DNA of 64,000 nucleotides from Halopiger goleimassiliensis. GTDB taxonomy: Archaea > Halobacteriota > Halobacteria > Halobacteriales > Natrialbaceae. The translations under genes were made by a program, and so were the position numbers. Location: contig NZ_HG315690.1 in assembly GCF_000455345.1 (NCBI RefSeq), positions 712,815 through 776,814 of the forward strand, read 5' to 3'. The notes beneath the pieces were generated by a model. It was not told where the DNA came from. It saw only the letters and a list, made by a program, of their open reading frames with translations, and ran no database searches. This document shows, one piece after another, positions 1 to 64,000 of the stretch; positions within the stretch are counted from its first letter, which is position 1, and each line of letters begins with the position of its first letter.

Positions 1-35
1 AGTGCCTTCAGATACGTGAACGGGGGTGAGACCGG

Positions 36-1355
36 ATGATCGAGGGGAAGTACAAGAACTTGCTGCTCGCGACGGCGATGTTCAACCTCGGGTTCGTCAT
101 CTGGTTCTCCTTCGCTCCGTTCACCGGCGGCATCGCCGACGAGTTCGGACTCTCGGTGACGCAACTCGGGATCGTCTCGAGCGCGGCCGTGATCGCCGTG
201 CCGCTGGGCCGGATCGTCATCGGGCCGCTGACCGACCGGTACGGTGCGCCCGTGACGGCGTGCGTGACGATGGGTATCGTCGGGACGTTCGCCATCGTCA
301 GCGCGTTCGCCCAGAGTTACGAGGTGTTCATCACCTCCCGGGTGATCGCCTCGCTGTCCGGGATCACGTTCGTGATCGGCATCCAGCACGTCTCGGAGTG
401 GTTCGAGGAAGAGGAACTGGGCACCGCCGAAGGGATCTACGCTGGGATCGGTAACGCCGGTGCCGGCCTGGGGGCGTACTTCACGCTTCCGCGCATCTTC
501 GGCGAGGGGTACGCCGGACCGATCTTCTCGACGAACTGGCGCGCCGCGTTTTTCTACACGGGCGTGCTGGCCATCGTCGTCGGCGTCTGTTACTACCTCT
601 TCGGAGATGCGGCGAAGAGCCGGGCGAAACGCGAGGCGACCAAACGGGGCGTCTCGTTCGAACAGTGGCTCTACGTCGCCACGCGCCACGGCGCGGTCGT
701 CCTCTCGGCCGCCTACGTCATGACCTTCGGCCTCGAGCTGGCGATGAACGGCTGGCTCGGCACCTACTACCGCAAAGGGTTCGGCCAGGAGGATCTCGTG
801 ATCGCGGCGACGTTCGCGGCGACGTTCTCGATCGCCGCCGGCCTCCTCCGTCCGATCGGCGGCTACGTAAGCGACCTCGCGGCACGCAAGAAGCGCGATT
901 TCCTTCCCTGGTTCCCCGGCCGCTACCGCGAGCAGTGGACGTTCACGACGCTGGTATTCGTCGTGCTGACCATGTTCGGCATGACGGCAGCGGGCTACAC
1001 TGGAAACATCTACGCGGCCGTGGCCGCCGCGTTCCTCGTCGGGATCGGTTGTGCGTTCGCCGAAGGGGCCATCTTCGCACAGGTCCCGTCGATGTTCCCC
1101 GACGATTCGGGGAGCGTCGCCGGGGTCGTGGGCGGCATCGGTTCCTCCGGCGGATCGATCTATCCGCTGATCTTCGCGGCACCCTTCCTGAACCTCCACC
1201 TGGGGTACGCCGTCGTCGGGGTCACGATGGTGCCGATCGTCGCGCTGGCTGCGTGGGTCTTCCAGCCCAGGATCGCCGAACGCGCCACCGAGGACGGGTG
1301 GATCGTCGGCGAACCTCCCGAACCGAGCGGTTCCGCCGTCTCCGCCGACGATTGA
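36..1355 (+). CDS. narK: NarK-type nitrate/nitrite transporter (MFS, NNP family)
   Basis: A 439-residue major facilitator with about twelve hydrophobic segments. It carries the MFS loop motif (RIVIGPLTDRYGAP, near residue 68) and the two glycine-rich segments typical of the nitrate/nitrite porter family: GIGNAGAGLGAYF near residue 139 in the fifth helix and GVVGGIGSSGGSIYPL in the eleventh. It most likely moves nitrate and/or nitrite across the cytoplasmic membrane. The ATG at 36 follows a purine-rich stretch (GGGGGTGAG) that looks like a Shine-Dalgarno site, which suggests it is a downstream gene of an operon cut off by the window edge. No nitrate reductase is visible here, so direction and substrate are inferred from the family only. 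Confidence 0.8.
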   Translation: MIEGKYKNLLLATAMFNLGFVIWFSFAPFTGGIADEFGLSVTQLGIVSSAAVIAVPLGRIVIGPLTDRYGAPVTACVTMGIVGTFAIVSAFAQSYEVFITSRVIASLSGITFVIGIQHVSEWFEEEELGTAEGIYAGIGNAGAGLGAYFTLPRIFGEGYAGPIFSTNWRAAFFYTGVLAIVVGVCYYLFGDAAKSRAKREATKRGVSFEQWLYVATRHGAVVLSAAYVMTFGLELAMNGWLGTYYRKGFGQEDLVIAATFAATFSIAAGLLRPIGGYVSDLAARKKRDFLPWFPGRYREQWTFTTLVFVVLTMFGMTAAGYTGNIYAAVAAAFLVGIGCAFAEGAIFAQVPSMFPDDSGSVAGVVGGIGSSGGSIYPLIFAAPFLNLHLGYAVVGVTMVPIVALAAWVFQPRIAERATEDGWIVGEPPEPSGSAVSADD

Positions 1356-1512
1356 TAGAATACTGTACCGATGTACCGGCGCAACCGCCGCCCGAGTCGC
1401 GGTTACGCCGGACCTGGCGGACAGGAACCCGTACGAACGACCTTCGAGCGACGATCCGAACCGATTCCGTCGACGAAAAACGAAGACGAGATTCAGCCGT
1501 TGACTCGCCGGC

Positions 1513-1782
1513 TCAGGCCTCGATGTCCAGACTGTAGAGCCGCTTGCGGGCGTCGGAGAAGGAAAACCGTGATTCGATGACGTTCTCGTCCTCGAGTCGA
1601 TTCAGGGCGTACCGGACGGTCCGCGACGGCAGCAGCGTCTCCTCGGCGATCTGCTGTTGTGTCATCGTGTCGTTGTACTCGAGGACCTTCGCGACGAGTT
1701 TAGCGCTCGGTGGCAGGTCGCGGACGTCGTCCCAGGTACCGCGCTGGTCGGCGTCCTGACGGACGGGCTCTGATGCACTCAT
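1513..1782 (-). CDS. Small winged-helix regulator (MarR/TrmB-like HTH)
   Basis: This 89-residue protein is essentially one winged helix-turn-helix domain: a helix LPPSAKLVAKVLEYN, the pair TQQQIAEETLL and PSRTVRYALNRLEDENVI (recognition helix, residues about 50-70), and a wing ending in RLYSLDIEA. Such stand-alone wHTH proteins are common haloarchaeal DNA-binding regulators. It is divergent from the PAN gene with 123 bp between the starts, and an AT-rich element about 30 nt upstream fits leaderless transcription. Target genes cannot be told from sequence. Confidence 0.75.
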   Translation of the reverse strand: MSASEPVRQDADQRGTWDDVRDLPPSAKLVAKVLEYNDTMTQQQIAEETLLPSRTVRYALNRLEDENVIESRFSFSDARKRLYSLDIEA

Positions 1783-1810
1783 CGTGTGTCCATAACCGAA
1801 TACGACATGA

Positions 1811-1819
1811 TAATATTTT
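1811..1819 (-). promoter_or_regulatory. TATA element for the wHTH gene
   Basis: Read on the minus strand this is AAATATTAT, the most AT-rich site in the divergent gap. It lies about 30 nt upstream of the ATG at 1782, the spacing expected for a leaderless archaeal transcript. Confidence 0.45.
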
Positions 1820-1873
1820 CCCTTTCGAACTATGCCTGTCAGTTATTTTCTACCCCAGTTCACCGACCCGAAG

Positions 1874-1882
1874 CCTCTTATG
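1874..1882 (+). promoter_or_regulatory. TATA-like element for PAN
   Basis: CCTCTTATG is centred about 28 nt upstream of the ATG at 1906, consistent with leaderless initiation and supporting that ATG over the longer open frame beginning at 1786. Confidence 0.4.
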
Positions 1883-1905
1883 AACCAACCCCCAACAACG
1901 GGGTG

Positions 1906-3123
1906 ATGAGCGACACTGTGGACGACGTCGACCTCCCATACGACGAGGACGAGGCGTCCCAACAGGAGAAGATTCAGGCGCTCGAGGAACGGCTGGAGGT
2001 CCTCGAGGCGCAAAACGAGGAGATGCGTGACAAGCTCCTCGACGCGAACGCCGAGAACAACAAGTACCAGCAGAAACTCGAGCGGTTGACCCACGAGAAC
2101 AAGAAGTTAAAGCAGTCCCCGCTGTTCGTCGCCACCGTCCAGGAGATCACGGACGAGGGCGTCGTCATCAAACAACACGGGAACAACCAGGAGGCCCTGA
2201 CCGAGGTCACCGACGAGATGCGCGAAGGCCTCGAGCCCGACGACCGGGTGGCGGTCAACAACTCCCTCTCGATCGTCAAGAGCCTCTCGAACGAGACCGA
2301 CGTCCGCGCCCGCGTGATGGAAGTCACCGAGAGCCCCGACGTCAGCTACGAGGACATTGGCGGCCTCGACGAACAGCTCCAGGAGGTCCGCGAGACCGTC
2401 GAGATGCCCCTCGAGAAACCGGACATGTTCGAGGACGTCGGGATCGACCCGCCGAGCGGCGTCCTGCTGTACGGTCCGCCCGGGACGGGCAAGACGATGC
2501 TCGCGAAGGCCGTCGCCAACCAGACCGACGCGACCTTCATCAAGATGGCCGGCTCCGAACTGGTCCACAAGTTCATCGGCGAGGGGGCGAAACTCGTCCG
2601 GGACCTGTTCGACGTCGCCCGCGAACACGAACCCGCCGTCATCTTCATCGACGAGATCGACGCCATCGCCGCGAAGCGAACGGAGTCGAAAACGTCGGGA
2701 GACGCCGAGGTCCAGCGGACGATGATGCAGCTCCTGTCGGAGATGGACGGCTTCGAGGAGCGTGGCGAGATCCGCATCATCGCCGCGACCAACCGCTTCG
2801 ACATGCTCGACCGGGCGATCCTCCGACCCGGCCGGTTCGACCGTCTCATCGAGGTACCCAAGCCCGATGCGGACGGTCGCGAACTCATCTTCCAGATCCA
2901 CACCCGCGACATGAACGTCGCGGACGAGGTCGACTTCGAGTCCCTCGCGGACGAAACCGAGGAGGCCTCGGGTGCGGACATCAAGGCGATCTGTACGGAA
3001 GCCGGGATGTTCGCCATCCGCGACGACCGCACCGAGATCAGGATGGAGGACTTCGAAGCCGCCTGGGACAAGGTCCAGGCCGACTCCGACACCACCGACG
3101 ACGTCTCGAAGACCTTCGCCTGA
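1906..3123 (+). CDS. pan: Proteasome-activating nucleotidase (PAN), AAA ATPase
   Basis: A 405-residue homologue of the eukaryotic Rpt ATPases; the hexamer unfolds substrates and feeds them to the 20S proteasome. In order: an N-terminal coiled coil (residues about 20-65), an OB domain (about 70-135), and one AAA+ module with Walker A GPPGTGKT at 190-197, Walker B FIDEID with D249/E250, and arginine-finger segment RPGRFDR. The reading frame is open upstream to 1786, but the ATG at 1906 gives the family's usual N terminus (short acidic tail then coiled coil) and has a TATA element at leaderless distance. The C terminus is -KTFA, with Phe where the HbYX docking motif normally has Tyr. Cdc48, the other proteasome-linked ATPase, lies at 22407. 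Confidence 0.95.
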   Translation: MSDTVDDVDLPYDEDEASQQEKIQALEERLEVLEAQNEEMRDKLLDANAENNKYQQKLERLTHENKKLKQSPLFVATVQEITDEGVVIKQHGNNQEALTEVTDEMREGLEPDDRVAVNNSLSIVKSLSNETDVRARVMEVTESPDVSYEDIGGLDEQLQEVRETVEMPLEKPDMFEDVGIDPPSGVLLYGPPGTGKTMLAKAVANQTDATFIKMAGSELVHKFIGEGAKLVRDLFDVAREHEPAVIFIDEIDAIAAKRTESKTSGDAEVQRTMMQLLSEMDGFEERGEIRIIAATNRFDMLDRAILRPGRFDRLIEVPKPDADGRELIFQIHTRDMNVADEVDFESLADETEEASGADIKAICTEAGMFAIRDDRTEIRMEDFEAAWDKVQADSDTTDDVSKTFA

Positions 3124-3217
3124 TCCACAGTCGGCGTCGTCCACCGTTCTCGCGTTTCTACTCGTTTTCCGACGATTCACTCCCCGTCGAAAATCGACCG
3201 AGAAAAACGCTCCGGGC

Positions 3218-3355
3218 CTACAGCATCGCGAAGATGAGCCACGGAACGACGAACAGCGCCAGCGTCAACACGGCGAGAATGAGGCCGTAGCCGACCACCG
3301 TTCCCACAGCACTCGCCCACGCCGGGTGTTTGAACTCGTTGAGATCGACTGCCAT
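3218..3355 (-). CDS. Small conserved membrane protein (45 aa)
   Basis: A 45-residue protein beginning MAVDLNEFKHPAWASAVGTV. The first 12 residues are polar; the rest is almost entirely hydrophobic, enough for one long or two short membrane segments (VGYGLILAVLTLALFVVPWL). The frame is open further upstream to 3538, but that extension is Arg-rich and unlike haloarchaeal protein, so the ATG at 3353-3355 is preferred. It is convergent with PAN and divergent from the GMP synthase subunit. Function unknown. Confidence 0.6.
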   Translation of the reverse strand: MAVDLNEFKHPAWASAVGTVVGYGLILAVLTLALFVVPWLIFAML

Positions 3356-3537
3356 ACTCGTACCGTCCGGTGAAACCCGTATAAACGTACCGGAACTCGA
3401 GGCGAGTAGCCGACCGTGACGGGACACAATCCGCGGACGGGGAACGGAGGTGCGCCCTCGAGCGACACGTCGGGACCGCTCGTTCTCGAGCGCGCGTTCC
3501 GGACCGTTTTTACGGAGTGACTGGCTAGGCGTTCGCA

Positions 3538-4092
3538 ATGACGAGGATCGTCGTGGTTGACAACCACGGACAGTTCACGCACCTCGAAGGCCGGGCGCTT
3601 CGCGACCTCGGCGTCGAGACGGAGATCATCGACAACGAGACGCCACCCGAAGACGTCGACGCAGACGGCGTCGTCCTCTCGGGCGGTCCCGACATGGATC
3701 GCATCGGTCGGTCCCCCGACTACCTCGAGGCCGACGTTCCCGTCCTCGGGATCTGTCTCGGGATGCAACTGATAGCCGAGGAACTCGGGGGACGCGTCGG
3801 GGGCGGCGACTACGGCGGCTACGCCGACGTCACCGTCGAGGTCGTCGACGAGGACGACCCGCTGACCGGCTCTCTGCACCCCGAGACCCGCGTCTGGGCC
3901 AGCCACGCCGACGAGGTGAAGGAGTTACCGCCAGGGTTCGAACTGACCGCCCGCAGCGACGTCTGCGACGTCGAAGCGATGAGCGACCCCGACCGAGACG
4001 TTTACGGCGTCCAGTGGCACCCCGAAGTCGCCCACACCGAGGAAGGCGAGGAGATCTTCGAGAACTTCCTCGAGATCTGCGAGAACCGATAA
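3538..4092 (+). CDS. guaAA: GMP synthase, glutaminase subunit A
   Basis: A 184-residue class I glutamine amidotransferase, the length of the separate archaeal GuaA glutaminase subunit. It releases ammonia from glutamine for the ATP-pyrophosphatase subunit that makes GMP from XMP. The catalytic triad is visible: nucleophile C73 in GICLGMQ, and H161/E163 in QWHPEVAHT. The oxyanion segment LSGGPD is near residue 48. The synthetase subunit (GuaAB) is not adjacent, as is usual in archaea where the two halves are separately encoded. The gene begins directly after a short GC-rich gap. Confidence 0.93.
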   Translation: MTRIVVVDNHGQFTHLEGRALRDLGVETEIIDNETPPEDVDADGVVLSGGPDMDRIGRSPDYLEADVPVLGICLGMQLIAEELGGRVGGGDYGGYADVTVEVVDEDDPLTGSLHPETRVWASHADEVKELPPGFELTARSDVCDVEAMSDPDRDVYGVQWHPEVAHTEEGEEIFENFLEICENR

Positions 4093-4149
4093 GATCGGCT
4101 CGAGTCGCGCTCTGCTACTCGAGAGATCGCTTCCGAGAGACCGTCTCGA

Positions 4150-4314
4150 TCAGGACGGGTGCTGGTGTTTGATCTTCTCCGCGACGATCGGGGGAACCCG
4201 CGTCCCACACTGTTTGCAGTTCCAGCGCGCGACGGTGCCGCCGGATTCCTTCTCGAGGTCCTGTTTGAATCGCAACTCTGCCCCACAGGGACAGGTGTGG
4301 GTGGCACGGGACAT
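4150..4314 (-). CDS. Small zinc-ribbon protein (54 aa)
   Basis: A 54-residue protein (MSRATHTCPCGAELRFKQDL...). Two knuckles, TCPCG at residues 7-11 and NCKQCG near residue 35, are spaced as in a zinc ribbon. The C terminus is basic (AEKIKHQHPS). Longer overlapping frames on the same strand are out of phase and Arg-rich, so this is the coding frame. It is one of several very small Cys4 proteins in the window; role unknown, with nucleic-acid binding or protein-protein contact as possible roles. Confidence 0.65.
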   Translation of the reverse strand: MSRATHTCPCGAELRFKQDLEKESGGTVARWNCKQCGTRVPPIVAEKIKHQHPS

Positions 4315-4421
4315 GGATGGGACGTCGAGGTCGACGGCGATAAACGTCCTGCCCGGAACGGGCCGGCAACGTGGTGATTCCGGACAGGATCTCGAGACGG
4401 CGTCCGAAACCGAACCGCGCT

Positions 4422-4634
4422 CTAGTCCTCGAGCAGCCCCAGATCGGTCGCGACCATGTCGGCCAGCTGCTCCGCCACGTCGGGGTCGACGCGGGCGACG
4501 TCCTCGCCGTCGTGCAGTTGGTCGTTGTGTCGGTCGATCGCCGCCGCGACGTCCGGTAGTGGCACGCGCGAGGTCGTCTCACACTCGGGGCAGGTGATCG
4601 GCACGCGGGGATCGTCGTCGGGATCGGAGGACAT
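4422..4634 (-). CDS. Small acidic protein with one CPxC knuckle (70 aa)
   Basis: A 70-residue protein. It has one Cys pair in PITCPECETTSRVPLP (residues about 12-27), followed by two helical segments (VAAAIDRHNDQLHDG and PDVAEQLADMVATDLG). With only one pair it could bind metal only as a dimer or not at all. Composition is strongly acidic like genuine haloarchaeal proteins. Probably co-transcribed with the zinc ribbon at 4150-4314. Function unknown. Confidence 0.6.
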   Translation of the reverse strand: MSSDPDDDPRVPITCPECETTSRVPLPDVAAAIDRHNDQLHDGEDVARVDPDVAEQLADMVATDLGLLED

Positions 4635-4726
4635 ACGTCTGGGCTATCTCGTGGGCACCCTCAAAACGTGATTGATTCGCTCGCCGACACCCCTCTCGGG
4701 CCGGATCCCGCCGACCGGATCGTCGG

Positions 4727-5707
4727 TTAGTCCCGAATCCGTGCGGCCACGGCTATCGTACCCGCGACCACCGCGACGAGCGCACCGAAGCCGGGGATGC
4801 TCTCGGCTTCGTCGGCGTCGGATGCGGTGTCGTCGTTCGCGTTCGAATCGGTCCCATCGTCCCCGTCCGAGTCGTCGGACGTCGAGTTGGCAGCCGAACC
4901 GACGCCCGTCTCGGGCAGTTCGCCGTCGCGGTCGAGTTGGACGACGGCGACCACTTGGCCGTGAGAGCCGCCCTCTCGATAGGTCCACTCGCCGCCGACT
5001 GCGTCGTACGGTTCGGCGTCGTCGATCGGATCGACGTCGCTGTCCCAGTCCTCGTGAGCCTGTTCGATGTAGCCGACGACCTCGAGGTCCTCGGCGTGTT
5101 CGCCCTCGAGTTCGACCGGGCTGTACTCGACGGTCTCGTCTTCAGGGAGCCCGTGCCACTCGACGCAATGGGAGTCGAGATAGCCGTCGCCCTGCGGGAG
5201 TTCGTCCGACGTCCCGAACTGGTCGGCATCGAGGGGGCGCTCGTAGTTCTCTGGCAGCGGGTACTCGACGACGAACGGATGGCCGTGGTCCTGCCACTCC
5301 AGTTCGTCGCCGGTCTCGATCGTCGCCGTCGTGTTCGGGATCGTCTCGCCGACGATCGGTTCGCCGGCTTCGTTGACCAACGCGACGCACATCTTCCCGG
5401 AGCCCTCGCCGAGATACGGCGACCGATACCCGTCCCGCGGGTTGACGTAACTGATCCACTCCCCGTCGCTGTCCTCGGCCTCGAAGTACGCGTCGCCCGG
5501 TTCGGGAACGGGCTCTCGAGCGGCTTCTTCGGAGACGGCCGTGCCGTTCTGGGTCGCCAGGGTCGGCTGCTGGCCGGCATCCGCTGGCCCGATCGTTGCC
5601 TCGGCGTCGACGAAGAGGCCGCCAGCGGCGGCACCCATCGCAGCGATTCCGAACAATCCGACGACGAGTACGGCCACGACAACCGGATTGATCCAGCGGC
5701 CGGTCAT
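4727..5707 (-). CDS. Exported PGF-CTERM surface protein
   Basis: A 326-residue exported protein. Residues about 6-30 form a hydrophobic N-terminal signal or anchor (INPVVVAVLVVGLFGIAAMG). The middle (about 60-270) is a soluble acidic domain with three Cys/His-containing segments (KMCVALVNEAG, LDSHCVEWHG). An Asp/Ser/Asn-rich linker follows, then the sorting tail: SIPGFGALVAVVAGTIAVAA and a terminal RIRD. PGF plus a hydrophobic segment plus basic end is the PGF-CTERM signal processed by archaeosortase A, with the linker as a likely glycosylation zone. The frame is open to 6268, but the ATG at 5707 puts the signal at the N terminus. Ligand or function of the middle domain is not recognised. Confidence 0.8.
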   Translation of the reverse strand: MTGRWINPVVVAVLVVGLFGIAAMGAAAGGLFVDAEATIGPADAGQQPTLATQNGTAVSEEAAREPVPEPGDAYFEAEDSDGEWISYVNPRDGYRSPYLGEGSGKMCVALVNEAGEPIVGETIPNTTATIETGDELEWQDHGHPFVVEYPLPENYERPLDADQFGTSDELPQGDGYLDSHCVEWHGLPEDETVEYSPVELEGEHAEDLEVVGYIEQAHEDWDSDVDPIDDAEPYDAVGGEWTYREGGSHGQVVAVVQLDRDGELPETGVGSAANSTSDDSDGDDGTDSNANDDTASDADEAESIPGFGALVAVVAGTIAVAARIRD

Positions 5708-5939
5708 CGGTCGATTGCCTCCGTGAACGACCGCTCGAGCGGCCGATCGGTCACTGATCGTGACTGTCTTCGATCGCTGACTGTCATCGCCACGTGCTAC
5801 CGAATCCGCCCCTATAGCTAAGGGGCGCGTACCCAGGCGTAGGCACCCCGTAACGCCGTGGAATCCCCCGACGGGTTCCAGCGGGTGACTTGCGATACCA
5901 TCCCGAACCACCTTCCGGATCGGAACAGTACAGGTCCCG

Positions 5940-6482
5940 ATGGGTCTTCGATCACCAGCGTCAGATCCGAGTACGGGGGCAGCGTCGGAGTCGACCGAAG
6001 CATCTTCGAGCGGGCGACTTCGAACACTGGTGGCGTCCGCCCTGGCTCTCGTCGCGATCGCGTACGTCGTCTCGAGGTACGCCGATCGCCTCGAGTCGGT
6101 GCCGAGCGTCGGGGAGCTTCGTGAGCGAACGCCGGCGGTCGAGACGGTGCGGGAGGGGGCAACCCAGGCCGTTCCCGGCGACTTCGAGGAAATCCCGATC
6201 ACCGGCAGCGACGAGTCGACCGACGAATCGACGCCGTCCGGCGGCGAGGGCGGGACCGAACCGATCACCGACGCGGAGACGACCGTCGATCTGACCGATG
6301 AAGAGCGCTCCCCTGCCGAACTCGCCGAACGGGCCGACGAGGAGGTCCCCGAACCGGGAGAGATGGCGGTCGACGAGGACGTGGTCGACGACCTCGTGGA
6401 CGAAGACGGTACCGACCAGGCACAGTCGGACGAAGACGAGTCCGCGGACGCCGACGACGCGAGCGAATCCGACGCGGGGTGA
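5940..6482 (+). CDS. Acidic protein with one membrane segment
   Basis: A 180-residue protein. One hydrophobic segment (LVASALALVAIAYVVSRY, residues about 30-47) is followed by about 130 very acidic residues with repeated Asp/Glu/Ser runs, probably disordered. It is divergent from the PGF-CTERM gene at 5707, with 232 bp between the two starts; I saw no RNA gene or repeat in that gap. Composition and codon use match its neighbours. Function unknown; an N-terminally anchored cell-surface or inner-face protein are both possible. Confidence 0.6.
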   Translation: MGLRSPASDPSTGAASESTEASSSGRLRTLVASALALVAIAYVVSRYADRLESVPSVGELRERTPAVETVREGATQAVPGDFEEIPITGSDESTDESTPSGGEGGTEPITDAETTVDLTDEERSPAELAERADEEVPEPGEMAVDEDVVDDLVDEDGTDQAQSDEDESADADDASESDAG

Positions 6483-6616
6483 TGCGAATCGAGCGCCGGC
6501 GGAGCCGTCTCGAGACCGTCGCCACCCGATTCGGTGGACGTCGGGTCACGGTGGCATCGGCGTCCCGAAGCCCCCGAACGTGGCCCTTATGCGTCGCTCG
6601 TCCCTAGTCGGGAGCG

Positions 6617-9508
6617 ATGACCGACGGGGACGTCGCGGCGTTTACCCACCTCGGATCGACGGTCCGTGGAGCCCTCTCCGAACGCGGGTTCTCGACGCCG
6701 ACGGCACCGCAACGGCTGGCCATTCCGCCGCTCGCCGCCGGGCAGAACACGCTCGTGATCGCGCCCACGGGGAGTGGCAAGACCGAGACGGCGATGCTAC
6801 CGGTGTTCGATCACCTCGTCGCGGACGAGGGTGAGCCGAGTACGTCGGGGCGATCCTCGTCGGAGGAGGCCTCCGACCGTGGACCACCGGACGGATTCGG
6901 CGCGCTCTACGTGACTCCATTGCGGGCGCTGAACCGCGACATGCGCGAACGCCTCGAGTGGTGGGGCGAGTACCTCGACCTCGAGGTCGACGTCCGCCAC
7001 GGCGACACCACCCAGTACCAGCGGGGGAAACAGGCCGAGAACCCGCCGGACGTCCTCATCACGACGCCGGAGACCCTGCAGGCGATGCTCACCGGCGAGC
7101 GACTGCGCGAGGCCCTGCAGGACGTCTCCCACGTGGTGATCGACGAGGTTCACGAACTCGCGGCCTCGAAACGCGGCGCACAACTCGCGGTCGGACTCGA
7201 GCGGCTCCACGATCTCGCCGGACGGTTCCAGCGCATCGGACTCTCGGCGACCGTCGGCGATCCCGAGGAGGTCGGTCAGTTTCTGACCGGTGGCCGGCCC
7301 TGCGAGATCCGCGAGATCGACGTCGGGAGCAACGTCGACGTGACGGTCCGACGGCCGGAGATCACCGACGAGGACGAGGACCTGGCCGGGAAACTGATGA
7401 CCGACGCCAGCACGGCGAGTCACGTCCGGTTGATCCGCGACCTCGTGGCGGAGCACGAATCGACGCTGATCTTCGTCAACACCCGCCAGACGGCGGAGGC
7501 GCTGGGCTCGCGGTTCAAAGAACTGGATCTCCCGATCGGGGTCCACCACGGCTCGCTCTCGAAGGAGGCCCGCATCGAGGTCGAGGACCGGTTCAAGGCC
7601 GGCGAACTCGACGGACTGCTCTGTACCTCCTCGATGGAGCTGGGCATCGACGTCGGCAGCGTCGACCACGTCGTCCAGTACAAGAGCCCCCGGCAGGTGA
7701 CCCGGTTGCTCCAGCGCATCGGACGGGCAGGCCACCGCCAGGACGCCGTCTCGAGCGGGACCATCGTCACGACCCGGCCCGACGACACCTTCGAGGCGCT
7801 GTCGATCGCCCGCCGAGCGCGCGACGGCGAAGTCGAGCGGGCGGCGATCCACGAGGGGAGCCTCGACGTGGTCGCGAACCAGGTACCGGCGATCGTCCAG
7901 AGCCGGGGCGACACCCCCGTTCGCCAGGCCTTCGAGACGATCACCCGTGCGTACCCGTTCCGGCACCTCCCCGAGAAGACGTTCCGCGAGGTGCTCTCGG
8001 AACTCCATCGCAACCGGATCGTCTGGTTCGACGAGGGCGCAGATCGACTGGAGACGACCGGGGGCACCTGGCAGTACGTCTACTCGAATCTCTCGATGAT
8101 CCCCGACGAGGAGACCTACGAGGTCCACGACATCGCCTCGAGCCAGCAGATCGGGACCCTGGACGAACGGTTCGTCGTCAACTTCGCCCAGCCGGGCGAG
8201 GTGTTCGTCCAGCGCGGCGAGATGTGGCGGATCGCCGAGATCGACGACGAGGAGGGCCGCGTGAAGGTGAGTCCGATCGAGGATCCCGCCGGCGAGGTCC
8301 CCTCGTGGATCGGCCAGGAGATTCCCGTGCCCGCCGCGGTCGCCCAGGAGGTCGGCGAGATCCGAGGCGTCGCACGACCGCAACTCGAGACGGGTGCGAG
8401 CGCGTCCGCCGTCGGGCGGGAACTCGCGGGTCGGTATCCCGCGGACGACGTCACCCTCACCGAGGCCTGTGAGCAACTCGAGCGCCAGGTCGAGAGCGAG
8501 TCGCCGATGCCGACGGCCGACCGGATCGTCCTCGAGCGCCAGGGCCGAACGATCGTGATGAACGCCTGTTACGGCCACGAGACCAACGAGACGCTCGGGA
8601 GGGTCCTCTCGGCCCTGCTGGGCCAGCGGGCCGGCTCCTCGGTCGGCCTCGAGACCGACCCCTACCGGATCGAACTCGAGGTGCCGAGTTCGATCGCGAC
8701 CAGTGACGTTCTCGAGGTGCTCGAGGAGACCGATCCCGACCACGTCGAGACTATCGTCGAACTCGGCCTGAAGAACTCCGACGCGCTCGCCTTTCGGCTC
8801 GCACAGGTATCGGCGAAGTTCGGCGCGCTCAAACGGTGGCAGGGCGAGGGCTCGGGTCGGCTCTCGAACGACCGGCTCCTCGCCGCGCTCGAGGATACCC
8901 CGATGTACGAGGAGGCGATCCGGGAGGTCTTCCACGAGGACTTAGACGTCGAGCGAGCGAGCGCCGTGCTCGAGGGGATCCAGTCCGGCGAGATCGACCT
9001 CGTGACCCATCGCGGTCGGACGCCGGTCGGCCAGGGCGGGCGCTCCTCCTCGGGCAAGGAACTGCTCGCACCGGAAAACGCCGACGCGAGCGTGATCGAG
9101 ACGGTCAAGGAACGACTACAGGACGATCGAGTCATCCTGCTGTGTACCCACTGCAAGGAGTGGAAGGTGACGACGAAGGTCAAACGGGTCGCCGACCAGC
9201 CGGAGTGTCCCGAGTGTGGCTCGACCCGGATCGCGTCGCTGAACCCCTGGGCCGACGAGGTCGTGCAGGCGGTCCGCGCCGACGAGAAGGACGAGGAACA
9301 GGAGGAAATGACCGAGCGCGCCTTTCAGGCGGCGAGTCTCGTCCAGAGCCACGGCAAACGCGCAGTGATCGCGATGGCGGCCCGCGGGGTCGGCCCGCAC
9401 AACGCCGCCCGGATCATCAACAAACTCCGCGAGGACGAAGACGAGTTCTACCGGGACATTCTCACCCAGGAACGCGAGTACGCTCGGACCCAGTCGTTCT
9501 GGGATTGA
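6617..9508 (+). CDS. Lhr-type DEAD/DEAH superfamily 2 helicase
   Basis: A 963-residue SF2 helicase. RecA-like domain 1 has motif I APTGSGKTE, motif II DEVHEL and motif III LSATVGDPE. Domain 2 contains the HHGSLSKEAR segment, STSMELGID-like motif V (TSSMELGIDVGSVDHV) and motif VI QRIGRAGHR. The rest (winged-helix and the large Lhr-core domain, with IVLERQGRTIVMNACYG) matches Large-helicase-related proteins, which act in nucleic-acid repair or RNA processing. Near residue 840 two Cys pairs (LLCTHCKEW and CPECGSTR) form a putative zinc site. An Asp/Ser-rich insert (about 75-95) lies between motifs I and Ia. A TTAT element about 29 nt upstream fits leaderless transcription. Confidence 0.88.
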   Translation: MTDGDVAAFTHLGSTVRGALSERGFSTPTAPQRLAIPPLAAGQNTLVIAPTGSGKTETAMLPVFDHLVADEGEPSTSGRSSSEEASDRGPPDGFGALYVTPLRALNRDMRERLEWWGEYLDLEVDVRHGDTTQYQRGKQAENPPDVLITTPETLQAMLTGERLREALQDVSHVVIDEVHELAASKRGAQLAVGLERLHDLAGRFQRIGLSATVGDPEEVGQFLTGGRPCEIREIDVGSNVDVTVRRPEITDEDEDLAGKLMTDASTASHVRLIRDLVAEHESTLIFVNTRQTAEALGSRFKELDLPIGVHHGSLSKEARIEVEDRFKAGELDGLLCTSSMELGIDVGSVDHVVQYKSPRQVTRLLQRIGRAGHRQDAVSSGTIVTTRPDDTFEALSIARRARDGEVERAAIHEGSLDVVANQVPAIVQSRGDTPVRQAFETITRAYPFRHLPEKTFREVLSELHRNRIVWFDEGADRLETTGGTWQYVYSNLSMIPDEETYEVHDIASSQQIGTLDERFVVNFAQPGEVFVQRGEMWRIAEIDDEEGRVKVSPIEDPAGEVPSWIGQEIPVPAAVAQEVGEIRGVARPQLETGASASAVGRELAGRYPADDVTLTEACEQLERQVESESPMPTADRIVLERQGRTIVMNACYGHETNETLGRVLSALLGQRAGSSVGLETDPYRIELEVPSSIATSDVLEVLEETDPDHVETIVELGLKNSDALAFRLAQVSAKFGALKRWQGEGSGRLSNDRLLAALEDTPMYEEAIREVFHEDLDVERASAVLEGIQSGEIDLVTHRGRTPVGQGGRSSSGKELLAPENADASVIETVKERLQDDRVILLCTHCKEWKVTTKVKRVADQPECPECGSTRIASLNPWADEVVQAVRADEKDEEQEEMTERAFQAASLVQSHGKRAVIAMAARGVGPHNAARIINKLREDEDEFYRDILTQEREYARTQSFWD

Positions 9509-9574
9509 CCCCATCATATAAAATAACAAACCAATCCGGAACGGTCGTGTCGGACGTCCAATTTGTCACCACAG

Positions 9575-9583
9575 GCCTTATCG
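9575..9583 (+). promoter_or_regulatory. TATA-like element for the histidine kinase
   Basis: GCCTTATCG is centred 28 nt upstream of the ATG at 9607. The 98-bp gap after the helicase gene is locally AT-rich, so the kinase probably has its own promoter. Confidence 0.35.
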
Positions 9584-9606
9584 GGACAACTCATCTATAA
9601 CGACCG

Positions 9607-11601
9607 ATGGATTCCGGTCCCCCTACTCGCCCGGCCGAGAGCGATCGGTCCGCCGCGGCGACGACCGACCGGCTGGGGTCACTCCTCGAGGCCGCTGACA
9701 TCGCCTCGTTCCGGCTCTCCCCGGACGGTACGCTCGAGGCGGTCAACGACGCGTTCACCTCGGTGACCGGCTACACGCGGGACGAACTCCTCGGGACGTC
9801 CTTTTCGCGGCTCACCGACGACGAGTCGCCGACGCCGACCTCGATCGTCGCGAGCGCGGAGACGACGCCGGTGACGAGGACGCTGTCCCTCCGGACGAAA
9901 GCCGGCACCGAACTCACGTGTGACGTTCACCTCGAGCGGGTCGACGCCGGCGACGGGACGACCGCCATCGACGGACTCGTCGATCGACGTCCGGCGGCGT
10001 CGGCGACTGTCGATGCGGCGGGGCTCACCTACGGGAAGACGTTCCAGGCGCTCGCCGACGCGCTCCCCGACGGGATTATCGTCCTCGATACGGACAGCGA
10101 CGTCCAGTACGCCAACCCGGCCGTCGAACGCATCCTCGGCTACACGCCGGACGAACTGGTCGGCTCGAGCAAGGTCCGGATCATCCCGCCGCGGCTCCAG
10201 CAGGCCCACCTGGATTCGCTCCAACGGTATCTGGAGACCGGCGAGCGGAACCTCAACTGGACCTACGTCGAACTCCCCGGCCAGCACAAGGCGGGCCACG
10301 AGGTGCCGCTCGGCGTCTCGCTCAACGACTTCACCTACGAGGGGGATCGGTACTTCGTCGGTCTCTTCCGGGACATCTCGCCGCGCAAGGAGGCCGAACG
10401 AACCCTCCGGGCCAAGGTCGAGCAACTCGAGTCGGTCGCCACCCTCGGGCGACACGCCCTCGAGAACGAGGGGATCGACGACCTGTTCGACGGAACGGTC
10501 GATCTGGTGGCCTCCTCGCTCGACGCCGACCACTGCGCCGTGCTCGAAGACCGCGACGGGGAACCGGGCCTCGTGCCTCGAGCCGGTACCGGAGACGCGT
10601 TCGACGTGGCCGGCGACGCCCTCGAGGCGCTCGAGTCGGTCGCCGCCGAGGCGCTGGCCGCGAGCGAGCCGATGGTCGTCGAAGACGTCACGGGGGCCGA
10701 CTGGTTCGACGAATCGAGTGGTTCCGCCGCCGTGCGAAGCGTCGCCGTCGTCCCGATCGGCGCGACGACGCCAACCGGCGTCGTGGCCGTCTGGAGCCCG
10801 ACCGAGACGGCGTTTGCCGACCACGACGTGGACTTCCTCGAGAGCGTCGGCACGATCCTGACGACCGGCATCGAACGCCAGGAGTACGAACGCCGGCTCA
10901 ACGAGACCGTCGACGAACTCGAGGCCTCGAACGAACGACTCGAGCAGTTCGCCTACGCCGCGTCCCACGACCTGCAGGAGCCCCTGCGGATGATCTCGAG
11001 CTACCTCCAGTTGGTCGAGCGCCGTTACGCCGACCAGTTGGACGAGGACGGCGAGGAGTTCATCGCGTACGCCGTCGACGGGGCGGAGCGACTACAGGCG
11101 ATGATCGACGGCTTGCTCGAGTACTCCCGAATCGACACCCAGGGCGATCCGTTCGAACCGGTCGACCTCGAGGCCGTCCTCGCAGACGTCCGAACCGATC
11201 TGCAGGTGCTGATCGAGCAACACGATGCGACGGTCAGGGTCGAATCGCTTCCGACGGTCTCGGGCGACCCCCGGCAGTTGCGGCAACTGTTCCAGAACCT
11301 GCTGTCGAACGCGATCCAGTACAGCGGCGACGAGCCACCGCGGATCGAGGTCTGGGCCGATCGAACGGGTAGCGGCTGGGAGATTTCGGTCCAGGACGAC
11401 GGGATCGGCATCGATCCCGACGAGATCCACCGGGTGTTCCAGGTGTTCCAGCGACTGCACAGCCGTGAGGAGTACGACGGGACCGGTATCGGGCTCGCGC
11501 TGTGTCAGCGCATCGCCGAACGCCACGACGGCGACGTTCACATCGACTCCGAACCTGGCGTCGGAACCACCGTGACGGTCACCCTCCCGGCAGCCGAGTG
11601 A
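9607..11601 (+). CDS. PAS-PAS-GAF sensor histidine kinase
   Basis: A 664-residue kinase without membrane segments, so cytoplasmic. Domain order: PAS 1 (about 25-135), PAS 2 (about 140-260, with YANPAVERILGYTPDELVGS), GAF (about 275-430), HisKA (about 440-510) with phospho-accepting H454 in ASHDLQEPLRM, and HATPase_c (about 545-664) with N box NLLSNAIQYS, G1 DDGIGIDPDEI and G2 GTGIGLALCQ. All kinase residues look intact. It is followed after 118 bp by a receiver-only protein that lacks the acceptor Asp. In haloarchaea such PAS/GAF kinases usually sense small molecules or redox; the ligand here is unknown. Confidence 0.9.
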   Translation: MDSGPPTRPAESDRSAAATTDRLGSLLEAADIASFRLSPDGTLEAVNDAFTSVTGYTRDELLGTSFSRLTDDESPTPTSIVASAETTPVTRTLSLRTKAGTELTCDVHLERVDAGDGTTAIDGLVDRRPAASATVDAAGLTYGKTFQALADALPDGIIVLDTDSDVQYANPAVERILGYTPDELVGSSKVRIIPPRLQQAHLDSLQRYLETGERNLNWTYVELPGQHKAGHEVPLGVSLNDFTYEGDRYFVGLFRDISPRKEAERTLRAKVEQLESVATLGRHALENEGIDDLFDGTVDLVASSLDADHCAVLEDRDGEPGLVPRAGTGDAFDVAGDALEALESVAAEALAASEPMVVEDVTGADWFDESSGSAAVRSVAVVPIGATTPTGVVAVWSPTETAFADHDVDFLESVGTILTTGIERQEYERRLNETVDELEASNERLEQFAYAASHDLQEPLRMISSYLQLVERRYADQLDEDGEEFIAYAVDGAERLQAMIDGLLEYSRIDTQGDPFEPVDLEAVLADVRTDLQVLIEQHDATVRVESLPTVSGDPRQLRQLFQNLLSNAIQYSGDEPPRIEVWADRTGSGWEISVQDDGIGIDPDEIHRVFQVFQRLHSREEYDGTGIGLALCQRIAERHDGDVHIDSEPGVGTTVTVTLPAAE

Positions 11602-11688
11602 GGACGTCGACCGCGGCCGACGGCCCACGGGAGCGACCGACACGATTCCGGCCCGTAACCCCGTCACACCGGTCAGATGGCCGAAAGC

Positions 11689-11696
11689 TATTATAC
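11689..11696 (+). promoter_or_regulatory. TATA box of the receiver-domain gene
   Basis: TATTATAC lies 28 nt (centre) upstream of the ATG at 11720, a near-consensus archaeal TATA. It implies that the receiver gene is transcribed on its own as a leaderless mRNA rather than only by read-through from the kinase. Confidence 0.55.
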
Positions 11697-11719
11697 CAAA
11701 TCGTGCCGGATCTAGGACG

Positions 11720-12112
11720 ATGCCATCTCAGACCGTGCTCCTCGTCGAGGATAGTGATTTTCTCACCGCCCACGTCAGCGAAACGCTACGATCGGAGCAC
11801 GGATTCGATATCGAAACCGCCGAATCGGCGGCGGAGACGCGATCCGTTCTCGAGGACGGTGGAATCGACTGCGTGGTCACGAACTACGAACTCCCCGACG
11901 AGACGGGGATCGACCTCGCAGCGTCGCTGGCCGAGATCGGTGGCGCAAGCGACGTCCCGGTCGTCCTCTTTACGGGAAATTCGATCGAATCCCTCGCAGA
12001 GGAGGCCCTCGAGGCGGGCGTCTCGGCGTTCGTCAGCAAGAGCAGTCGGGCGTCGGGCGACATGAACGTCTTCGCCAATCGTATCCGGCTCGCGATCCAG
12101 GCCAACGAGTGA
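11720..12112 (+). CDS. Receiver-only protein with Asn at the phospho-acceptor site
   Basis: A 130-residue CheY-like receiver with no output domain. The acidic pocket (E10/D11 in LLVEDSDF), the switch Thr (T85 in LFTGN) and the conserved Lys (K107 in FVSKSS) are all present. The acceptor position in VVTNYELPDETG is N55, codon AAC at 11882-11884, where active receivers of this type read TDYxLP. It therefore should not accept phosphate at that site. It sits just downstream of a complete hybrid-free histidine kinase and has its own TATA box. It may be an atypical, phosphorylation-independent receiver, or a recently inactivated one. Confidence 0.88.
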   Translation: MPSQTVLLVEDSDFLTAHVSETLRSEHGFDIETAESAAETRSVLEDGGIDCVVTNYELPDETGIDLAASLAEIGGASDVPVVLFTGNSIESLAEEALEAGVSAFVSKSSRASGDMNVFANRIRLAIQANE

Positions 12113-12164
12113 CCGTTCGGGCTTCGACCGGCAGGACGACTGTTCTCGAGACGCTGGTACGGCG

Positions 12165-13502
12165 TTATTCGACGAATCGGTACTTCCGCTCGCCCATGCG
12201 ACCCCAGCCGTCGAAGACGAACTCCTGTTCGGGGGTCGTGAACTCCTCGACGTCGACGTCCATCTCGTGGTTGTGGGCGTCGTGGATCTCCTCGTAATCC
12301 TCCCAGGACATGTCGTAACGCTCCTCGAGTTGCTCGTCGACGTTCAGGGCCTCGATCTCCTCGGCCCAGCTATCGCGGACGGTCTCGGCGTGGATCTCCG
12401 CCTGGGCACCGCTCCCGTAGGAGCCGACCAGCAGCCTCGACCCGGCCATCTCCTTGCCCGACTCGAGGGCCTCCTTGAGCGTGCTCGCGCGGGCGAGGTG
12501 GACCGATCCGGTGTACCAGTTACCGACTTCGCGGGAGATCGATAGCGTCGGCTCGATCGTCTCGGCGTACCACTCCCGGTACTGGTCAGTTTCCTTCAAC
12601 GAATCCATGTAGTCCCGGAGTGCGTCGCGGTACGCCTCGTCGGAGTCGAACCCTTCGGGGCGGGGCTGGCGACCGATGTCCGCGGCGAGGTCGTCCTCGA
12701 TGGACGTGTTGCGGATCACGTGGCGATAGGCCAGCAGCGCGGCCCTCCGGACCATCCCCGGGAACGGGGTGTGGAACGGTGCGTACGCGAAGTCGTCGGG
12801 GTGGACGGCCCCGGCGACGCTCTCGTAGTCCTCGAGCGCTTCGCGCATCCGGGCGAGATACACCTGGACGGAGCGCTTCCCGTCGACGGAGGGGAACTGC
12901 TGGTTGGGCTTGAGGAAGTCGGTCTCGTCGGCCGAACCGTAGCCCTGGTCGGCGGAGAGTTCGACGAGGTTCGGCTCCTCGTCGATGTACATCGCGACGG
13001 CACCGGCTCCCTGGGTCGCCTCGCCGGCGTCGCCGCGGGCGTACAGCGCCGTGTCGGTCGCGATCACCAGCGCCCCGCGGCCGCGGTTGCGCCCCGCCTT
13101 GATCCAGTTGTAGGCGTCATCGAGGCTCTGAGTCCCCGCGATGCAGGCGAACTTCCGCTCGCCCTTGTTCGCGTGGTGGAAGTCGCCCTCGAACACCTGC
13201 TCGAGGCAACCAGCGACGTACGTCGAAACCGGTTTCGAGTTGTCGAACGCGCTCTCGGTCGCGACGTCGATCCGACCGATGTCGTCCGGCTCGAGGCCCT
13301 TGCGGTCCATCAGCCGGTAGGCGGCGTTGGCCGCCATCGTGACGATGTCCTCGTAACTGTCGGGGAAGGAACTGGCGTTGAGCCCGAGCCCTTTCGTGTA
13401 CTTCTCGGGATCTTCGCCCTTCTCGGGCGCGAACGTGCCGGGAAGATCGAGTTTGAGATTCCCGGTCCAGATCTCGACCGCGTCGATACCGACTGCTGTC
13501 AT
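12165..13502 (-). CDS. mvaS: Hydroxymethylglutaryl-CoA synthase
   Basis: A 445-residue thiolase-fold enzyme that condenses acetyl-CoA and acetoacetyl-CoA to HMG-CoA, the entry to mevalonate and archaeal lipid synthesis. Catalytic residues are visible: E83 in ATESAFDNSKP, nucleophile C120 in ACIAGTQSLDDAYNW and H244 in FHTPFPGM. Length is a little above the shorter archaeal forms (about 350) and close to the haloarchaeal and eukaryotic ones. A TATA element (CCTTATGG read on the minus strand, 13524-13531) lies about 25 nt upstream of the ATG at 13502, so the mRNA is probably leaderless. It stands alone; no thiolase gene is adjacent. Confidence 0.93.
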   Translation of the reverse strand: MTAVGIDAVEIWTGNLKLDLPGTFAPEKGEDPEKYTKGLGLNASSFPDSYEDIVTMAANAAYRLMDRKGLEPDDIGRIDVATESAFDNSKPVSTYVAGCLEQVFEGDFHHANKGERKFACIAGTQSLDDAYNWIKAGRNRGRGALVIATDTALYARGDAGEATQGAGAVAMYIDEEPNLVELSADQGYGSADETDFLKPNQQFPSVDGKRSVQVYLARMREALEDYESVAGAVHPDDFAYAPFHTPFPGMVRRAALLAYRHVIRNTSIEDDLAADIGRQPRPEGFDSDEAYRDALRDYMDSLKETDQYREWYAETIEPTLSISREVGNWYTGSVHLARASTLKEALESGKEMAGSRLLVGSYGSGAQAEIHAETVRDSWAEEIEALNVDEQLEERYDMSWEDYEEIHDAHNHEMDVDVEEFTTPEQEFVFDGWGRMGERKYRFVE

Positions 13503-13593
13503 ATGCTGTTAGTATCGACACAGCCATAAGGTATTGTCGTTTGCGGTTTCGACGATCGTCTAATACAGAGGCCGGTCTCGTCTGAGTTCGTCG

Positions 13594-15753
13594 TCACCCG
13601 CTCACAGTGGTCGTGAACGTTTCTCCGTCGAGCAGGATCGTCACCTCTTCGGTCGCCATATCCACGTGACCGCCGTTTCGGAACCGATCCAGCGTGATCG
13701 TCGCCGTCTCTCCAGGTGCGATGGTCGTCGGTTCGATATCGACGGGAGGTTCGTCGGAACCGATCCGAATCGTTCCATCGAAGACCTCGGTGCCGTCGAT
13801 AGCGACGCTGTCCTCGACGCGATCCGCTTCCGTCGTCGTCCCCGAAATTCCGATGGTCTCGAGTACGAAGTCGGTTTCCCCCGCGTTTTGGACGTCTACC
13901 GCGACGATGCTGTGTTGATTGTTCGTCGTGCGGGCGTTCGTCAGGTCGACGTTGTCCTCGGACACCGTGACGTACGCGGCGTCCGAGGTCTCACCCAACC
14001 AGCCCGTATAGGTGACCGAAACCAGTCGTTCGCCCACGTCGCTGGATTCGGTCTCCCACGTCAACGTTACCTCCTCCTCGGCCGGTCTCGTCTCGACCGA
14101 GTCGCCGTCGACGGCGAGCGTTACGGTCTGACCGAAGCCAGTCGGTCCGTCGACTTCCGCCGTCACTTCGACGGTATCTCCGGCGACGACCGGCGAGTTC
14201 GTTTCAGTTATCGTGACGTCCACGACGGGATTCCCGTCCTCCGAAACGGCGACGCTGTCGACTTCCCCGTCCGGATCGTCTTCCGTGACGCCCCGGACGT
14301 CGATGGCCGGTTCGTCACCCGACTGGGTCGTGTACGTCAGCGTAATCGTCTCAGTGGCACCACCGGAAACGGTGGCCTCGGCACTATCGACCGGTTGATA
14401 CGCCCCGTTCTGCTCGGTATCGACTTCGAGCGAAACCGTCTGGCTCTTCCGAGTCGTATCGAGATTCTCGACCTCGACGTCGACGGTGACGTCCTCACCC
14501 GTCTGTACGGAGTCGTCGTGCGGGACGACGTCGGTCACCACGAGGTCCGAGGCCGGCAGAATCTCGAGCGGTGCCGTCCGGACGTCCGCCGGATCCGTCC
14601 AGACGCCACGCGTATCCATCGCGAGCGCGCCGACGGAGTACGATCCCGCATCGACGTCCATCTCGTCGGTATCGACGACTGCAGTATCAGTACGCGACCG
14701 GTCCTCGCAGCTACTGTCGGTCGTCAAGCTACCCCACTCGATGATCCCGCTGTCGTCCTGAACGAACCAGTCGGATTCGCAGATCGGAACGCCGCCGCGT
14801 TCCCCTTCGGTGGTGGCACGTGCCGTCTCGCCCAGGTTCGTAAACTCGGCCCGCACCTCGACGGACTCCCCCGAGTAGACCTCGGAGGTGTTGAGACTCA
14901 CGTCCGACTCCGGCCCGGGGAGCGTACCGCCGTTCGTCTCCGTCGAGTCGTCCTCGCCGAGTTCCTCGAATCCGTTACCGGCCGACGCACCGTCGCCGAT
15001 ACCGACGCGAGCGATCTCGAGATCGAACGCCTCGAGCAGTTCGATGACGACTTCGTTCTCCCCCTCGTGGACCTCGATCTCGGAGACGGACTCGGACTCG
15101 ATTTCGTCCTGCCATCGTTCGACGTCCGTCGTCGGTACGGTCACCTCACTTCCGGCCTCGAGTTCGACCGTCCGTGGACCGTCGAGCGGTTCGATGGATA
15201 CCGATTCCGCCCGCTGTCCCGTCGCGGAAACGTCGCCGTCGACGAGGACGAGCGTAATTCGCTCCTGCTGGACGACCTGCTGGGACCCCACGGAGACGTT
15301 TGCAGCGTCGAACTGGTTGTACACCAGCGAGTGTTCGATCAGCGTCCGCGGGCCGTCGTACTCGTGATACGCCGGTTCGTACGCCAGAAATCGCGTTTCC
15401 TCCTCCAGGGGCTCCCCGTTCGCGGGATCGATGGTCACGTTCGATGACGGCCGGACGGTCTCGAGGGTCCCGTCCGGATTCGGCGGATTCATCGCGACCG
15501 ACCGCGTGGGGTACTGCGTTCCGAGGGTCACCGCCGTCGACCGGCTGCTATCGGTAAGCCCTGCAGTCAGGATGTCGTTCCGGAGTTCCTGGAGTTCGTT
15601 CTGGACCTGCTGGTTGTGGTCGTACTCGACCTGGTAGTTCTCCGTGGGGACGACGTTGACCTGGTACAACGCGAGCGCCGAAATGAGGATACCGAGCAGT
15701 AGCACGGCCCCCACCTGCACAGTGACGGCTCGCTCGCCCCCACGCCGCATCAT
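13594..15753 (-). CDS. Large exported pilin-like protein with CARDB-like repeats
   Basis: A 719-residue protein. The start MMRRGGERAVTVQVGAVLLL resembles type IV pilin-like N termini: short basic segment, then a hydrophobic helix (residues about 13-32). A following segment (about 45-230) is mainly beta and contains N-glycosylation sequons. From about residue 285 it has repeated immunoglobulin-like beta units of roughly 100 residues (VSLNTSEVYSGESVEVRAEF, VVTDVVPHDDSVQTGEDVTV, VVDVTITETNSPVVAGDTVE), which look like CARDB adhesion-type modules. It likely sits outside the membrane, anchored by its N terminus. A TATA element at about 15776-15783 fits a leaderless start. No pilus assembly genes are nearby. 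Confidence 0.7.
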   Translation of the reverse strand: MMRRGGERAVTVQVGAVLLLGILISALALYQVNVVPTENYQVEYDHNQQVQNELQELRNDILTAGLTDSSRSTAVTLGTQYPTRSVAMNPPNPDGTLETVRPSSNVTIDPANGEPLEEETRFLAYEPAYHEYDGPRTLIEHSLVYNQFDAANVSVGSQQVVQQERITLVLVDGDVSATGQRAESVSIEPLDGPRTVELEAGSEVTVPTTDVERWQDEIESESVSEIEVHEGENEVVIELLEAFDLEIARVGIGDGASAGNGFEELGEDDSTETNGGTLPGPESDVSLNTSEVYSGESVEVRAEFTNLGETARATTEGERGGVPICESDWFVQDDSGIIEWGSLTTDSSCEDRSRTDTAVVDTDEMDVDAGSYSVGALAMDTRGVWTDPADVRTAPLEILPASDLVVTDVVPHDDSVQTGEDVTVDVEVENLDTTRKSQTVSLEVDTEQNGAYQPVDSAEATVSGGATETITLTYTTQSGDEPAIDVRGVTEDDPDGEVDSVAVSEDGNPVVDVTITETNSPVVAGDTVEVTAEVDGPTGFGQTVTLAVDGDSVETRPAEEEVTLTWETESSDVGERLVSVTYTGWLGETSDAAYVTVSEDNVDLTNARTTNNQHSIVAVDVQNAGETDFVLETIGISGTTTEADRVEDSVAIDGTEVFDGTIRIGSDEPPVDIEPTTIAPGETATITLDRFRNGGHVDMATEEVTILLDGETFTTTVSG

Positions 15754-15819
15754 ACCGACTGCTAGGCGTACCTCCCTATACGCTTGTTGGCTCGGAAACG
15801 ACGGCCAAAACGAACTCCC

Positions 15820-16398
15820 CTACTCGTCCTCTTCGACGACCTCCGGATCGCTCATCGCGCTCTGGAGGCTGTCCAATCCGTTGATCCACTCGGTCACGAG
15901 GCCGTACTCGAGGTCCTCGGCGATCTCCATATCGAGGTCCTCGCCGTCGATGATCAGCGTGCCGGCCTGAGCGGCGTAGCCGAGGGCGGCATCGAGGTCC
16001 TCCTCCGCTTCGGCATCGGCCGCCGCACCGAGGTAGTCGGCGACGCTGCCCTCCTCGGCGGGACCGCTGGCGATGAACTCCTCGGCGGCGAAGAAGACAC
16101 AGACCAGACTCGTCTGGACGCCGTCGACGAGGATCAGTTTCTCCTCGTCCTCGATGTCGACCTCCCCGAGGACGATCTCGCGGACGTCCTCGATCTCCGA
16201 AAGCGCTTCCTCCTCACCGAGTTCTCCGTCGTCGTAGGCGGCGACGATCTTGGCGACGGCGATGGCCGTGTCGTCCTGCAGGTTCAACAGGAGCCGGGCC
16301 GAGTCCTCGTCCTCCGGATCGATGTCCTCGTCCTTGATGCGGTCGATCCAGTTCTGCCAACGTTCCTCCGAGTAGAACTCGGTCGGGGGATTGCTCAT
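15820..16398 (-). CDS. DUF2150 family protein
   Basis: A 192-residue, very acidic, mostly helical cytoplasmic protein that I recognise as the archaeal DUF2150 family (start MSNPPTEFYSEERWQNWIDR; central segment TSLVCVFFAAEEFI). Length matches the family. No catalytic motif is visible. It ends 66 bp before the pilin-like gene's promoter region and could be a separate transcript. Function unknown. Confidence 0.8.
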   Translation of the reverse strand: MSNPPTEFYSEERWQNWIDRIKDEDIDPEDEDSARLLLNLQDDTAIAVAKIVAAYDDGELGEEEALSEIEDVREIVLGEVDIEDEEKLILVDGVQTSLVCVFFAAEEFIASGPAEEGSVADYLGAAADAEAEEDLDAALGYAAQAGTLIIDGEDLDMEIAEDLEYGLVTEWINGLDSLQSAMSDPEVVEEDE

Positions 16399-16472
16399 AC
16401 AGACACCTACACCGGCCGCTTGAAATGCCTTTCTCTACCTTCCGATAAAGCGACGAGAGCTATTCGGACGGT

Positions 16473-17324
16473 TCAGGCCCGCTCGAGCGTGGATTCGGTG
16501 TCGATCTCGTACACCCGTTCGGGCGTCTCGACGTGGGCGATTCGGACCGCCTCGTCGTAGCCGTTCTCGAGCAGCCAGTCGACCCGGCGAGGAACCGTTT
16601 TCGGCCCGAGGACGGCACCCGGCCGATCCGGATCGTCCACGTAGTCGGTCTCCATCAGGAACGGCTCGCCGCGTTCGGCGGCCCGCTCGAGGCGGTCCTT
16701 GTCGCTCATCACGCTCGGGACCGGTCCCTCGAGGCGACCGGCGGCGTAGTGTTTGACCACCTTGTGGGCGGGGAGGCCGGCGTCCTCGGCCCACGCCGCC
16801 ACGTCGGTCATCTCCTCGCTGGCCTCGGTGTGGAGCTGGACGGCACACTCGAGGTCAGCGCCGAGGTCGAAGGCGTGGCGCATGACGGCGTTGGAGGCCT
16901 CCCAGACGGCGTCGTCGACGTCGTAGTGGGGACGACCGGACTTGAGCGCGAGTGCGTCGCCGGAGTCGACGTACTCGGCCGCGACGTCGAGACCGGCCTG
17001 CATCAGGTCGCGGGCCTCGTCCGGATCGAACTCGCGGTCGTCGACGAGTCGGGAGATCAGACCCGGGTGGACCCCCAGGACGGGCCAGGCGCGACCCGGC
17101 AGTTCGGCCGACGCCTGTTCGACGATCTCGATAGTGCGTTCGAAGACGGACCGAAAGTCCTCGCCGGTCTCGGCCTCGACGCCCAGGTGCCAGGAGGGTT
17201 TGTTCACCACCAGCAGGTGCGTGCCGCCGACTCGAGCGAAGTCGCGGACGGCGTCGATGCCGCGGTGATTCTCCGGATCGAGGTGGAGGTGGTTGTCGAG
17301 GACCGGCGTCTCGTCGTCGATCAT
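16473..17324 (-). CDS. TatD-related metal-dependent hydrolase
   Basis: A 283-residue TIM-barrel hydrolase. The metal site is visible as DNHLHLDP at residues 9-16 (HxHxD-like), PVLGVHPG (about 82), LKSGRPHYD (about 127), QLHTEAS (about 163) and FLMETDYVDD (about 222). These place it in the TatD-related superfamily, members of which are Mg-dependent nucleases or uncharacterised amidohydrolase-fold enzymes. The substrate is not known; haloarchaeal members diverge from bacterial TatD, so DNase activity is not assured. Confidence 0.8.
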   Translation of the reverse strand: MIDDETPVLDNHLHLDPENHRGIDAVRDFARVGGTHLLVVNKPSWHLGVEAETGEDFRSVFERTIEIVEQASAELPGRAWPVLGVHPGLISRLVDDREFDPDEARDLMQAGLDVAAEYVDSGDALALKSGRPHYDVDDAVWEASNAVMRHAFDLGADLECAVQLHTEASEEMTDVAAWAEDAGLPAHKVVKHYAAGRLEGPVPSVMSDKDRLERAAERGEPFLMETDYVDDPDRPGAVLGPKTVPRRVDWLLENGYDEAVRIAHVETPERVYEIDTESTLERA

Positions 17325-17410
17325 ATCCGACTGTGAACGGGCGAGGCGTGAAAACGCTCCGACTTCGAACGGACCTGGTGGCGATATCGATCATCCGACG
17401 CGAACTGACA

Positions 17411-17617
17411 CTATATCGTGCGTCGGTACTGACACTGCGGACAGTAGACCGTCTGCTGGTGGACGATCAACAGCGCCTTACCGCACTTGCACGGCCCGGC
17501 GATCGAGACCTCGTTCAGCTCCCGGACGACGCCGCACAACGTGTTCTCGAGCTGGTCGACCTTCCGTTCGGTGTCGTCGAGTCGCGCCTCGAGATCGCGG
17601 AGTCGCCGGGAGTGCAT
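17411..17617 (-). CDS. Small coiled-coil zinc-ribbon protein
   Basis: A 68-residue protein with an N-terminal charged heptad-like helix (MHSRRLRDLEARLDDTERKV) and a C-terminal zinc ribbon, CKCG and YCPQCQY. Three in-frame starts exist: ATG 17617 (SD-like GAGG 7 nt upstream), ATG 17632 and ATG 17665. A TATA-like CTTAATCG (minus strand, 17687-17694) would make 17665 a leaderless start, so the protein may be up to 84 residues. Probably an adaptor or nucleic-acid-contacting protein; function unknown. Confidence 0.6.
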   Translation of the reverse strand: MHSRRLRDLEARLDDTERKVDQLENTLCGVVRELNEVSIAGPCKCGKALLIVHQQTVYCPQCQYRRTI

Positions 17618-17853
17618 GTGGCGTCCTCGCATGGATGGTGGAGTGGACCGGGTGCTGTGATCCATGCCTGGATAACGACTCGTGGGCGATTAAGCGTATG
17701 GGAGGTAATAACAAGGAGCGACGATAGCCTGCGTCGGCTGGAGCGGACGGGGCGACCGAACGCGTCGTTCTCCGACCGGGTTCGTCGACGGCGCTGCCGC
17801 TTCCGATCGACGGAGGTGGCCGTGATACGGATCGCTGTACGGATGTACCGGAA

Positions 17854-17877
17854 CACCCGCGGCCTGGGTCGCGGGTG
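17854..17877. repeat. 8-bp perfect inverted repeat, 8-nt loop
   Basis: CACCCGCG at 17854-17861 and CGCGGGTG at 17870-17877 form a perfect stem. It lies 27 bp beyond the stop of the minus-strand NYN gene and in the otherwise empty gap 17666-17903. It could be a transcription-terminator-like hairpin or a protein-binding palindrome; no T-run follows clearly. Confidence 0.5.
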
Positions 17878-17903
17878 CGCCGGAACAGACGGACGGTACC
17901 GAA

Positions 17904-18374
17904 TCAATCGCCCAGCGTGATCGCATCGTCGGCCGCATTCCGGAGCGCATCGGAGCGCCCGTGTGACCCAGGGGCGATCGCGATCGTCTCGATGCCGACG
18001 GTTCCGGCGTGCTCGAGGACGGGTTTGAAGTCGGTATCCCGGGAGGCGATCGCGAGGCGGTCGATCGTGCCGTCCTGAGCGAGCGCGGTCGCGTCGACGG
18101 CGAGTTTGACGTCGACGTCGCCGCTGGTCACGACGACCTCGAACCCGCGGGCCTCGGCCGCCTGGATGAGTCCCGGCGTCGCGTGTTCGTCGAGGTAGAG
18201 CCGAATCACGCCGACGCGGCCGAGGTCGCGTGCGGCGTCTCGAAGGTCGTTGAGATCGACGTCGAACTCGTCACGGAAGACGTTCGGCCCGTCGACGAAC
18301 AGGCCGACCGCCGGCTCTCGGTCGGGCGGCGAGGACCCGAAGCGGGCGAGACGGTCGCGAACGGCATCGAGCAT
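17904..18374 (-). CDS. NYN (PIN-like) domain protein
   Basis: A 156-residue protein with the NYN/LabA-type nuclease fold: VGLFVDGPNVFRDEF (first Asp, about 25), a Rossmann-like core VIRLYLDEHATPG, and later acidic residues in VDVKLAVDATALAQDG and AIASRDTDFKPVLEHA. The acidic cluster is that of PIN-like ribonucleases and the archaeal family is widely conserved. The frame is open to 18452, but the ATG at 18374 gives the family N terminus and avoids an Arg-rich extension. RNA cleavage is the family expectation, not shown here. Confidence 0.8.
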   Translation of the reverse strand: MLDAVRDRLARFGSSPPDREPAVGLFVDGPNVFRDEFDVDLNDLRDAARDLGRVGVIRLYLDEHATPGLIQAAEARGFEVVVTSGDVDVKLAVDATALAQDGTIDRLAIASRDTDFKPVLEHAGTVGIETIAIAPGSHGRSDALRNAADDAITLGD

Positions 18375-18601
18375 GGAATCCGGTTTCGGCGGCCGAAGGA
18401 TAGGTGTAGCGAAACGGGTCCGCCGCCGTTTCCCCCTTCGATCACGCCGCATGCTGGCGAAAACGCTCCACGAGTTTTCGCGTCCCGAAACGTTCCCTAA
18501 GCAGTGACGTTAATTTGTTCGTGGTTTATATGCCACTAGTGTTGTGAATGACAGGTTAAAATAGAAAATATGTCCAAATAAATTTCCTCAAGTTCGCGAA
18601 G

Positions 18602-18610
18602 TTTTTAATA
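18602..18610 (+). promoter_or_regulatory. TATA box of the subtilase gene
   Basis: TTTTTAATA lies about 32 nt upstream of the ATG at 18638 within the most AT-rich 150 bp of this part of the window (18490-18637). The AT-rich leader probably contains further control elements for the secreted protease; none can be named. Confidence 0.5.
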
Positions 18611-18637
18611 ATTTCAGGAATACCTGATTGTCGTCCT

Positions 18638-20644
18638 ATGGCACCGAACACACCCCCGGACGACGATCGGCGATCAGTGCTCAAGGCCGCCGGCGCACTC
18701 GGCGCGTTCTTCGGCACGACCGGCGTCGCCAGCGCGGACGACGGTGGCTCTGAAGCGACCGAACTGCTAGTCGGGCTCTCCCCGACCGTCGACGACGTCG
18801 AAACCACTGTCGCGTCGGCCCTCGCAGGCGAGGGCTCTGTCGTCCACTCGAACGAGGTTCTCGGCTACGTGACGATCGAACTACCCGAAGAAACCCCCGA
18901 GACCGCCAAGGACCGACTCGAGCGGACGCTCGGGACGCTCGACGCCGTCGACTACATCGAAGAGAACGCGACCCTCGAGGCAGTCGCGACGCCGAACGAC
19001 ACCTACTACGGGCAACAGGACGCGCCCCAGCAGATCGGGTGCGAGGCCGCGTGGGATCGTACCTACGGCGATTCGGACGTCGTCATCGCGGTCGTGGACC
19101 AGGGCGTCCAGTACGATCACGAGGACCTCGCCGCGAACGTCGACGACCGTATCGGCGAGGATTTCACCGGCCGCGGTAGCGATCCGTATCCCGTCAACAC
19201 GAACGAGGATCACGGGACCATCGTCGCCGGGATCGCCGCTGGCGAGACGAACAACGGGACCGGCCACGCCGGGATCAGCAACTGCTCGCTGCTGTGTGCT
19301 CGAGCGCTCGACGAGAGCGGGAGCGGCTCCCTCTCGGACATCGCCGACGCGATCCAGTGGGCGGTCGACCAAGGAGTCGACGTCATCAACCTCTCGCTCG
19401 GTGCCAGTAGCGGCTACTACACTCTGAAGAACGCTTGCCAGTACGCCGTCGAGCAGGGTACCCTGCCAATCGCGGCGGCGGGCAACGACGGCGGAGCCGT
19501 CTCCTATCCGGCGGCCTACGACTCCGTGCTCGCGGTGTCGGCGGTCGACTCGAACGACCGACTCACTTCGTTCTCGAACTACGGTGAGGAGATCGACGTC
19601 GCCGCACCGGGCAGCCGCGTCGTCTCGTCGGACCTGAACGACAGCTACACCCGTGCCTCGGGTACGTCGATGGCCGCCCCCGTCGTCTCCGGCGTCGCGG
19701 GACTGGTTCTGTCGCTGTATCCCGATCTCTCGGCGGACGAACTCCGGACTCACCTCCGAGAGACGGCCGAAGACGTCGGCATCTCCCGGCTCGCACAGGG
19801 ATACGGGCGCATCGACGCCGATGCGGCGGTCAACACCGTTCCCGACGGCCACGAACCGGACGACGACGGGAACGAAAACGACGGAGAAGAGGACGACGAG
19901 GGCACCGAGGTCCCCGACGACCTCCTCGCGCTCGTCACCGAAGCCGACGCCGGAGCCTCCTACTACGACTTCGTCACCGACGGGCCGGTCGAGTTCGCCG
20001 AGGCACCGTACGAGAGTCCCTCCGGCGAGGAGATCAAAGGCGGTACGTGGTCCGGCGATACGATCGACGAAACCGGCGACGGCACGTGGGCCGTCAGCGG
20101 CGGCACGAGCACGGGCCACGGCGACGCGTACCGACTCGAGGGTGCCGTGACGGCGATCGATCTCGACAACCCGTCGGAGATGTGGCTCGAACTCGGCGGC
20201 GAGCGGATGACGCCCGAGGAAGTCATCGAAGCGACCGGCGGGAACGACAGCGACGACGGGGACGACCGCGACGACGACCAGCAGGACGACGAGAACGACG
20301 GGAACGACGGCTGTGGAACCGAGACGAAACGGGTACAGGTCGAGGACAGCCTCAGTAGCGGCTGGTGGGGATACAGCGACCGCTGGACCTACTCGCTCCA
20401 GACGGCCGATCCGTGTGGGGGAACGATCTCGATCGACGGTCCGTCCGACGCGGATTTCGACCTCTACGTGACGACCGACGGCAGTCGTCCGTCCCGCTCG
20501 AGCCACGACGCGGCCTCGACCGGCAGCGGCAGCGACGAGTCGGTCACGGTGGATCTCGACGACGCCGACTCGATCCGCGTCCTCGTCTACGCGGAGTCCG
20601 GGAGCGGCACCTACACGCTAACGATCGAAGAGAACGGCCGGTAA
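18638..20644 (+). CDS. Tat-exported subtilisin-like serine protease (halolysin type)
   Basis: A 668-residue S8 protease. N terminus: Tat signal with RR at 11-12 (DDRRSVLKAAGALG). Propeptide, inhibitor_I9-like, about 35-118. Catalytic domain about 125-415 with D154 (AVVDQGVQ), H192 (NEDHGTIVAGI), oxyanion N283 (AAAGNDGG) and S344 (SGTSMAAP). After an acidic linker (about 412-435) comes a short domain of about 130 residues, a second Asp-rich linker (about 565-590), and a C-terminal beta domain (about 595-668) resembling PPC/halolysin tails. It is presumably secreted folded and degrades extracellular protein; the five-gene peptide importer at 26.8-33.2 kb is a plausible partner. Longer than typical halolysins (about 520-540). 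Confidence 0.92.
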   Translation: MAPNTPPDDDRRSVLKAAGALGAFFGTTGVASADDGGSEATELLVGLSPTVDDVETTVASALAGEGSVVHSNEVLGYVTIELPEETPETAKDRLERTLGTLDAVDYIEENATLEAVATPNDTYYGQQDAPQQIGCEAAWDRTYGDSDVVIAVVDQGVQYDHEDLAANVDDRIGEDFTGRGSDPYPVNTNEDHGTIVAGIAAGETNNGTGHAGISNCSLLCARALDESGSGSLSDIADAIQWAVDQGVDVINLSLGASSGYYTLKNACQYAVEQGTLPIAAAGNDGGAVSYPAAYDSVLAVSAVDSNDRLTSFSNYGEEIDVAAPGSRVVSSDLNDSYTRASGTSMAAPVVSGVAGLVLSLYPDLSADELRTHLRETAEDVGISRLAQGYGRIDADAAVNTVPDGHEPDDDGNENDGEEDDEGTEVPDDLLALVTEADAGASYYDFVTDGPVEFAEAPYESPSGEEIKGGTWSGDTIDETGDGTWAVSGGTSTGHGDAYRLEGAVTAIDLDNPSEMWLELGGERMTPEEVIEATGGNDSDDGDDRDDDQQDDENDGNDGCGTETKRVQVEDSLSSGWWGYSDRWTYSLQTADPCGGTISIDGPSDADFDLYVTTDGSRPSRSSHDAASTGSGSDESVTVDLDDADSIRVLVYAESGSGTYTLTIEENGR

Positions 20645-20741
20645 CCCGGTCGGCAGGCGCGAATCGACGTTACGGTCGGCCGCACGCACGAGGCGGTTTC
20701 GACCGATCGCTATCGTTCGTCATCCGTCGTTTTTCCGAACG

Positions 20742-22157
20742 CTACTCGGTCGACTCGAGCGTCTCCCGAGCACGAGTCTCGGCGCGCTCGAGCACGTCCC
20801 GGACGGCGAGCGACGTCTCCGCGGCGACGGCGAGCGCGTCGTCGTACTCCGCGCTGACGTCGTAGACGTCGCCGTCGGCGTCGCTGGCGACCTTCACCGA
20901 TACTTCGTAGCGGTCGCCGTCGACCTCCAGGGAGACGGTCTCGAACGCTCGGTCGGCGATCCAGCGATGGGTCACGCCGGCGTCGCGGACGCCGAGCGTG
21001 CCGGTCTCCTCGGCGAGCGCCCGGGCGACCCGCTCCCGATCCGCGGGCCGGCAGATCACCTTCACGAGGTGGCCGGGCCGGGACTTCTTCATCGTCGCCG
21101 GGAGGATGGAGACGTCTCGTGCGCCCGCGTCCGCGAGCGTCTCCTGCAGGCCGCCCAGCACCTCCGGCGTCGCGTCGTCGAGGTTCGTCTCGAGGACGGC
21201 GACGTCCTCGCGGACTAACTCGCGGCCGCCGTCGCCGACCAGCACCCGGAGGACGTTCGGGTGTGGGTCGAGATCGTAGCCGCCGGCACCGTAGCCCGAG
21301 GCCTCGAGGTCGATCGATGGGAGCGTCTCGACGCCGTCGGCGAGGTGTCCGAGGATCGCCGCGCCGGTCGGCGTCAGCAGTTCCGCATCGACTGGGCCAC
21401 CTCGCAGAGACCAGTCCGCACGCTGGGCGATTTCGACGACTGCGGGCGTCGGCACGGGGTACTCGCCGTGGCTCATCCCGACCGTGCCGCCGCCGGTCGA
21501 CAGCGGCGTCGTGACGATCCGATCGGGGTCGAGGTCGTGGACCAGCAGCGTCGCCCCCACGACGTCGGCGATGGCGTCGTCGGCCCCGACCTCGTGGAAG
21601 TGGATCTCCTCGAGCGACTCGCCGTGGACGGCCGCCTCGGCCTCGCCGAGCAGTTCGAAGATCGCCAGCGCGTCGCGCTCGACGGGATCGGGAAGGGCCA
21701 TCCCCTCGACGATCTCGCGGACCTCGAGGTAGCTCCGGTGTGGGCCGTGTCCTTCGGCGTGGACGTGGCCCTCGTCATTGTGGTCGTGATCGTGATGGTG
21801 GTGATCGCCGTCGTGCTCGGAGTGTCCGTGCGTATGGCCGTGATCGTCTTCGGCGTGCGTATGGCCGTGATCGTCTCCGGCGTGGCTGTGCTCGTGGTCG
21901 CCATCGTCGTGATCTGCGTGGCTTTGGTCGGCACCGTCCTTCGGATGGTCGCGTTCCGCCGATCCCTCCCCGGTAAGGTAGACGTCGACCATCGTCGCCG
22001 AGATGCCACACTTGACGGTCTCGTCGACGTGGTACTCGACGGGGAGCGCGTCGGTGACGGCCTCGAGGGCGTCGGGATCCGCGCCGGCGTCGAGGAGCGC
22101 GGCCAGGATCATGTCGCCGCTCGCGCCCATGCGACCGTCGAAGGCGAGAACGTCCAT
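20742..22157 (-). CDS. larC: LarC, nickel-pincer cofactor nickel insertase
   Basis: A 471-residue LarC homologue (older name DUF111). It begins MDVLAFDGRMGASGDMILAA, the family start; an upstream GTG/ATG extension to 22196 adds only 13 residues. LarC inserts Ni into the pyridinium bis-thiocarboxylate mononucleotide cofactor in a CTP-dependent step. Conserved segments include HFHEVGADDAIADVVG, LLTPTGAAIL and NLDDATPEVLGG. Residues 71-140 form a His/Asp-rich insert with 24 His, encoded partly by a 27-bp tandem duplication; this is probably a metal-storage or delivery loop. LarA, LarB and LarE are not adjacent, so the target enzyme is unknown. Confidence 0.88.
   Translation of the reverse strand: MDVLAFDGRMGASGDMILAALLDAGADPDALEAVTDALPVEYHVDETVKCGISATMVDVYLTGEGSAERDHPKDGADQSHADHDDGDHEHSHAGDDHGHTHAEDDHGHTHGHSEHDGDHHHHDHDHNDEGHVHAEGHGPHRSYLEVREIVEGMALPDPVERDALAIFELLGEAEAAVHGESLEEIHFHEVGADDAIADVVGATLLVHDLDPDRIVTTPLSTGGGTVGMSHGEYPVPTPAVVEIAQRADWSLRGGPVDAELLTPTGAAILGHLADGVETLPSIDLEASGYGAGGYDLDPHPNVLRVLVGDGGRELVREDVAVLETNLDDATPEVLGGLQETLADAGARDVSILPATMKKSRPGHLVKVICRPADRERVARALAEETGTLGVRDAGVTHRWIADRAFETVSLEVDGDRYEVSVKVASDADGDVYDVSAEYDDALAVAAETSLAVRDVLERAETRARETLESTE
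21828..21881 (-). repeat. 27-bp tandem duplication inside larC
   Basis: Two adjacent 27-bp units (21828-21854 and 21855-21881) differ at one base. They encode the nine-residue repeats DDHGHTHAE/DDHGHTHGH within the His-rich insert. Slipped-strand expansion is the likely origin. Confidence 0.85.
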
Positions 22158-22406
22158 ATCTACCCCCGGGGCGACCAGGAGTAAAAAGCCATCCACTCCG
22201 ACGCCGGACGGTCGTCATGGAGGTGCGATCGCCCGACTCGAGCGGGAACGACGCGTCGTCGGTGCCGCCAAAACGGTCCGGTGGCGACACGTCTATGTAC
22301 CCTCGAGACCCTCGTTTGGAGTGCTACCACCTAGCACCGTGAGGACTAGCAAAAAACCTATCCGATCCCGAATCGGAGTGACAATCATCGTCGTCCATCC
22401 CGAATC

Positions 22407-24635
22407 ATGAACGAAGTTCAACTGGAGGTTGCGAAGGCGTACCCGAACGACTCGGGTCGTGGTATCGCCAGACTCGACCCGGACACGCTGTTGCATCTGA
22501 AGCTGAGTCCGGGCGACATCATCGAGATCGAAGGTGCGGACACCACCGCCGCGAAGGTCTGGCGCGCCGACCGGCAGGACTGGAACACCGACACGGTCCG
22601 CATCGACGGCTTCACCCGGCAGAACGCCGACGTCGGTATCGGCGAACGGGTGACGATCCGGAAGGCGGAGGCGACGAAAGCCGAGAGCCTCGTGCTCGCG
22701 CCGCCCGAAGAGGCGTCCGTCCAGTTCGGTTCCGACGCAGCCGGGATGGTCAAACGACAGATCCTGAAACGCCCCGTCGTCGGCCGGGACATCGTCCCGG
22801 TCATGTCCTCGACGAATCACCCGTTCATGCGCTCGCCGGGCCAGGCGATCCCCCTGATCGCCGTCGAGACGGAGCCCGAAGGGGTGGTCCTCATCACCGA
22901 GGACACCGACGTCGAGTTGCGAGAGGAGCCCATCTCGGGCTTCGAGAAGACCGGCGGCGGCATCACCTACGAGGACATCGGCGGCCTGCAAAGCGAGATC
23001 CAGCGCGTGCGGGAGATGGTCGAGTTGCCGATGAAACACCCCCAGATCTTCAAGAAACTGGGGATCGAGCCCCCGCAGGGCGTCTTGCTCCACGGGCCGC
23101 CCGGCACCGGGAAGACCCTGCTCGCGAAGGCCGTCGCCAACGAGACCTCCGCGAGTTTCTTCTCCATCGCCGGGCCGGAGATCATCTCGAAGTACTACGG
23201 CGAGTCCGAACAGCAACTCCGGGAGATCTTCGAGGACGCCAGCGAGGAGTCGCCGTCGATCATCTTCATCGACGAACTCGACTCCATCGCGCCGAAACGG
23301 GAGGACGTCACGGGCGAGGTCGAACGCCGCGTCGTCGCCCAACTGCTGACGATGATGGACGGCCTCGAGGCGCGGGGCCAGGTCATCGTCATCGCCGCGA
23401 CGAACCGCGTCGATAGCGTCGATCCCGCGCTCCGTCGTCCCGGCCGGTTCGACCGCGAGATCGAGATCGGCGTCCCCGACGAGACGGGCCGCGAGGAGAT
23501 CCTCCAGATCCACACCCGCGGGATGCCCCTCTCGGACGACGTCAACCTCTCCCATCTGGCCGACGAGACCCACGGCTTCGTCGGGGCCGACATCGAGAGC
23601 CTGACGAAGGAGGCCGCGATGAAGGCGCTGCGGCGCTACCTGCCGGAGATCGACTTAGACGAGGAGGACATCCCGCCGAGTCTCATCGACCGGATGATCG
23701 TCAAGCGGGAGGACTTCCGCGGTGCCCTGAACGAAGTGGAGCCGTCCGCGATGCGGGAGGTCCTCGTCGAACTGCCGAAGATTTCCTGGGACGACGTCGG
23801 CGGCCTCCAGGAGGCGAAAGGGCAGGTCCAGGAGTCCGTCGAGTGGCCCCTGTCGAACCCCGAGCGGTTCGACCGGCTGGGGGTCGATCCGCCGGCCGGC
23901 GTCCTGCTGTACGGCCCGCCGGGCACCGGGAAGACGCTCATGGCGAAGGCCGTCGCCAACGAGACCAACGCGAACTTCATCTCGGTGCGCGGCCCGCAAC
24001 TCCTCTCGAAGTGGGTCGGCGAGTCGGAGAAGGCGATCCGCCAGACCTTCCGCAAGGCCCGCCAGGTCTCGCCGACGGTCATATTCTTCGACGAACTGGA
24101 CGCGCTGGCACCCGGCCGAGGCGGCGAAGTCGGCTCGAACGTCTCCGAACGAGTCGTCAACCAGCTGCTGACGGAACTGGACGGCCTCGAGGACATGGAG
24201 AACGTGATGGTCATCGGCGCGACCAACCGTCCGGATATGATCGACCCCGCACTGCTTCGCTCGGGTCGGTTCGATCGCCTCGTGATGATCGGCGAACCGG
24301 ACGTCGAGGGTCGCGAGCGCATCCTCGAGATCCACACCGAGGAGACGCCGCTGGCAGCCGACGTCTCGCTGCGCGAAATCGCCGAGATCACGGACGGCTA
24401 CGTCGGCAGCGACCTCGAGTCGATCGCCCGCGAGGCCGCCATCGAGGCGCTGCGCGAAGACGAGGAGGCGGACATCGTCGAGATGAAACACTTCCGTCAG
24501 GCGATGGAGAACGTCCGCCCGACGATCACCGACGACATCTTAGACTACTACGAGCGGATCGAAGAGGAGTTCCAGGGCGGATCGAGCGGCCCGGACCCGA
24601 CCGGCCGTCGCAGCAGTCGGATCGGCTTCCAGTAG
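22407..24635 (+). CDS. cdc48: Cdc48/VAT AAA ATPase
   Basis: A 742-residue double-AAA ATPase (p97/VCP/VAT family) that unfolds proteins and can dock to the 20S proteasome. Domains: N domain, double-psi barrel plus second lobe (about 1-180); D1 (about 190-440) with Walker A GPPGTGKT and Walker [11 protein letters not shown]2 (about 460-715) with Walker A GPPGTGKT and Walker [10 protein letters not shown]; arginine fingers in RRPGRFDRE and RSGRFDRL. The C-terminal tail is short and ends RIGFQ, with an aromatic penultimate residue like the HbYX docking tail. The 249-bp gap to divergent larC must hold both promoters; none is obvious for cdc48 at leaderless distance, so it may carry a short leader. 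Confidence 0.94.
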
Positions 24636-24900
24636 CGTCACGGCCGCGCCGTTTTCTTTCGAACCGTCGTCTTCGTCCGCTGGACAACCCGTCGTAACCC
24701 GTTCTTATCGACGTGTAGTGTGCGGTTACGCCGGGAAACTCCGCAGTTGTGACTCCTTCGTGTGGGAGAGTGACCGGTGGAGCCGTCGGTAGAACGGACA
24801 ACGAGCCCGTACTCGGGTGAACCGCGATCAAGTCGGCGAAACGTTCGCCCCCGTATATGTGCCGCGGTCGCCACGTCTCCGATCGGTACCAGGTGTTTCG

Positions 24901-25206
24901 ATGTCCGACTCCTCGACTGCCCGTGACCGATCGTCCTCGTCGATGACCGACGCGACGGCCTCGAGTCCGACCGCGACGGACGAGCGTCGGGACGAGGACC
25001 CCGACCGACGCTGGCTCGAGCGAACCCTGCCACACGTCGCCGGGGAGATTCGAAAAGCCGGCTTCTGGGCGGCGATCGTCCTCCCGTTTCTGTACCTGCC
25101 GCTACTGGTGTTCGGGTTGAACACGTGGCTCCACTCGACGGCCTTTCTCGTCCTGTTGGTCGTCAATCTCGGGGCGTTGTACGTGGGTCACTACCACCGG
25201 CAGTAA
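24901..25206 (+). CDS. Small membrane protein, two TM segments (101 aa)
   Basis: A 101-residue protein beginning MSDSSTARDRSSS. About 50 acidic, Ser/Thr-rich residues precede two hydrophobic segments (AGFWAAIVLPFLYLPLLVFG and STAFLVLLVVNLGALYVG) and a short His/Arg tail (HYHRQ). The open frame extends back to 24817, but the ATG at 24901 starts a typical haloarchaeal acidic N terminus. The 265 bp upstream (24636-24900) contain no gene I can support. Function unknown. Confidence 0.6.
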   Translation: MSDSSTARDRSSSSMTDATASSPTATDERRDEDPDRRWLERTLPHVAGEIRKAGFWAAIVLPFLYLPLLVFGLNTWLHSTAFLVLLVVNLGALYVGHYHRQ

Positions 25207-25295
25207 CTCTCGTCATACGGAATGCTGTAACGGGTTACCGGTGGGACCGCAGGAGAGGTCACAGTCGCGCCGGACACGACTCACAGCGGTCCGTC

Positions 25296-26228
25296 TCAGT
25301 CGCCCGAACGGGGGCTGTCGGTCCCGCGGTAGCTAAGTTCCTCGCGGATCGCCCGCCGTTTGACCAGCAGGAATCCGACGACGATGAGACCGAAGCCGAC
25401 GAGCGTCGCCCGGTCGACGACCTCGTCGAGGTAGAGCCAGCCGACGACCGCCGAGAAGATCGGCGCGACGTACGAGACCATGTTGATCTCGACGGCACCG
25501 AGGCGCTCGAGCAGGTCGAAGTACAGCAGGAAGCCGACGGCGCTCGCCACGAGCGCCAGGTAGGCGAGCGCCCCGAGCGCCTCGGCGTGGAGCCAGGACG
25601 ACGGGTCGATCGGTTCGCCGAGTGCGAGGCTACCGACGTGCGGACAGAGCACGCCGCCGACCATCGACCAGGCTTCCATCGTCTCGATCGGGAGGCCAGC
25701 GTCGATCCGACGGGTAAAGACGCTCCCGAGGGCGAAGGCCGTCGCCGCACAGAAAACCAACAGCGACGCGACGAAGTCGGTCGCCAGCAGGTTCTCGGGA
25801 TCGGGTTGGGAGATCACCGCGACGCCGACGAGTCCGACGAGGACGCCCACGACGCCGACGGGCGAGAGTGCGTCCGACGGTAGCCAGAGACGGGCGAAGC
25901 CGGTCGTCAGCACGGGCGAGAGGCTGACGAGGATCGCCGCCGCTGCGGCCGTCGTATGCTGTTGTCCGACGAAGAGAAAGGCGTGGTAGGCCCCGATCAG
26001 CAGGACGGCACCGATCGTGACGGCTGCCCATTCCTGACGGTCGCAGGGACGCCAGCGATCGACCGTAAGCGCCGCGTACGCAAGCATGACGACGCCAGCG
26101 ACGTCGTAGCGTAACGCCGCGAACAACACCGGCGGGAAGTACGCGAGGCCGGCGCTAATGGCGACGAAGGCCGAGCCCCAGATCGCCGCGAGCGCGAGAA
26201 ACAGCGCCAGATGTCGATAGTTGGCCAC
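25296..26228 (-). CDS. EamA/DMT-superfamily transporter
   Basis: A 310-residue membrane protein with about ten hydrophobic helices and two EamA repeats (residues about 5-135 and 150-285). Typical marks are LALAAIWGSAFVAISAGLAY at the N terminus and the segment VSLSPVLTTGFARLWLPSD at the end of the first repeat; second-repeat mark VAPIFSAVVGWLYLDEVV. It probably exports metabolites or amino acids; substrate unknown. The start codon is GTG at 26228, with a TATA-like CCTATACG (reverse, 26253-26260) 28 nt upstream. Confidence 0.85.
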   Translation of the reverse strand: MANYRHLALFLALAAIWGSAFVAISAGLAYFPPVLFAALRYDVAGVVMLAYAALTVDRWRPCDRQEWAAVTIGAVLLIGAYHAFLFVGQQHTTAAAAAILVSLSPVLTTGFARLWLPSDALSPVGVVGVLVGLVGVAVISQPDPENLLATDFVASLLVFCAATAFALGSVFTRRIDAGLPIETMEAWSMVGGVLCPHVGSLALGEPIDPSSWLHAEALGALAYLALVASAVGFLLYFDLLERLGAVEINMVSYVAPIFSAVVGWLYLDEVVDRATLVGFGLIVVGFLLVKRRAIREELSYRGTDSPRSGD

Positions 26229-26340
26229 GGCGGTGGTCGCCGTGGCTCCTACCTATACGTTTCGTTCCGAAACAGGCGTCGGATCGACGAATCTCGAGCG
26301 GCTGGAGGCCGGTTCCGGGGCCGACGTCAGGCTGATCGCC

Positions 26341-26703
26341 TCAGCTGAGCGCGGGTCGTCGGCGGATCTCGGGCACCGCTTCCGTCTGCCGGAACTGCTC
26401 GAGCAGGGGGCGGATGTCCTCGAACCCTTCCGCCAGGACGACGTCACCGCTGCGCAGGTCGTAGTCGACGATGTCGTAGTCGGCGAGTCGGGGGAGGTGG
26501 TTGTGAACCAGCGAGACGTAGACGCGCTGTCGCGTGTCTTTCTCGATGCTGGCGACCGGTTCGTCGCGCTCCCAGGCGGCGACCTGCGTGACGACGTCCT
26601 CGATGTGGACCTCTTCCTGTTCGACGAGTTGGTAGAGGAGATAGCGGCGTTCGGACTGGGCAAGCAACGTGCAGGCGGCCTCCATACGGTCGGTCCGGCT
26701 CAT
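26341..26703 (-). CDS. Haloarchaeal HTH regulator (DUF7344-like)
   Basis: A 120-residue DNA-binding protein with a winged-helix core: ERRYLLYQLVEQEEVHIEDV (helices 1-2, about 18-37), TRQRVYVSLVHNHLPRLADY (recognition helix region) and wing DIVDYDLRSGDVVL. This pattern is the common haloarchaeal DUF7344 regulator type, often found near bacterio-opsin activators and transport genes. The ATG at 26703 is preferred over an ATG five codons upstream; a TATA-like CCATATTA (26723-26730) supports a leaderless start. It is 132 bp from the end of the peptide importer operon and could affect it, but nothing proves this. Confidence 0.75.
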   Translation of the reverse strand: MSRTDRMEAACTLLAQSERRYLLYQLVEQEEVHIEDVVTQVAAWERDEPVASIEKDTRQRVYVSLVHNHLPRLADYDIVDYDLRSGDVVLAEGFEDIRPLLEQFRQTEAVPEIRRRPALS

Positions 26704-26835
26704 ACCCGATCCAGGCACCGGACCATATTACACCTGCTGCCAATACAGATTGGGTCGATTCGGGGCACTCGCGAACCCGCCGCGAAAACCGCCCGACAGC
26801 GACGCGGTACTTAAATACGTCACGCGGCCTGAGAC

Positions 26836-28220
<1,385 letters not shown>

Positions 28221-28224
<4 letters not shown>

Positions 28225-29507
28225 GTTCGATCACCTCCGGTCTCTTCGACGGACCGTCCCTGCGTGGCTTCCGCGGCCGACTCCGAGCCGGGACCGGCCG
28301 CGTCCGGATCGGCGTGTTTGTCCGCGGCCGGTCGCTCGTCCTCCCCGAAGTACCCCTCCGGTAACGCCTGTGCCTCGTCGTACGCTCGCTCGGCGAGGAC
28401 ACAGCGTGCGGTGTGGTGGTCGCTCCCCTCGGCGTCGTACTCCGGCGGGTGCTCGAGACAGTCCGTCATCGCCTTCGGACACCGGTCAGCGAAGTGACAC
28501 CGATCCCCCATCTCCTCGTCGAGGAGGCTAGGGACGTTTCCGGGGATCGGCTCGAGCCGCCCGCGTGCCCCCTCCAGATCGGGGATGGAGCCGAGCAACC
28601 CCTCGGTGTAGGGGTGGACGTGGTCGTCGAAGACGTCCGCTAACTGGCCGCGCTCGACGATTTCGCCGGCGTACATGACCCCGACGCGGTCGCACATCCG
28701 TGCGACGACGCCGAGGTTGTGGGTGATCAGCAGGATCGTCATGTCCAGTTCGTCCTGGAGGTCGTCGAGGAGATCCAGGATCTGGGCCTGGATCGTCACG
28801 TCGAGCGCGGTCGTCGGCTCGTCGGCGATCAACACGTCGGGTTCGCCGGCCAGCGCCTGCGCGATCATCGCCCGCTGGAGCATCCCCCCGGAGTACTCGT
28901 GGGGGTACTCGTCGGCCCGTTCGACCGGATCGGGGATGCCGACCAGCTCGAGCAGCTCCACCGCGCGCTCGCGGCTCTCCGGGCTCACGTACCGTCGCGA
29001 CGAGAAGACCGATCCCAGGACCATGGAGGTCAGCGAATACCCCTCGGTACGGGCCCGCGTCGACCGGGGGGTGGCGCTCGCACGCCGCTGGACCTCCACC
29101 GCCTCGGCGATCTGTTCGCCGACGGTGATGGTCGGGTTGAAGCTGCTCTGGGGGTCCTGGAAGATCATGCTGAAGTTCGATCCACGGAGCGTCCGTCTGA
29201 TCGACTTCGGGATCCGGCGGATATCGACCCGATCGCCGTCGACGGCGTCCGGGTGATCGTCGGCGATCGCCTCGGCGAGGGACGGCTCGCGGTACCAGAT
29301 TTCGCCGGCGGTGATTTCGCCGGGTGGCTCGATCAGGTCGATGATCGAGCGGGCGGTCACGCTCTTGCCGCTGCCGCTCTCGCCGACGATGCCGTAGGTC
29401 TCCCCGCGGTCGATCGCGAGGTCGATCCCGTCGACCGCGTTCACCTGTCCCTCGTCGGTGAAGAACCTGGTCTTCAGGCCCTCGATGCGGAGGAGTTCGG
29501 CGCTCAT
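28221..29507 (-). CDS. dppD: Peptide ABC transporter ATP-binding protein (DppD/OppD type)
   Basis: An ABC ATPase of 428 residues. Walker [10 protein letters not shown] near residue 45, Q-loop FQDPQSSF, signature [16 protein letters not shown], Walker [14 protein letters not shown]-loop ITHNLGVV. A roughly 50-residue insert ([18 protein letters not shown] region) lies between Q-loop and signature. The C-terminal Cys cluster [14 protein letters not shown] plus a later Cys fits the oligopeptide-ATPase Fe-S motif. ATG 29507 ([10 protein letters not shown]) is chosen because it begins one base after the permease stop; an ATG-like start seven codons earlier would overlap it. It energises uptake with DppF. 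Confidence 0.9.
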
Positions 29508-29508
29508 C

Positions 29509-30516
29509 TCAGCCGACACCTCCGGCACCTTCGCCCTCGATGTTCGGGTCGAGGGCGTCCCGTAACCAATCGCCGAGCAAGTTGACGCCGATCACCGTGA
29601 GGACGATTCCGATTCCCGGGACGGTGGCGACCCACCACTGGTTGCGCATCACGTCCTGTCCCCGCTGGATCTCGTACCCCCACGAGAGCGTCGTTCCCGA
29701 GAAGCCGAGATAGGAGAGGGAACTCTCGAGGAGGATGATCGCCGCGACCTGGATCGTCGCGAGCACGATGATCGGCGTGATGCTGTTGGGCAGGACGTGC
29801 TTGCGCATGATCGTCGCGTGGCTCGCCCCGAGCGACCGCGCCGCTTTGACGTACTCCTCGTTGCGTATCGTCATCGCCTCGCCGCGGGCGACGCGTGCGA
29901 ACCAGACCCAGGTCACGAGCGCGACGACGACCGTGACCATGCCGGGGAACGTGATCGTCTCGGGCATGCCGTCTGCGAAACCGGCCGCCACGATCGGATC
30001 GGGAATGCTGACCGTTCCCCGGCCGAAGGCACCCATCAGCGCCAGTGCCAGGACGAGTGAGGGGAACGCCAGCATGACGTCGGCGATTCGCATGAGTCCG
30101 TCGTCGACTCGGCCGCCGAAGTAGCCCGCGGTGAGTCCGATCGGAACGCCGATCGCGGTCGCGAGCAACGTTCCCGAGAGTCCAACCAGCAGCGACGTCC
30201 GAGCGCCGTACACGAACCGGGAGTAAATGTCCTGGCCGATGTTGTTCGTCCCGAGAACGTGTTCGCTGGTTCCCTCGACGGTATGGCTCACTCGTTCGCC
30301 GTCCTGTGCGATCGTTATCTCGTCGGTTAGCCCGACCGGAGGATACGACGCACCCATTTCGTCGCTGTATCCCTGATCGTGTGGGTTGTGCGTTGCCAGT
30401 ACCGGAGCGAACAACCCCATGAGGAGGATCGAAACGAAGATGACGATCCCGAGTTTCGCCAACAGACTCCGGCGCAGTTCCTTCGTCAGGTTCGATTTGA
30501 TTCGATCCGAAATCAT
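29509..30516 (-). CDS. dppC: Peptide ABC transporter permease (DppC type)
   Basis: A 335-residue inner-membrane permease. After one N-terminal helix (about 20-40) there is an external loop of about 60 residues (GYSDEMGASYPPVGLTDEIT) and then five helices. The DppC/OppC EAA-type coupling loop is present: EYVKAARSLGASHATIMRKH. Its ATG overlaps the TGA of dppB by four bases (ATGA). It forms the membrane pore with DppB. Confidence 0.9.
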   Translation of the reverse strand: MISDRIKSNLTKELRRSLLAKLGIVIFVSILLMGLFAPVLATHNPHDQGYSDEMGASYPPVGLTDEITIAQDGERVSHTVEGTSEHVLGTNNIGQDIYSRFVYGARTSLLVGLSGTLLATAIGVPIGLTAGYFGGRVDDGLMRIADVMLAFPSLVLALALMGAFGRGTVSIPDPIVAAGFADGMPETITFPGMVTVVVALVTWVWFARVARGEAMTIRNEEYVKAARSLGASHATIMRKHVLPNSITPIIVLATIQVAAIILLESSLSYLGFSGTTLSWGYEIQRGQDVMRNQWWVATVPGIGIVLTVIGVNLLGDWLRDALDPNIEGEGAGGVG

Positions 30517-31502
30517 TCGTCTGTCACCTGCGGATTCAACCGCGCGTAGAGCGCGTCGACCAGAATGTTGATCAGGACGAACGCGATCGCGATGAAGAGG
30601 ACGATCCCCTGGACGACCGGCCAGTCACCGTTCCGGAGCGACGTGATGAACGTCTGTCCCAGTCCCGGCCAGTTGAAGACCTCTTCGGTGATCACCGCGC
30701 CGCCCATCAGCGTTCCGAGCTGGAGCCCGAGGACGGTGATGATCGGAATCAACGTGTTTCTGAGGACGTGCTTGTACCTGATCAGGGTCCCCGGCAACCC
30801 CTTGGCTCTCGTCGCAGTCACGTACGGTTTGCCGAGTTCGTCGACCATCCCGCTGCGGGTCAGGCGCGTAATCAGCGCCGTGAAGTACGTGCCCAGGGTG
30901 ATCGCCGGTAAAGCGATGTAGCTGAGCCACGAGAGGAGATCGCCGACGTAGCCGTACCGGAAGAGGTGATACACCGCCTCGTGGAACGCAACGCCCCGTC
31001 CGGAGGTGGGGAACACGCCGACGTGCATGGCCACGACGAGGATCAGCATGATCCCGAGCCAGAAGTTCGGCGTGCTGATCCCGACGAGCGAGCCGAGCGT
31101 CGCCGCGTAGTCGGCGGGCTGATCGCGTCGCGTCGCGCTGACGACGCCGAGCGGAATCGCGATGACGATCGCGACGATCGTCGCGGCCACGGCGAGTTCG
31201 ACGGTGGCCGCGAAGTGTTGGGCGATGATATCGGTGACCGCCCGTCGCTGGTTGTACGAGTATCCCAGATTCCCGGTCACGAGCTCGCCGAGATAGTCGA
31301 AGTACTGGACGTAGATGGGCTGATCGAGCCCGAGGTCCTGCCGAATCTGATCCCGGGTCGCCTGATCGGGGACCTGTCCCGCGATGAGGTTGACCGGATC
31401 GCCGGGAGAGAGTGCCCGCAGGGCGAACGTGACCGTCACGACGCCCCAGACGACGAACACCCCCTGTACGAGCCGTCGTATCAGGAATTTGGCGGAAGCC
31501 AT
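30513..31502 (-). CDS. dppB: Peptide ABC transporter permease (DppB type)
   Basis: A 329-residue permease with six hydrophobic helices. N terminus FLIRRLVQGVFVVWGVVTVT and the following segment ALSPGDPVNLIAG match DppB/OppB. The EAA loop is KPYVTATRAKGLPGTLIRYK. It lies 79 bp downstream of the binding-protein gene, a gap large enough for a stem-loop that could lower expression of the membrane genes relative to the binding protein, though I saw no strong hairpin. Confidence 0.9.
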   Translation of the reverse strand: MASAKFLIRRLVQGVFVVWGVVTVTFALRALSPGDPVNLIAGQVPDQATRDQIRQDLGLDQPIYVQYFDYLGELVTGNLGYSYNQRRAVTDIIAQHFAATVELAVAATIVAIVIAIPLGVVSATRRDQPADYAATLGSLVGISTPNFWLGIMLILVVAMHVGVFPTSGRGVAFHEAVYHLFRYGYVGDLLSWLSYIALPAITLGTYFTALITRLTRSGMVDELGKPYVTATRAKGLPGTLIRYKHVLRNTLIPIITVLGLQLGTLMGGAVITEEVFNWPGLGQTFITSLRNGDWPVVQGIVLFIAIAFVLINILVDALYARLNPQVTDE

Positions 31503-31581
31503 TCAGTTCAGGTCCTGGTGATTTTCGGTTCGAACGCAGTCGTTTCACACACCATTCTCGATGTCGAAATCGGGCCGTCGA

Positions 31582-33186
31582 CTAGCTCATCTCCCAGACG
31601 AAGACGCTCTCGTCCTCGCGGGCATCCCACTCGATGTCCGCGTCGAGCCCGTAGATGCTCTGTTGCTGGTGGAGGAAGACCCACGGGGCCTTCTCACGGG
31701 CCATCTCGTTGACGTCCTGGAGCATCTCCTCACGCGTCTCGGGGTCGTCCTCGACCTGCGTCTCCTCGAGGGCTTGCTGTAGCTCCTCGTCGCGGAAGTT
31801 CTGGACGCCCCCGTCGTCGTGGAAGAAGCCGAACATTCCGTAGTCGGCGTCGCCCGTGATGACCCCCCAGCCGATCAGGAAGAAGGGGATCTCTTCGTAG
31901 TCGACGCCGGCGGAACTGGCGTCCGAGACCACGTCGAACGGAACGGTCTCGAAGTCGCAGTCGACGTTGGGGAGCTGGTCGATATCGTCGGCCGCGCGTT
32001 CACCCACATCGGCGTCGTTGAGGTATCGGCCTTCGGGGACGGTAAGCGTGATGTCGGCGGGGTCGTCCGCCGTGTAGCCCGCCTCTTCGACGAGCGCTTC
32101 GGCTTCCTCGAGGTCGTGTTCGTACGGCTCGAGGTCCGGATTGTAGCCGTTGACCTCCGGTGGCGTCGGCTGGGACATGGGTGAGCCGAAGCCTTGCAGG
32201 ATGTCGTTGATGATCGCCTCGTTGTCGACGGCGTAGTTCATCGCCTGGCGGAACTCGAGACTGTCGAACGGTTCGACCTCGTTTTTCATCGGCAGGAAGA
32301 TGTTGCGGAACGAGGTCACCTCCTCGATTCGTACGCCGTCGGCGTCTTCGACGTTCCCGACGTCGCTCGGCTGGACGTTGTCGATGAAGTCGGTCTCGTC
32401 GGCCAACAGCGAACTGACGCGACCCCCGTCGTCGGTCTCCCCTTCGAAGATCAGTTCGCCGACCTCCGGGACCTCGCCCCAGTAGTCGTCGAACGGCTCC
32501 AGGACGATCCGGTTCTGGCCCGGATTGTACTCGGTGACCTGGAACGGTCCGGTGCCGTTGAACGCCGCCGCGTCCTGACCGGAGATGACGCCGTCCTCGG
32601 TCGTCGGCGCGTCGTTCTCGTACCACTCCCGGCTGACCGCCCGGAGGTAGTTCCCGAACTCGAACTCCGCGAGCTGTGCTGCGCCACTGTAGGAGAGTTC
32701 GACCGTCGTGTCGTCGATCGGTTCGGCTCCCTCGATCGACCCGAGGCCGGCCACCTGATCCGACACCGGCGGCACGTCCGGGTCGATCTGGCGCTCGAGC
32801 GTGAACGCGATGTCCTCGGCGGTGAGTTCCTGGCCCTCGTGGAAGACGACGTCGTCGCGGATCGACAACTCGACGGTTCGGTCGTCGCCGTGTTCCCACT
32901 CCTCGACGACGCGGGGTTCCGGTTCTTCACCCGGCGTCACGTCGAACAGCGGTTCGTAGACGTGGTCGTAGACGTTGAAGTACGGTCCCGTGATGTGGTC
33001 GTTGGGGTCCTCTACGTCCGGAAACTCTCCCTGGGTAATCGTGAGCGTCTCGACGTCGAGTCCTTCCCCCTCGTTCGGATTGCCCAGACAACCGGCGATC
33101 GATCCGAGGCCGGTCGTCACACCGGCGGCACCGGTGAGTTTCAGTAACGTCCGCCGATCGATGCGGGGATGATTAGCACCCTTCAT
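31582..33186 (-). CDS. dppA: Peptide-binding Tat lipoprotein (SBP family 5)
   Basis: A 534-residue extracytoplasmic solute-binding protein. Tat signal DRRTLLKLTGAAGVTTG is followed by lipobox SIAGC, so Cys33 is the predicted lipidation site. The mature protein has the family-5 pattern: a first lobe with GPYFNVYDHVYEPLFDVTPG, FNGTGPFQVTEYNPGQNRIV, and a C-terminal lobe with EPFDSLEFRQAMNYAVDNEA. It should deliver di- or oligopeptides (nickel or sugar conjugates are possible for the family) to the DppBCDF complex. The frame is open to 33273, but ATG 33186 places the signal at the N terminus and has a TATA box at leaderless distance. Confidence 0.92.
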   Translation of the reverse strand: MKGANHPRIDRRTLLKLTGAAGVTTGLGSIAGCLGNPNEGEGLDVETLTITQGEFPDVEDPNDHITGPYFNVYDHVYEPLFDVTPGEEPEPRVVEEWEHGDDRTVELSIRDDVVFHEGQELTAEDIAFTLERQIDPDVPPVSDQVAGLGSIEGAEPIDDTTVELSYSGAAQLAEFEFGNYLRAVSREWYENDAPTTEDGVISGQDAAAFNGTGPFQVTEYNPGQNRIVLEPFDDYWGEVPEVGELIFEGETDDGGRVSSLLADETDFIDNVQPSDVGNVEDADGVRIEEVTSFRNIFLPMKNEVEPFDSLEFRQAMNYAVDNEAIINDILQGFGSPMSQPTPPEVNGYNPDLEPYEHDLEEAEALVEEAGYTADDPADITLTVPEGRYLNDADVGERAADDIDQLPNVDCDFETVPFDVVSDASSAGVDYEEIPFFLIGWGVITGDADYGMFGFFHDDGGVQNFRDEELQQALEETQVEDDPETREEMLQDVNEMAREKAPWVFLHQQQSIYGLDADIEWDAREDESVFVWEMS

Positions 33187-33211
33187 ACCAGATAGATACA
33201 CAGGTGTATTT

Positions 33212-33219
33212 TTTATAAA
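33212..33219 (-). promoter_or_regulatory. TATA box of the peptide importer operon
   Basis: TTTATAAA, a near-perfect palindromic TATA, is centred about 29 nt upstream of the ATG at 33186. The 153-bp intergenic region is AT-rich (33187-33300), unlike most gaps in the window, and probably controls the whole five-gene operon. Confidence 0.65.
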
Positions 33220-33307
33220 TGTTAGTGATCCAGAAAACAGTTGGTATTTGTGAACTATAACTGGAAATAACATTCCGGTCTACAACACTGCCGGCGAAGC
33301 GCCCACA

Positions 33308-33315
33308 AACTTAAG
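33308..33315 (+). promoter_or_regulatory. TATA-like element for the RNase H-fold gene
   Basis: AACTTAAG is centred 28 nt upstream of the ATG at 33340, consistent with leaderless transcription divergent from the importer operon. Confidence 0.45.
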
Positions 33316-33339
33316 TCCGACTCGGCACGTAATACGCCC

Positions 33340-33975
33340 ATGGCCGCTCACGGCCGGTCAGCACTGCGGGACCTGTTCGACGAGTCGCCGACGCCCCACA
33401 TCGCCCATCCCCCGCGGACCCATCATCGTGACTTCTACGTCGCTACCGACGGGTCCTTCCGGAACGCCGGCGGCGGACTGGGTGCCGTCATCGAGACGCG
33501 CGACGGGACTCGCGTCGCACGGATCGCGACGCCCGATACGCCGCCGGACAACAACGTCGCCGAGTATCGGGCGCTCCACCTGGGGCTCGACGTCCTGGCG
33601 GCACGGGCACCCACCGACGCCAGCGTCGGCGTCCTCGTCGATCACGATTCACTCGCCAGCAACGTCAACAGCACCGTCCTCGCGACGGACCATCCCGACG
33701 GCAGACCCCCACGACCGATCTCCGTCCCGCACGCGACGCGGTATCACTGGCGGGGGATCCAGGCGCGACTCAACGGCTTCGGCGAGGTCCGGGCCGCCCG
33801 GATCGACAGCGACCAGAATCCCGCGCACCCGCTCGCGAACGCGCCGGAGCAGTACCGCCACGTCAACCGCGAACCCGAGCGGTGCGTGCTTCCCGACCCA
33901 CCGGAGTCGACCCCAAGCGAGTTCCCGCCACCGTCGCGCGCCGATCGCAACACCGGCGGCCGGGCCTCCGACTGA
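33340..33975 (+). CDS. RNase HI-fold protein
   Basis: A 211-residue protein with an RNase H-like domain (residues about 30-165). Candidate catalytic carboxylates: D37 in YVATDGSFRNAGGGLGAV, E75 in NNVAEYRALHLGL and D101/D103 in VDHDSLASNVN. The fourth acidic residue of RNase HI is not clear: the corresponding segment reads DSDQNPAHPLANAP, where Asn or an upstream Asp would have to substitute. The C-terminal 45 residues are Pro-rich and probably disordered. The family removes RNA from RNA/DNA hybrids; activity here is plausible but the last metal ligand should be checked. Confidence 0.8.
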   Translation: MAAHGRSALRDLFDESPTPHIAHPPRTHHRDFYVATDGSFRNAGGGLGAVIETRDGTRVARIATPDTPPDNNVAEYRALHLGLDVLAARAPTDASVGVLVDHDSLASNVNSTVLATDHPDGRPPRPISVPHATRYHWRGIQARLNGFGEVRAARIDSDQNPAHPLANAPEQYRHVNREPERCVLPDPPESTPSEFPPPSRADRNTGGRASD

Positions 33976-34020
33976 CTCCGATCGTCACCGTTTTGCTCCC
34001 CCTCGAGCGAGTCGTCTACG

Positions 34021-34473
34021 ATGAGTCTCCGGGTCGCCGCCGCCGCGCCGTTCGTGCAACACGGGACCACCAGTCTCGAGGAAAGCGAGTTCGTCGTCGC
34101 GCTCTCGCTGGATCGCGACTGGTTCTCCCCGGACCAGGCCAAACGCCTGATCGACCTCGCGACCCAGGAGGGACTGCTCGAGCACGACGACGGCGACCTC
34201 GAGGCGACGTTCGATCCCGCCGAGGTCACCATCCCCGAGGATTTCGTCCCGGACGAGGACCTGCTACGGGAACGGTCGGCGTTCGAACGCGTCCTCGAGT
34301 CGCTCGTCGCCGAGGGAGCCGAGAAACACGAGGCCGTGGGTGCGATCAACCAGCTCCAGGCCGACCTCGGCGTCACCATCGAGACCGCGGCCGTCGTCTA
34401 CGCCCGCCGCGAGGGCCTCGAGGTGGACGACCTGGTTCCGGTCGCCCGCGATGCGATCGTCGAAGACGAGTAG
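34021..34473 (+). CDS. DUF2240 family protein
   Basis: A 150-residue acidic protein that matches the archaeal DUF2240 family (MSLRVAAAAPFVQHGTTSLE; DFVPDEDLLRERSAFERVL). The N-terminal half looks like a winged helix (LSLDRDWFSPDQAKRLIDLA, then GLLEHDDGDLEATF) and the C-terminal half is helical. It could bind DNA or RNA, but no activity is established for the family. It is 45 bp after the RNase H-fold gene, so co-transcription is likely. Confidence 0.78.
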   Translation: MSLRVAAAAPFVQHGTTSLEESEFVVALSLDRDWFSPDQAKRLIDLATQEGLLEHDDGDLEATFDPAEVTIPEDFVPDEDLLRERSAFERVLESLVAEGAEKHEAVGAINQLQADLGVTIETAAVVYARREGLEVDDLVPVARDAIVEDE

Positions 34474-34549
34474 CGAGGCCCTCTGCTGTGGCCCTCTCGG
34501 CCGCGACCGACCCGAAGGACGGAAGGCACGTCCGCCCGGACGGTCTCGC

Positions 34550-34984
34550 ATGGTCGAGGAGCGGATCACCGACGGCACCCGGATCGCGCAGTTGCTCTCC
34601 TCCGAACTCGACGGACGCGAGGACGGTGGTCTCGAGCACGTCGCAGTGACGAACGCCGACAGGGACGTCGAACCGACGGCCGACGGCGCTCGGGCGTACG
34701 ACGTCGAGCTCGAACGAGGCGACGACGGCACGGAGAGCGACACCGACAGCGAGCGGTTCGCACGGGTGTTCGTCCACGAGGACCGGGCGCGCCTCGAGTT
34801 CGAGGACGGCCAGGACGTCGCGGCCGAGGCGGCAACCGACGCGGAGTTGCGCGTCAGGCCGAAAGCGGTCGAACCGCCCCGTACGCTCGTCTTCGTCGAG
34901 AGCGGTGCCGCGGTCAAACGCGCGACTGATGTGGTACAGGACGTGGTGACGCGGTTGACGGACGTCGACGAAGAACGAGGCTGA
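34550..34984 (+). CDS. Conserved haloarchaeal protein (144 aa)
   Basis: A 144-residue acidic protein (MVEERITDGTRIAQLLSSEL...). A helical N terminus is followed by beta-rich segments (LEHVAVTNADRDVEPTADG, RFARVFVHEDRARLEFEDG) and a C-terminal helix (SGAAVKRATDVVQDVVTRLT). The ATG at 34550 is chosen over the open frame from 34340, which overlaps DUF2240 in another frame. It probably belongs to the same transcript as its two upstream neighbours. Not recognised; function unknown. Confidence 0.65.
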   Translation: MVEERITDGTRIAQLLSSELDGREDGGLEHVAVTNADRDVEPTADGARAYDVELERGDDGTESDTDSERFARVFVHEDRARLEFEDGQDVAAEAATDAELRVRPKAVEPPRTLVFVESGAAVKRATDVVQDVVTRLTDVDEERG

Positions 34985-34997
34985 CGGCTCGTGGTGA

Positions 34998-35657
34998 TCA
35001 CTCGAGGTCCGCGACGACCTCGGGAACCGCCGTCGCGAGCGACGACTGCTCGACGTGGGCGACGGCCCGCGGATCCGGGTCGGGACCGTCCTCGAGCAGG
35101 ACCTGGATCGCGTCCATCCCGGCGTTGGTCGCGCCGTAGACGTCGGCCTCGGGGTCGTCGCCGACGTAGACCGCGTCGGCCGGATCGACTTCGAGGGCGG
35201 CCGCGATCGCTTCGAACGCCGCCGGGGCGGGTTTGCCGGCCTCGAGTTCGCCGGTGACCAGCGCCGCGTCGAAGGCGTCCTCCCACCCCAGCGTGGCGAG
35301 TTTGTCCCGCTGGGCGCGGACGGGACCGTTGGTGAGCAGACCGACCAGATACTCCCCACGCAGGTCGGCGAGCATCCCCTCGACGCCCGGGAGCGGCTCG
35401 AGCGCGTCCGCGATCGCCTCGCGGTAGGCCCGCGCGAGAGCGGCCGGATCGGCGTCGGTCTCGCGCTCGGCGAGCAGGTCCGCGAAGATCGGTTCGCGCG
35501 TCTCCCGGGTGAGGTTGCGGCCGTGTGCCTCGAGGTACGCCTCGCGGGACAGCGGCGGCGCGTCGGCCGTTTCGACGGCCTCCGCGAGGATCGTCTCGCG
35601 ATCCCGAGTGGGGACCGCCAGCGTGTAATCGAGGTCGAAGACGACCGCCCGTACCAT
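34998..35657 (-). CDS. HAD-superfamily phosphatase (cap C1)
   Basis: A 219-residue haloacid dehalogenase-like hydrolase. Motif I DLDYTL (residues 8-13, nucleophile D8), helical cap about 15-95, motif II LLTNGP (Thr), motif III Lys in EAGKPAPAAFEA, motif IV VGDDPEADVYGA. This is the phosphoglycolate-phosphatase-like branch, acting on small phosphorylated metabolites; substrate unknown. It ends 14 bp from the stop of the gene at 34984 (convergent) and is 76 bp downstream of the antiporter gene, so it could be its last co-transcribed partner. Confidence 0.85.
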   Translation of the reverse strand: MVRAVVFDLDYTLAVPTRDRETILAEAVETADAPPLSREAYLEAHGRNLTRETREPIFADLLAERETDADPAALARAYREAIADALEPLPGVEGMLADLRGEYLVGLLTNGPVRAQRDKLATLGWEDAFDAALVTGELEAGKPAPAAFEAIAAALEVDPADAVYVGDDPEADVYGATNAGMDAIQVLLEDGPDPDPRAVAHVEQSSLATAVPEVVADLE

Positions 35658-35732
35658 GGCCGGGAGAGGGGACTCGAGGGGGTTGAAGCTATCCCTTCCG
35701 GCCCGTCCCAGGGAACGACGCGCCGCTGGCGA

Positions 35733-37091
35733 TCAGTCGTCGGTCGGTCGCACCGTCGGCGCACCGACGGCCTCGAGGCGGGGAACGACGATCTCCTCGA
35801 TCCGGTCCGAGTACTGCATGAGCGTGGTCCCGAGGACGCTCATCGCGAGGACGTAGCCGACGGCGAAGGCGTAGATGTCCGCGGCGACGCCCTCCGCGAG
35901 CGCGGAGCCGGCACCCGACAGCGCGAGGGTCGCGATGATCAGCGAGAACTCCCCACGGGTGGTCATACCCAGACCGACCCGAACGGAGCGGCGCTCGCTC
36001 AGGTCGTAGATCCGGCCGCCGAGGTAGCCGCTTAGCAGTTTCGTCGGCGTCGTGGCGAGCACCGCGACCGCGATCAGTCCGGCGACGGCGGGGAACAGCG
36101 TCGGATCGGTGCGGAGGCCGATCCAGAAGAAGAAGATCGCCGCGAAGGCGTCGCGAAGGGGCTCGAGCAGGTTCTCGAGGTCGTGGACGTGGTCGGTTCC
36201 GGAGAAGGCCATCCCGACGAAGAAGGCCGCGACGGCCTCGCTGACCCCGAGCGAGAGCGCCGCCCCCGAGATCAACACGGTGATTCCCAGCGCCCGGAGG
36301 ACGACGAACTCGTGGGAGTCGGTCTCGAGGCTGCGCTGGAACCACTCGGTGCCCAGATAGACCAGCAACAGGAGCACGAGGATGAACCCGACCGCGATCC
36401 CGATCTGTCCCAGCGCCTCGCCGACGTCGCCGCCGCCGAGTACCAGCGCGGTCGCGACGGCCAGGTAGACGGCGATGAACAGATCCTCGAAGACCAGCGT
36501 GCCGAGCATCGGGTCGGACTCGTCGTTGGCGATCCAGCCGAGGTCGATCAACGACTTCGTGATGATCGCCGACGAGGAGATGTAGACGATCCCGGCTGTG
36601 AGAAAAGCGGGGAGGAACGAGCCGAAGATCGCGTATCCGAGCACGAGGCCAGCGCCGAAATTGATCGCGAGGTCGACGACGCCCGCCTTCCCGATGCGGT
36701 CTTTCGAGGCGACGAGTCGGTCGAGGTTGAACTCGAGGCCGAGGAAAAAGAGCAGCAGAACGATCCCGATCTCGGCACCGACGTAGACGAAGTCGGTCTC
36801 CGCGAGGGACATGGCCGCGAGTTCGGCGACGAGATCGGTTCCCGCGACCGAAACCGTCGATCCGACCGATACGTCGGCACCGACGAGCGCGGCCGCGCCC
36901 TCGATACTCGCGGCGATCCAGTCGGCGATTGCCGGGAGATTCCCGAGCACGTGCTCGCTCAGTACCATCCCGACGAGGATGTAAAACGGGATCACCGACT
37001 GGTTAATCCGATTGGCGACGAGGCCGGCCAGTCCGGCGGCCGCGAAGAGCACCCCGACGTCGATCAGCGCGGTCGATTCAGCGGTCGCCAC
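35733..37091 (-). CDS. CPA2-type K+/H+ (cation/proton) antiporter
   Basis: A 452-residue membrane protein with about 12 helices and no C-terminal RCK domain, the KhtU/KefB-like branch of CPA2. Signature segments: ILVGMVLSEHVLGNLPAI, LFFLGLEFNLDRLVASKDRI (conserved acidic position), SSSAIITKSLIDLG, LVFEDLFIAVYLAV and GMTTRGEFSLIIATLALSG. GTG start at 37091, 41 bp after the regulatory-subunit gene on the same strand. Likely releases K+ in exchange for H+. Methylglyoxal synthase lies just upstream of the pair. Confidence 0.87.
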   Translation of the reverse strand: MATAESTALIDVGVLFAAAGLAGLVANRINQSVIPFYILVGMVLSEHVLGNLPAIADWIAASIEGAAALVGADVSVGSTVSVAGTDLVAELAAMSLAETDFVYVGAEIGIVLLLFFLGLEFNLDRLVASKDRIGKAGVVDLAINFGAGLVLGYAIFGSFLPAFLTAGIVYISSSAIITKSLIDLGWIANDESDPMLGTLVFEDLFIAVYLAVATALVLGGGDVGEALGQIGIAVGFILVLLLLVYLGTEWFQRSLETDSHEFVVLRALGITVLISGAALSLGVSEAVAAFFVGMAFSGTDHVHDLENLLEPLRDAFAAIFFFWIGLRTDPTLFPAVAGLIAVAVLATTPTKLLSGYLGGRIYDLSERRSVRVGLGMTTRGEFSLIIATLALSGAGSALAEGVAADIYAFAVGYVLAMSVLGTTLMQYSDRIEEIVVPRLEAVGAPTVRPTDD

Positions 37092-37132
37092 TCGCGGTCA
37101 CCTCCGACGGCACGAACGCGGTCATCGATGGC

Positions 37133-37621
37133 TTAGACCTCGTCCCCCAACAGCGTCTCGAATTCGGCACACTCCTCGCGCTCGCCGATGACGACCAGCG
37201 TGTCGTCGACCCGGAGGACGGTCTCGGGCGTCGGCGGCGAGATCAGGTCGTCGCCGCGCTGGATCGCGATGACCGAGACGCCGGTTCGATCACGAATGTC
37301 CGCCTGCTCGAGGGTTTGCCCCGCGATTTCGGCGGTCTCGGAGACGTTGTACCACTCGAGGTACGTGTCGTCGGAGAGCATCGTTTCGACCGCCTCCGCC
37401 TGTACGGGCTGGAAGTAGGCCCCTTCCAGGATCGTTCCGATCTTCCGGGCGAGGCGGTCCGAGACCTCGAACAGCTTGTCGCCGTCGGCGTCCGGGTTCG
37501 CCTTCAGGTACACCTCCCGCTTCCCCGTGTTGTGGGTGACGATGACGAGGCGCTGGCCGTCCTCGAGTTCGACCTCGAACTTCTTCCCGACGCCGGGGAG
37601 GTCGCTCTCGTAGATGGTCAT
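37133..37621 (-). CDS. Antiporter regulatory subunit (KhtT-like, RCK_C domain)
   Basis: A 162-residue cytoplasmic protein. Residues 1-75 form the small N-terminal domain of KhtT-type subunits (MTIYESDLPGVGKKFEVELE); residues about 85-160 are a TrkA-C/RCK_C domain (DRTGVSVIAIQRGDDLISPP, LRVDDTLVVIGEREECAEFE). Paired subunits of this type gate CPA2 antiporters; in Bacillus KhtT the RCK_C domain binds c-di-AMP, so regulation by the DacZ product at 57.1 kb is a possibility, not shown. A TATA element at 37645-37652 is 27 nt upstream of the ATG at 37621, fitting a leaderless antiporter transcript. Confidence 0.85.
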   Translation of the reverse strand: MTIYESDLPGVGKKFEVELEDGQRLVIVTHNTGKREVYLKANPDADGDKLFEVSDRLARKIGTILEGAYFQPVQAEAVETMLSDDTYLEWYNVSETAEIAGQTLEQADIRDRTGVSVIAIQRGDDLISPPTPETVLRVDDTLVVIGEREECAEFETLLGDEV

Positions 37622-37644
37622 ACCGAATACCGCGGCCGCACGGG

Positions 37645-37652
37645 TATTAAAT
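37645..37652 (-). promoter_or_regulatory. TATA element of the antiporter operon
   Basis: Read on the minus strand this is ATTTAATA, centred 27 nt upstream of the ATG at 37621, the standard leaderless spacing. Confidence 0.5.
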
Positions 37653-37819
37653 GACCTGACCCGGCCACGACACCTCGCTCGACGTCGACGCGGGCACCGA
37701 ACTCGTCCCGCTCGAGGGCGTCGGGACGCTCGGCGTGTTCGCTTCGCGACGCTCGGGGTGATCGTTCCCCGCCCCGAGGGGCGTCGACGATCCCGACCTC
37801 CCGGTCACCGGCGAGCGGT

Positions 37820-38188
37820 TCAGTCGGACAGCCCCTCGATGAGAAACTCCGCGGACGAGCGGTTCGTCGCCAGCGCGACGTCGCGGACGTCGCAGATCCG
37901 CAACAGCGCCGAGATGTCGGGCTCGTGGGGCTGGGCCTCGAGCGGATCCCGGAGGAAGACGACGCCGTCGAGAGCCTCCCGCGCGACCTCCGCGCCGATC
38001 ATCAGGTCGCCGCCCAGCGACCCCGACGCCATCCGTTCGACCTCGAGGTCAGTCTCCTCGCGGACCCGTTTGCCCGTCGTCCCGGTCGCGATCAGCTCGT
38101 ACGTCCGGAGCTGGTCCTCGTGTGCCTGTGCGAACTCGACGAGATCGGGCTTCGTCTCGTCGTGGGCGATCAGCGCGACGCGCGTCAT
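37820..38188 (-). CDS. mgsA: Methylglyoxal synthase
   Basis: A 122-residue enzyme turning dihydroxyacetone phosphate into methylglyoxal and phosphate. The active-site residues line up with the bacterial enzyme: N-terminal ALIAHDETK, the phosphate loop TGTTG, catalytic D61 in ASGSLGGDLMIGAEV, H88 and D91 in FLRDPLEAQPHEPDISALLR, and the tail ICDVRDVALATNRSSAEFLI. Nearly all of the protein is motif, so assignment is firm. The frame is open to 38287, but ATG 38188 gives the family N terminus. The next genes downstream on this strand (198 bp on) are the K+/H+ antiporter pair. Confidence 0.94.
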   Translation of the reverse strand: MTRVALIAHDETKPDLVEFAQAHEDQLRTYELIATGTTGKRVREETDLEVERMASGSLGGDLMIGAEVAREALDGVVFLRDPLEAQPHEPDISALLRICDVRDVALATNRSSAEFLIEGLSD

Positions 38189-38241
38189 ACCGAACGATCG
38201 ACGGCGACGCGGAAAACGCTGGGCCGGCGATCGACTGCCGT

Positions 38242-38541
38242 TCAGAACTCCTCGACGTGCGGTCGCAGGTCCAACTCGAGCGTCCACGACGAACGGTCCT
38301 GCGTGACCAGATACCAGTAGGAGTCGGCGATGGCGTCAGGGTCGAGGTACTCCGCCGTGTTGGGATCGGTGATATCCGTCGGGGCGGCGACGGCGTCCGA
38401 ACCGAGGGCGTCCGCCAGCTCCTCGAGGTAGTCTTCCGATCGGGCGAACAGGCCGATCTGACAGCCCTCGTCGACGAATGTTCGAGCGAGCGATTCTCCG
38501 AGGCCGGGACCGACGCCGGCGATGACGGCCGTACACGTCAT
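38242..38541 (-). pseudogene. Short-chain dehydrogenase with a large in-frame internal deletion
   Basis: A 99-residue open frame made of the two ends of an SDR protein. Residues 1-60 are the NAD(P)-binding start (AVIAGVGPGLGESLARTFVD; FARSEDYLEELADALG; DITDP); residues about 64-99 are the C-terminal end of the same haloarchaeal family (EYLDPDAIADSYWYLVTQDR, WTLELDLRPHVEEF). A whole SDR of this type has about 235-240 residues, so about 135-140 residues are missing, including the NAG segment and the catalytic Ser-Tyr-Lys. Start and stop codons are intact, so a short product may still be made, but it cannot be a working dehydrogenase. Confidence 0.8.
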
Positions 38542-38675
38542 GAATCGTCAAACGACGGACCGTGGTTTAGAATCCGGGGCGGAACGATCACCTACTGGTC
38601 CGCCCGTCTCCGACCTACCGCCGACCGCTCGGAATCGGCGGAACGGTCTTGCCGATCGAGCGGGAATCCACGGAC

Positions 38676-38888
38676 ATGGAACGCCGAACCATCTCCGTCA
38701 GCGGAATGTCCTGTGACGGCTGCGAACGAAACGTCGAGAGCGGGCTGACGAACCTCGAGGGCGTCTCGAAGGTCGAGGCCGACTACGAGGGCGACGCCGT
38801 CGAGGTGGTCGTCGAAGACGACGTGACGGAGGACGACCTCCATGCCGCCATTCGAGAGGCCGGCTACGAGGTCGCCGGCACCGCGTAG
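38676..38888 (+). CDS. CopZ-like heavy-metal chaperone (HMA domain)
   Basis: A 70-residue ferredoxin-like HMA domain (MERRTISVSGMSCDGCERNV). The metal site is CDGC at residues 13-16 after the usual GM. Length equals a stand-alone CopZ. It likely carries Cu(I), or another soft metal, to the P1B ATPase encoded convergently at 38985-41279. ATG 38676 is chosen over a start nine codons earlier. A paralogue of the same size is at 50829-51038. Confidence 0.88.
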   Translation: MERRTISVSGMSCDGCERNVESGLTNLEGVSKVEADYEGDAVEVVVEDDVTEDDLHAAIREAGYEVAGTA

Positions 38889-38984
38889 CGTCCGACGGGA
38901 CCGGCTCGAGTCCCCGTCCCCATCCACCGCGGTTCTCGGGTTCTCGTTTTTCGCCTCGATCCCGTCGTCCGGATCGACGAGAGC

Positions 38985-41279
38985 CTACTTCGTCGCCGGC
39001 TCGCCGCTCGAGGCATCCGCCGTTCCGCCCTCTCGAAGGGCGAACTCGGTGTTGATCCCTTCACCCGAGAGCAGCTGGCCGGCGAAGCTATTGGCGAGGA
39101 CGGCCGAGACCGACAGCACCATCGCGATCATCGCGAACACCGGGTGGACGAGACCGGTCGTCGCCGCGGCGACGCCGACGCCGTTGAACGCGAAGGCCGC
39201 CAGCAGATTCTGTCGCGTCTTGTGGTAGCTCTTCGCGCCGATCTCGTATGCGTCGACGACGCCACCGAGGCGCTCGCCGACGAGGACGACGTCGGCCGAC
39301 TCGATCGCGATGTCGGTGCCGGCCCCGATCGCGATCCCGACGTCGGCCTGCGTGAGCCCCGGCGCGTCGTTGATCCCGTCGCCGACCATCGCGACGCGGT
39401 GGTCCGCTTCCTGCAGCCGGCGGATCTCCGCGCGCTTCTCCTCGGGGAGGACGTCGGCCAGCACCCGATCGATACCGACCACGTCCGCGACCGCGCGGGC
39501 CGTCCGCTCGTCGTCACCGGTGATCATCACGGGCGTAATACCTGCGTCCCGAAGTCGCCGGACAGTCGCTTCGGCGTCGGCCTTGATCTCGTCGCCGATT
39601 CCGACCAGCCCGAGCAGGTCGCCGTCGCAGGCGACGCCGACTGCCGTGAGGCCGCGATTCCGGAGGGCATCGAGGTCGTCCGTTGCCCTCGAGACGTCGA
39701 CGCCTGCGGCCGCGAGCCAGTCGGGTTTCCCGACCAACAGTTCGTCGCCGTCGACCGTCGCGCGGACGCCCTTCCCGGTCACCGACTCGAACGCCTCGGG
39801 ATCGTCGTACTCGAGGCCGTGCTCGTCGGCGCGCTCGAGGACGGCGTCGGCCAGCGGGTGGCCGCTGAACGCCTCGGCGGTCGCTGCGGTCGCGAGAATG
39901 TCGAATTCGGTCCGCCCCGCGCCGAACGCGACGGTCTCCACGACGCTCGGTTCGCCCACTGTGATCGTTCCGGTCTTGTCGAGGACGACGCGATCGATGT
40001 CGGGGAGGACCTGGAAGGCGTCGGCCGACCGCAGCAGGACGCCGCGTCTCGCCGCGGCGCCGCCACCGCGGATGAGTGCCAGCGGCGTCGCCATCCCGAG
40101 CGCGCACGGATAACCCAGGACGAGGACCGCGAGCGCTGCGAAGGCGGCCCGCTGGACGTTCGGTCCCGTTCCGAACGGCCCGCCCTGCCAGACGGCGGGA
40201 GCGACCAGCCAAAACAGGAACGCGAGCGCGGCGATCAGGAGGACGCCGGGGACGAAATATCGCAGGACGCTGTCGGCGAGTCTGACGATACCGGGCTTGG
40301 TCGCGCGGGCCGCCTCGATCTCGCGGGCGACCCGGTTCAGGAACGCGTCGTCGCCGGTCGCGATCACCTCGACGAGCAGCGTCCCGGTCCGATTGACGCT
40401 GCCGCCAATCACTTCGTCATCAGGGATCTTCTCCTCGGGGATCGACTCGCCGGTCGCCACCGACTCGTCGACGGCCGACTCGCCCTCGCGGACCGTCCCG
40501 TCGACCGGCACGTGCTCGCCGGGTTTGACGCGGACACGGTCACCCACCTCGAGATCGTCGACTGGGACCTCTTCGACGCCCTCGTCGGTCACGCGACGAG
40601 CGGTGTCGGGCCGCAGCTCGAGCAGATCCTGCACGGCCCGCGAGGTGCGGGTCCGGACGAGCAGACTGGTGTACTCCGAGAGGACGTGGTAGGTGGTGAC
40701 GAACACCGAGACCGCGAAGAAGTGGACCGTCGGGAACCCGGGAAAGACCGTCAGCCCGAGTAGTCCACCGAGCAGGCCAGCAAACGCGCCAGCCTCGAGC
40801 AGGACGTGCTGGTTGAAGATGCCACGTCGGAGGCTCTGAATCGCCTTCTCGAGGATGTATCGGCCGGGCCCGAACATCGTCCCCAGCGCGAGGCCCAGCG
40901 TAACGAGATCCATTGCCATCGATTCCGATTCGAATCGGCTGACGACGAAGATCATCCACAGCATCAACGCGGCGGTGACGAGCGAGCCCGCGCCGGCCAG
41001 CGCGAACCGACGCTTGCCGGCCTCGAGTTCCGCCTGTTGCTCCCGGAACCGCTCGCGCTTGTCCGGATCGCGGATGGTGTAGCCGAGGTCCCGCAGGGTG
41101 TCCTTCAGCTCGACCTCGCTCACCCGGTCGTCGTCGTACCGGACGCGGACCTCCTCGTGGGCGAGGCCCACGTCGACGTCTTCGACGCCGTCGGTGCGAT
41201 CGTACGCTTTCCGAATGCTCTCGGCGCAAAACGAGCAACTCATCCCGCCGACGGCGAACTGTTCGGAGACGGTCTTCAT
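38985..41279 (-). CDS. P1B-type heavy-metal ATPase with YPC motif
   Basis: A 764-residue P-type ATPase. N-terminal HMA domain (residues 1-72) with C15 and C18 in GGMSCSFCAES; eight predicted helices; actuator motif VDESVATGESIPEEK; transmembrane metal motif GYPCALGMATP (Y390-P391-C392), where copper pumps have CPC; phosphorylation D434 in DKTGTI; nucleotide-binding HP in EAFSGHPLADAV; hinge VGDGINDAPGLTQADVG. It exports a soft metal, but the YPC motif makes specificity uncertain. The frame is open to 41735, but ATG 41279 is the family start. Convergent with the CopZ-like gene, 96 bp apart. Confidence 0.9.
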   Translation of the reverse strand: MKTVSEQFAVGGMSCSFCAESIRKAYDRTDGVEDVDVGLAHEEVRVRYDDDRVSEVELKDTLRDLGYTIRDPDKRERFREQQAELEAGKRRFALAGAGSLVTAALMLWMIFVVSRFESESMAMDLVTLGLALGTMFGPGRYILEKAIQSLRRGIFNQHVLLEAGAFAGLLGGLLGLTVFPGFPTVHFFAVSVFVTTYHVLSEYTSLLVRTRTSRAVQDLLELRPDTARRVTDEGVEEVPVDDLEVGDRVRVKPGEHVPVDGTVREGESAVDESVATGESIPEEKIPDDEVIGGSVNRTGTLLVEVIATGDDAFLNRVAREIEAARATKPGIVRLADSVLRYFVPGVLLIAALAFLFWLVAPAVWQGGPFGTGPNVQRAAFAALAVLVLGYPCALGMATPLALIRGGGAAARRGVLLRSADAFQVLPDIDRVVLDKTGTITVGEPSVVETVAFGAGRTEFDILATAATAEAFSGHPLADAVLERADEHGLEYDDPEAFESVTGKGVRATVDGDELLVGKPDWLAAAGVDVSRATDDLDALRNRGLTAVGVACDGDLLGLVGIGDEIKADAEATVRRLRDAGITPVMITGDDERTARAVADVVGIDRVLADVLPEEKRAEIRRLQEADHRVAMVGDGINDAPGLTQADVGIAIGAGTDIAIESADVVLVGERLGGVVDAYEIGAKSYHKTRQNLLAAFAFNGVGVAAATTGLVHPVFAMIAMVLSVSAVLANSFAGQLLSGEGINTEFALREGGTADASSGEPATK

Positions 41280-41379
41280 CGGCTCTCGTACCGATACGGA
41301 CTCGAGCGACAAAAGCGACCGCTCGGCTCGGTTGGAATCCCGACCCTCGGTTTTTGTCCGTGGCGACCGCAATCGGCGT

Positions 41380-41909
41380 ATGAGCGACTCGAGCGAGAGC
41401 GGCCCCGACGACCGAACGTCGCGCTTCCCGACGGTGCGTTCGACGACGTCCCCTCGAACTTCGGTCACGTGTTCGCGCCCGTCTCGACGGCGACCGGCGC
41501 GGAACTGCGCCGGGCCGCGACGTCCAGGGGTCGCGTCTGTTTCACGGGGTGGTCGCCCAACGGCGTCGTCGGCGACCTCACCGAGGTCTTGACCGGCCAC
41601 GTCGACGAACCGCCGAGCGATCCGTGGTCGCATCTGCGGTGGGGCGACCCCGCGTTCGTCCGTGAGGAGTTTTCCGACACCGACCCCTCGTTCCAACGCC
41701 GACCCCTCGAGTTCCGGTACGCGACGCCCCATCACTTCTGGCGGAAACTCGCCGAGGAGTCGGGCCCGCTCTCGCCGGTCCAGCAGCGGATGAACGACGA
41801 CGAGGCCCGGGTTGCGCGCCGTCGAGACGGGGTCGCGGCTCTGGAGGAGTGGCTCGGGGACAACGTGATCAGGGTGGAGTACCTCCAGGTGCGGGCCGTG
41901 ATCACGTGA
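41380..41909 (+). pseudogene. Broken SAM-dependent methyltransferase gene
   Basis: The segment from about 41404 to 41909 encodes, in one frame, the C-terminal two thirds of a class I methyltransferase: LPDGAFDDVPSNFGHVFAP (post-II motif), ELRRAATSRGRVCFTGWSPN (motif around beta-5), WSHLRWGDPAFVREEF, and a natural stop. A plausible original start, ATG 41380 (MSDSSESGPDD), lies in a different frame only 25-30 bp before the homologous part. The roughly 90 residues carrying SAM motif I (GxGxG) are absent. So the gene has both a deletion and a frame change near 41400. The longer ORF that starts at 40806 is overlap with the ATPase gene on the other strand. Confidence 0.75.
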
Positions 41910-41988
41910 TCGGCGATCGGTGAAACCGCCGCTCTAAGATCGACTGCGGGCCAAGCTCTTTCGCCCTCGACGGAGTAGACCGACCGTC

Positions 41989-42681
41989 ATGACGTTCGAT
42001 CCCGACGCCGTCAAGACGCTCGCGTTCGACTCCTACGGGACGCTCGTGGACGTCTCCGGCGTCGCCGAGTCGCTCTCGGAGCACCTCGACGATCACGATC
42101 CGTCGCTGGTTGCGAGGATCTGGCGTCAGCGGTCGCTGGCCAACGCGATGGTCGGCAACGCGATCGGCGAGTACGACGCGTTCTACGAGATGAACCGCCA
42201 GGCGTTGCGGGCCACCCTCGAGACGGTCGGCCTCGACCTCCCCGAGGACGAACGCGAGGAGATCCTCGCAACCTACCACGAGCTGCCGGTATTCGACGAC
42301 GTCCGCGAGGGAATGGAACGGTTCGGCGAGCTAGGATATGACTGCTACGTCGTCTCGAACGGGAACGAGGAGATGCTCGAGTCGCTGGTCGGGGTCGCCG
42401 ATCTCGAAGGCCTGCTCGAGGACGCGATCAGTGCAGACGAGATCGAGCAGTTCAAACCCCAGCCCGAGCTGTACCGCCACGCCGCAGACGAGATCGGGAC
42501 GCCGATCGGGGAGATCGCGTTCGTCGGTGCGGGCTGGTGGGACGTACCGGGCGCGATGAACGCGGGGATGCAGGGAGTCTGGATCAACCGATCGAACGCG
42601 CGCTGGGGACCCTACGAGGTCGATCCCGACCTGACGATCGACAGCTTCCACGAGTTGGCGGACACACTCGAAACCGCGTGA
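41989..42681 (+). CDS. HAD-superfamily hydrolase, haloacid dehalogenase type II
   Basis: A 230-residue enzyme of the L-2-haloacid dehalogenase-like group. Motif I AFDSYGTLVDVSG (nucleophile D near residue 14), a helical cap (about 20-95), SNGNEEM (motif II Ser), K in EQFKPQPELY (motif III) and VGAGWWDVPGAMNAGMQGVW (motif IV). The motif IV Asp pair is here W-D. Actual substrate may be a haloacid or a phosphate ester; family members vary. Single gene, 79 bp after the broken methyltransferase. Confidence 0.83.
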   Translation: MTFDPDAVKTLAFDSYGTLVDVSGVAESLSEHLDDHDPSLVARIWRQRSLANAMVGNAIGEYDAFYEMNRQALRATLETVGLDLPEDEREEILATYHELPVFDDVREGMERFGELGYDCYVVSNGNEEMLESLVGVADLEGLLEDAISADEIEQFKPQPELYRHAADEIGTPIGEIAFVGAGWWDVPGAMNAGMQGVWINRSNARWGPYEVDPDLTIDSFHELADTLETA

Positions 42682-42715
42682 TTCGACGGCGTCGACTCGT
42701 AGGACGCGAGAGAAG

Positions 42716-43741
42716 TCAGTCGTCGTATGTGTGCGTGGCGATGGCTTGCTCGAGCAGTTCGTCCGGAATGCCGGGCACCTCCTCATCGCGGACGGTCTCG
42801 GCAGTCTCCGGCTCCTCGACCTCCCGGGGAAACTCGCGTAGCGCCCAGTGGATCGCGATGCCGGCTTTCGCACCCTCGCCGAGCGCGACGGGGACCTGAT
42901 TGTGACCCGGTGTGACGTCGCCGACCGCGAAGACGCCGTCGACGCTCGTCCGCCCGTGGTCGTCGACCGCGACCGTCCCGTCGTCGTTGCGTTCACAGCC
43001 TAGCTCGGCCGCTAACTCGTTGTGATAGTTCGAGCCGTACATCGCGAACCCGCCCCGGTACTCGCGGATCGTGCCGTCGTCGAACTCCAGGGCCTCGAGC
43101 CAGCCGTCGTCGCCGTTGCGGACGCCGGTGATCTCCGGGGTGACGACGTCGATCGGGTGACGCTCGAGCATCGCCGCCGTCTCGTCGCTCCAGTCGGGGT
43201 CCTCGCCCCGCGTCAACAGGTCCACGTCGCCGGTGAAGTTCAGCATGATCGCGGCGACGTGGGCCGCGCTCTCGCTCGCCCCCATCACGTAGACCGGCTC
43301 GTCGACGAACATGTAGGCGTCACAATGGAGGCAGTAGTGCAGCCCGCGGCCGGTCCGCGGGAGCGGCGGCGCAGGGCGCACGTCGTCGAACCCGGTCGCG
43401 ACGACGAGACAGTCCGCGAGGTAGTCGGCGTCGTTCCCGCAGACGCGGAACCGCCCGTCGTCGGTTTCGACAGCCGAAGAGACGAAATCCCGAACCACGT
43501 CGCAGCCGTACGATTCGAGCTGTTCGCGCCCGGTCGCGAGGAACTCGTTGCCGCTCGTCTCCGCCGGGACCCCGACGAGGTTGTGCACGTCCCGCATCAT
43601 CGCCGCGCGGCCGCCACCACGCTCGACGACGGCCGTCGCGTGGCCGAGCCGAGTCGTGTACAGCCCGGCGGTCAGCCCCGCCGGCCCGCCGCCGATCACG
43701 ACGACGTCGTACTCGCGCCGGTCGGTCGCATTCTCGGACAT
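42716..43741 (-). CDS. Thioredoxin reductase-like FAD/NAD(P) oxidoreductase
   Basis: A 341-residue two-dinucleotide-binding-domain flavoprotein. FAD motif VVVIGGGPAGLTAGLYTTRL near residue 13; redox pair C137-L-H-C140 in HYCLHCDAYMF, equivalent to the TrxB CxxC; second nucleotide site VYVMGASESAAHVAAIM; C-terminal FAD segment VDGVFAVGDVTPGHNQVPVA. The last Gly-rich site is GASES rather than GGGxxA, so the cofactor preference (NADPH, NADH or another donor) is unclear; several haloarchaeal relatives are not true thioredoxin reductases. ATG 43741 gives a short acidic leader before the FAD motif. Confidence 0.85.
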   Translation of the reverse strand: MSENATDRREYDVVVIGGGPAGLTAGLYTTRLGHATAVVERGGGRAAMMRDVHNLVGVPAETSGNEFLATGREQLESYGCDVVRDFVSSAVETDDGRFRVCGNDADYLADCLVVATGFDDVRPAPPLPRTGRGLHYCLHCDAYMFVDEPVYVMGASESAAHVAAIMLNFTGDVDLLTRGEDPDWSDETAAMLERHPIDVVTPEITGVRNGDDGWLEALEFDDGTIREYRGGFAMYGSNYHNELAAELGCERNDDGTVAVDDHGRTSVDGVFAVGDVTPGHNQVPVALGEGAKAGIAIHWALREFPREVEEPETAETVRDEEVPGIPDELLEQAIATHTYDD

Positions 43742-43896
43742 GGGCGTGCGCGTACACCGACAGGGGCCGAAAAGCCTCACCACGTCATCGCAACGGTTCC
43801 TCCCACAGCCACGAGAGGCCCGCGGACTACCCCCTCGAGGTACCGAGACTGCCGAGGGGCGGAACCGTTTTTTGGTGCGGTCACCCGGGACACAGT

Positions 43897-44319
43897 ATGA
43901 GCGAACTCGCGACCCACCACGTCGGACTCACTGTCAGCGACCTCGAGACGACGCTGCCGTTCTACCGGGACGTCCTCGGCCTCGATGTGGTCGACCGGTT
44001 CGAAGTCGGCGGCGAGGCCTTCTCCGACGCGGTGGGCGTCGAGGACGCCACCGCCCGGTTCGCCCACCTCGCCGCCGACGGCGTCCGGATCGAACTCGTC
44101 GAGTACGACCCGGAGGCGCGGGGATCGCCGGCGGCCGGGCTCAACCAGCCCGGAGCGTCCCACGTCGGACTCGCCGTCGAGGATCTCGAGTCGTTTTACG
44201 CATCCCTCCCGGAGGACGTCGAGACGATCAGCGAGCCCCGAACGACCGAGAGCGGATCGACGATCCTCTTTCTCCGCGATCCGGAGGAGAACCTGGTCGA
44301 ACTGCTCGAGACCGACTAG
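43897..44319 (+). CDS. VOC/glyoxalase-fold metalloprotein
   Basis: A 140-residue vicinal-oxygen-chelate protein. Two beta-alpha-beta-beta-beta units: HHVGLTVSDLETTLPFYRDV (first His) with RIELVEY (first Glu), then SHVGLAVEDLESFYASL (second His) with ENLVELLETD (last Glu). The metal ligands of a glyoxalase-like site are therefore present. It might be a lactoylglutathione-lyase-like, dioxygenase or epimerase enzyme; haloarchaea lack glutathione, so classical glyoxalase I activity is unlikely. Its stop codon overlaps that of the zinc-ribbon gene on the other strand (palindrome CTAG). Confidence 0.85.
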   Translation: MSELATHHVGLTVSDLETTLPFYRDVLGLDVVDRFEVGGEAFSDAVGVEDATARFAHLAADGVRIELVEYDPEARGSPAAGLNQPGASHVGLAVEDLESFYASLPEDVETISEPRTTESGSTILFLRDPEENLVELLETD

Positions 44320-44588
44320 CGGTTCGCGAGCGTCGAGCGGACCTGTTCGACGTCGCCGTCGCACTGCGAGCAACGGCCCTTCTCCGCGGCGATGTAGACG
44401 AGTCCGCAGCGCGGACAGTGGAAGAGGTTCCCGGGTGCGTCGGGATTCGACTCCTCCGCGTTCGCAGCGTCGGACTGTCCGTCGCTCGTCGCGCCGTCGG
44501 GGGTCGAGGTACCGCCGAGCGCGGACTCCAGTCGGTTTCGCAGGCGATCGAGCCGGGAAGACGACGTCGTCGTCGAGAAACGCTGCAT
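44316..44588 (-). CDS. Small zinc-ribbon protein (90 aa)
   Basis: A 90-residue protein: a Ser-rich, helical N terminus (LDRLRNRLESALGG), an acidic low-complexity stretch (about 28-52) and a C-terminal zinc ribbon HCPRCGLVYIAAEKGRCSQC. The ATG at 44588 is preferred to the upstream frame extension. Its stop codon shares the CTAG at 44316-44319 with the stop of the VOC gene, so the two convergent genes overlap by four bases. Function unknown. Confidence 0.7.
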   Translation of the reverse strand: MQRFSTTTSSSRLDRLRNRLESALGGTSTPDGATSDGQSDAANAEESNPDAPGNLFHCPRCGLVYIAAEKGRCSQCDGDVEQVRSTLANR

Positions 44589-44721
44589 GTCCGCCCCCTC
44601 CACGACGTCCGCGAAGTAGCCACCGCCAAACGACTTAGGCACGCGAGTGAGTATCAGTCGCGGCGACCAGTCAGGACGACGGATAGCAACCTTTTCGACC
44701 GGCGCGCCGTCACTCGGGGGT

Positions 44722-45522
44722 ATGAACTTCTTCGACCGGTTGCACGACCGCATCCGCACGGTCGACAGCGTCGTCAGCGTCGGCCTCGATCCCGACCCCG
44801 ACCGCATTCCGGACCACCTCGAGGAGTACGACCTCCCGCGGTGGGCGTTCAACCGCCGGATCATCGACGCGACGCACGAACACGCCGCCGTCTTCAAACC
44901 CAACGCCGCCTTCTACGAGGACCCCGACGGCTGGCGCGCCCTGGAGGAAACCATCGCGTACGCGCACGGCAAGGACGTGCCCGTGTTGCTCGACGCCAAG
45001 CGAGCCGACATCGGCAACACGACTCGCCAGTACGCGAAACTCCTCGAGAACGTCGACGCGATCACCGTCAACCCCTACATGGGCCGTGACTCGCTGCAGC
45101 CGTTCCTGGCCGACGAGGAGTCGGGCGTCTTCGTCCTCTGTCGGACCTCGAACCCCGGGGGAGAGGACCTCCAGGACCTCGAACTCGAGAGCGGCGAGGC
45201 CGTGTACGAACGCGTCGCCGCACTCGCGGACCTGTGGAACGAGAACGACAACGTCGGCCTCGTGGTGGGCGCGACCAAGCCCGAGGAACTCGAGGAGTTG
45301 CGCGAGCAGGTGCCGGATTTGCCCTTCCTCGTACCGGGCATCGGCGCACAGGGCGGCGACGCCGAGGCCGCGGTCGAGTACGGCCTCGCGGACGGCGTCG
45401 GCCTGGTCAACTCCTCGCGAGGGATCATCTTCGCGGGCGAAAACCAGGGCGAGGAGTTCGCGAAGGCGAGTGAACAGGCCGCAAAGCGGCTCAAACAGCG
45501 GCTAAACCAGTACCGGGAGTAA
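44722..45522 (+). CDS. pyrF: Orotidine 5'-phosphate decarboxylase
   Basis: A 266-residue PyrF of the longer (type 2-like) group, converting OMP to UMP in pyrimidine synthesis. Catalytic tetrad D91-K93-D96 lies in PVLLDAKRADIGNT; substrate phosphate site in VVGATKPEEL and FLVPGIGAQGGD. The ATG at 44722 starts MNFFDRLHDRI, the usual beginning of this group; an earlier in-frame start is unneeded. Single gene, convergent with the pair at 45529-45993. Confidence 0.94.
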   Translation: MNFFDRLHDRIRTVDSVVSVGLDPDPDRIPDHLEEYDLPRWAFNRRIIDATHEHAAVFKPNAAFYEDPDGWRALEETIAYAHGKDVPVLLDAKRADIGNTTRQYAKLLENVDAITVNPYMGRDSLQPFLADEESGVFVLCRTSNPGGEDLQDLELESGEAVYERVAALADLWNENDNVGLVVGATKPEELEELREQVPDLPFLVPGIGAQGGDAEAAVEYGLADGVGLVNSSRGIIFAGENQGEEFAKASEQAAKRLKQRLNQYRE

Positions 45523-45528
45523 CTCCGG

Positions 45529-45813
45529 TCACCCGAACGCCACGTCGACGACTCGAGCCGCGACCCGGTCGTCGACTAGCCGATCGAGGATTTCTACCTC
45601 GGCCGTGACGGACCGATCGTCGGGCGACGGTACCCCGGAATCGTTCGCGAACTGCTCCTCGAGCAGGTCCGTATTCTCCACGACGACGATGTCGAAGGGA
45701 CTGGTTTCCCGCGGATGATCGGCGAGTAGCTGTCCACGTCGGCGCGTTACGGACACCGTGACCGTCTCGCCGACCCCGACCGTCTCCGCCAGCAGGTCGC
45801 GAACGGAAGTCAC
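45529..45813 (-). CDS. Conserved haloarchaeal protein (94 aa)
   Basis: A 94-residue protein starting at a GTG (45813). It shows a beta-rich pattern (GETVTVSVTRRRGQLLAD, SPFDIVVVENTDLLEEQF, VTAEVEILDRLVDDRVAARV). The start is four bases after the stop of the small Cys-rich gene upstream, so the two form one transcript. The function is not recognised; a small partner protein for the upstream zinc-binding protein is one option. Confidence 0.6.
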   Translation of the reverse strand: MTSVRDLLAETVGVGETVTVSVTRRRGQLLADHPRETSPFDIVVVENTDLLEEQFANDSGVPSPDDRSVTAEVEILDRLVDDRVAARVVDVAFG

Positions 45814-45816
45814 GGG

Positions 45817-45993
45817 TTAGAACCGATTGACGTCCACGTCCCGGTGGTCGGTGGGATCCGCCCGGGCCGCGCAGTCGGCGCACAGGCCTCGATCGCGCTC
45901 GTAGTGGGCCTCGCAGGCGAGCGTCCCACAGTTGTCACACCGCTCCTGGGCCGGGCGCGATTCACAGATCTGACAGAGACCGCTGACGCTCAT
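45817..45993 (-). CDS. Small HIT/B-box-like zinc-finger protein (58 aa)
   Basis: A 58-residue protein, CQICESRPAQERCDNCG followed by LACEAHYERDRGLCADCA. Eight potential ligands (seven Cys, one His) in this spacing look like a two-zinc cross-brace finger rather than a ribbon. The ATG at 45993 is used because the upstream extension is Arg-rich. First gene of a two-gene unit with 45529-45813. Possible protein-protein adaptor. Confidence 0.7.
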   Translation of the reverse strand: MSVSGLCQICESRPAQERCDNCGTLACEAHYERDRGLCADCAARADPTDHRDVDVNRF

Positions 45994-46110
45994 AGCGCTC
46001 GTAGGTGCTCGAGCGCCTTGAAACCGGGCCCGGATCCGGCAGCCGAACGTCGGCCTCCCCAATTCGCCCCTGCCTCCGGATTTATGTCGGTCCCCTCCCA
46101 CGGGCGAACT

Positions 46111-46581
46111 ATGTCACGCAGATCAGTCGTCAGTCGCCGGCGGGCGCTCGCCGCCGCCGGGTCGGCGCTATCGGTCGCGGTAGCCGGCTGTACCGGTAGC
46201 AGTGACGAGAACACGAATAGCGACGATCGACAGCAACTCCGCCCGGAGGACTGGGAAGACGTCGAGGAAATTCGACTCCAGGCCCACATGCGCGGCTTTT
46301 ACGGCGTCGAGCCGGCGATGATCGAGGACGTCCGAAACCCTGCACTCTTGCTGTTCGAGGGGAACGAGTACGAGATCACGTGGGAGAACGGCGACGGCGT
46401 CCCCCACAACTTCGCCGTTCGGGACGAAAGCGGAGCGACCGTCGACGGCATCAGCACGCGACGGATGCGCGAGCGGGGACAGACGCAGTCCGTGACCGTG
46501 ACGGCCACCGGCGAGATGCACCGGTATCTCTGCGAACCGCACCCGGGGACGATGACCGGGTACGTACACGTTCGGGACTGA
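46111..46581 (+). CDS. Blue-copper (cupredoxin) Tat lipoprotein
   Basis: A 156-residue halocyanin-like protein. Tat-type signal with RRRALAAAGSAL and lipobox VAGC (C27) anchor it outside the membrane. The plastocyanin-like domain (about 55-156) keeps all four type 1 copper ligands: H99 (VPHNF), C141 and H144 (LCEPHPG) and M148. It probably carries single electrons between membrane complexes. Two ATG codons are in frame (46084 and 46111); the later one puts the RR motif near the N terminus. The gene is divergent from the small zinc-finger pair. Confidence 0.88.
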   Translation: MSRRSVVSRRRALAAAGSALSVAVAGCTGSSDENTNSDDRQQLRPEDWEDVEEIRLQAHMRGFYGVEPAMIEDVRNPALLLFEGNEYEITWENGDGVPHNFAVRDESGATVDGISTRRMRERGQTQSVTVTATGEMHRYLCEPHPGTMTGYVHVRD

Positions 46582-46697
46582 CCGCGGCCCCCGTCGCGTG
46601 GACGCGACTCTCGGGACCGTCGACGCGTACCGGCCGATATGTCGCGTGTTAGCGTGTAACGAGAAAGCTTTTGCCGTGTGGCACGCTACCGGGGAGT

Positions 46698-48299
46698 ATG
46701 AGCCGTGACCGGGCCCTCCTCGAGCGGGCCCTGGACCGTGGCGAACAGGACGGTGGCAACGTCGAATTCAAGGAACGACTCTCCCGGGACGTCCACCTCG
46801 AGGGTGGCCGACGCGAGAGCCTGGCCGCACAGCTTCGACATCGATTGCTTTCGGGCGACGGCGAGGCGACCTACGTGGTCGGCGTCACGGACGACGGCGG
46901 CCTCGCCGGGATCGATCCCGACACCTTCTCCGAGACGATGGACGTCCTCTCCTTGCTGGCCGAGGAGGCCGACGCCCACATCGACGACGTCCAGACGTGG
47001 GGCGTCGACGACGGCCTCGTGGGGGTCGCCTTGCTCCAGGAAGGTAGCGTCCTCGAGACCGACGACGAACACGTCGTCGTGGGCACCGCGGGTCACGTCG
47101 ATCACGGCAAGAGTACGCTCGTGGGCTCGCTCGTGACGGGCACGCCCGACGACGGTGACGGCGCGACCCGGGCGTACCTGGACGTCCAGCCCCACGAGGT
47201 CGAACGCGGTCTCTCGGCGGACCTCTCCTACGCCGTCTACGGCTTCGACGACGAGGGACCGATCCGCGTGCGCAACCCCAACCGCAAATCGGACCGCGCG
47301 GCGGTCGTCGAGGAGGCAGACCGCCTGGTCTCGTTCGTCGACACCGTCGGCCACGAACCGTGGCTCCGCACGACGATCCGCGGTCTCGTCGGTCAGAAAC
47401 TCGACTACGGCCTGCTTGTCGTCGCCGCCGACGACGGCCCCACGCGCACCACGCGCGAACACCTCGGGGTCCTGCTGGCGACCGACCTCCCGACCATCGT
47501 CGCGATCACGAAGACCGACGCCGTCTCCGAAGAGCGCGTCGAAGAGGTCGAACGCGAGGTCGAACGGCTCCTCCGCGAGGTGGACAAATCGCCGCTGCGG
47601 GTCGCCCGCCACGGCGTCGACGCCGCCGTCGAGGAGATCAACGAGCGCGTCGTCCCCATCGTCGAGACCAGCGCGATCACGATGGAGGGCCTCGAGACGC
47701 TCGACGAGTTGTTCGATCGGCTCCCGAAGACCGCCCAGGACACCGGCGAGTTCCGGATGTACGTCGATCGCAGCTACTCGGTCACGGGCGTCGGTGCGGT
47801 CGCCTCCGGCACCGTCCAGTCGGGCGAGGTCGAAACGGGTGACGAACTGCTGATCGGCCCCATGTCCGACGGTCGCTTCCAGGAGGTCGAGGTGCGCTCG
47901 ATCGAGATGCACTACCACCGCGTCGACGAGGCCCGGGCCGGCCGCATCGTCGGCATCGCCCTGAAGGGGATCAAGGAGAGCGCCATCGAACGCGGCATGG
48001 TCCTGTTGCCGCGTGACGCCGACCCCGAACCTGTCCGGGAGTTCGAGGCCGAGGTGATGGTACTCAACCACCCCACGCGGATCGGCGACGGCTACGAACC
48101 CGTCGTCCACCTCGAGACGATCGGCGAGGCCGCCGCCTTCTATCCCGAGAACGGTCGCTTGCTCCCGGGCGATAAAGGGAACGCCACGGTCCGGTTCAAG
48201 TTCCGGCCGTACCTGATCGAGGAGGGACAGAAGTTCGTCTTCCGCGAGGGCCGCAGCAAGGGCGTCGGGACGGTAACTGCCGTTCATCCCATGGAGTAG
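46698..48299 (+). CDS. GTPBP1-family translational-type GTPase
   Basis: A 533-residue EF-Tu/eEF1A-related GTPase. A 120-residue N-terminal domain precedes the G domain: G1 GTAGHVDHGKST (residues 129-140), G3 DTVGHE, G4 TKTD, G5 SAI. Two beta-barrel domains follow (SVTGVGAVASGTVQSGEVET; NATVRFKFRPYLIEEGQKFV), as in elongation-factor relatives. Archaeal GTPBP1 proteins are conserved but uncharacterised; roles in ribosome rescue or mRNA decay are suggested by the eukaryotic relatives. The ATG at 46698 is chosen over an earlier in-frame codon at 46671. Confidence 0.9.
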   Translation: MSRDRALLERALDRGEQDGGNVEFKERLSRDVHLEGGRRESLAAQLRHRLLSGDGEATYVVGVTDDGGLAGIDPDTFSETMDVLSLLAEEADAHIDDVQTWGVDDGLVGVALLQEGSVLETDDEHVVVGTAGHVDHGKSTLVGSLVTGTPDDGDGATRAYLDVQPHEVERGLSADLSYAVYGFDDEGPIRVRNPNRKSDRAAVVEEADRLVSFVDTVGHEPWLRTTIRGLVGQKLDYGLLVVAADDGPTRTTREHLGVLLATDLPTIVAITKTDAVSEERVEEVEREVERLLREVDKSPLRVARHGVDAAVEEINERVVPIVETSAITMEGLETLDELFDRLPKTAQDTGEFRMYVDRSYSVTGVGAVASGTVQSGEVETGDELLIGPMSDGRFQEVEVRSIEMHYHRVDEARAGRIVGIALKGIKESAIERGMVLLPRDADPEPVREFEAEVMVLNHPTRIGDGYEPVVHLETIGEAAAFYPENGRLLPGDKGNATVRFKFRPYLIEEGQKFVFREGRSKGVGTVTAVHPME

Positions 48300-48415
48300 G
48301 GTTCGGACCAGCCCCCGCTGTCCTCGTTCGCTACCTCGAGTGTCCCCGCAAACCGTCACGAATCGCGACCGGCGGGACCGGAAGAGCTATCCATCATCCG
48401 TATGACGTATCCCCA

Positions 48416-49240
48416 ATGCCCTCCGACGACTCTTCCTCGAGCGTGACGCGGCGTCTCCTCCTCGCGGCCGGTATCGCGGGTAGCGCCGGCGTCGTCGGCC
48501 TGGCCGGCGTTCACGCTACGACACCGGACACCGATAGCGTCGAGACCACTCGCACCCTGTCGGTAGCGGACGAAACCGACGTCGACGAGATGTACCTGGA
48601 GCCGGCCGGTACGGACGGTCCCGACGGCGGCGAGATCTCCCAGCGGTGCGATCCCGATCCGGGCCGAATCGAGTCGCGTAGCCACATCGCGCATCTCTCG
48701 TTCGTCGAGGCGTGGAACGAGCGGTACAGGCTCTGGAGCGAGGACGAGGGGAGCGAGACCGGTGTCTCCGTCCAGAACTCCCTGGTCGTCGAGAAGGCAC
48801 CCGAGCGCGTCGACGGCCAGTTGGTGTACGGCGTTCGACTGCACTCGCTGAGTCACGTCACCGATCCACGGTTCGCCAGTCTGGGGCTCCGGGGGATGGA
48901 ACAGGAACTGACGGTCGATCCGGCCGTCGACCTGCGGACGGTGCTCCCGTCGAACGCCGTCGATCCGAGGAAGGGCGTCTGTACCCTGACGCTCCTGGTC
49001 GAACTCCCGAGCGGGTGGAACGCGGGCTACGAACAAACGGCGTGGGTGAACGAGGAGAACGAGGGACGGTTCGCCGCCGAACGTGGGACCGACGGAACGA
49101 CGCTGTCGTACGAGGGTGACGCCGCCGGGGCCGCCTCGATGGAGGCCTACCTCGAACTCCGGAGCGATCGGCCGCTGTCGACCATCGACGACGTCTTCGA
49201 GTGGACGGTTCGCGGCGACGCCGAGCGCCGGGGGTTGTAA
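48416..49240 (+). CDS. Exported protein with Tat-like signal, unknown function
   Basis: A 274-residue protein. The N terminus (SVTRRLLLAAGIAGSAGVVG) is a twin-arginine signal without lipobox. The mature part is acidic with mixed beta structure (VETTRTLSVADETDVDEMYL; GVCTLTLLVELPSGWNAGY) and one Cys at about residue 80 plus one at about 188, which could form a disulfide. Composition is normal for secreted haloarchaeal proteins. Not recognised. Confidence 0.65.
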   Translation: MPSDDSSSSVTRRLLLAAGIAGSAGVVGLAGVHATTPDTDSVETTRTLSVADETDVDEMYLEPAGTDGPDGGEISQRCDPDPGRIESRSHIAHLSFVEAWNERYRLWSEDEGSETGVSVQNSLVVEKAPERVDGQLVYGVRLHSLSHVTDPRFASLGLRGMEQELTVDPAVDLRTVLPSNAVDPRKGVCTLTLLVELPSGWNAGYEQTAWVNEENEGRFAAERGTDGTTLSYEGDAAGAASMEAYLELRSDRPLSTIDDVFEWTVRGDAERRGL

Positions 49241-49267
49241 CGCCCGCTCGAGTCGAGGACGGAACGG

Positions 49268-49762
49268 TTACTCCGCCGTCGTAACGTACCGATACCCCTC
49301 CGGCGATCGGTCGGCGACGCCGAGCAGCACGGCCCACTCGAGCAGGCGCTCGATCCGGCCCTCGCGGTCGTCCGTCCGCCCCGCCCGAGCGCGCGCGGAC
49401 GAATCTCGCCGAACCGCGTCGGCGACCGCGGCTGCCGACAGTGGGTCGTCCGAATCCGCGAGCGTCTCGAGAACGGCCTCGGCACCGTAGATCCGCTCGC
49501 GGAACGATCGCCGCCACGCCGCGGGATCGACCGTCGGATCCGCCTCGAGGCGACGGTAGCCTGCCGGCTCCTCGGTCACGACCTCGAGCGCCCGGAGGAA
49601 GACGAGCCACGTCGCGGCCGCGTCGCGATCGGTCAGCCGGGTTTCGGCGAGCAGGTGGGCACAGCAGTCGTCGACCGCCTCCGCCTGCGTCGGGACGGCG
49701 CGAGCGGTCCGAACGACGGTCTCGAGGTCGGCGGGCGGTTCGGGGACGGGTTTGAACTTCAC
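49268..49762 (-). CDS. Conserved haloarchaeal helical protein (164 aa)
   Basis: A 164-residue mainly helical protein starting at GTG 49762 (MKFKPVPEPPADLETVV). Highlights: VDDCCAHLLAETRLTDRDAA with two adjacent Cys, DAAATWLVFLRALEVV, and a winged-helix-like C terminus (RIERLLEWAVLLGVADRSPE). It starts 17 bp after the mch stop on the same strand, so the two are probably co-transcribed. Function unknown. Confidence 0.65.
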   Translation of the reverse strand: MKFKPVPEPPADLETVVRTARAVPTQAEAVDDCCAHLLAETRLTDRDAAATWLVFLRALEVVTEEPAGYRRLEADPTVDPAAWRRSFRERIYGAEAVLETLADSDDPLSAAAVADAVRRDSSARARAGRTDDREGRIERLLEWAVLLGVADRSPEGYRYVTTAE

Positions 49763-49778
49763 GGGAGTTCGAACGGGA

Positions 49779-50711
49779 TTAGAGGTCGAACGATTCGACG
49801 AGGAGCTCCTCGTTCGTCTCGCCGTGGACGTAGGTGGGGCCGCCGAGCACGTCGATGGTGACCTTCGCGGGGGCGAACAGATCCGAGGGGACCTCCTCGA
49901 ACTCCCAGTCGAGCTCGTCGAAGACCTCCCGGAACGGCCGTCCGTGCTCGTCGGCAGCCGTCGACGGAACGGCGTCGAAGACGTCGTCGTCCTGGCGGAC
50001 GGTCAGGTGCGCCGTTCCGCCGTAGGCGATGGCGTCGTTCGTCCGGGCGATGGCCGTTCGCTCGTCTTCGGGGACCGGCGGAACCGGCGCGCGACCTGTG
50101 GCGGAGACGATCGCCGCCGGATCGTAGCCCAGTTCGGCGAGGCGGAACGTCGCGAGTTCCGCGGCTCGAGCGGCGTTGGTGACGCTGCCGACGACACTCG
50201 CGGTCGGGTAGACGAGCAGGAAGACGCCGCTCGGTTCGACCTCCGCGAGGTCGGCGACCTGCTCGGCGGCCGACGCAGTGGGCTCGTCGGTCGTCTCCAC
50301 CGCGAGGGCCGTCAGGTCGAACGCGTCCGTGTAGCCGATGCGGCGAAACTCCTCCTCGCGGGCGACGAGCGCGCGGGCCGGGCCGCTGCCCAGCCCCTCG
50401 AAGTCCTCGGTCGCGAGTTCCCAGCCGGCTTTCTGGGAACAGAGCAACGAAAGTGCGGGCTGGTCGGTCGCCAGTTCGACGTACTGGATCGGGGCGTCGC
50501 CGACCGTTCCCAGGTCGCGACTCGGCGTCGCCAGCCCGGCGGTCTGGATCTCCGTCAACAGCAGGCCCGCCTCGATCCCGCCGTCGAACTCGAGCCCGAA
50601 GTCGAGTACCGTCGCCTCGTTGTCCAGATCGTAGCCGCCGACGTTCAGCTCCTCGGCGTACTCGAGGGCCTCGTCGACGAGCTCGATCGCCATGCGATTG
50701 AGACTTTCCAT
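49779..50711 (-). CDS. mch: Methenyltetrahydromethanopterin cyclohydrolase
   Basis: A 310-residue Mch homologue (EC 3.5.4.27). In non-methanogenic haloarchaea it most likely acts on methenyl-tetrahydrofolate in one-carbon metabolism. Family segments: GGYDLDNEATVLDFGLEFDG, GLLLTEIQTAGLATPSRDLG, VYPTASVVGSVTNAARAAEL, CSQKAGWELA and EVPSDLFAPAKVTIDVLGGP. Length fits archaeal Mch (about 310-325). ATG 50711 is used; upstream extension is not conserved-looking. It probably forms an operon with the 164-residue protein at 49268-49762. Confidence 0.92.
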   Translation of the reverse strand: MESLNRMAIELVDEALEYAEELNVGGYDLDNEATVLDFGLEFDGGIEAGLLLTEIQTAGLATPSRDLGTVGDAPIQYVELATDQPALSLLCSQKAGWELATEDFEGLGSGPARALVAREEEFRRIGYTDAFDLTALAVETTDEPTASAAEQVADLAEVEPSGVFLLVYPTASVVGSVTNAARAAELATFRLAELGYDPAAIVSATGRAPVPPVPEDERTAIARTNDAIAYGGTAHLTVRQDDDVFDAVPSTAADEHGRPFREVFDELDWEFEEVPSDLFAPAKVTIDVLGGPTYVHGETNEELLVESFDL

Positions 50712-50828
50712 GGGACCCGCTTCAGGCTCCGGGGGAAAATAAATTGCCAGTCGTCGTCGGACGCCCGTCGGACGGTCGCTCGACGGGATTTCGACGGCCC
50801 CGCCCGCCGACGGAACCGCACCCACAGC

Positions 50829-51038
50829 TCAAACGGCCGGTTCGTAGCCGGCGTCCTCGATCGCTCCGGCGATGGTCGTCTCGTCGACGGTCGTCTCGTC
50901 GTGTTCGACGCGGACCTCGTCGTCCTCGTGGCTCGCCGTCACCGAGGCGACGCCATCGAGGGCCTCGAGCGCGTCGGTCACGTTCTGTTCACAACCCTCG
51001 CAGGACATTCCGCTAACGTCGACGGTCGTCTGCTCCAT
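50829..51038 (-). CDS. Second CopZ-like HMA-domain protein
   Basis: A 69-residue HMA domain (MEQTTVDVSGMSCEGCEQNV), metal pair CEGC at residues 13-16. It is clearly a paralogue of the protein at 38676-38888: same length, GMSC-x-GCE motif and a C-terminal AIEDAGYE versus AIREAGYE. No ATPase gene is adjacent here; it may deliver metal to the ATPase at 38985-41279 or act as a cytosolic buffer. The frame is open to 51260, but ATG 51038 gives the standard length. Confidence 0.87.
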   Translation of the reverse strand: MEQTTVDVSGMSCEGCEQNVTDALEALDGVASVTASHEDDEVRVEHDETTVDETTIAGAIEDAGYEPAV

Positions 51039-51097
51039 ATCCGACCGTTCGTCGCCAGCGAGTTGAGCGTTCCGCTCCCAGTGTGGCCGCCCCGCCC

Positions 51098-52489
51098 TCA
51101 GTCGTCGGCGACCAGACAGTACGCCCGTCCCGGTTCCTCGAGCGTCGTCTCCTGGTCGTCGTCGTAGTAGCCCGTGAGGACGCCCCGTTCGGCGTAGTAG
51201 ATCCGCCCGTCGTGGGGGATGGCCCCGCTTGTCACGTGACCGCGGTTTTCGACCCGCCACCGTCGGTCGCCGGTCTCCCGGTCGAGCGCGTAGAGATGAC
51301 TATCGTACGAGCCGACGAGGATCGTCTCGGCGGTCGCCGTGAGCGAGCCGATGACGTGGCCGTAGACGCTGGTCGACCACAGTTCCTCGCCGGTGTCCGC
51401 ATCGAGCGCGTAGACGTGGCGGTCGTCGCTGCCGACGTAAACGACGCCCTCGTCGGGGTCGATCGCGGGGTTCGACATGACGATCTCTCCGATGTCGAAC
51501 GACCACTCCTCCGTGCCGTCCTCGAGGTCGAGCCGGTAGAAGTGGCCGTCCCAGGAGCCGACGAACGCCGCACCGTCGTAGGTCGGGATCGTCCCCTTGA
51601 TCTGGGCACCCAGCGAGAACGGACCGTCAGCCTCGGCGTCGCTCTGGTGGCCGTTCTCCACGTCCGCCTGGAACGACCAGGCGAGTTCGAGGGAGGGGTA
51701 CTCCCAGCAGTAGACGACGCCGTCGTTCGACCCGGACACGAGCCGGCCCGTCTCGCAGTCGATCGCCGGCGAGGGGTGGGGCATTCCCCAGAGGCGGTCG
51801 TCGCTCCAGACCGGGTCCCCCGTAGCGGCATTGACCGCCCACAGCGCGCCGCTGGCCGGGTTGCTATACTCCGCGAGAAGGTACAGGGTGCCGTCGTGGT
51901 AGGCCGGACTCGAGCCGATCGCGATGGCCCCGCCGAACTGGTGGGGCGAGGTTCGCCAGTGTAGCTCGCCGTTGGGAACGTCGATCGCGTAGAGTGCGCC
52001 GTCGTACCCTCCGATGTAGGCGGTGTCGCCCACGATCGCCGGCGTCCCGTGAAAGCCGAGGCTGGTTCCGGCAGCCGTCTCGAGTTCCCACAGTCGGTCG
52101 CCGGTCGGCGTGACGGCGTGGACGCGACCGTCGTCACCGGCGATCAGAATCGTCTCGCCGTCGGGGGTCGGCCGCGGCGTCGATTTGGCCGCCGTGTGGC
52201 CGATGCGATTGACCGGTATCGACCAGTCGACCGTGACGGAGTCGGGAACGGTCACGTCGGGATAGTAGCCGTACCGACGGAGGCCGCGCCGGAACATCGA
52301 GACGTCGTCGTCCGGCGGGAGCGGAGCGTAGCCGTCCGACGAGTCGAGGGCCTCGGAAATAGCAGTACAGTCCGGATCGCGTCTGTACGCGCGGCCGGAA
52401 CCGCCGACGAGACCCACGGCACCAACCGTTCCCGCGATCGAGAGCAACTCCCGTCTGGCGAGTCCATTGCCATCGATACCGTCGGACAC
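51098..52489 (-). CDS. Exported PQQ-like beta-propeller protein
   Basis: A 463-residue protein with a twin-arginine signal (LARRELLSIAGTVGAVG) and no lipobox Cys at its end. The rest is a seven- or eight-bladed PQQ/quinoprotein-type propeller with repeated GxLYAIDxxxGEx-W units (GALYAIDVPNGELHW; RHVYALDADTGEELW; SHLYALDRETGDRRW). These tryptophan-docking repeats also occur in BamB and in non-enzymatic scaffolds; there are no obvious PQQ/Ca ligands, so a structural or binding role is more likely than alcohol dehydrogenase activity. GTG start at 52489. Confidence 0.82.
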   Translation of the reverse strand: MSDGIDGNGLARRELLSIAGTVGAVGLVGGSGRAYRRDPDCTAISEALDSSDGYAPLPPDDDVSMFRRGLRRYGYYPDVTVPDSVTVDWSIPVNRIGHTAAKSTPRPTPDGETILIAGDDGRVHAVTPTGDRLWELETAAGTSLGFHGTPAIVGDTAYIGGYDGALYAIDVPNGELHWRTSPHQFGGAIAIGSSPAYHDGTLYLLAEYSNPASGALWAVNAATGDPVWSDDRLWGMPHPSPAIDCETGRLVSGSNDGVVYCWEYPSLELAWSFQADVENGHQSDAEADGPFSLGAQIKGTIPTYDGAAFVGSWDGHFYRLDLEDGTEEWSFDIGEIVMSNPAIDPDEGVVYVGSDDRHVYALDADTGEELWSTSVYGHVIGSLTATAETILVGSYDSHLYALDRETGDRRWRVENRGHVTSGAIPHDGRIYYAERGVLTGYYDDDQETTLEEPGRAYCLVADD

Positions 52490-52519
52490 AGCTACGATGG
52501 GCTGGGGCGGCTGGCGATA

Positions 52520-54776
52520 TTACTCTTGCTGTGCGTCGACGACCGCCACGCCCGCCAGGTTCACGATGTCTTTGACCTCGTCGCCGCGCTGGAGGACGTG
52601 GACCGGCTTGTCCATCCCGACCAGCATCGGGCCGATGGCGTCGGCCCCACCCAGCCGCTGGAGCAGTTTGTAGCCGATGTTGCCGGCCTCGAGGTTCGGG
52701 AAGACGAGCACGTTCGCAGGCTCCTCGAGTTCGGAGAAGCCGTACGTCCCTTCGAGGATGTCCTCGACGACGGCCGTATCAGCCTGCATCTCGCCGTCGA
52801 CCGGGAAATCGACCTCGGGATCGTCCTGGAGCATGCTCGCGGCGCGACGGGGCTTGCGGGTGCCCTCGTTGTCGACGCTGCCGAAGTTCGAGTACGAGAG
52901 CAAGGCCGCGCGCGGTTCGATGTTGAACCGCCGTGCGAGTTTGCCGGTCTGTTTCGTGACCTCGGCGAGGACCTCCTCGTCGGGCGACTGGTTGACCGTC
53001 GCGTCGGCGACGAACACGACGCGGTTCTTGAACGCCAGCATGTAGACGCCGGCGGCGTGATCGACGTCATCGGCCGTGCCGATCACCTGCAGCGGCGGCC
53101 GCAGCGCCGAGGGGTAGTGGTGGGACAGTCCCGTCAGCAGGGCGTCGGCGTCGTCCTGTTCGACCATCACGCTGCCGAAGTAGTTGGAGTCGCGCTCGAT
53201 GAGTTCGCCGGCCTCGGTCCGGGTGATCCCCTTCCGGGCGCGGAGTTCGTGAAGTCGGTCGGCGTAGTGTTCGTAGTCGCCGACCGACGGATCCGCTACG
53301 GTGGGGTCGAAGTCGAGGCCGAGGTTAGCGGCGGTCTGGCGGATCTCGCTCTCGTCGCCGATCAGGATCGGCAGGGCGATCCCCTGCTCCTGGATCTGGT
53401 AGGCCGCCCGAATCATCTTCTCGTTCTCGCCTTCGGACAGCGCGACCGTCTTGGGGTCGCTCTTGGCCTTGTTGAGGACGACGCGCATCATCTCGCGGGA
53501 CTTGCCGAGGCGGGCCTCGAGTTCCTCCTCGTAGGCCTCGAGGTCGATCTCGGTCCGGGCGGCACCGGACTCCATCGCGGCCTCGGCGATCGAGGGTGCG
53601 ACCCGGAAGAGGACGCGCGGATCGACCGGCTTCGGGATGATGTAGTCGGGACCGAACTGCAGCGGTTCGTCGCCGTAGGCCTTGACGACGGCGTCCGGGA
53701 CGTCCTCGCGGGCGAGTTCGGCCAGCGCCTCGGCGCAGGCGACTTTCATCTCCTCGTTGATCTCGGTCGCGCGGACGTCCAGCGCGCCGCGGAAGATAAA
53801 GGGGAACCCGAGGACGTTGTTGACCTGATTGGGGTAGTCCGAGCGGCCGGTCGCCATGATGACCGTGTCGTCACGGGCCGCCTTGGCTTCCTCGTAGCCG
53901 ATTTCGGGGTCGGGGTTGGCCATCGCGAAGACGATCGGATCGTCGGCCATCGACCGGACCATCTCCTGGTCGACGATGCCGCCGATCGAGAGGCCGACGA
54001 AGACGTCCGCCCCCGCCATCGCGTCCGCCAGATCGCCCTCCGGCACGTCGCGGGCGAACTGGCGTTTGTACTCGTTGACGTCGCCGCGGCGGGCGCGCTC
54101 CTCGGTGATGATCCCCGAGGAGTCACACATCGTGATGTTCCCCTTCTCGCAGCCGAGCGAGACGTAAAAGCGGGCGGTCGCGATCGCGCTCGCGCCGGCC
54201 CCCGAGAAGACGATCTCGAGGTCCTCGAGGTCCTTGCCGGCGATGTCGGCGGCGTTGAGCAGGGCCGCACCGGAGATGATCGCTGTCCCGTGCTGGTCGT
54301 CGTGGAAGACGGGGATGTCGATCTCCTCGCGCAGTCGCTCCTCGACGGTGAAACACTCCGGGGCCTTGATGTCCTCGAGATTGACTCCCCCCGAAGGTCG
54401 GTTCCATCATCTTGACGGCCTCGACGATCTTGTCGGGATCTGCCTCGTCGAGTTCCACGTCGAAGACGTCGATGTCCGCGAACCGCTTGAAGAGGACGCC
54501 TTTCCCCTCCATGACGGGCTTGGAGGCTTGAGCACCGATATCGCCGAGTCCCAGCACGGCCGATCCGTTCGAGACGACCCCGACGAGGTTGCCCTTCGCC
54601 GTGTACGTGTAGGCCTCCGTCTCGTCTGCATCGATGGCCGTACAGGGCGCAGCGACGCCCGGCGAGTACGCCAGCGAGAGATCGCGCTGCGTGTTCGTCG
54701 GTTTCGTCGTCGAAATCTCTATCTTTCCCGGTGGATCGGTCCGGTGGTAGTCGAGCGCGTCCTCGTCTAATCCCAT
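52520..54776 (-). pseudogene. maeB: NADP-type malic enzyme-phosphotransacetylase fusion, one-base frameshift
   Basis: The gene would encode about 751 residues: malic enzyme domains (N-terminal about 1-430, with [19 protein letters not shown] and [14 protein letters not shown]) fused to a phosphotransacetylase-like domain (about 440-751), the standard MaeB architecture. Malic enzyme makes pyruvate and CO2 from malate; the C-terminal half usually serves as an acetyl-CoA-sensing regulator. The frame shifts once in the C6 run at 54387-54392: with five C the protein reads [16 protein letters not shown], with six it becomes [13 protein letters not shown]. Total length is 3n+1. All other motifs look sound, so a sequencing error, a phase-variable run or a recent mutation are all possible. 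ATG 54776; TATA element at about 54800-54807. Confidence 0.9.
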
Positions 54777-54911
54777 ACAGGGACCACTATGGGCGATCAC
54801 TAAAAAGGATGCGAAGGGGTGTATCGACAATTGTCGATCTCACTGCTAATCCGCTGCTGGAGCGTTCGTGGTTTCGGCTATCGGATCACGTCACGGTCGA
54901 CGATTCGACCG

Positions 54912-54919
54912 TTTTATAC
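54912..54919 (+). promoter_or_regulatory. TATA box of coaD
   Basis: TTTTATAC is centred 27-28 nt upstream of the ATG at 54943, giving a leaderless coaD mRNA divergent from maeB. Confidence 0.6.
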
Positions 54920-54942
54920 GAACCGCGGGAGTGACGTGGGGT

Positions 54943-55410
54943 ATGGACGTCGCGCTTGGTGGGACGTTCGACCCCGTTCACGACGGTCACCGAAAACTGT
55001 TCGAACGGGCGTTCGAACTCGGGGACGTGACGGTCGGACTGACGAGCGACGACCTCGCACCCGAGACGCGATCCGTCGATCGACCGATCCGTCCCTTCGA
55101 CGAACGGCGGCAGGCCCTCGAGGACGAACTCGAATCGATCGCCCCAGACTACGACCGAACGTTCGAGGTTCGAAAACTCGAGTCGCCGACGGGCATCGCG
55201 ACCGAGCCGCAGTTCGACTATCTGGTCGTCTCACCGGAGACCAAAGACGGCGGAGAACGGATCAACGAGATCCGCCAGGAGCGCGGCCACGACCCGCTCG
55301 AGATCGTCGTCGTCCCCCACGTGCTCGCCGACGACGGCGACATCATCTCGAGCACGCGGATCGTTCAGGGCGAAATCGACGAACACGGGAACGTCGTCGA
55401 CGACGAATAA
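54943..55410 (+). CDS. coaD: Phosphopantetheine adenylyltransferase, archaeal type
   Basis: A 155-residue nucleotidyltransferase of the archaeal PPAT family, forming dephospho-CoA from 4'-phosphopantetheine and ATP. Motif ALGGTFDPVHDGHRKLF (residues 4-20) contains the HxGH-type signature; the second motif ISSTRIVQGEID is near residue 132. The archaeal form lacks the extra C-terminal part of some eukaryotic PPATs. ATG 54943 is supported by a TATA box at leaderless distance and by the motif's position; the upstream open frame is not needed. Confidence 0.92.
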   Translation: MDVALGGTFDPVHDGHRKLFERAFELGDVTVGLTSDDLAPETRSVDRPIRPFDERRQALEDELESIAPDYDRTFEVRKLESPTGIATEPQFDYLVVSPETKDGGERINEIRQERGHDPLEIVVVPHVLADDGDIISSTRIVQGEIDEHGNVVDDE

Positions 55411-55560
55411 CTCCCTTCGGCGGTCGCCCGTACACGCCGCGAACATGTCGGCTATTACCGATACGTACGTCCTACCGGTCGTTTTCGATATTGAACACTT
55501 ACGGTAGCCCTTCCAGAAATCAGGGTCACCGTGACCGACGAAACGGTCGCCGGCGTGGCC

Positions 55561-55869
55561 TTACCACTTCGGCGGCTCGAGTCCCGCGGCCTCGAGTCGG
55601 TCCTTCCAGCGGCTCTGAATCGAGAGCCGAGAGACCTCGGCGGCTTCGGCGACCGTACCCTGAGTCCGACCGTCGCCGGCGATCAACGACCCCGCATAGA
55701 GGGAGGCTGCGAGGACTGCACGCTTGGATCTGTCCGACTCGGGGACGTCCGTGAGGAAGAGATCGACCGCACAGGTGCGGGCCTCCGTCGAGAGATCGAG
55801 CCGATCGGCGACGTCCTCGAGTTCCTCGAGCCAGGGTTCGTAGGCGACTCGATCCCGTGCGCTGTGCAT
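55561..55869 (-). CDS. Small TFB-like single cyclin-fold protein
   Basis: A 102-residue protein resembling one cyclin-like repeat of transcription factor B (TFIIB). A helical first half (EPWLEELEDVADRLDLSTEA) precedes SKRAVLAASLYAGSLIAGDG and RTQGTVAEAAEVSRLSIQSR, which match the end of a TFB repeat including the HTH recognition helix. A zinc ribbon, B-finger and the second repeat are absent, so it cannot be a complete TFB. A TATA-like element (GTTTATTTCG, minus strand, about 55889-55898) lies 25 nt upstream of ATG 55869. It may bind BRE-like DNA or compete with TFB. Confidence 0.75.
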   Translation of the reverse strand: MHSARDRVAYEPWLEELEDVADRLDLSTEARTCAVDLFLTDVPESDRSKRAVLAASLYAGSLIAGDGRTQGTVAEAAEVSRLSIQSRWKDRLEAAGLEPPKW

Positions 55870-56093
55870 GGGGCACGGTAGTCGGGCGATCGAAATAAAC
55901 GTCCGGAATAGGCGTGCTAACAATCCGCACCCTAAACCCCAACATCCTGCTACTCGCTCCAAGGACCGGCTACGAATCGAACGACACCGTCGGGTTCCTG
56001 CAGTGTCTCGACTAGGAGACGACTACTTAAGCCCCGGAGCCACCAACCGGGAGACGACGCCAGTCGCCCGCCACGTTCGGGCCCGCGTCCGCC

Positions 56094-56267
56094 ATGAAGG
56101 AGCCAACCTGCAAGCTGGTCTGTACCGGTTGCGGCCTCGAGATGCCGTATCGGGATCGATCGCTGGCCGAACAGGCTGCGGAACTCCATCAGCTTCGGGA
56201 CCCGGAACACGTGACGTTCATCGTTCCCCCCGACTGGTCGCCCGAGGAGCCAGTGAAACACACGTAG
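56094..56267 (+). CDS. Small CxxC protein (57 aa)
   Basis: A 57-residue protein, MKEPTCKLVCTGCGLEMPYR..., with one Cys6 plus a CTGC pair at 10-13 and a His-containing C-terminal half (AAELHQLRDPEHVTFIVPP). It resembles a small C2H2/C3H-like finger. TATA-like ACTTAAG at 56025-56031 lies about 66 nt upstream, so a short leader is possible. It ends 47 bp before the tRNA. Not in any recognised family. Confidence 0.55.
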   Translation: MKEPTCKLVCTGCGLEMPYRDRSLAEQAAELHQLRDPEHVTFIVPPDWSPEEPVKHT

Positions 56268-56313
56268 TGCGGATCGACAGGTTCTTACTCGGTTCGTGAA
56301 AATCCGTGTGTGA

Positions 56314-56398
56314 GCGCGGGTAGCCAAGCTAGGCCAACGGCGCAGCGCTTAGGACGCTGTCCCGTAGGGGTCCGCCGGTTCGAATCCGGTCCCGCGCA
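56314..56398 (+). tRNA. tRNA-Leu (anticodon TAG)
   Basis: An 85-nt cloverleaf with the long variable arm of tRNA-Leu. Acceptor stem GCGCGGG pairs with CCCGCGC (56391-56397), discriminator A at 56398. D-arm from 56322; anticodon stem CAGCG/CGCTG around loop CTTAGGA, anticodon TAG at 56350-56352 reading CUA codons. T-arm is CCGG-TTCGAAT-CCGG. No intron and no encoded CCA. A TTCTTA-like element about 30 nt upstream may be its promoter. Confidence 0.95.
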
Positions 56399-56428
56399 TT
56401 CTCCGCGAACAACTCCGTGAGCGGAGAA
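56399..56428 (+). terminator. Hairpin immediately after the tRNA
   Basis: TTCTCCGC (56399-56406) and GCGGAGAA (56421-56428) form a perfect 8-bp stem with a 14-nt loop, starting directly at the tRNA discriminator base. It may be a processing or termination element of the tRNA precursor. No T-run follows. Confidence 0.6.
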
Positions 56429-56438
56429 TGCGATCAGC

Positions 56439-56524
56439 GGATTCGAACCAGACGAGTCGCAGCGGCCGAACGAAGTGAGGCCGACCGTCTCGGCGAGGTT
56501 CGAATCCGGTCCCGGTCCCGCGCA
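56439..56524 (+). repeat. Nested inverted repeats plus a copy of the tRNA 3' end
   Basis: Outer stem GGATTCGAACC (56439-56449) and GGTTCGAATCC (56497-56507), 11 bp; then AGACG (56450-56454) with CGTCT (56486-56490); and inner stem CGGCC (56463-56467) with GGCCG (56479-56483). The right arm runs into GGTCCCGGTCCCGCGCA up to 56524. This repeats the tRNA T-loop to discriminator (56377-56398) with one extra GGTCCC. The rest of the gap to 56716 (about 190 bp) shows no gene. Confidence 0.75.
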
Positions 56525-56716
56525 CGCTCCACGAACTCGTGAGAGACCAACCAGGCGTACTACCGAGTACTCGAGCGACCGGTGAAAGAAGCCAGTTTTA
56601 GCTGCGTCCGTCTGATCGGGATGAGTGGAGAGTAGTCACGCTGGCGTCGGGCGCTCGCTGGCACCCCTTCCGATCGAACGGAAAGTTGATAGATCGGCAG
56701 GGCCACGTCCGGACGT

Positions 56717-56944
56717 ATGGGACGATACGGGAATCTCGAGTACGCGTTTCTGACCAAGACCGGTTTCCTGGTCGGGGCCGGAATGTTCGCCCTGGGTGCG
56801 CTCGGCGAGATCGTCGGCCGGTTCGTGTTCCACGGCCTCCCCGGCTGGGAACACCTCCTCTTTATGTACGCCGAAGGCCTCGGAATTCTCGTCGGGTTGT
56901 TCTCGGTCCTGCTGTTCGGGATCGTCCTGCCGCTGACGGAGTAA
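56717..56944 (+). CDS. Small membrane protein (75 aa)
   Basis: A 75-residue protein with two hydrophobic segments (GFLVGAGMFALGALGEIVGR and GLGILVGLFSVLLFGIVLPL) joined by a His/Trp-containing loop (FVFHGLPGWEHLLFMYAEG). A polar N terminus begins MGRYGNLEYAFLTK. I recognise it as a conserved haloarchaeal small membrane protein. A TATA-like AAAGTTGATAG (about 56681-56691) fits a leaderless start. Function unknown. Confidence 0.7.
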   Translation: MGRYGNLEYAFLTKTGFLVGAGMFALGALGEIVGRFVFHGLPGWEHLLFMYAEGLGILVGLFSVLLFGIVLPLTE

Positions 56945-57111
56945 CCGCAGCCTTCGGCGTCCGGATCCGACGAGACGTGGCTCGATCGAAGCTGGCAGCT
57001 TCGTTCACGAACGGTTCACGTTCGATACACTCGAGTGAATCCGGAACAAGCGGCGGACGTGTGGCAGACGCTCCAAAACGCTTATTCAAGCGCGCACGAC
57101 TTGTATGAGCA

Positions 57112-57924
57112 ATGGCCGGAGTAGACGACGTGTTCGGGGACCTCGTCTCGGGTGTCGACGCAGTATTACTCTTCGGACCGAGCGGGTCGTACTACGAACG
57201 GTTCACGGATCTCGAGGAGCTGGACGTGATCGTCGTCGGGACCGAAAACGACGTCGGCGCGGAGACGTTCGTCGAACTCCCGCTCGAGTTCGCGGAAGTC
57301 GCCGAACGGGTTCGCTTCGGTCTCGAAGGAGCGCTGGAACAGGGCGTCATCGAGGACGGCGACGAACTGGCGTGCGCGACGAGCGTCTTCGAGGACGAGA
57401 TCGATACGGTCTCGCGGGTGCGGGCGAACGCCGACGCCCACACCGGCATCTACGACCTGTTCGCGAAATCCCGGCCCGAGCCCGAGGTCATCAAGTCGGT
57501 GCTCGAGCTGGCGATCGAACTCGGGAAGAAGGGCCAGAAGGGCAAACCCGTCGGCGCGCTGTTCGTCGTCGGCGACGCCGGCAAGGTGATGAACAAGTCC
57601 CGCCCGCTGTCGTACAACCCCTTCGAGAAGTCCCACGTCCACGTCGGCGATCCGATCGTGAACGTGATGCTGAAGGAGTTCTCGCGGCTCGACGGCGCGT
57701 TCGTCATCTCCGACGCGGGCAAGATCGTCTCGGCGTACCGCTACCTCGAGCCGTCCGCGGAGGGCGTCGACATTCCGAAAGGACTCGGCGCGAGGCACAT
57801 GGCCGGCGGCGCGATCACGCGGGATACGAACGCGATCGCGATCGTCCTCTCGGAGAGCGACGGCCTCGTGCGGGCGTTCAAAGGCGGCGAACTCATCCTG
57901 GAGGTCGACCCGGAGGCGTACTGA
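57112..57924 (+). CDS. dacZ: Diadenylate cyclase DacZ
   Basis: A 270-residue archaeal DacZ-type enzyme making c-di-AMP from two ATP. N-terminal alpha/beta domain about 1-115, then the DisA_N (DAC) domain. Motifs: DGA at 194-196 (SRLDGAFVIS) and the RHR-equivalent, here RHM at 228-230 (GARHMAGGAIT). In haloarchaea c-di-AMP controls osmotic balance, and the enzyme is tied to a mechanosensitive channel. That pairing is seen here: the MscS gene starts one base after its stop. TATA element at about 57081-57087 is 28 nt upstream. Confidence 0.92.
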   Translation: MAGVDDVFGDLVSGVDAVLLFGPSGSYYERFTDLEELDVIVVGTENDVGAETFVELPLEFAEVAERVRFGLEGALEQGVIEDGDELACATSVFEDEIDTVSRVRANADAHTGIYDLFAKSRPEPEVIKSVLELAIELGKKGQKGKPVGALFVVGDAGKVMNKSRPLSYNPFEKSHVHVGDPIVNVMLKEFSRLDGAFVISDAGKIVSAYRYLEPSAEGVDIPKGLGARHMAGGAITRDTNAIAIVLSESDGLVRAFKGGELILEVDPEAY

Positions 57925-57925
57925 T

Positions 57926-58690
57926 ATGGACTGGCAGACGTTGATCGACGAACCGGCCGTCATCGCGGCCGCGGTCCTCGTGTTGGGGCTGGTCGTCGGC
58001 TACCTCGTCGGCCGCCTCAACAAGGAGTTGCTCTCGGCCTCGGGCGTCCCCGAGGCGGTCGAGGGAACCCCCTTCGAGCGGACGGCCCAGTCGCTGGGCA
58101 CCTCGACGGTCGAGATCGTCGCCCGCCTGAGTTCGTGGTTCATCTACGGGATCGCCGTCCTGACGGCGATCCACATCGCCCAGTTGCTCGACACCGACGC
58201 CTTCTGGTTTCGGGTCACGCAGTTCGTCCCGCAGGTGTTCATCGCCGTCCTCGTGCTCATTCTCGGGTTCATCGTCGCGGACAAGTGCGAACTGATCGTC
58301 AGCGAGTACCTCCGGGGCGTCAAACTCCCCGAGGTCTCGGTCATCCCCAGACTCGTCAAGTACGCCGTCCTCTACGTGACCTTTTTGATCGCGCTGGGCC
58401 AGATCGGCGTCTACATCTTCCCGCTGGTGATCCTGCTCGCGATCATCGCCGCCGGTGCCGTCGTCGTCGGCGCGTTCGCGTTCAAGGACTTCCTCGTCTC
58501 GAGCGCCGCGGGGATCTACCTGCTGCTCAACCAGCCCTACGGGATCGGCGACGAGATCAGGATCGGCGACCAGTCAGGAATCGTCCAGGAGGTCGACCTC
58601 TTCGTGACGAAGATCGAGGACGAGTCCGAGGAGTACATCGTTCCCAACCGAAAGGTGTTCGAGGACGAGATCGTCCGCATCCGGGAGTAG
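57926..58690 (+). CDS. MscS-family mechanosensitive channel
   Basis: A 254-residue small-conductance mechanosensitive channel. Four to five N-terminal helices (about 10-30, 70-90, 100-122, 140-160, 165-190), pore-lining TM3-like segment AAGAVVVGAFAFKDFLVSSA, and the beta domain marked by QPYGIGDEIRIGDQSGIVQE and VDLFVTKIEDESEEYIVPNR. The C-terminal alpha/beta domain of bacterial MscS is short here. Starts two bases after dacZ, so the pair is one transcript. It opens on hypo-osmotic shock. Confidence 0.92.
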   Translation: MDWQTLIDEPAVIAAAVLVLGLVVGYLVGRLNKELLSASGVPEAVEGTPFERTAQSLGTSTVEIVARLSSWFIYGIAVLTAIHIAQLLDTDAFWFRVTQFVPQVFIAVLVLILGFIVADKCELIVSEYLRGVKLPEVSVIPRLVKYAVLYVTFLIALGQIGVYIFPLVILLAIIAAGAVVVGAFAFKDFLVSSAAGIYLLLNQPYGIGDEIRIGDQSGIVQEVDLFVTKIEDESEEYIVPNRKVFEDEIVRIRE

Positions 58691-58694
58691 CCGC

Positions 58695-59516
58695 TCACTC
58701 GAGCGAGAGGCCCGCGTGCCAGCGGTCAGCACCGACCTCGCGTTTCTTGGCGTCCATCTTCGCGAGCAGGTGGGTCGCGAGCGTCGCGGTCTCGGCGGCC
58801 TTCGACTCGCCCTCCGTGGCGAACTCGCCGGTCTCCCGGTTCGCGTAGACGGTACAGACGGCCCCCGCACGGAGGCCGTAGAGGTTCGCGAGCGTGAAGA
58901 TGGCGCTCGCTTCCATCTCGATGTTCTTGACGTTGGCCTCCTTCAGCTGGGCGACCAACTCCTCGGAGCCGGCGGCCTCGAAACCCTCGTAGCCAGGCCG
59001 TCCCTGACCGGCGTAGAAGGAGTCGGCGCTCATCGTGATACCGGTGTGGTAGTCGTAGCCGAGCCGTTCGGCGGCCGCGATCAGCGCCGAGACGACCTCG
59101 TGGTCCGCCGTAGCGGGGTAATCCTCGCGGACGTACTCGTCGCTGGTGCCCTCCTGTCGGACCGCGCCCGTGCTGATCACGAGGTCGCCGACGTCCATCT
59201 CGGCCTGGAGCGCGCCACACGAGCCCACGCGGATGAACGTCTCGACCCCGACGCGGGCCAGTTCCTCGACCGCGATCGCCGCGGACGGGCTGCCGATCCC
59301 CGTCGACGTGACCGAGATGGGCGTCCCCTCGGTCGTCCCCGTCGCCGTCCGGTACTCGCGGTGGTGGGCTCGCTCCTCGTGATCGTCCCAGTGGGCGACG
59401 ATCTTCTCGAGGCGCTCGGGATTGCCCGGCAACAGCACGGTTTCGGCCACGTCGTCGGGCGCGACCTCGAGGTGGTACTGTACGTCCGCGTTGGGATCTT
59501 CGCTGTCGCGTGCCAT
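58695..59516 (-). CDS. udp: Nucleoside phosphorylase (uridine phosphorylase type)
   Basis: A 273-residue hexameric PNP/UDP family member. Phosphate-binding LPGNPERLEKIV, GTPISVTSTGIGSPSAAIAV, VGSCGALQAEMDVGDLVIST, the nucleoside segment NVKNIEMEASAIFTLANLYG, and AVCTVYANRETGEFATEGES. It splits a nucleoside with phosphate to base and ribose 1-phosphate; uridine preference is inferred from overall resemblance. Convergent with the MscS gene (four bases between stops) and divergent from the DUF488-like gene. Confidence 0.88.
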   Translation of the reverse strand: MARDSEDPNADVQYHLEVAPDDVAETVLLPGNPERLEKIVAHWDDHEERAHHREYRTATGTTEGTPISVTSTGIGSPSAAIAVEELARVGVETFIRVGSCGALQAEMDVGDLVISTGAVRQEGTSDEYVREDYPATADHEVVSALIAAAERLGYDYHTGITMSADSFYAGQGRPGYEGFEAAGSEELVAQLKEANVKNIEMEASAIFTLANLYGLRAGAVCTVYANRETGEFATEGESKAAETATLATHLLAKMDAKKREVGADRWHAGLSLE

Positions 59517-59543
59517 CGAATATCGGCGATTCGAACCGACGCC

Positions 59544-59552
59544 GAATATAAC
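59544..59552. promoter_or_regulatory. Shared TATA-like element for two divergent genes
   Basis: GAATATAAC is the only AT-rich site in the 59-bp gap between the ATG at 59516 (minus) and the ATG at 59576 (plus). It lies 28 nt from the plus start and about 32 nt from the minus start, so one element could serve both leaderless transcripts. Confidence 0.5.
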
Positions 59553-59575
59553 TGCTGGACGCGCCTACGGTCGGT

Positions 59576-60010
59576 ATGGACCGCGGACGGCTGACCGACA
59601 CGTATCTCGCAGCACTCCAGCACGACCTGGCGGACCTGCCGGCGGGGACGACGCTCGTCGGCGTCGTTCGCAAACCCGCGCCGTGGTTCCACGGCACCGT
59701 CGACGAGAATCACCCCGAACTCGGGCCGCCCGAAGCCCTGCTCGAGTCCTTCCGCGAGACCGAGGAGGACCTGAAGCTGCGCGGCCTCTGCGAGGAGGGC
59801 GCACACAACGCCGCCTGGGATGAGCTCGAGTTCGAAGCCGCGTATCGCGACCACCTCGAGTCGTCCGCGGATGCGAGGGCGGCGCTCGCGGACCTCGAGA
59901 ATCGACTCGAGTCGGGCGAGCCGCTGACGCTCGTCTGTTACGAGAACACGGCGAAGAAACGGTGTCACCGGACGATTCTGCGGGACGTGCTCGAGCAGCG
60001 CCGTTCCTAA
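59576..60010 (+). CDS. DUF488-like protein
   Basis: A 144-residue protein, mostly helical, with an N-terminal beta strand (TTLVGVVRKPAPWFHGTVDE). Its C terminus, LTLVCYENTAKKRCHRTILR, has the Cys/His pattern that ends DUF488 proteins (CxE...CHR). The DUF488 fold is of unknown function; a nucleotide or nucleic-acid role is possible. Shares its promoter element with the nucleoside phosphorylase gene. Confidence 0.7.
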   Translation: MDRGRLTDTYLAALQHDLADLPAGTTLVGVVRKPAPWFHGTVDENHPELGPPEALLESFRETEEDLKLRGLCEEGAHNAAWDELEFEAAYRDHLESSADARAALADLENRLESGEPLTLVCYENTAKKRCHRTILRDVLEQRRS

Positions 60011-60041
60011 TTTCCCGCCAGTGACGGCGGTCGCGGCCGGC

Positions 60042-61061
60042 TCAGCCCCCTCGATCGACCAGGTTCGCCAGTCGGTCCTCCGCTTCGGCGACGACGTCCG
60101 TAACGACGGTTTCGGCAGACGGGGCGTCGTCGACCAGGCCGACGCTCTGTCCGGCGAACAGCGCCATCTCCGCGATGTCGCCGTCGACGTCCGGCGTCGC
60201 CAGCGCTTCGTCGTACCGTTCGATCGGCGTGCCGTCGGCGGTCGTCGCGACGACGTCCTCCTCGCCCGGTCGCTCCCCCGGCGCGGGTTCGCCCGCGTCG
60301 GCCCAGCGCTCGAGCGTCTCGTTCTCGAGGACGCGGTGGGGCGTGCCGGGCCACCCCTTGTCGAACGCCGTCGTGTAGGCGGTGTCGGTCTCGTCGCTCT
60401 CGAGCAATCGTTGTCGGTAGGTCTCGTGAATACGGGCCTCCCGCGTCGCGGCGAATCGGGTCCCGAGCCAGGCTCCATCAGCGCCGAGCGCGAGCGCGGC
60501 CACGACGCCGCGACCGTCGCCGATCCCGCCCACGGCGACGATGGGAGCCTCCTCGCCGACCGCATCGGTGACGCGGGGGACCAGCGCCGTCGTCGCCACC
60601 TCGCTCTGGACGTGGCCGCCCGCCTCGCGGCCCTGTGCGACGACGACGTCGACGCCCGCCGCGACCGCCGCACGGGCCTCGTCGGCGCTGCCGACCGTCT
60701 GCAGGACGGTCGCCCCGGCGTCGCGCGCCCGCTCGACGAACGGTTCGGCGTCGCCGAAGGAGAACGATACGACGTCCGCGCCCGCCTCGAGCACGACCTC
60801 GAGGTGCGCCTCGGTGTCGACGACGGTCGTCGCCTCGTCGAGCACGAGGTTGACGGCGAACGGACGATCGGTCCGATCACGGGTGTCGCGGACGACGCGC
60901 TCGGTCTCGTCGATATCGCGCCAGGTCACGGCGAGGTGGCCGAGTCCGCCGGCGTTCGAGACCGCCGCGGCCAGGGCCGGGTTCGTGGCGCTGCCGATCG
61001 GGGCCTGCACGATCGGGTAGTCGACGCCGAGTACCTCACAGAGGGGCGTCTCGAGGCTCAT
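60042..61061 (-). CDS. Nitronate monooxygenase-type FMN enzyme
   Basis: A 339-residue TIM-barrel flavoprotein. Start MSLETPLCEVLGVDYPIVQA; FMN and substrate loops include IGSATNPALAAAVSNAGGLG, VVAQGREAGGHV and PIVAVGGIGDGRGVVAALAL, and GADGAWLGTRFAATREA. It oxidises nitronates or acts as an enoyl-type reductase; haloarchaeal roles are untested. Its ATG overlaps the TGA of moaC by four bases (ATGA), so the two are translationally coupled. Confidence 0.88.
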   Translation of the reverse strand: MSLETPLCEVLGVDYPIVQAPIGSATNPALAAAVSNAGGLGHLAVTWRDIDETERVVRDTRDRTDRPFAVNLVLDEATTVVDTEAHLEVVLEAGADVVSFSFGDAEPFVERARDAGATVLQTVGSADEARAAVAAGVDVVVAQGREAGGHVQSEVATTALVPRVTDAVGEEAPIVAVGGIGDGRGVVAALALGADGAWLGTRFAATREARIHETYRQRLLESDETDTAYTTAFDKGWPGTPHRVLENETLERWADAGEPAPGERPGEEDVVATTADGTPIERYDEALATPDVDGDIAEMALFAGQSVGLVDDAPSAETVVTDVVAEAEDRLANLVDRGG

Positions 61062-61576
61062 TCGTCGGGTTCCGGCCGTCGTTTCTCCTTCTCGAGCACC
61101 CGCACGTTCTCGATGGCCGTCTCGGGGTACTGCCCGTCCTGGTCTTTTTCCACCGCTTTGACCATGTCCCAGACGACGTTCAGGCCGGTCGTGACCCCCT
61201 CGAGAGCCTCCATCTCGCAGCCCGTCTTCCCGGTGGTCTCGACGGCGACCCGGAGTTCCACGCGGTCCGCCTCGAGCGAGAACTCGGTGTCGACGTTCGT
61301 GATCGGAATTTGGTGACACATCGGGATCGTCTCCCAGGTGTGTTTCACCGCCTGGATCGCGCCGACGCGGGCCGTCGCGAGGACGTCGCCCTTCCCGATC
61401 TCGTCCGCGCGGATCGCTTCGACGGTCGAGGGGCGCAGGCGAATCTCGCCGGCGGCGACCGCACGTCGCTCGCTGTCGGGTTTGTCGCCGACGTCGACCA
61501 TCTGCACGTCGCCCTCGTCGGTGGTGTGGGTAAGCCCGTCGGCGCTCGAGTCCGCCGCCGACTCCTCCTCAGGCAT
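61058..61576 (-). CDS. moaC: Cyclic pyranopterin monophosphate synthase MoaC
   Basis: A 172-residue MoaC making cPMP, the first stable molybdenum-cofactor intermediate. Core motifs GDVQMVDVGDKPDSERRAV, KHTWETIPMCHQIPITNV and GKTGCEMEALEGVTTGLNVV (catalytic Lys and Asp in MVKAVEKDQ). Start ATG 61576 gives an acidic leader; an in-frame GTG three codons upstream (61585) is also possible. It overlaps the end of nnr by eight bases and is coupled to the nitronate monooxygenase downstream. Confidence 0.93.
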   Translation of the reverse strand: MPEEESAADSSADGLTHTTDEGDVQMVDVGDKPDSERRAVAAGEIRLRPSTVEAIRADEIGKGDVLATARVGAIQAVKHTWETIPMCHQIPITNVDTEFSLEADRVELRVAVETTGKTGCEMEALEGVTTGLNVVWDMVKAVEKDQDGQYPETAIENVRVLEKEKRRPEPDE

Positions 61577-62996
61577 CGCTCTCACCCCACAGCACTCGGG
61601 GAATCTCTTCGAGGAGCTCGGAGGCGAGGAAGCCGTGTGCGTCGGCCTCGGCGAGGCGTTCGCCCGCGAGACCGTTGACGTGAGCGGCCGCCGCGGCGGC
61701 GTCCATCGGCTCCGCGCCCTCGAGCAGTCCGGCGACGATTCCCGCCAGCGTGTCGCCGGTACCGCCGACCTTCATGCCGACGGCCCCGGAGCGACTGATC
61801 CGCGTGCGCTCGCCGTCGGTGATCACGTCGTTCGCCCCCTTCGCGAGGACGATATGACCGAGGTCGGCCGCGAACGCCTCGATCTCGTCGGCGGCCGCCG
61901 CGAGGTCGTCCGCGTCGGGGCCGCCCATCCGCGCGAGTTCCCGCCGGTTGGGCGTACAGACCAGCGTCGCGTCGGTCTCGACCTCGGGCACGACCTCGAG
62001 CGCGTCCGCGTCGACGACGGCCCGCCCGGCGTACGCCGAGAGGAACTGGCGGGTCGCCTCGAGGGTCTCGTCGGCGGTCCCGAGACCGGGACCGATGACG
62101 ACGACGTTGTCGTACTGCTGGGCCGTCTCGAGAAGGTCGTCGGCTACCTCGGGGGTGAGGACGTCCTCCTCGTAGGGCTGGACGATCAGGTCCTCGCCGT
62201 ACCCCTGGATCTCGCCGCCGACCGACTCGGGTGCGGCGACGAAGGAGAGTTCCGCGCCGGCCCGCAAGGCGGCCTGGGCAGCCAGCGCGGGCGCGCCGGT
62301 GTACGGACCGCCGCCGATGACGTAGGGGCGGCCGTCGCGGTCGTCGGGCCGAGCGAGGCGAACGTCGCCCGGACCGACGAACCGCTCGGCGGCGGCCGGG
62401 ATGCCGATGTCGGCGACCGTGACCTCGCAGTCGAGGGCCTCGAGTCCGGGCTTCGTATCGTGGAACGTGACGACCCGATCGGCCGCCACCCCGTTGTTGG
62501 CGTGGTCGCCTCCGTCGGCGTCGAAGCCCGAGGGGACGTCGACAGAGACGACCGTGGCGTCCGCCGCGTTGATCGCTTCGGCCGCGGTCGCGGCGGGTTC
62601 CCGGAGGTCGCCGCTGATCCCCGTTCCCAACATCGCGTCGACGACCACGTCGCAGTCCGGAAGGTCGAACCCGCTCGAGTCCGTCACCTCGCGGGCGTCG
62701 TAGCCCGCTCGCTGCAAGGCGTCCCAGTTCTCGCGGGCGATCTCGGTCCCGATGGTCTCGGAGCGGCCCAGCAGGAGTGTGGTGACGTCGTACGCGTCCA
62801 GAAAGCGGGCAGCGACGAACGCGTCGCCGCCGTTGTTCCCGCGTCCGGCGACGATCACGACCGTCGCGCCCGGGTCGGCGACCTCGCGAACGACGCTGGC
62901 GACGGCGTTCCCGCTCGACTCCATCAACTGCTTGCGCGGCACGCCCAGCGCCGCGGCGTTCTCGTCGACGGCGGCCATCCGCTCGCCTGTAATCAT
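61569..62996 (-). CDS. nnr: Bifunctional NAD(P)HX repair enzyme (epimerase/dehydratase)
   Basis: A 475-residue fusion. Residues 1-205 are the YjeF_N epimerase (MITGERMAAVDENAAALGVP; VVIVAGRGNNGGDAFVAARF), which interconverts R and S NAD(P)HX. Residues about 215-475 are the ribokinase-like dehydratase with ATP/ADP loop MKVGGTGDTLAGIVAGLLEG and VCTPNRRELARM. Together they restore hydrated NAD(P)H. First gene of a minus-strand operon with moaC and the nitronate monooxygenase. ATG 62996 is the family start; an upstream extension is not conserved-looking. Confidence 0.92.
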   Translation of the reverse strand: MITGERMAAVDENAAALGVPRKQLMESSGNAVASVVREVADPGATVVIVAGRGNNGGDAFVAARFLDAYDVTTLLLGRSETIGTEIARENWDALQRAGYDAREVTDSSGFDLPDCDVVVDAMLGTGISGDLREPAATAAEAINAADATVVSVDVPSGFDADGGDHANNGVAADRVVTFHDTKPGLEALDCEVTVADIGIPAAAERFVGPGDVRLARPDDRDGRPYVIGGGPYTGAPALAAQAALRAGAELSFVAAPESVGGEIQGYGEDLIVQPYEEDVLTPEVADDLLETAQQYDNVVVIGPGLGTADETLEATRQFLSAYAGRAVVDADALEVVPEVETDATLVCTPNRRELARMGGPDADDLAAAADEIEAFAADLGHIVLAKGANDVITDGERTRISRSGAVGMKVGGTGDTLAGIVAGLLEGAEPMDAAAAAAHVNGLAGERLAEADAHGFLASELLEEIPRVLWGESDA

Positions 62997-63103
62997 ACCT
63001 GCAGGTTCGACCGGACAACCGTTCAACGTTGCGGACCCCACGACGGCGCGGACCCATCTCTGTTAGGCAATACGACCAACCCGATCGCGTCCCTCTCTCC
63101 GGC

Positions 63104-63601
63104 GTGAACGTCTTCTGGCTCGACGAGGATCCGCGGCTCGCCGCGCGCTATCACTGCGATCAGCACGTCAACAAACTGCTGCTCGAGGCCGCACAGGTGC
63201 TCTGTACGGCGGCCCGGGAGAACGGCTACGACGCGGACTTTCTCTATCGATCCACTCACGTCGATCATCCCGTCACGCAGTGGGCGATCGAATCGCGGGC
63301 GAACTGGCTGCGCCTGCGGGACCACGCCGAGGCGCTCAACGCCGAGTTCGTCGAGCGCTACGGGAAGGACGACGACCACGCGAGCTGGCAGGTGATCGAC
63401 CGTATCGACCCCGACGCGATCGAGTTCCCGAGCGAGGAGCCGACGCCCCGACCGCAGACGATGCCCGACGAGTACAAACGCCCCGGCGATCCGGTCGCCG
63501 CCTACCGCGCCTACTACGCAGGCGAGAAGGCTGAGATGGCCGAGTGGCGGTACTGCGAGGAACCGCCCTGGCTCGAGGAGTACCGGTCCGACCCCGCGTG
63601 A
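63104..63601 (+). CDS. Conserved archaeal/phage-like protein, GTG start
   Basis: A 165-residue protein if read from GTG 63104 (GVNVFW in the open frame becomes M-NVFWLDEDPRLAARYHCD). The pattern LDEDP...YHCDQHVNKLLLEAAQ and the later STHVDHPVTQWAIESRANW, RPQTMPDEYKRPGDPVAAYR matches a family found in archaea and tailed phages, usually left hypothetical. Cys and His spacing could bind metal. The ORF could start earlier at a TTG (63029), but that part is Arg-rich. Function unknown; origin by phage transfer is possible. Confidence 0.65.
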   Translation: MNVFWLDEDPRLAARYHCDQHVNKLLLEAAQVLCTAARENGYDADFLYRSTHVDHPVTQWAIESRANWLRLRDHAEALNAEFVERYGKDDDHASWQVIDRIDPDAIEFPSEEPTPRPQTMPDEYKRPGDPVAAYRAYYAGEKAEMAEWRYCEEPPWLEEYRSDPA

Positions 63602-63709
63602 CCGATCGCGGGTCCCACAGCGCGACCGAAGGCCACGCTACCATCGCGTTCGACCGACATGTCGGCGACAGTACATTCATGGCACCGGCCGACGTCGTAG
63701 TACCTACCG

Positions 63710-64000
63710 ATGTTTCCGCCGATGGTCTCCCCGGAGTCGATCGTTCCGGACGACGTGAGCGCCGACGACGTGAACCCGTTCACGCAGGTCTACGAGGACG
63801 TCGTCGTCTACGACGAGCGAGACGCGGACGAGCCGCTCTACGAGGGTCCGATCGTCGTCCACGCGAACGGGTGGCTCGAACTCGAGGGGAACCGCCTCCT
63901 CTCACCGCACGCGGTCCACCACGTCGACGTCTACGACGACGACCGCGGCGAGTGGGCGGGCGAAGCGGACGGCGACAGCCGGGGCGGCGACGGAGGCGGT
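63710..64000 (+). CDS. Partial gene, acidic protein of unknown function
   Basis: An open frame from ATG 63710 (MFPPMVSPESIVPDDVSADD...) with no stop before the window edge, so at least 97 codons. Composition is acidic and codon use matches the neighbours. Segments such as GPIVVHANGWLELEGNRLLS and HHVDVYDDDRGEW are beta-rich. An ATG four codons later (63722) is an alternative start. A TATA-like TACATTCAT lies about 30 nt upstream. Not recognised, and the C-terminal part is missing. Confidence 0.65.
   Translation, partial: MFPPMVSPESIVPDDVSADDVNPFTQVYEDVVVYDERDADEPLYEGPIVVHANGWLELEGNRLLSPHAVHHVDVYDDDRGEWAGEADGDSRGGDGGG

Follow-up and report, generated by a model that had tools for sequence, protein, structure and literature searches.

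A stand-alone receiver family of Halobacteria without the phospho-acceptor aspartate in an otherwise conserved pocket

The gene at 11720-12112 (+ strand, stop included) of the window, by which we mean the whole stretch of 64,000 nucleotides of Halopiger goleimassiliensis DNA that was analysed, encodes a stand-alone receiver of 130 amino acids with Asn at the phospho-acceptor position, as judged from a Pfam match, a structure model and family data. To go by the sequences of its relatives, the family to which it belongs carries a single lesion within an otherwise intact switch. On balance we lean towards the view that this is an old and conserved family of stand-alone receivers in Halobacteria, which would have lost the Asp once, on its stem, and would now act as a phosphorylation-independent binding module.

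The window receiver and its relatives

Response_reg is the sole Pfam match of the protein at E <= 0.001 (E 8.2e-18; 65 bits against a cut-off of 30.2). It spans residues 6-110 of 130, and there is no output domain, so that by Pfam the protein is of the CheY-like, REC-only kind. Its place among the PF00072 receiver domains follows from the profile score above cut-off and from the (beta-alpha)5 fold, which is complete in the AlphaFold2 model (pLDDT 84.4) and has receiver domains (PhoP, KdpE, QseB) as its top Foldseek matches. In this model residue 55 closes strand 3, T85 closes strand 4 and K107 comes after strand 5. The codon AAC at 11882-11884 (+) gives Asn at residue 55, the phospho-acceptor position according to the translation and the family alignment. 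E10, D11, T85 and K107 are all present, so the initial annotation was right in naming Asn as the acceptor residue and in describing the rest of the active site as kept; F104 is present too. Measured against the canonical phosphorylated receiver (DD, D, T, K), the protein has the acidic pair, T and K and lacks the D. With Asn55, and with Asp in 0/48 members of the family, it falls among the aspartate-less receivers (ALR/PsR). The same genome has 18 Response_reg matches, one of them slightly under the Pfam cut-off, and six of these have no Asp by alignment; the window receiver is the only one of the 18 in which the absence of Asp is combined with an acidic pair, Thr and Lys. A second aspartate-less receiver of this genome (L148, G000:C1:2245905-2246267) carries Glu as its acceptor residue, and its second acidic position is taken by Pro.

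At least 48 stand-alone members were found, that of the window included: 29 genes in its own family, Natrialbaceae, and at least 19 elsewhere in the order. Counts over 48 members take one row per gene and genome, the window included. Within Natrialbaceae a clear orthologue is present in 29 of 125 genomes, the window's own among them. The other 28 show 57-75% identity (weakest E 2.5e-39), and no further match was found below those 29 in the 125 genomes, down to the limit of 1e-22; named relatives include Natrarchaeobius and Salinadaptatus, both Natrialbaceae. Profile searches gave at least 19 member genes in 15 genomes from three other families of the same order. Sampling across the class put the family in 39 of 391 genomes. 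The profile had matched 42, and three were set aside (G184, G191 and G198, near 116 bits, with Asp present in ORFs of 530-569 residues); the weakest family member scored 141.5 bits, against a profile model that itself included members. A phylum-wide sample of 392 genomes gave 10 positives, all from the same order. As a control, 20 lower-ranked profile hits were sampled, and all 20 have Asp and a Tyr at K-3, in ORFs of 410-1056 aa; these hits are not strictly consecutive in the ranking, some ORFs seen before or looking alike having been skipped and G184 having been chosen from the class-wide list. Two further Asp-bearing relatives are REC-PAS-kinases by Pfam.

Acceptor position and evolutionary history

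Residue 55 is Ser in 25 of the 48 members, Asn in 20, Thr in two and Lys in one, and never Asp or Glu; in the 47 members other than the window the acceptor codons are AGY, AAY, ACG or AAA. All 48 have D11, T85, K107 and G63 together with an acidic residue 10 (Glu or Asp), and F104 is present in 45. The initial annotation had named Asp in all close relatives as the result that would speak against it, and the outcome was the opposite, with Asp in 0 of the 47 relatives found. On the conservation of Asn55 the answer is divided: the absence of Asp is universal among the 48, but Asn itself is unusual nearby, where 27 of 29 family genes have Ser or Thr. Deamidation of Asn to Asp, raised in PMC4395418, is unlikely to be the working mechanism of the family, given that Ser, Thr or Lys stands at residue 55 in 28 of 48 members. 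The member with Lys (L185:6728-7087, - strand) has the codon AAA, one base off an Asn codon.

All 25 members with Ser as acceptor encode it by AGY, whereas AGY accounts for 113 of the 304 other Ser codons of these genes; an origin of the acceptor Ser from AAY would give this bias. One origin of Ser suffices on the tree, so that the pattern counts as one event and not as 25. In trees built with the acceptor column removed, the 48 members make up one side of a branch (98/95 against 24 Asp receivers, 98/96 against 44), the outgroup being a sample of the nearest Asp receivers and not the whole superfamily. The acceptor states need five changes in both trees. Parsimony on the 24-outgroup tree would place a change from Asp to Asn on the stem and one from Asn to Ser within the window's family, with Ser to Thr and Asn to Lys as further predicted steps, once each. 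The Asn of the window then looks like a return from Ser to the older state; its nearest fork is weak (87/72) and lies inside a supported clade that otherwise has Ser and Thr (95/92). L074, the most divergent member, stands at the end of a long branch, and the single sequences closest to it are Asp receivers. Membership is firm for 47 and borderline for L074.

The genes are under purifying selection. The 20 pairs compared have a median dN/dS of about 0.11 and a range of 0.064 to 0.517, the highest value coming from nine differences, and dN/dS is below 1 in 8/8 compared pairs from lineages without the kinase at the locus. On the family tree the columns of D11, T85 and K107 show zero changes. The acceptor column shows four, against a median of 6.5, and 50 of 130 columns have four or fewer; as it is a moderately slow column, selection on residue 55 itself is not proven.

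The helicase locus and other gene neighbourhoods

The receiver gene lies 118 bp behind a histidine kinase gene (9607-11601, +) with the Pfam domains PAS-PAS-GAF-HisKA-HATPase. The initial annotation had called this kinase complete, and indeed it has HisKA and HATPase_c, with H454, the N box at 564, G1 at 597 and G2 at 625. Further upstream is a gene for an ATP-dependent helicase (6617-9508, +), which we take to be Lhr-like; its best NCBIfam match, NF010338, gives 486.8 bits, under the cut-off of 849. Whether the kinase intervenes or not, the helicase gene precedes the receiver locus in 26 of the 29 family genomes. Nine of the 29 family genes adjoin the kinase, 17 follow straight after the helicase gene without an intervening kinase, two are elsewhere and one is at a contig edge. 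The two displaced receivers belong to G136 and G148, the copy in G148 lying beside a HerA-like ATPase; in G136 the kinase is found behind the helicase gene on another contig, with no receiver there. At the helicase-receiver loci (L066-L082 and L115-L124) the kinase gene is missing from between the two in 17 of 29 genomes, and other genomes have helicase and kinase without receiver. Seen from the kinase, the helicase gene is upstream, inside the fetched flank, in 27 of 28 loci (L087-L114). The helicase locus looks like a site of repeated loss of either the kinase or the receiver gene.

A TATA-like promoter element, TATTATACC, at 11689-11697 (+) starts 31 nt before the ATG. All 26 upstream regions that were compared from the window's family have A/T at -29, rows L083, L084 and L116 being left out of this group, as against only 68% of the 19 other rows, which have ATG. 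The promoter that had been assigned to the receiver gene thus stands as a TATA-like element conserved in the window's family, and is weakened by its lower conservation outside it. The element suggests that the receiver gene may have a transcript of its own.

Beside some members are a HerA-like ATPase, Hjc, a DUF7504 protein, a protoglobin-MCP and a PAS-kinase. There are three separate settings in which a member lies just behind a HerA-like ATPase (L084:4557-6407, -), an Hjc Holliday-junction resolvase (L178:5841-6404, +) or the window helicase (6617-9508). In L179, from the sister genome of the Hjc locus, no Hjc-like ORF was found upstream among the ORFs listed. A DNA-repair theme of helicase, HerA-like ATPase and Hjc is not claimed, as the loci are few and were picked post hoc and L179 has no Hjc-like ORF listed; a DNA-repair link of these receivers is possible but weak. 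In genus g78 the receiver comes after a DUF7504 protein and a second protein with coiled-coil-like matches (L170:7254-9853, -; L171:7376-9802, -), the DUF7504 Pfam match being that of L170. A HemAT-like protoglobin-MCP transducer is encoded downstream of the borderline member (L074:12664-14103, +). Grouping of neighbours by all-against-all clustering was too noisy to be used beyond the helicase and kinase adjacency counts.

Possible modes of action and known systems

It is extremely improbable that the gene is decaying or that its Asn is a sequencing error. AAC and GAC are one base apart, but the family data refute this explanation, with 47 relatives without Asp, their frames open and the median dN/dS low; a misread between Ser and Asn in the window is conceivable, but it would not restore Asp. 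The preference of the initial annotation for an atypical receiver over decay is thus upheld by the absence of Asp in 48/48, the invariant D11, T85 and K107 and the same median. Its proposal of a partner for the kinase fared less well. That the window receiver is a dedicated, phosphate-independent partner of the adjacent kinase, either inhibitor or scaffold, would fit the order helicase-kinase-receiver in 9 of 29 genomes and the 118 bp gap in the window, but is doubtful in view of the 17 genes with no kinase there and of the selection seen in all eight pairs of such lineages. Moreover, a kinase orthologue is present in 10 of 29 receiver-bearing genomes and is kept by 32 of 96 receiver-free ones, which is no association (Fisher p = 1.0, kinship ignored); the kinase-positive set of 42 among 125 was read by hand, as 38 genomes at E <= 1e-160 and four with two-piece matches. 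In the 20 loci of members outside the helicase locus no close relative of the window kinase was found, and there was one weak kinase match. With adjacency in only 9/29 and co-occurrence independent, receiver and kinase do not form a conserved gene pair, the receiver does not as a rule stay beside the same kinase, and partnership with it fails as a general role. An obligate pairing is ruled out by gene neighbourhoods and co-occurrence together, and the receiver gene is kept without this kinase, given the 17 loci that lack it and the independent occurrence. Receiver and kinase may still interact where both are present.

Other explanations turn on the pocket. A Ser/Thr kinase or, as an unusual case, a histidine kinase might phosphorylate a Ser or Thr at 55 or 54 and so give a stable on-state, the Asn members using position 54. 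Ser or Thr occupies residue 55 in 27 of 48 members and residue 54 in 39 of 48, the phosphate-binding Lys and Thr are invariant, and in CheY D57N a neighbouring Ser can be phosphorylated. We nevertheless hold this to be improbable, because residue 55 is Asn in 20 members and Lys in one, and because residue 54 is Val or Ala in nine of 48, and all 24 Asp receivers compared have Ser at that position as well. It is also unlikely that the pocket is a non-covalent sensor of Mg2+ or of a phosphorylated small molecule. In its favour, D11, T85 and K107 are retained in 48/48 yet the nucleophile is absent, whereas ALRs at large, by the figures in PMC4395418, keep an acidic triad-2 in 29%, a basic residue at the Lys position in 70% and both Y/T residues in 44.5%; on the other side, these residues may be structural. 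As a tentative possibility, the whole lineage may have made the switch non-covalent, the metal- and phosphate-binding pocket persisting in each member found and Asn, Ser or Thr having permanently replaced the nucleophile. The pocket would then be a sensor of Mg2+ or of a phospho-anion, or else bear a stable phosphate on Ser/Thr, which would make this a candidate metal-binding aspartate-less receiver.

The phosphorylation-independent binding module is the reading that we prefer. After the loss of Asp the rest of the switch, namely the acidic pair, the Thr, the aromatic switch residue and the Lys, would have been retained; the receiver would no longer be switchable by Asp phosphorylation and would work as a protein-binding module whatever its phosphorylation, its dose being governed by a promoter of its own. 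Mg2+ or an anion may still bind in the pocket, or D11, T85 and K107 could be kept for folding instead. The receiver probably docks on kinases or REC-PAS-kinase proteins as a competitor or adaptor, a role suggested by ancestry alone. The family seems to descend from the REC domains of REC-PAS-kinase proteins: among Asp-bearing proteins its nearest kin are REC domains encoded within long ORFs, of which two are REC-PAS-kinases, so that kinases or REC-PAS-kinase proteins are the likeliest partners. Counting against the preferred reading, the Ser or Thr at residue 55 of 27/48 members would be phosphorylatable by other kinases.

ALRs or pseudo-receivers of PF00072, which share with this family a receiver fold without the phospho-Asp, are a known kind (PMC4395418; PMC12632262). 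The haloarchaeal family belongs to them by definition; it is new and sharply bounded, and its pocket is unusually intact. Halobacteria are already listed as rich in such receivers (PMC4395418), Asp is kept in most stand-alone archaeal receivers according to the 2018 archaeal census (PMC5847659), and the authors of a 2025 review state that they are not aware of any functional study on an archaeal one (PMC12632262). In the literature searched on archaeal Asp-less or atypical haloarchaeal receivers no description of the family was found, and it may sit among the unlabelled sequences of PMC4395418 or PMC5847659. With one lesion only, in a small protein spread over several families of one order, it offers a clean test case, and nature supplies for comparison Asn, Ser, Thr and Lys versions as well as species that have the neighbouring kinase and species that lack it.

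Among ALRs at large, as given in PMC4395418, Glu is the commonest substitution, Asn the second and Ser the third, and a pocket metal ion has yet to be identified in any of them. In contrast, the haloarchaeal family has Glu as acceptor in 0/48 and keeps D11, T and K in 48/48, and it is stand-alone and archaeal. RitR of Streptococcus pneumoniae is an ALR with Asn53 and thus shares the Asn acceptor, but its triad-2 residue is Lys, Asp stands in place of the Thr, and it carries a DNA-binding domain (PMC4395418); the window receiver has none of these features. Profile score and tree agree in making the REC domains of haloarchaeal REC-PAS-kinases (PMC5847659) the closest kin found that bear Asp; they lie within kinases, have Asp and mostly Tyr at K-3, whereas the Asp-less family is stand-alone and has Phe there in 45/48. 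Osp of Rhodobacter sphaeroides is likewise a single-domain, receiver-like protein, and it acts unphosphorylated on the kinase CckA; it keeps Asp and is without the acidic pair and Lys (PMC9430884), a lesion opposite to that of the haloarchaeal family. The pseudo-receivers of ShkA and CikA inhibit their kinases (PMC12632262), and together with Osp on CckA they are bacterial precedents for action in the unphosphorylated state.
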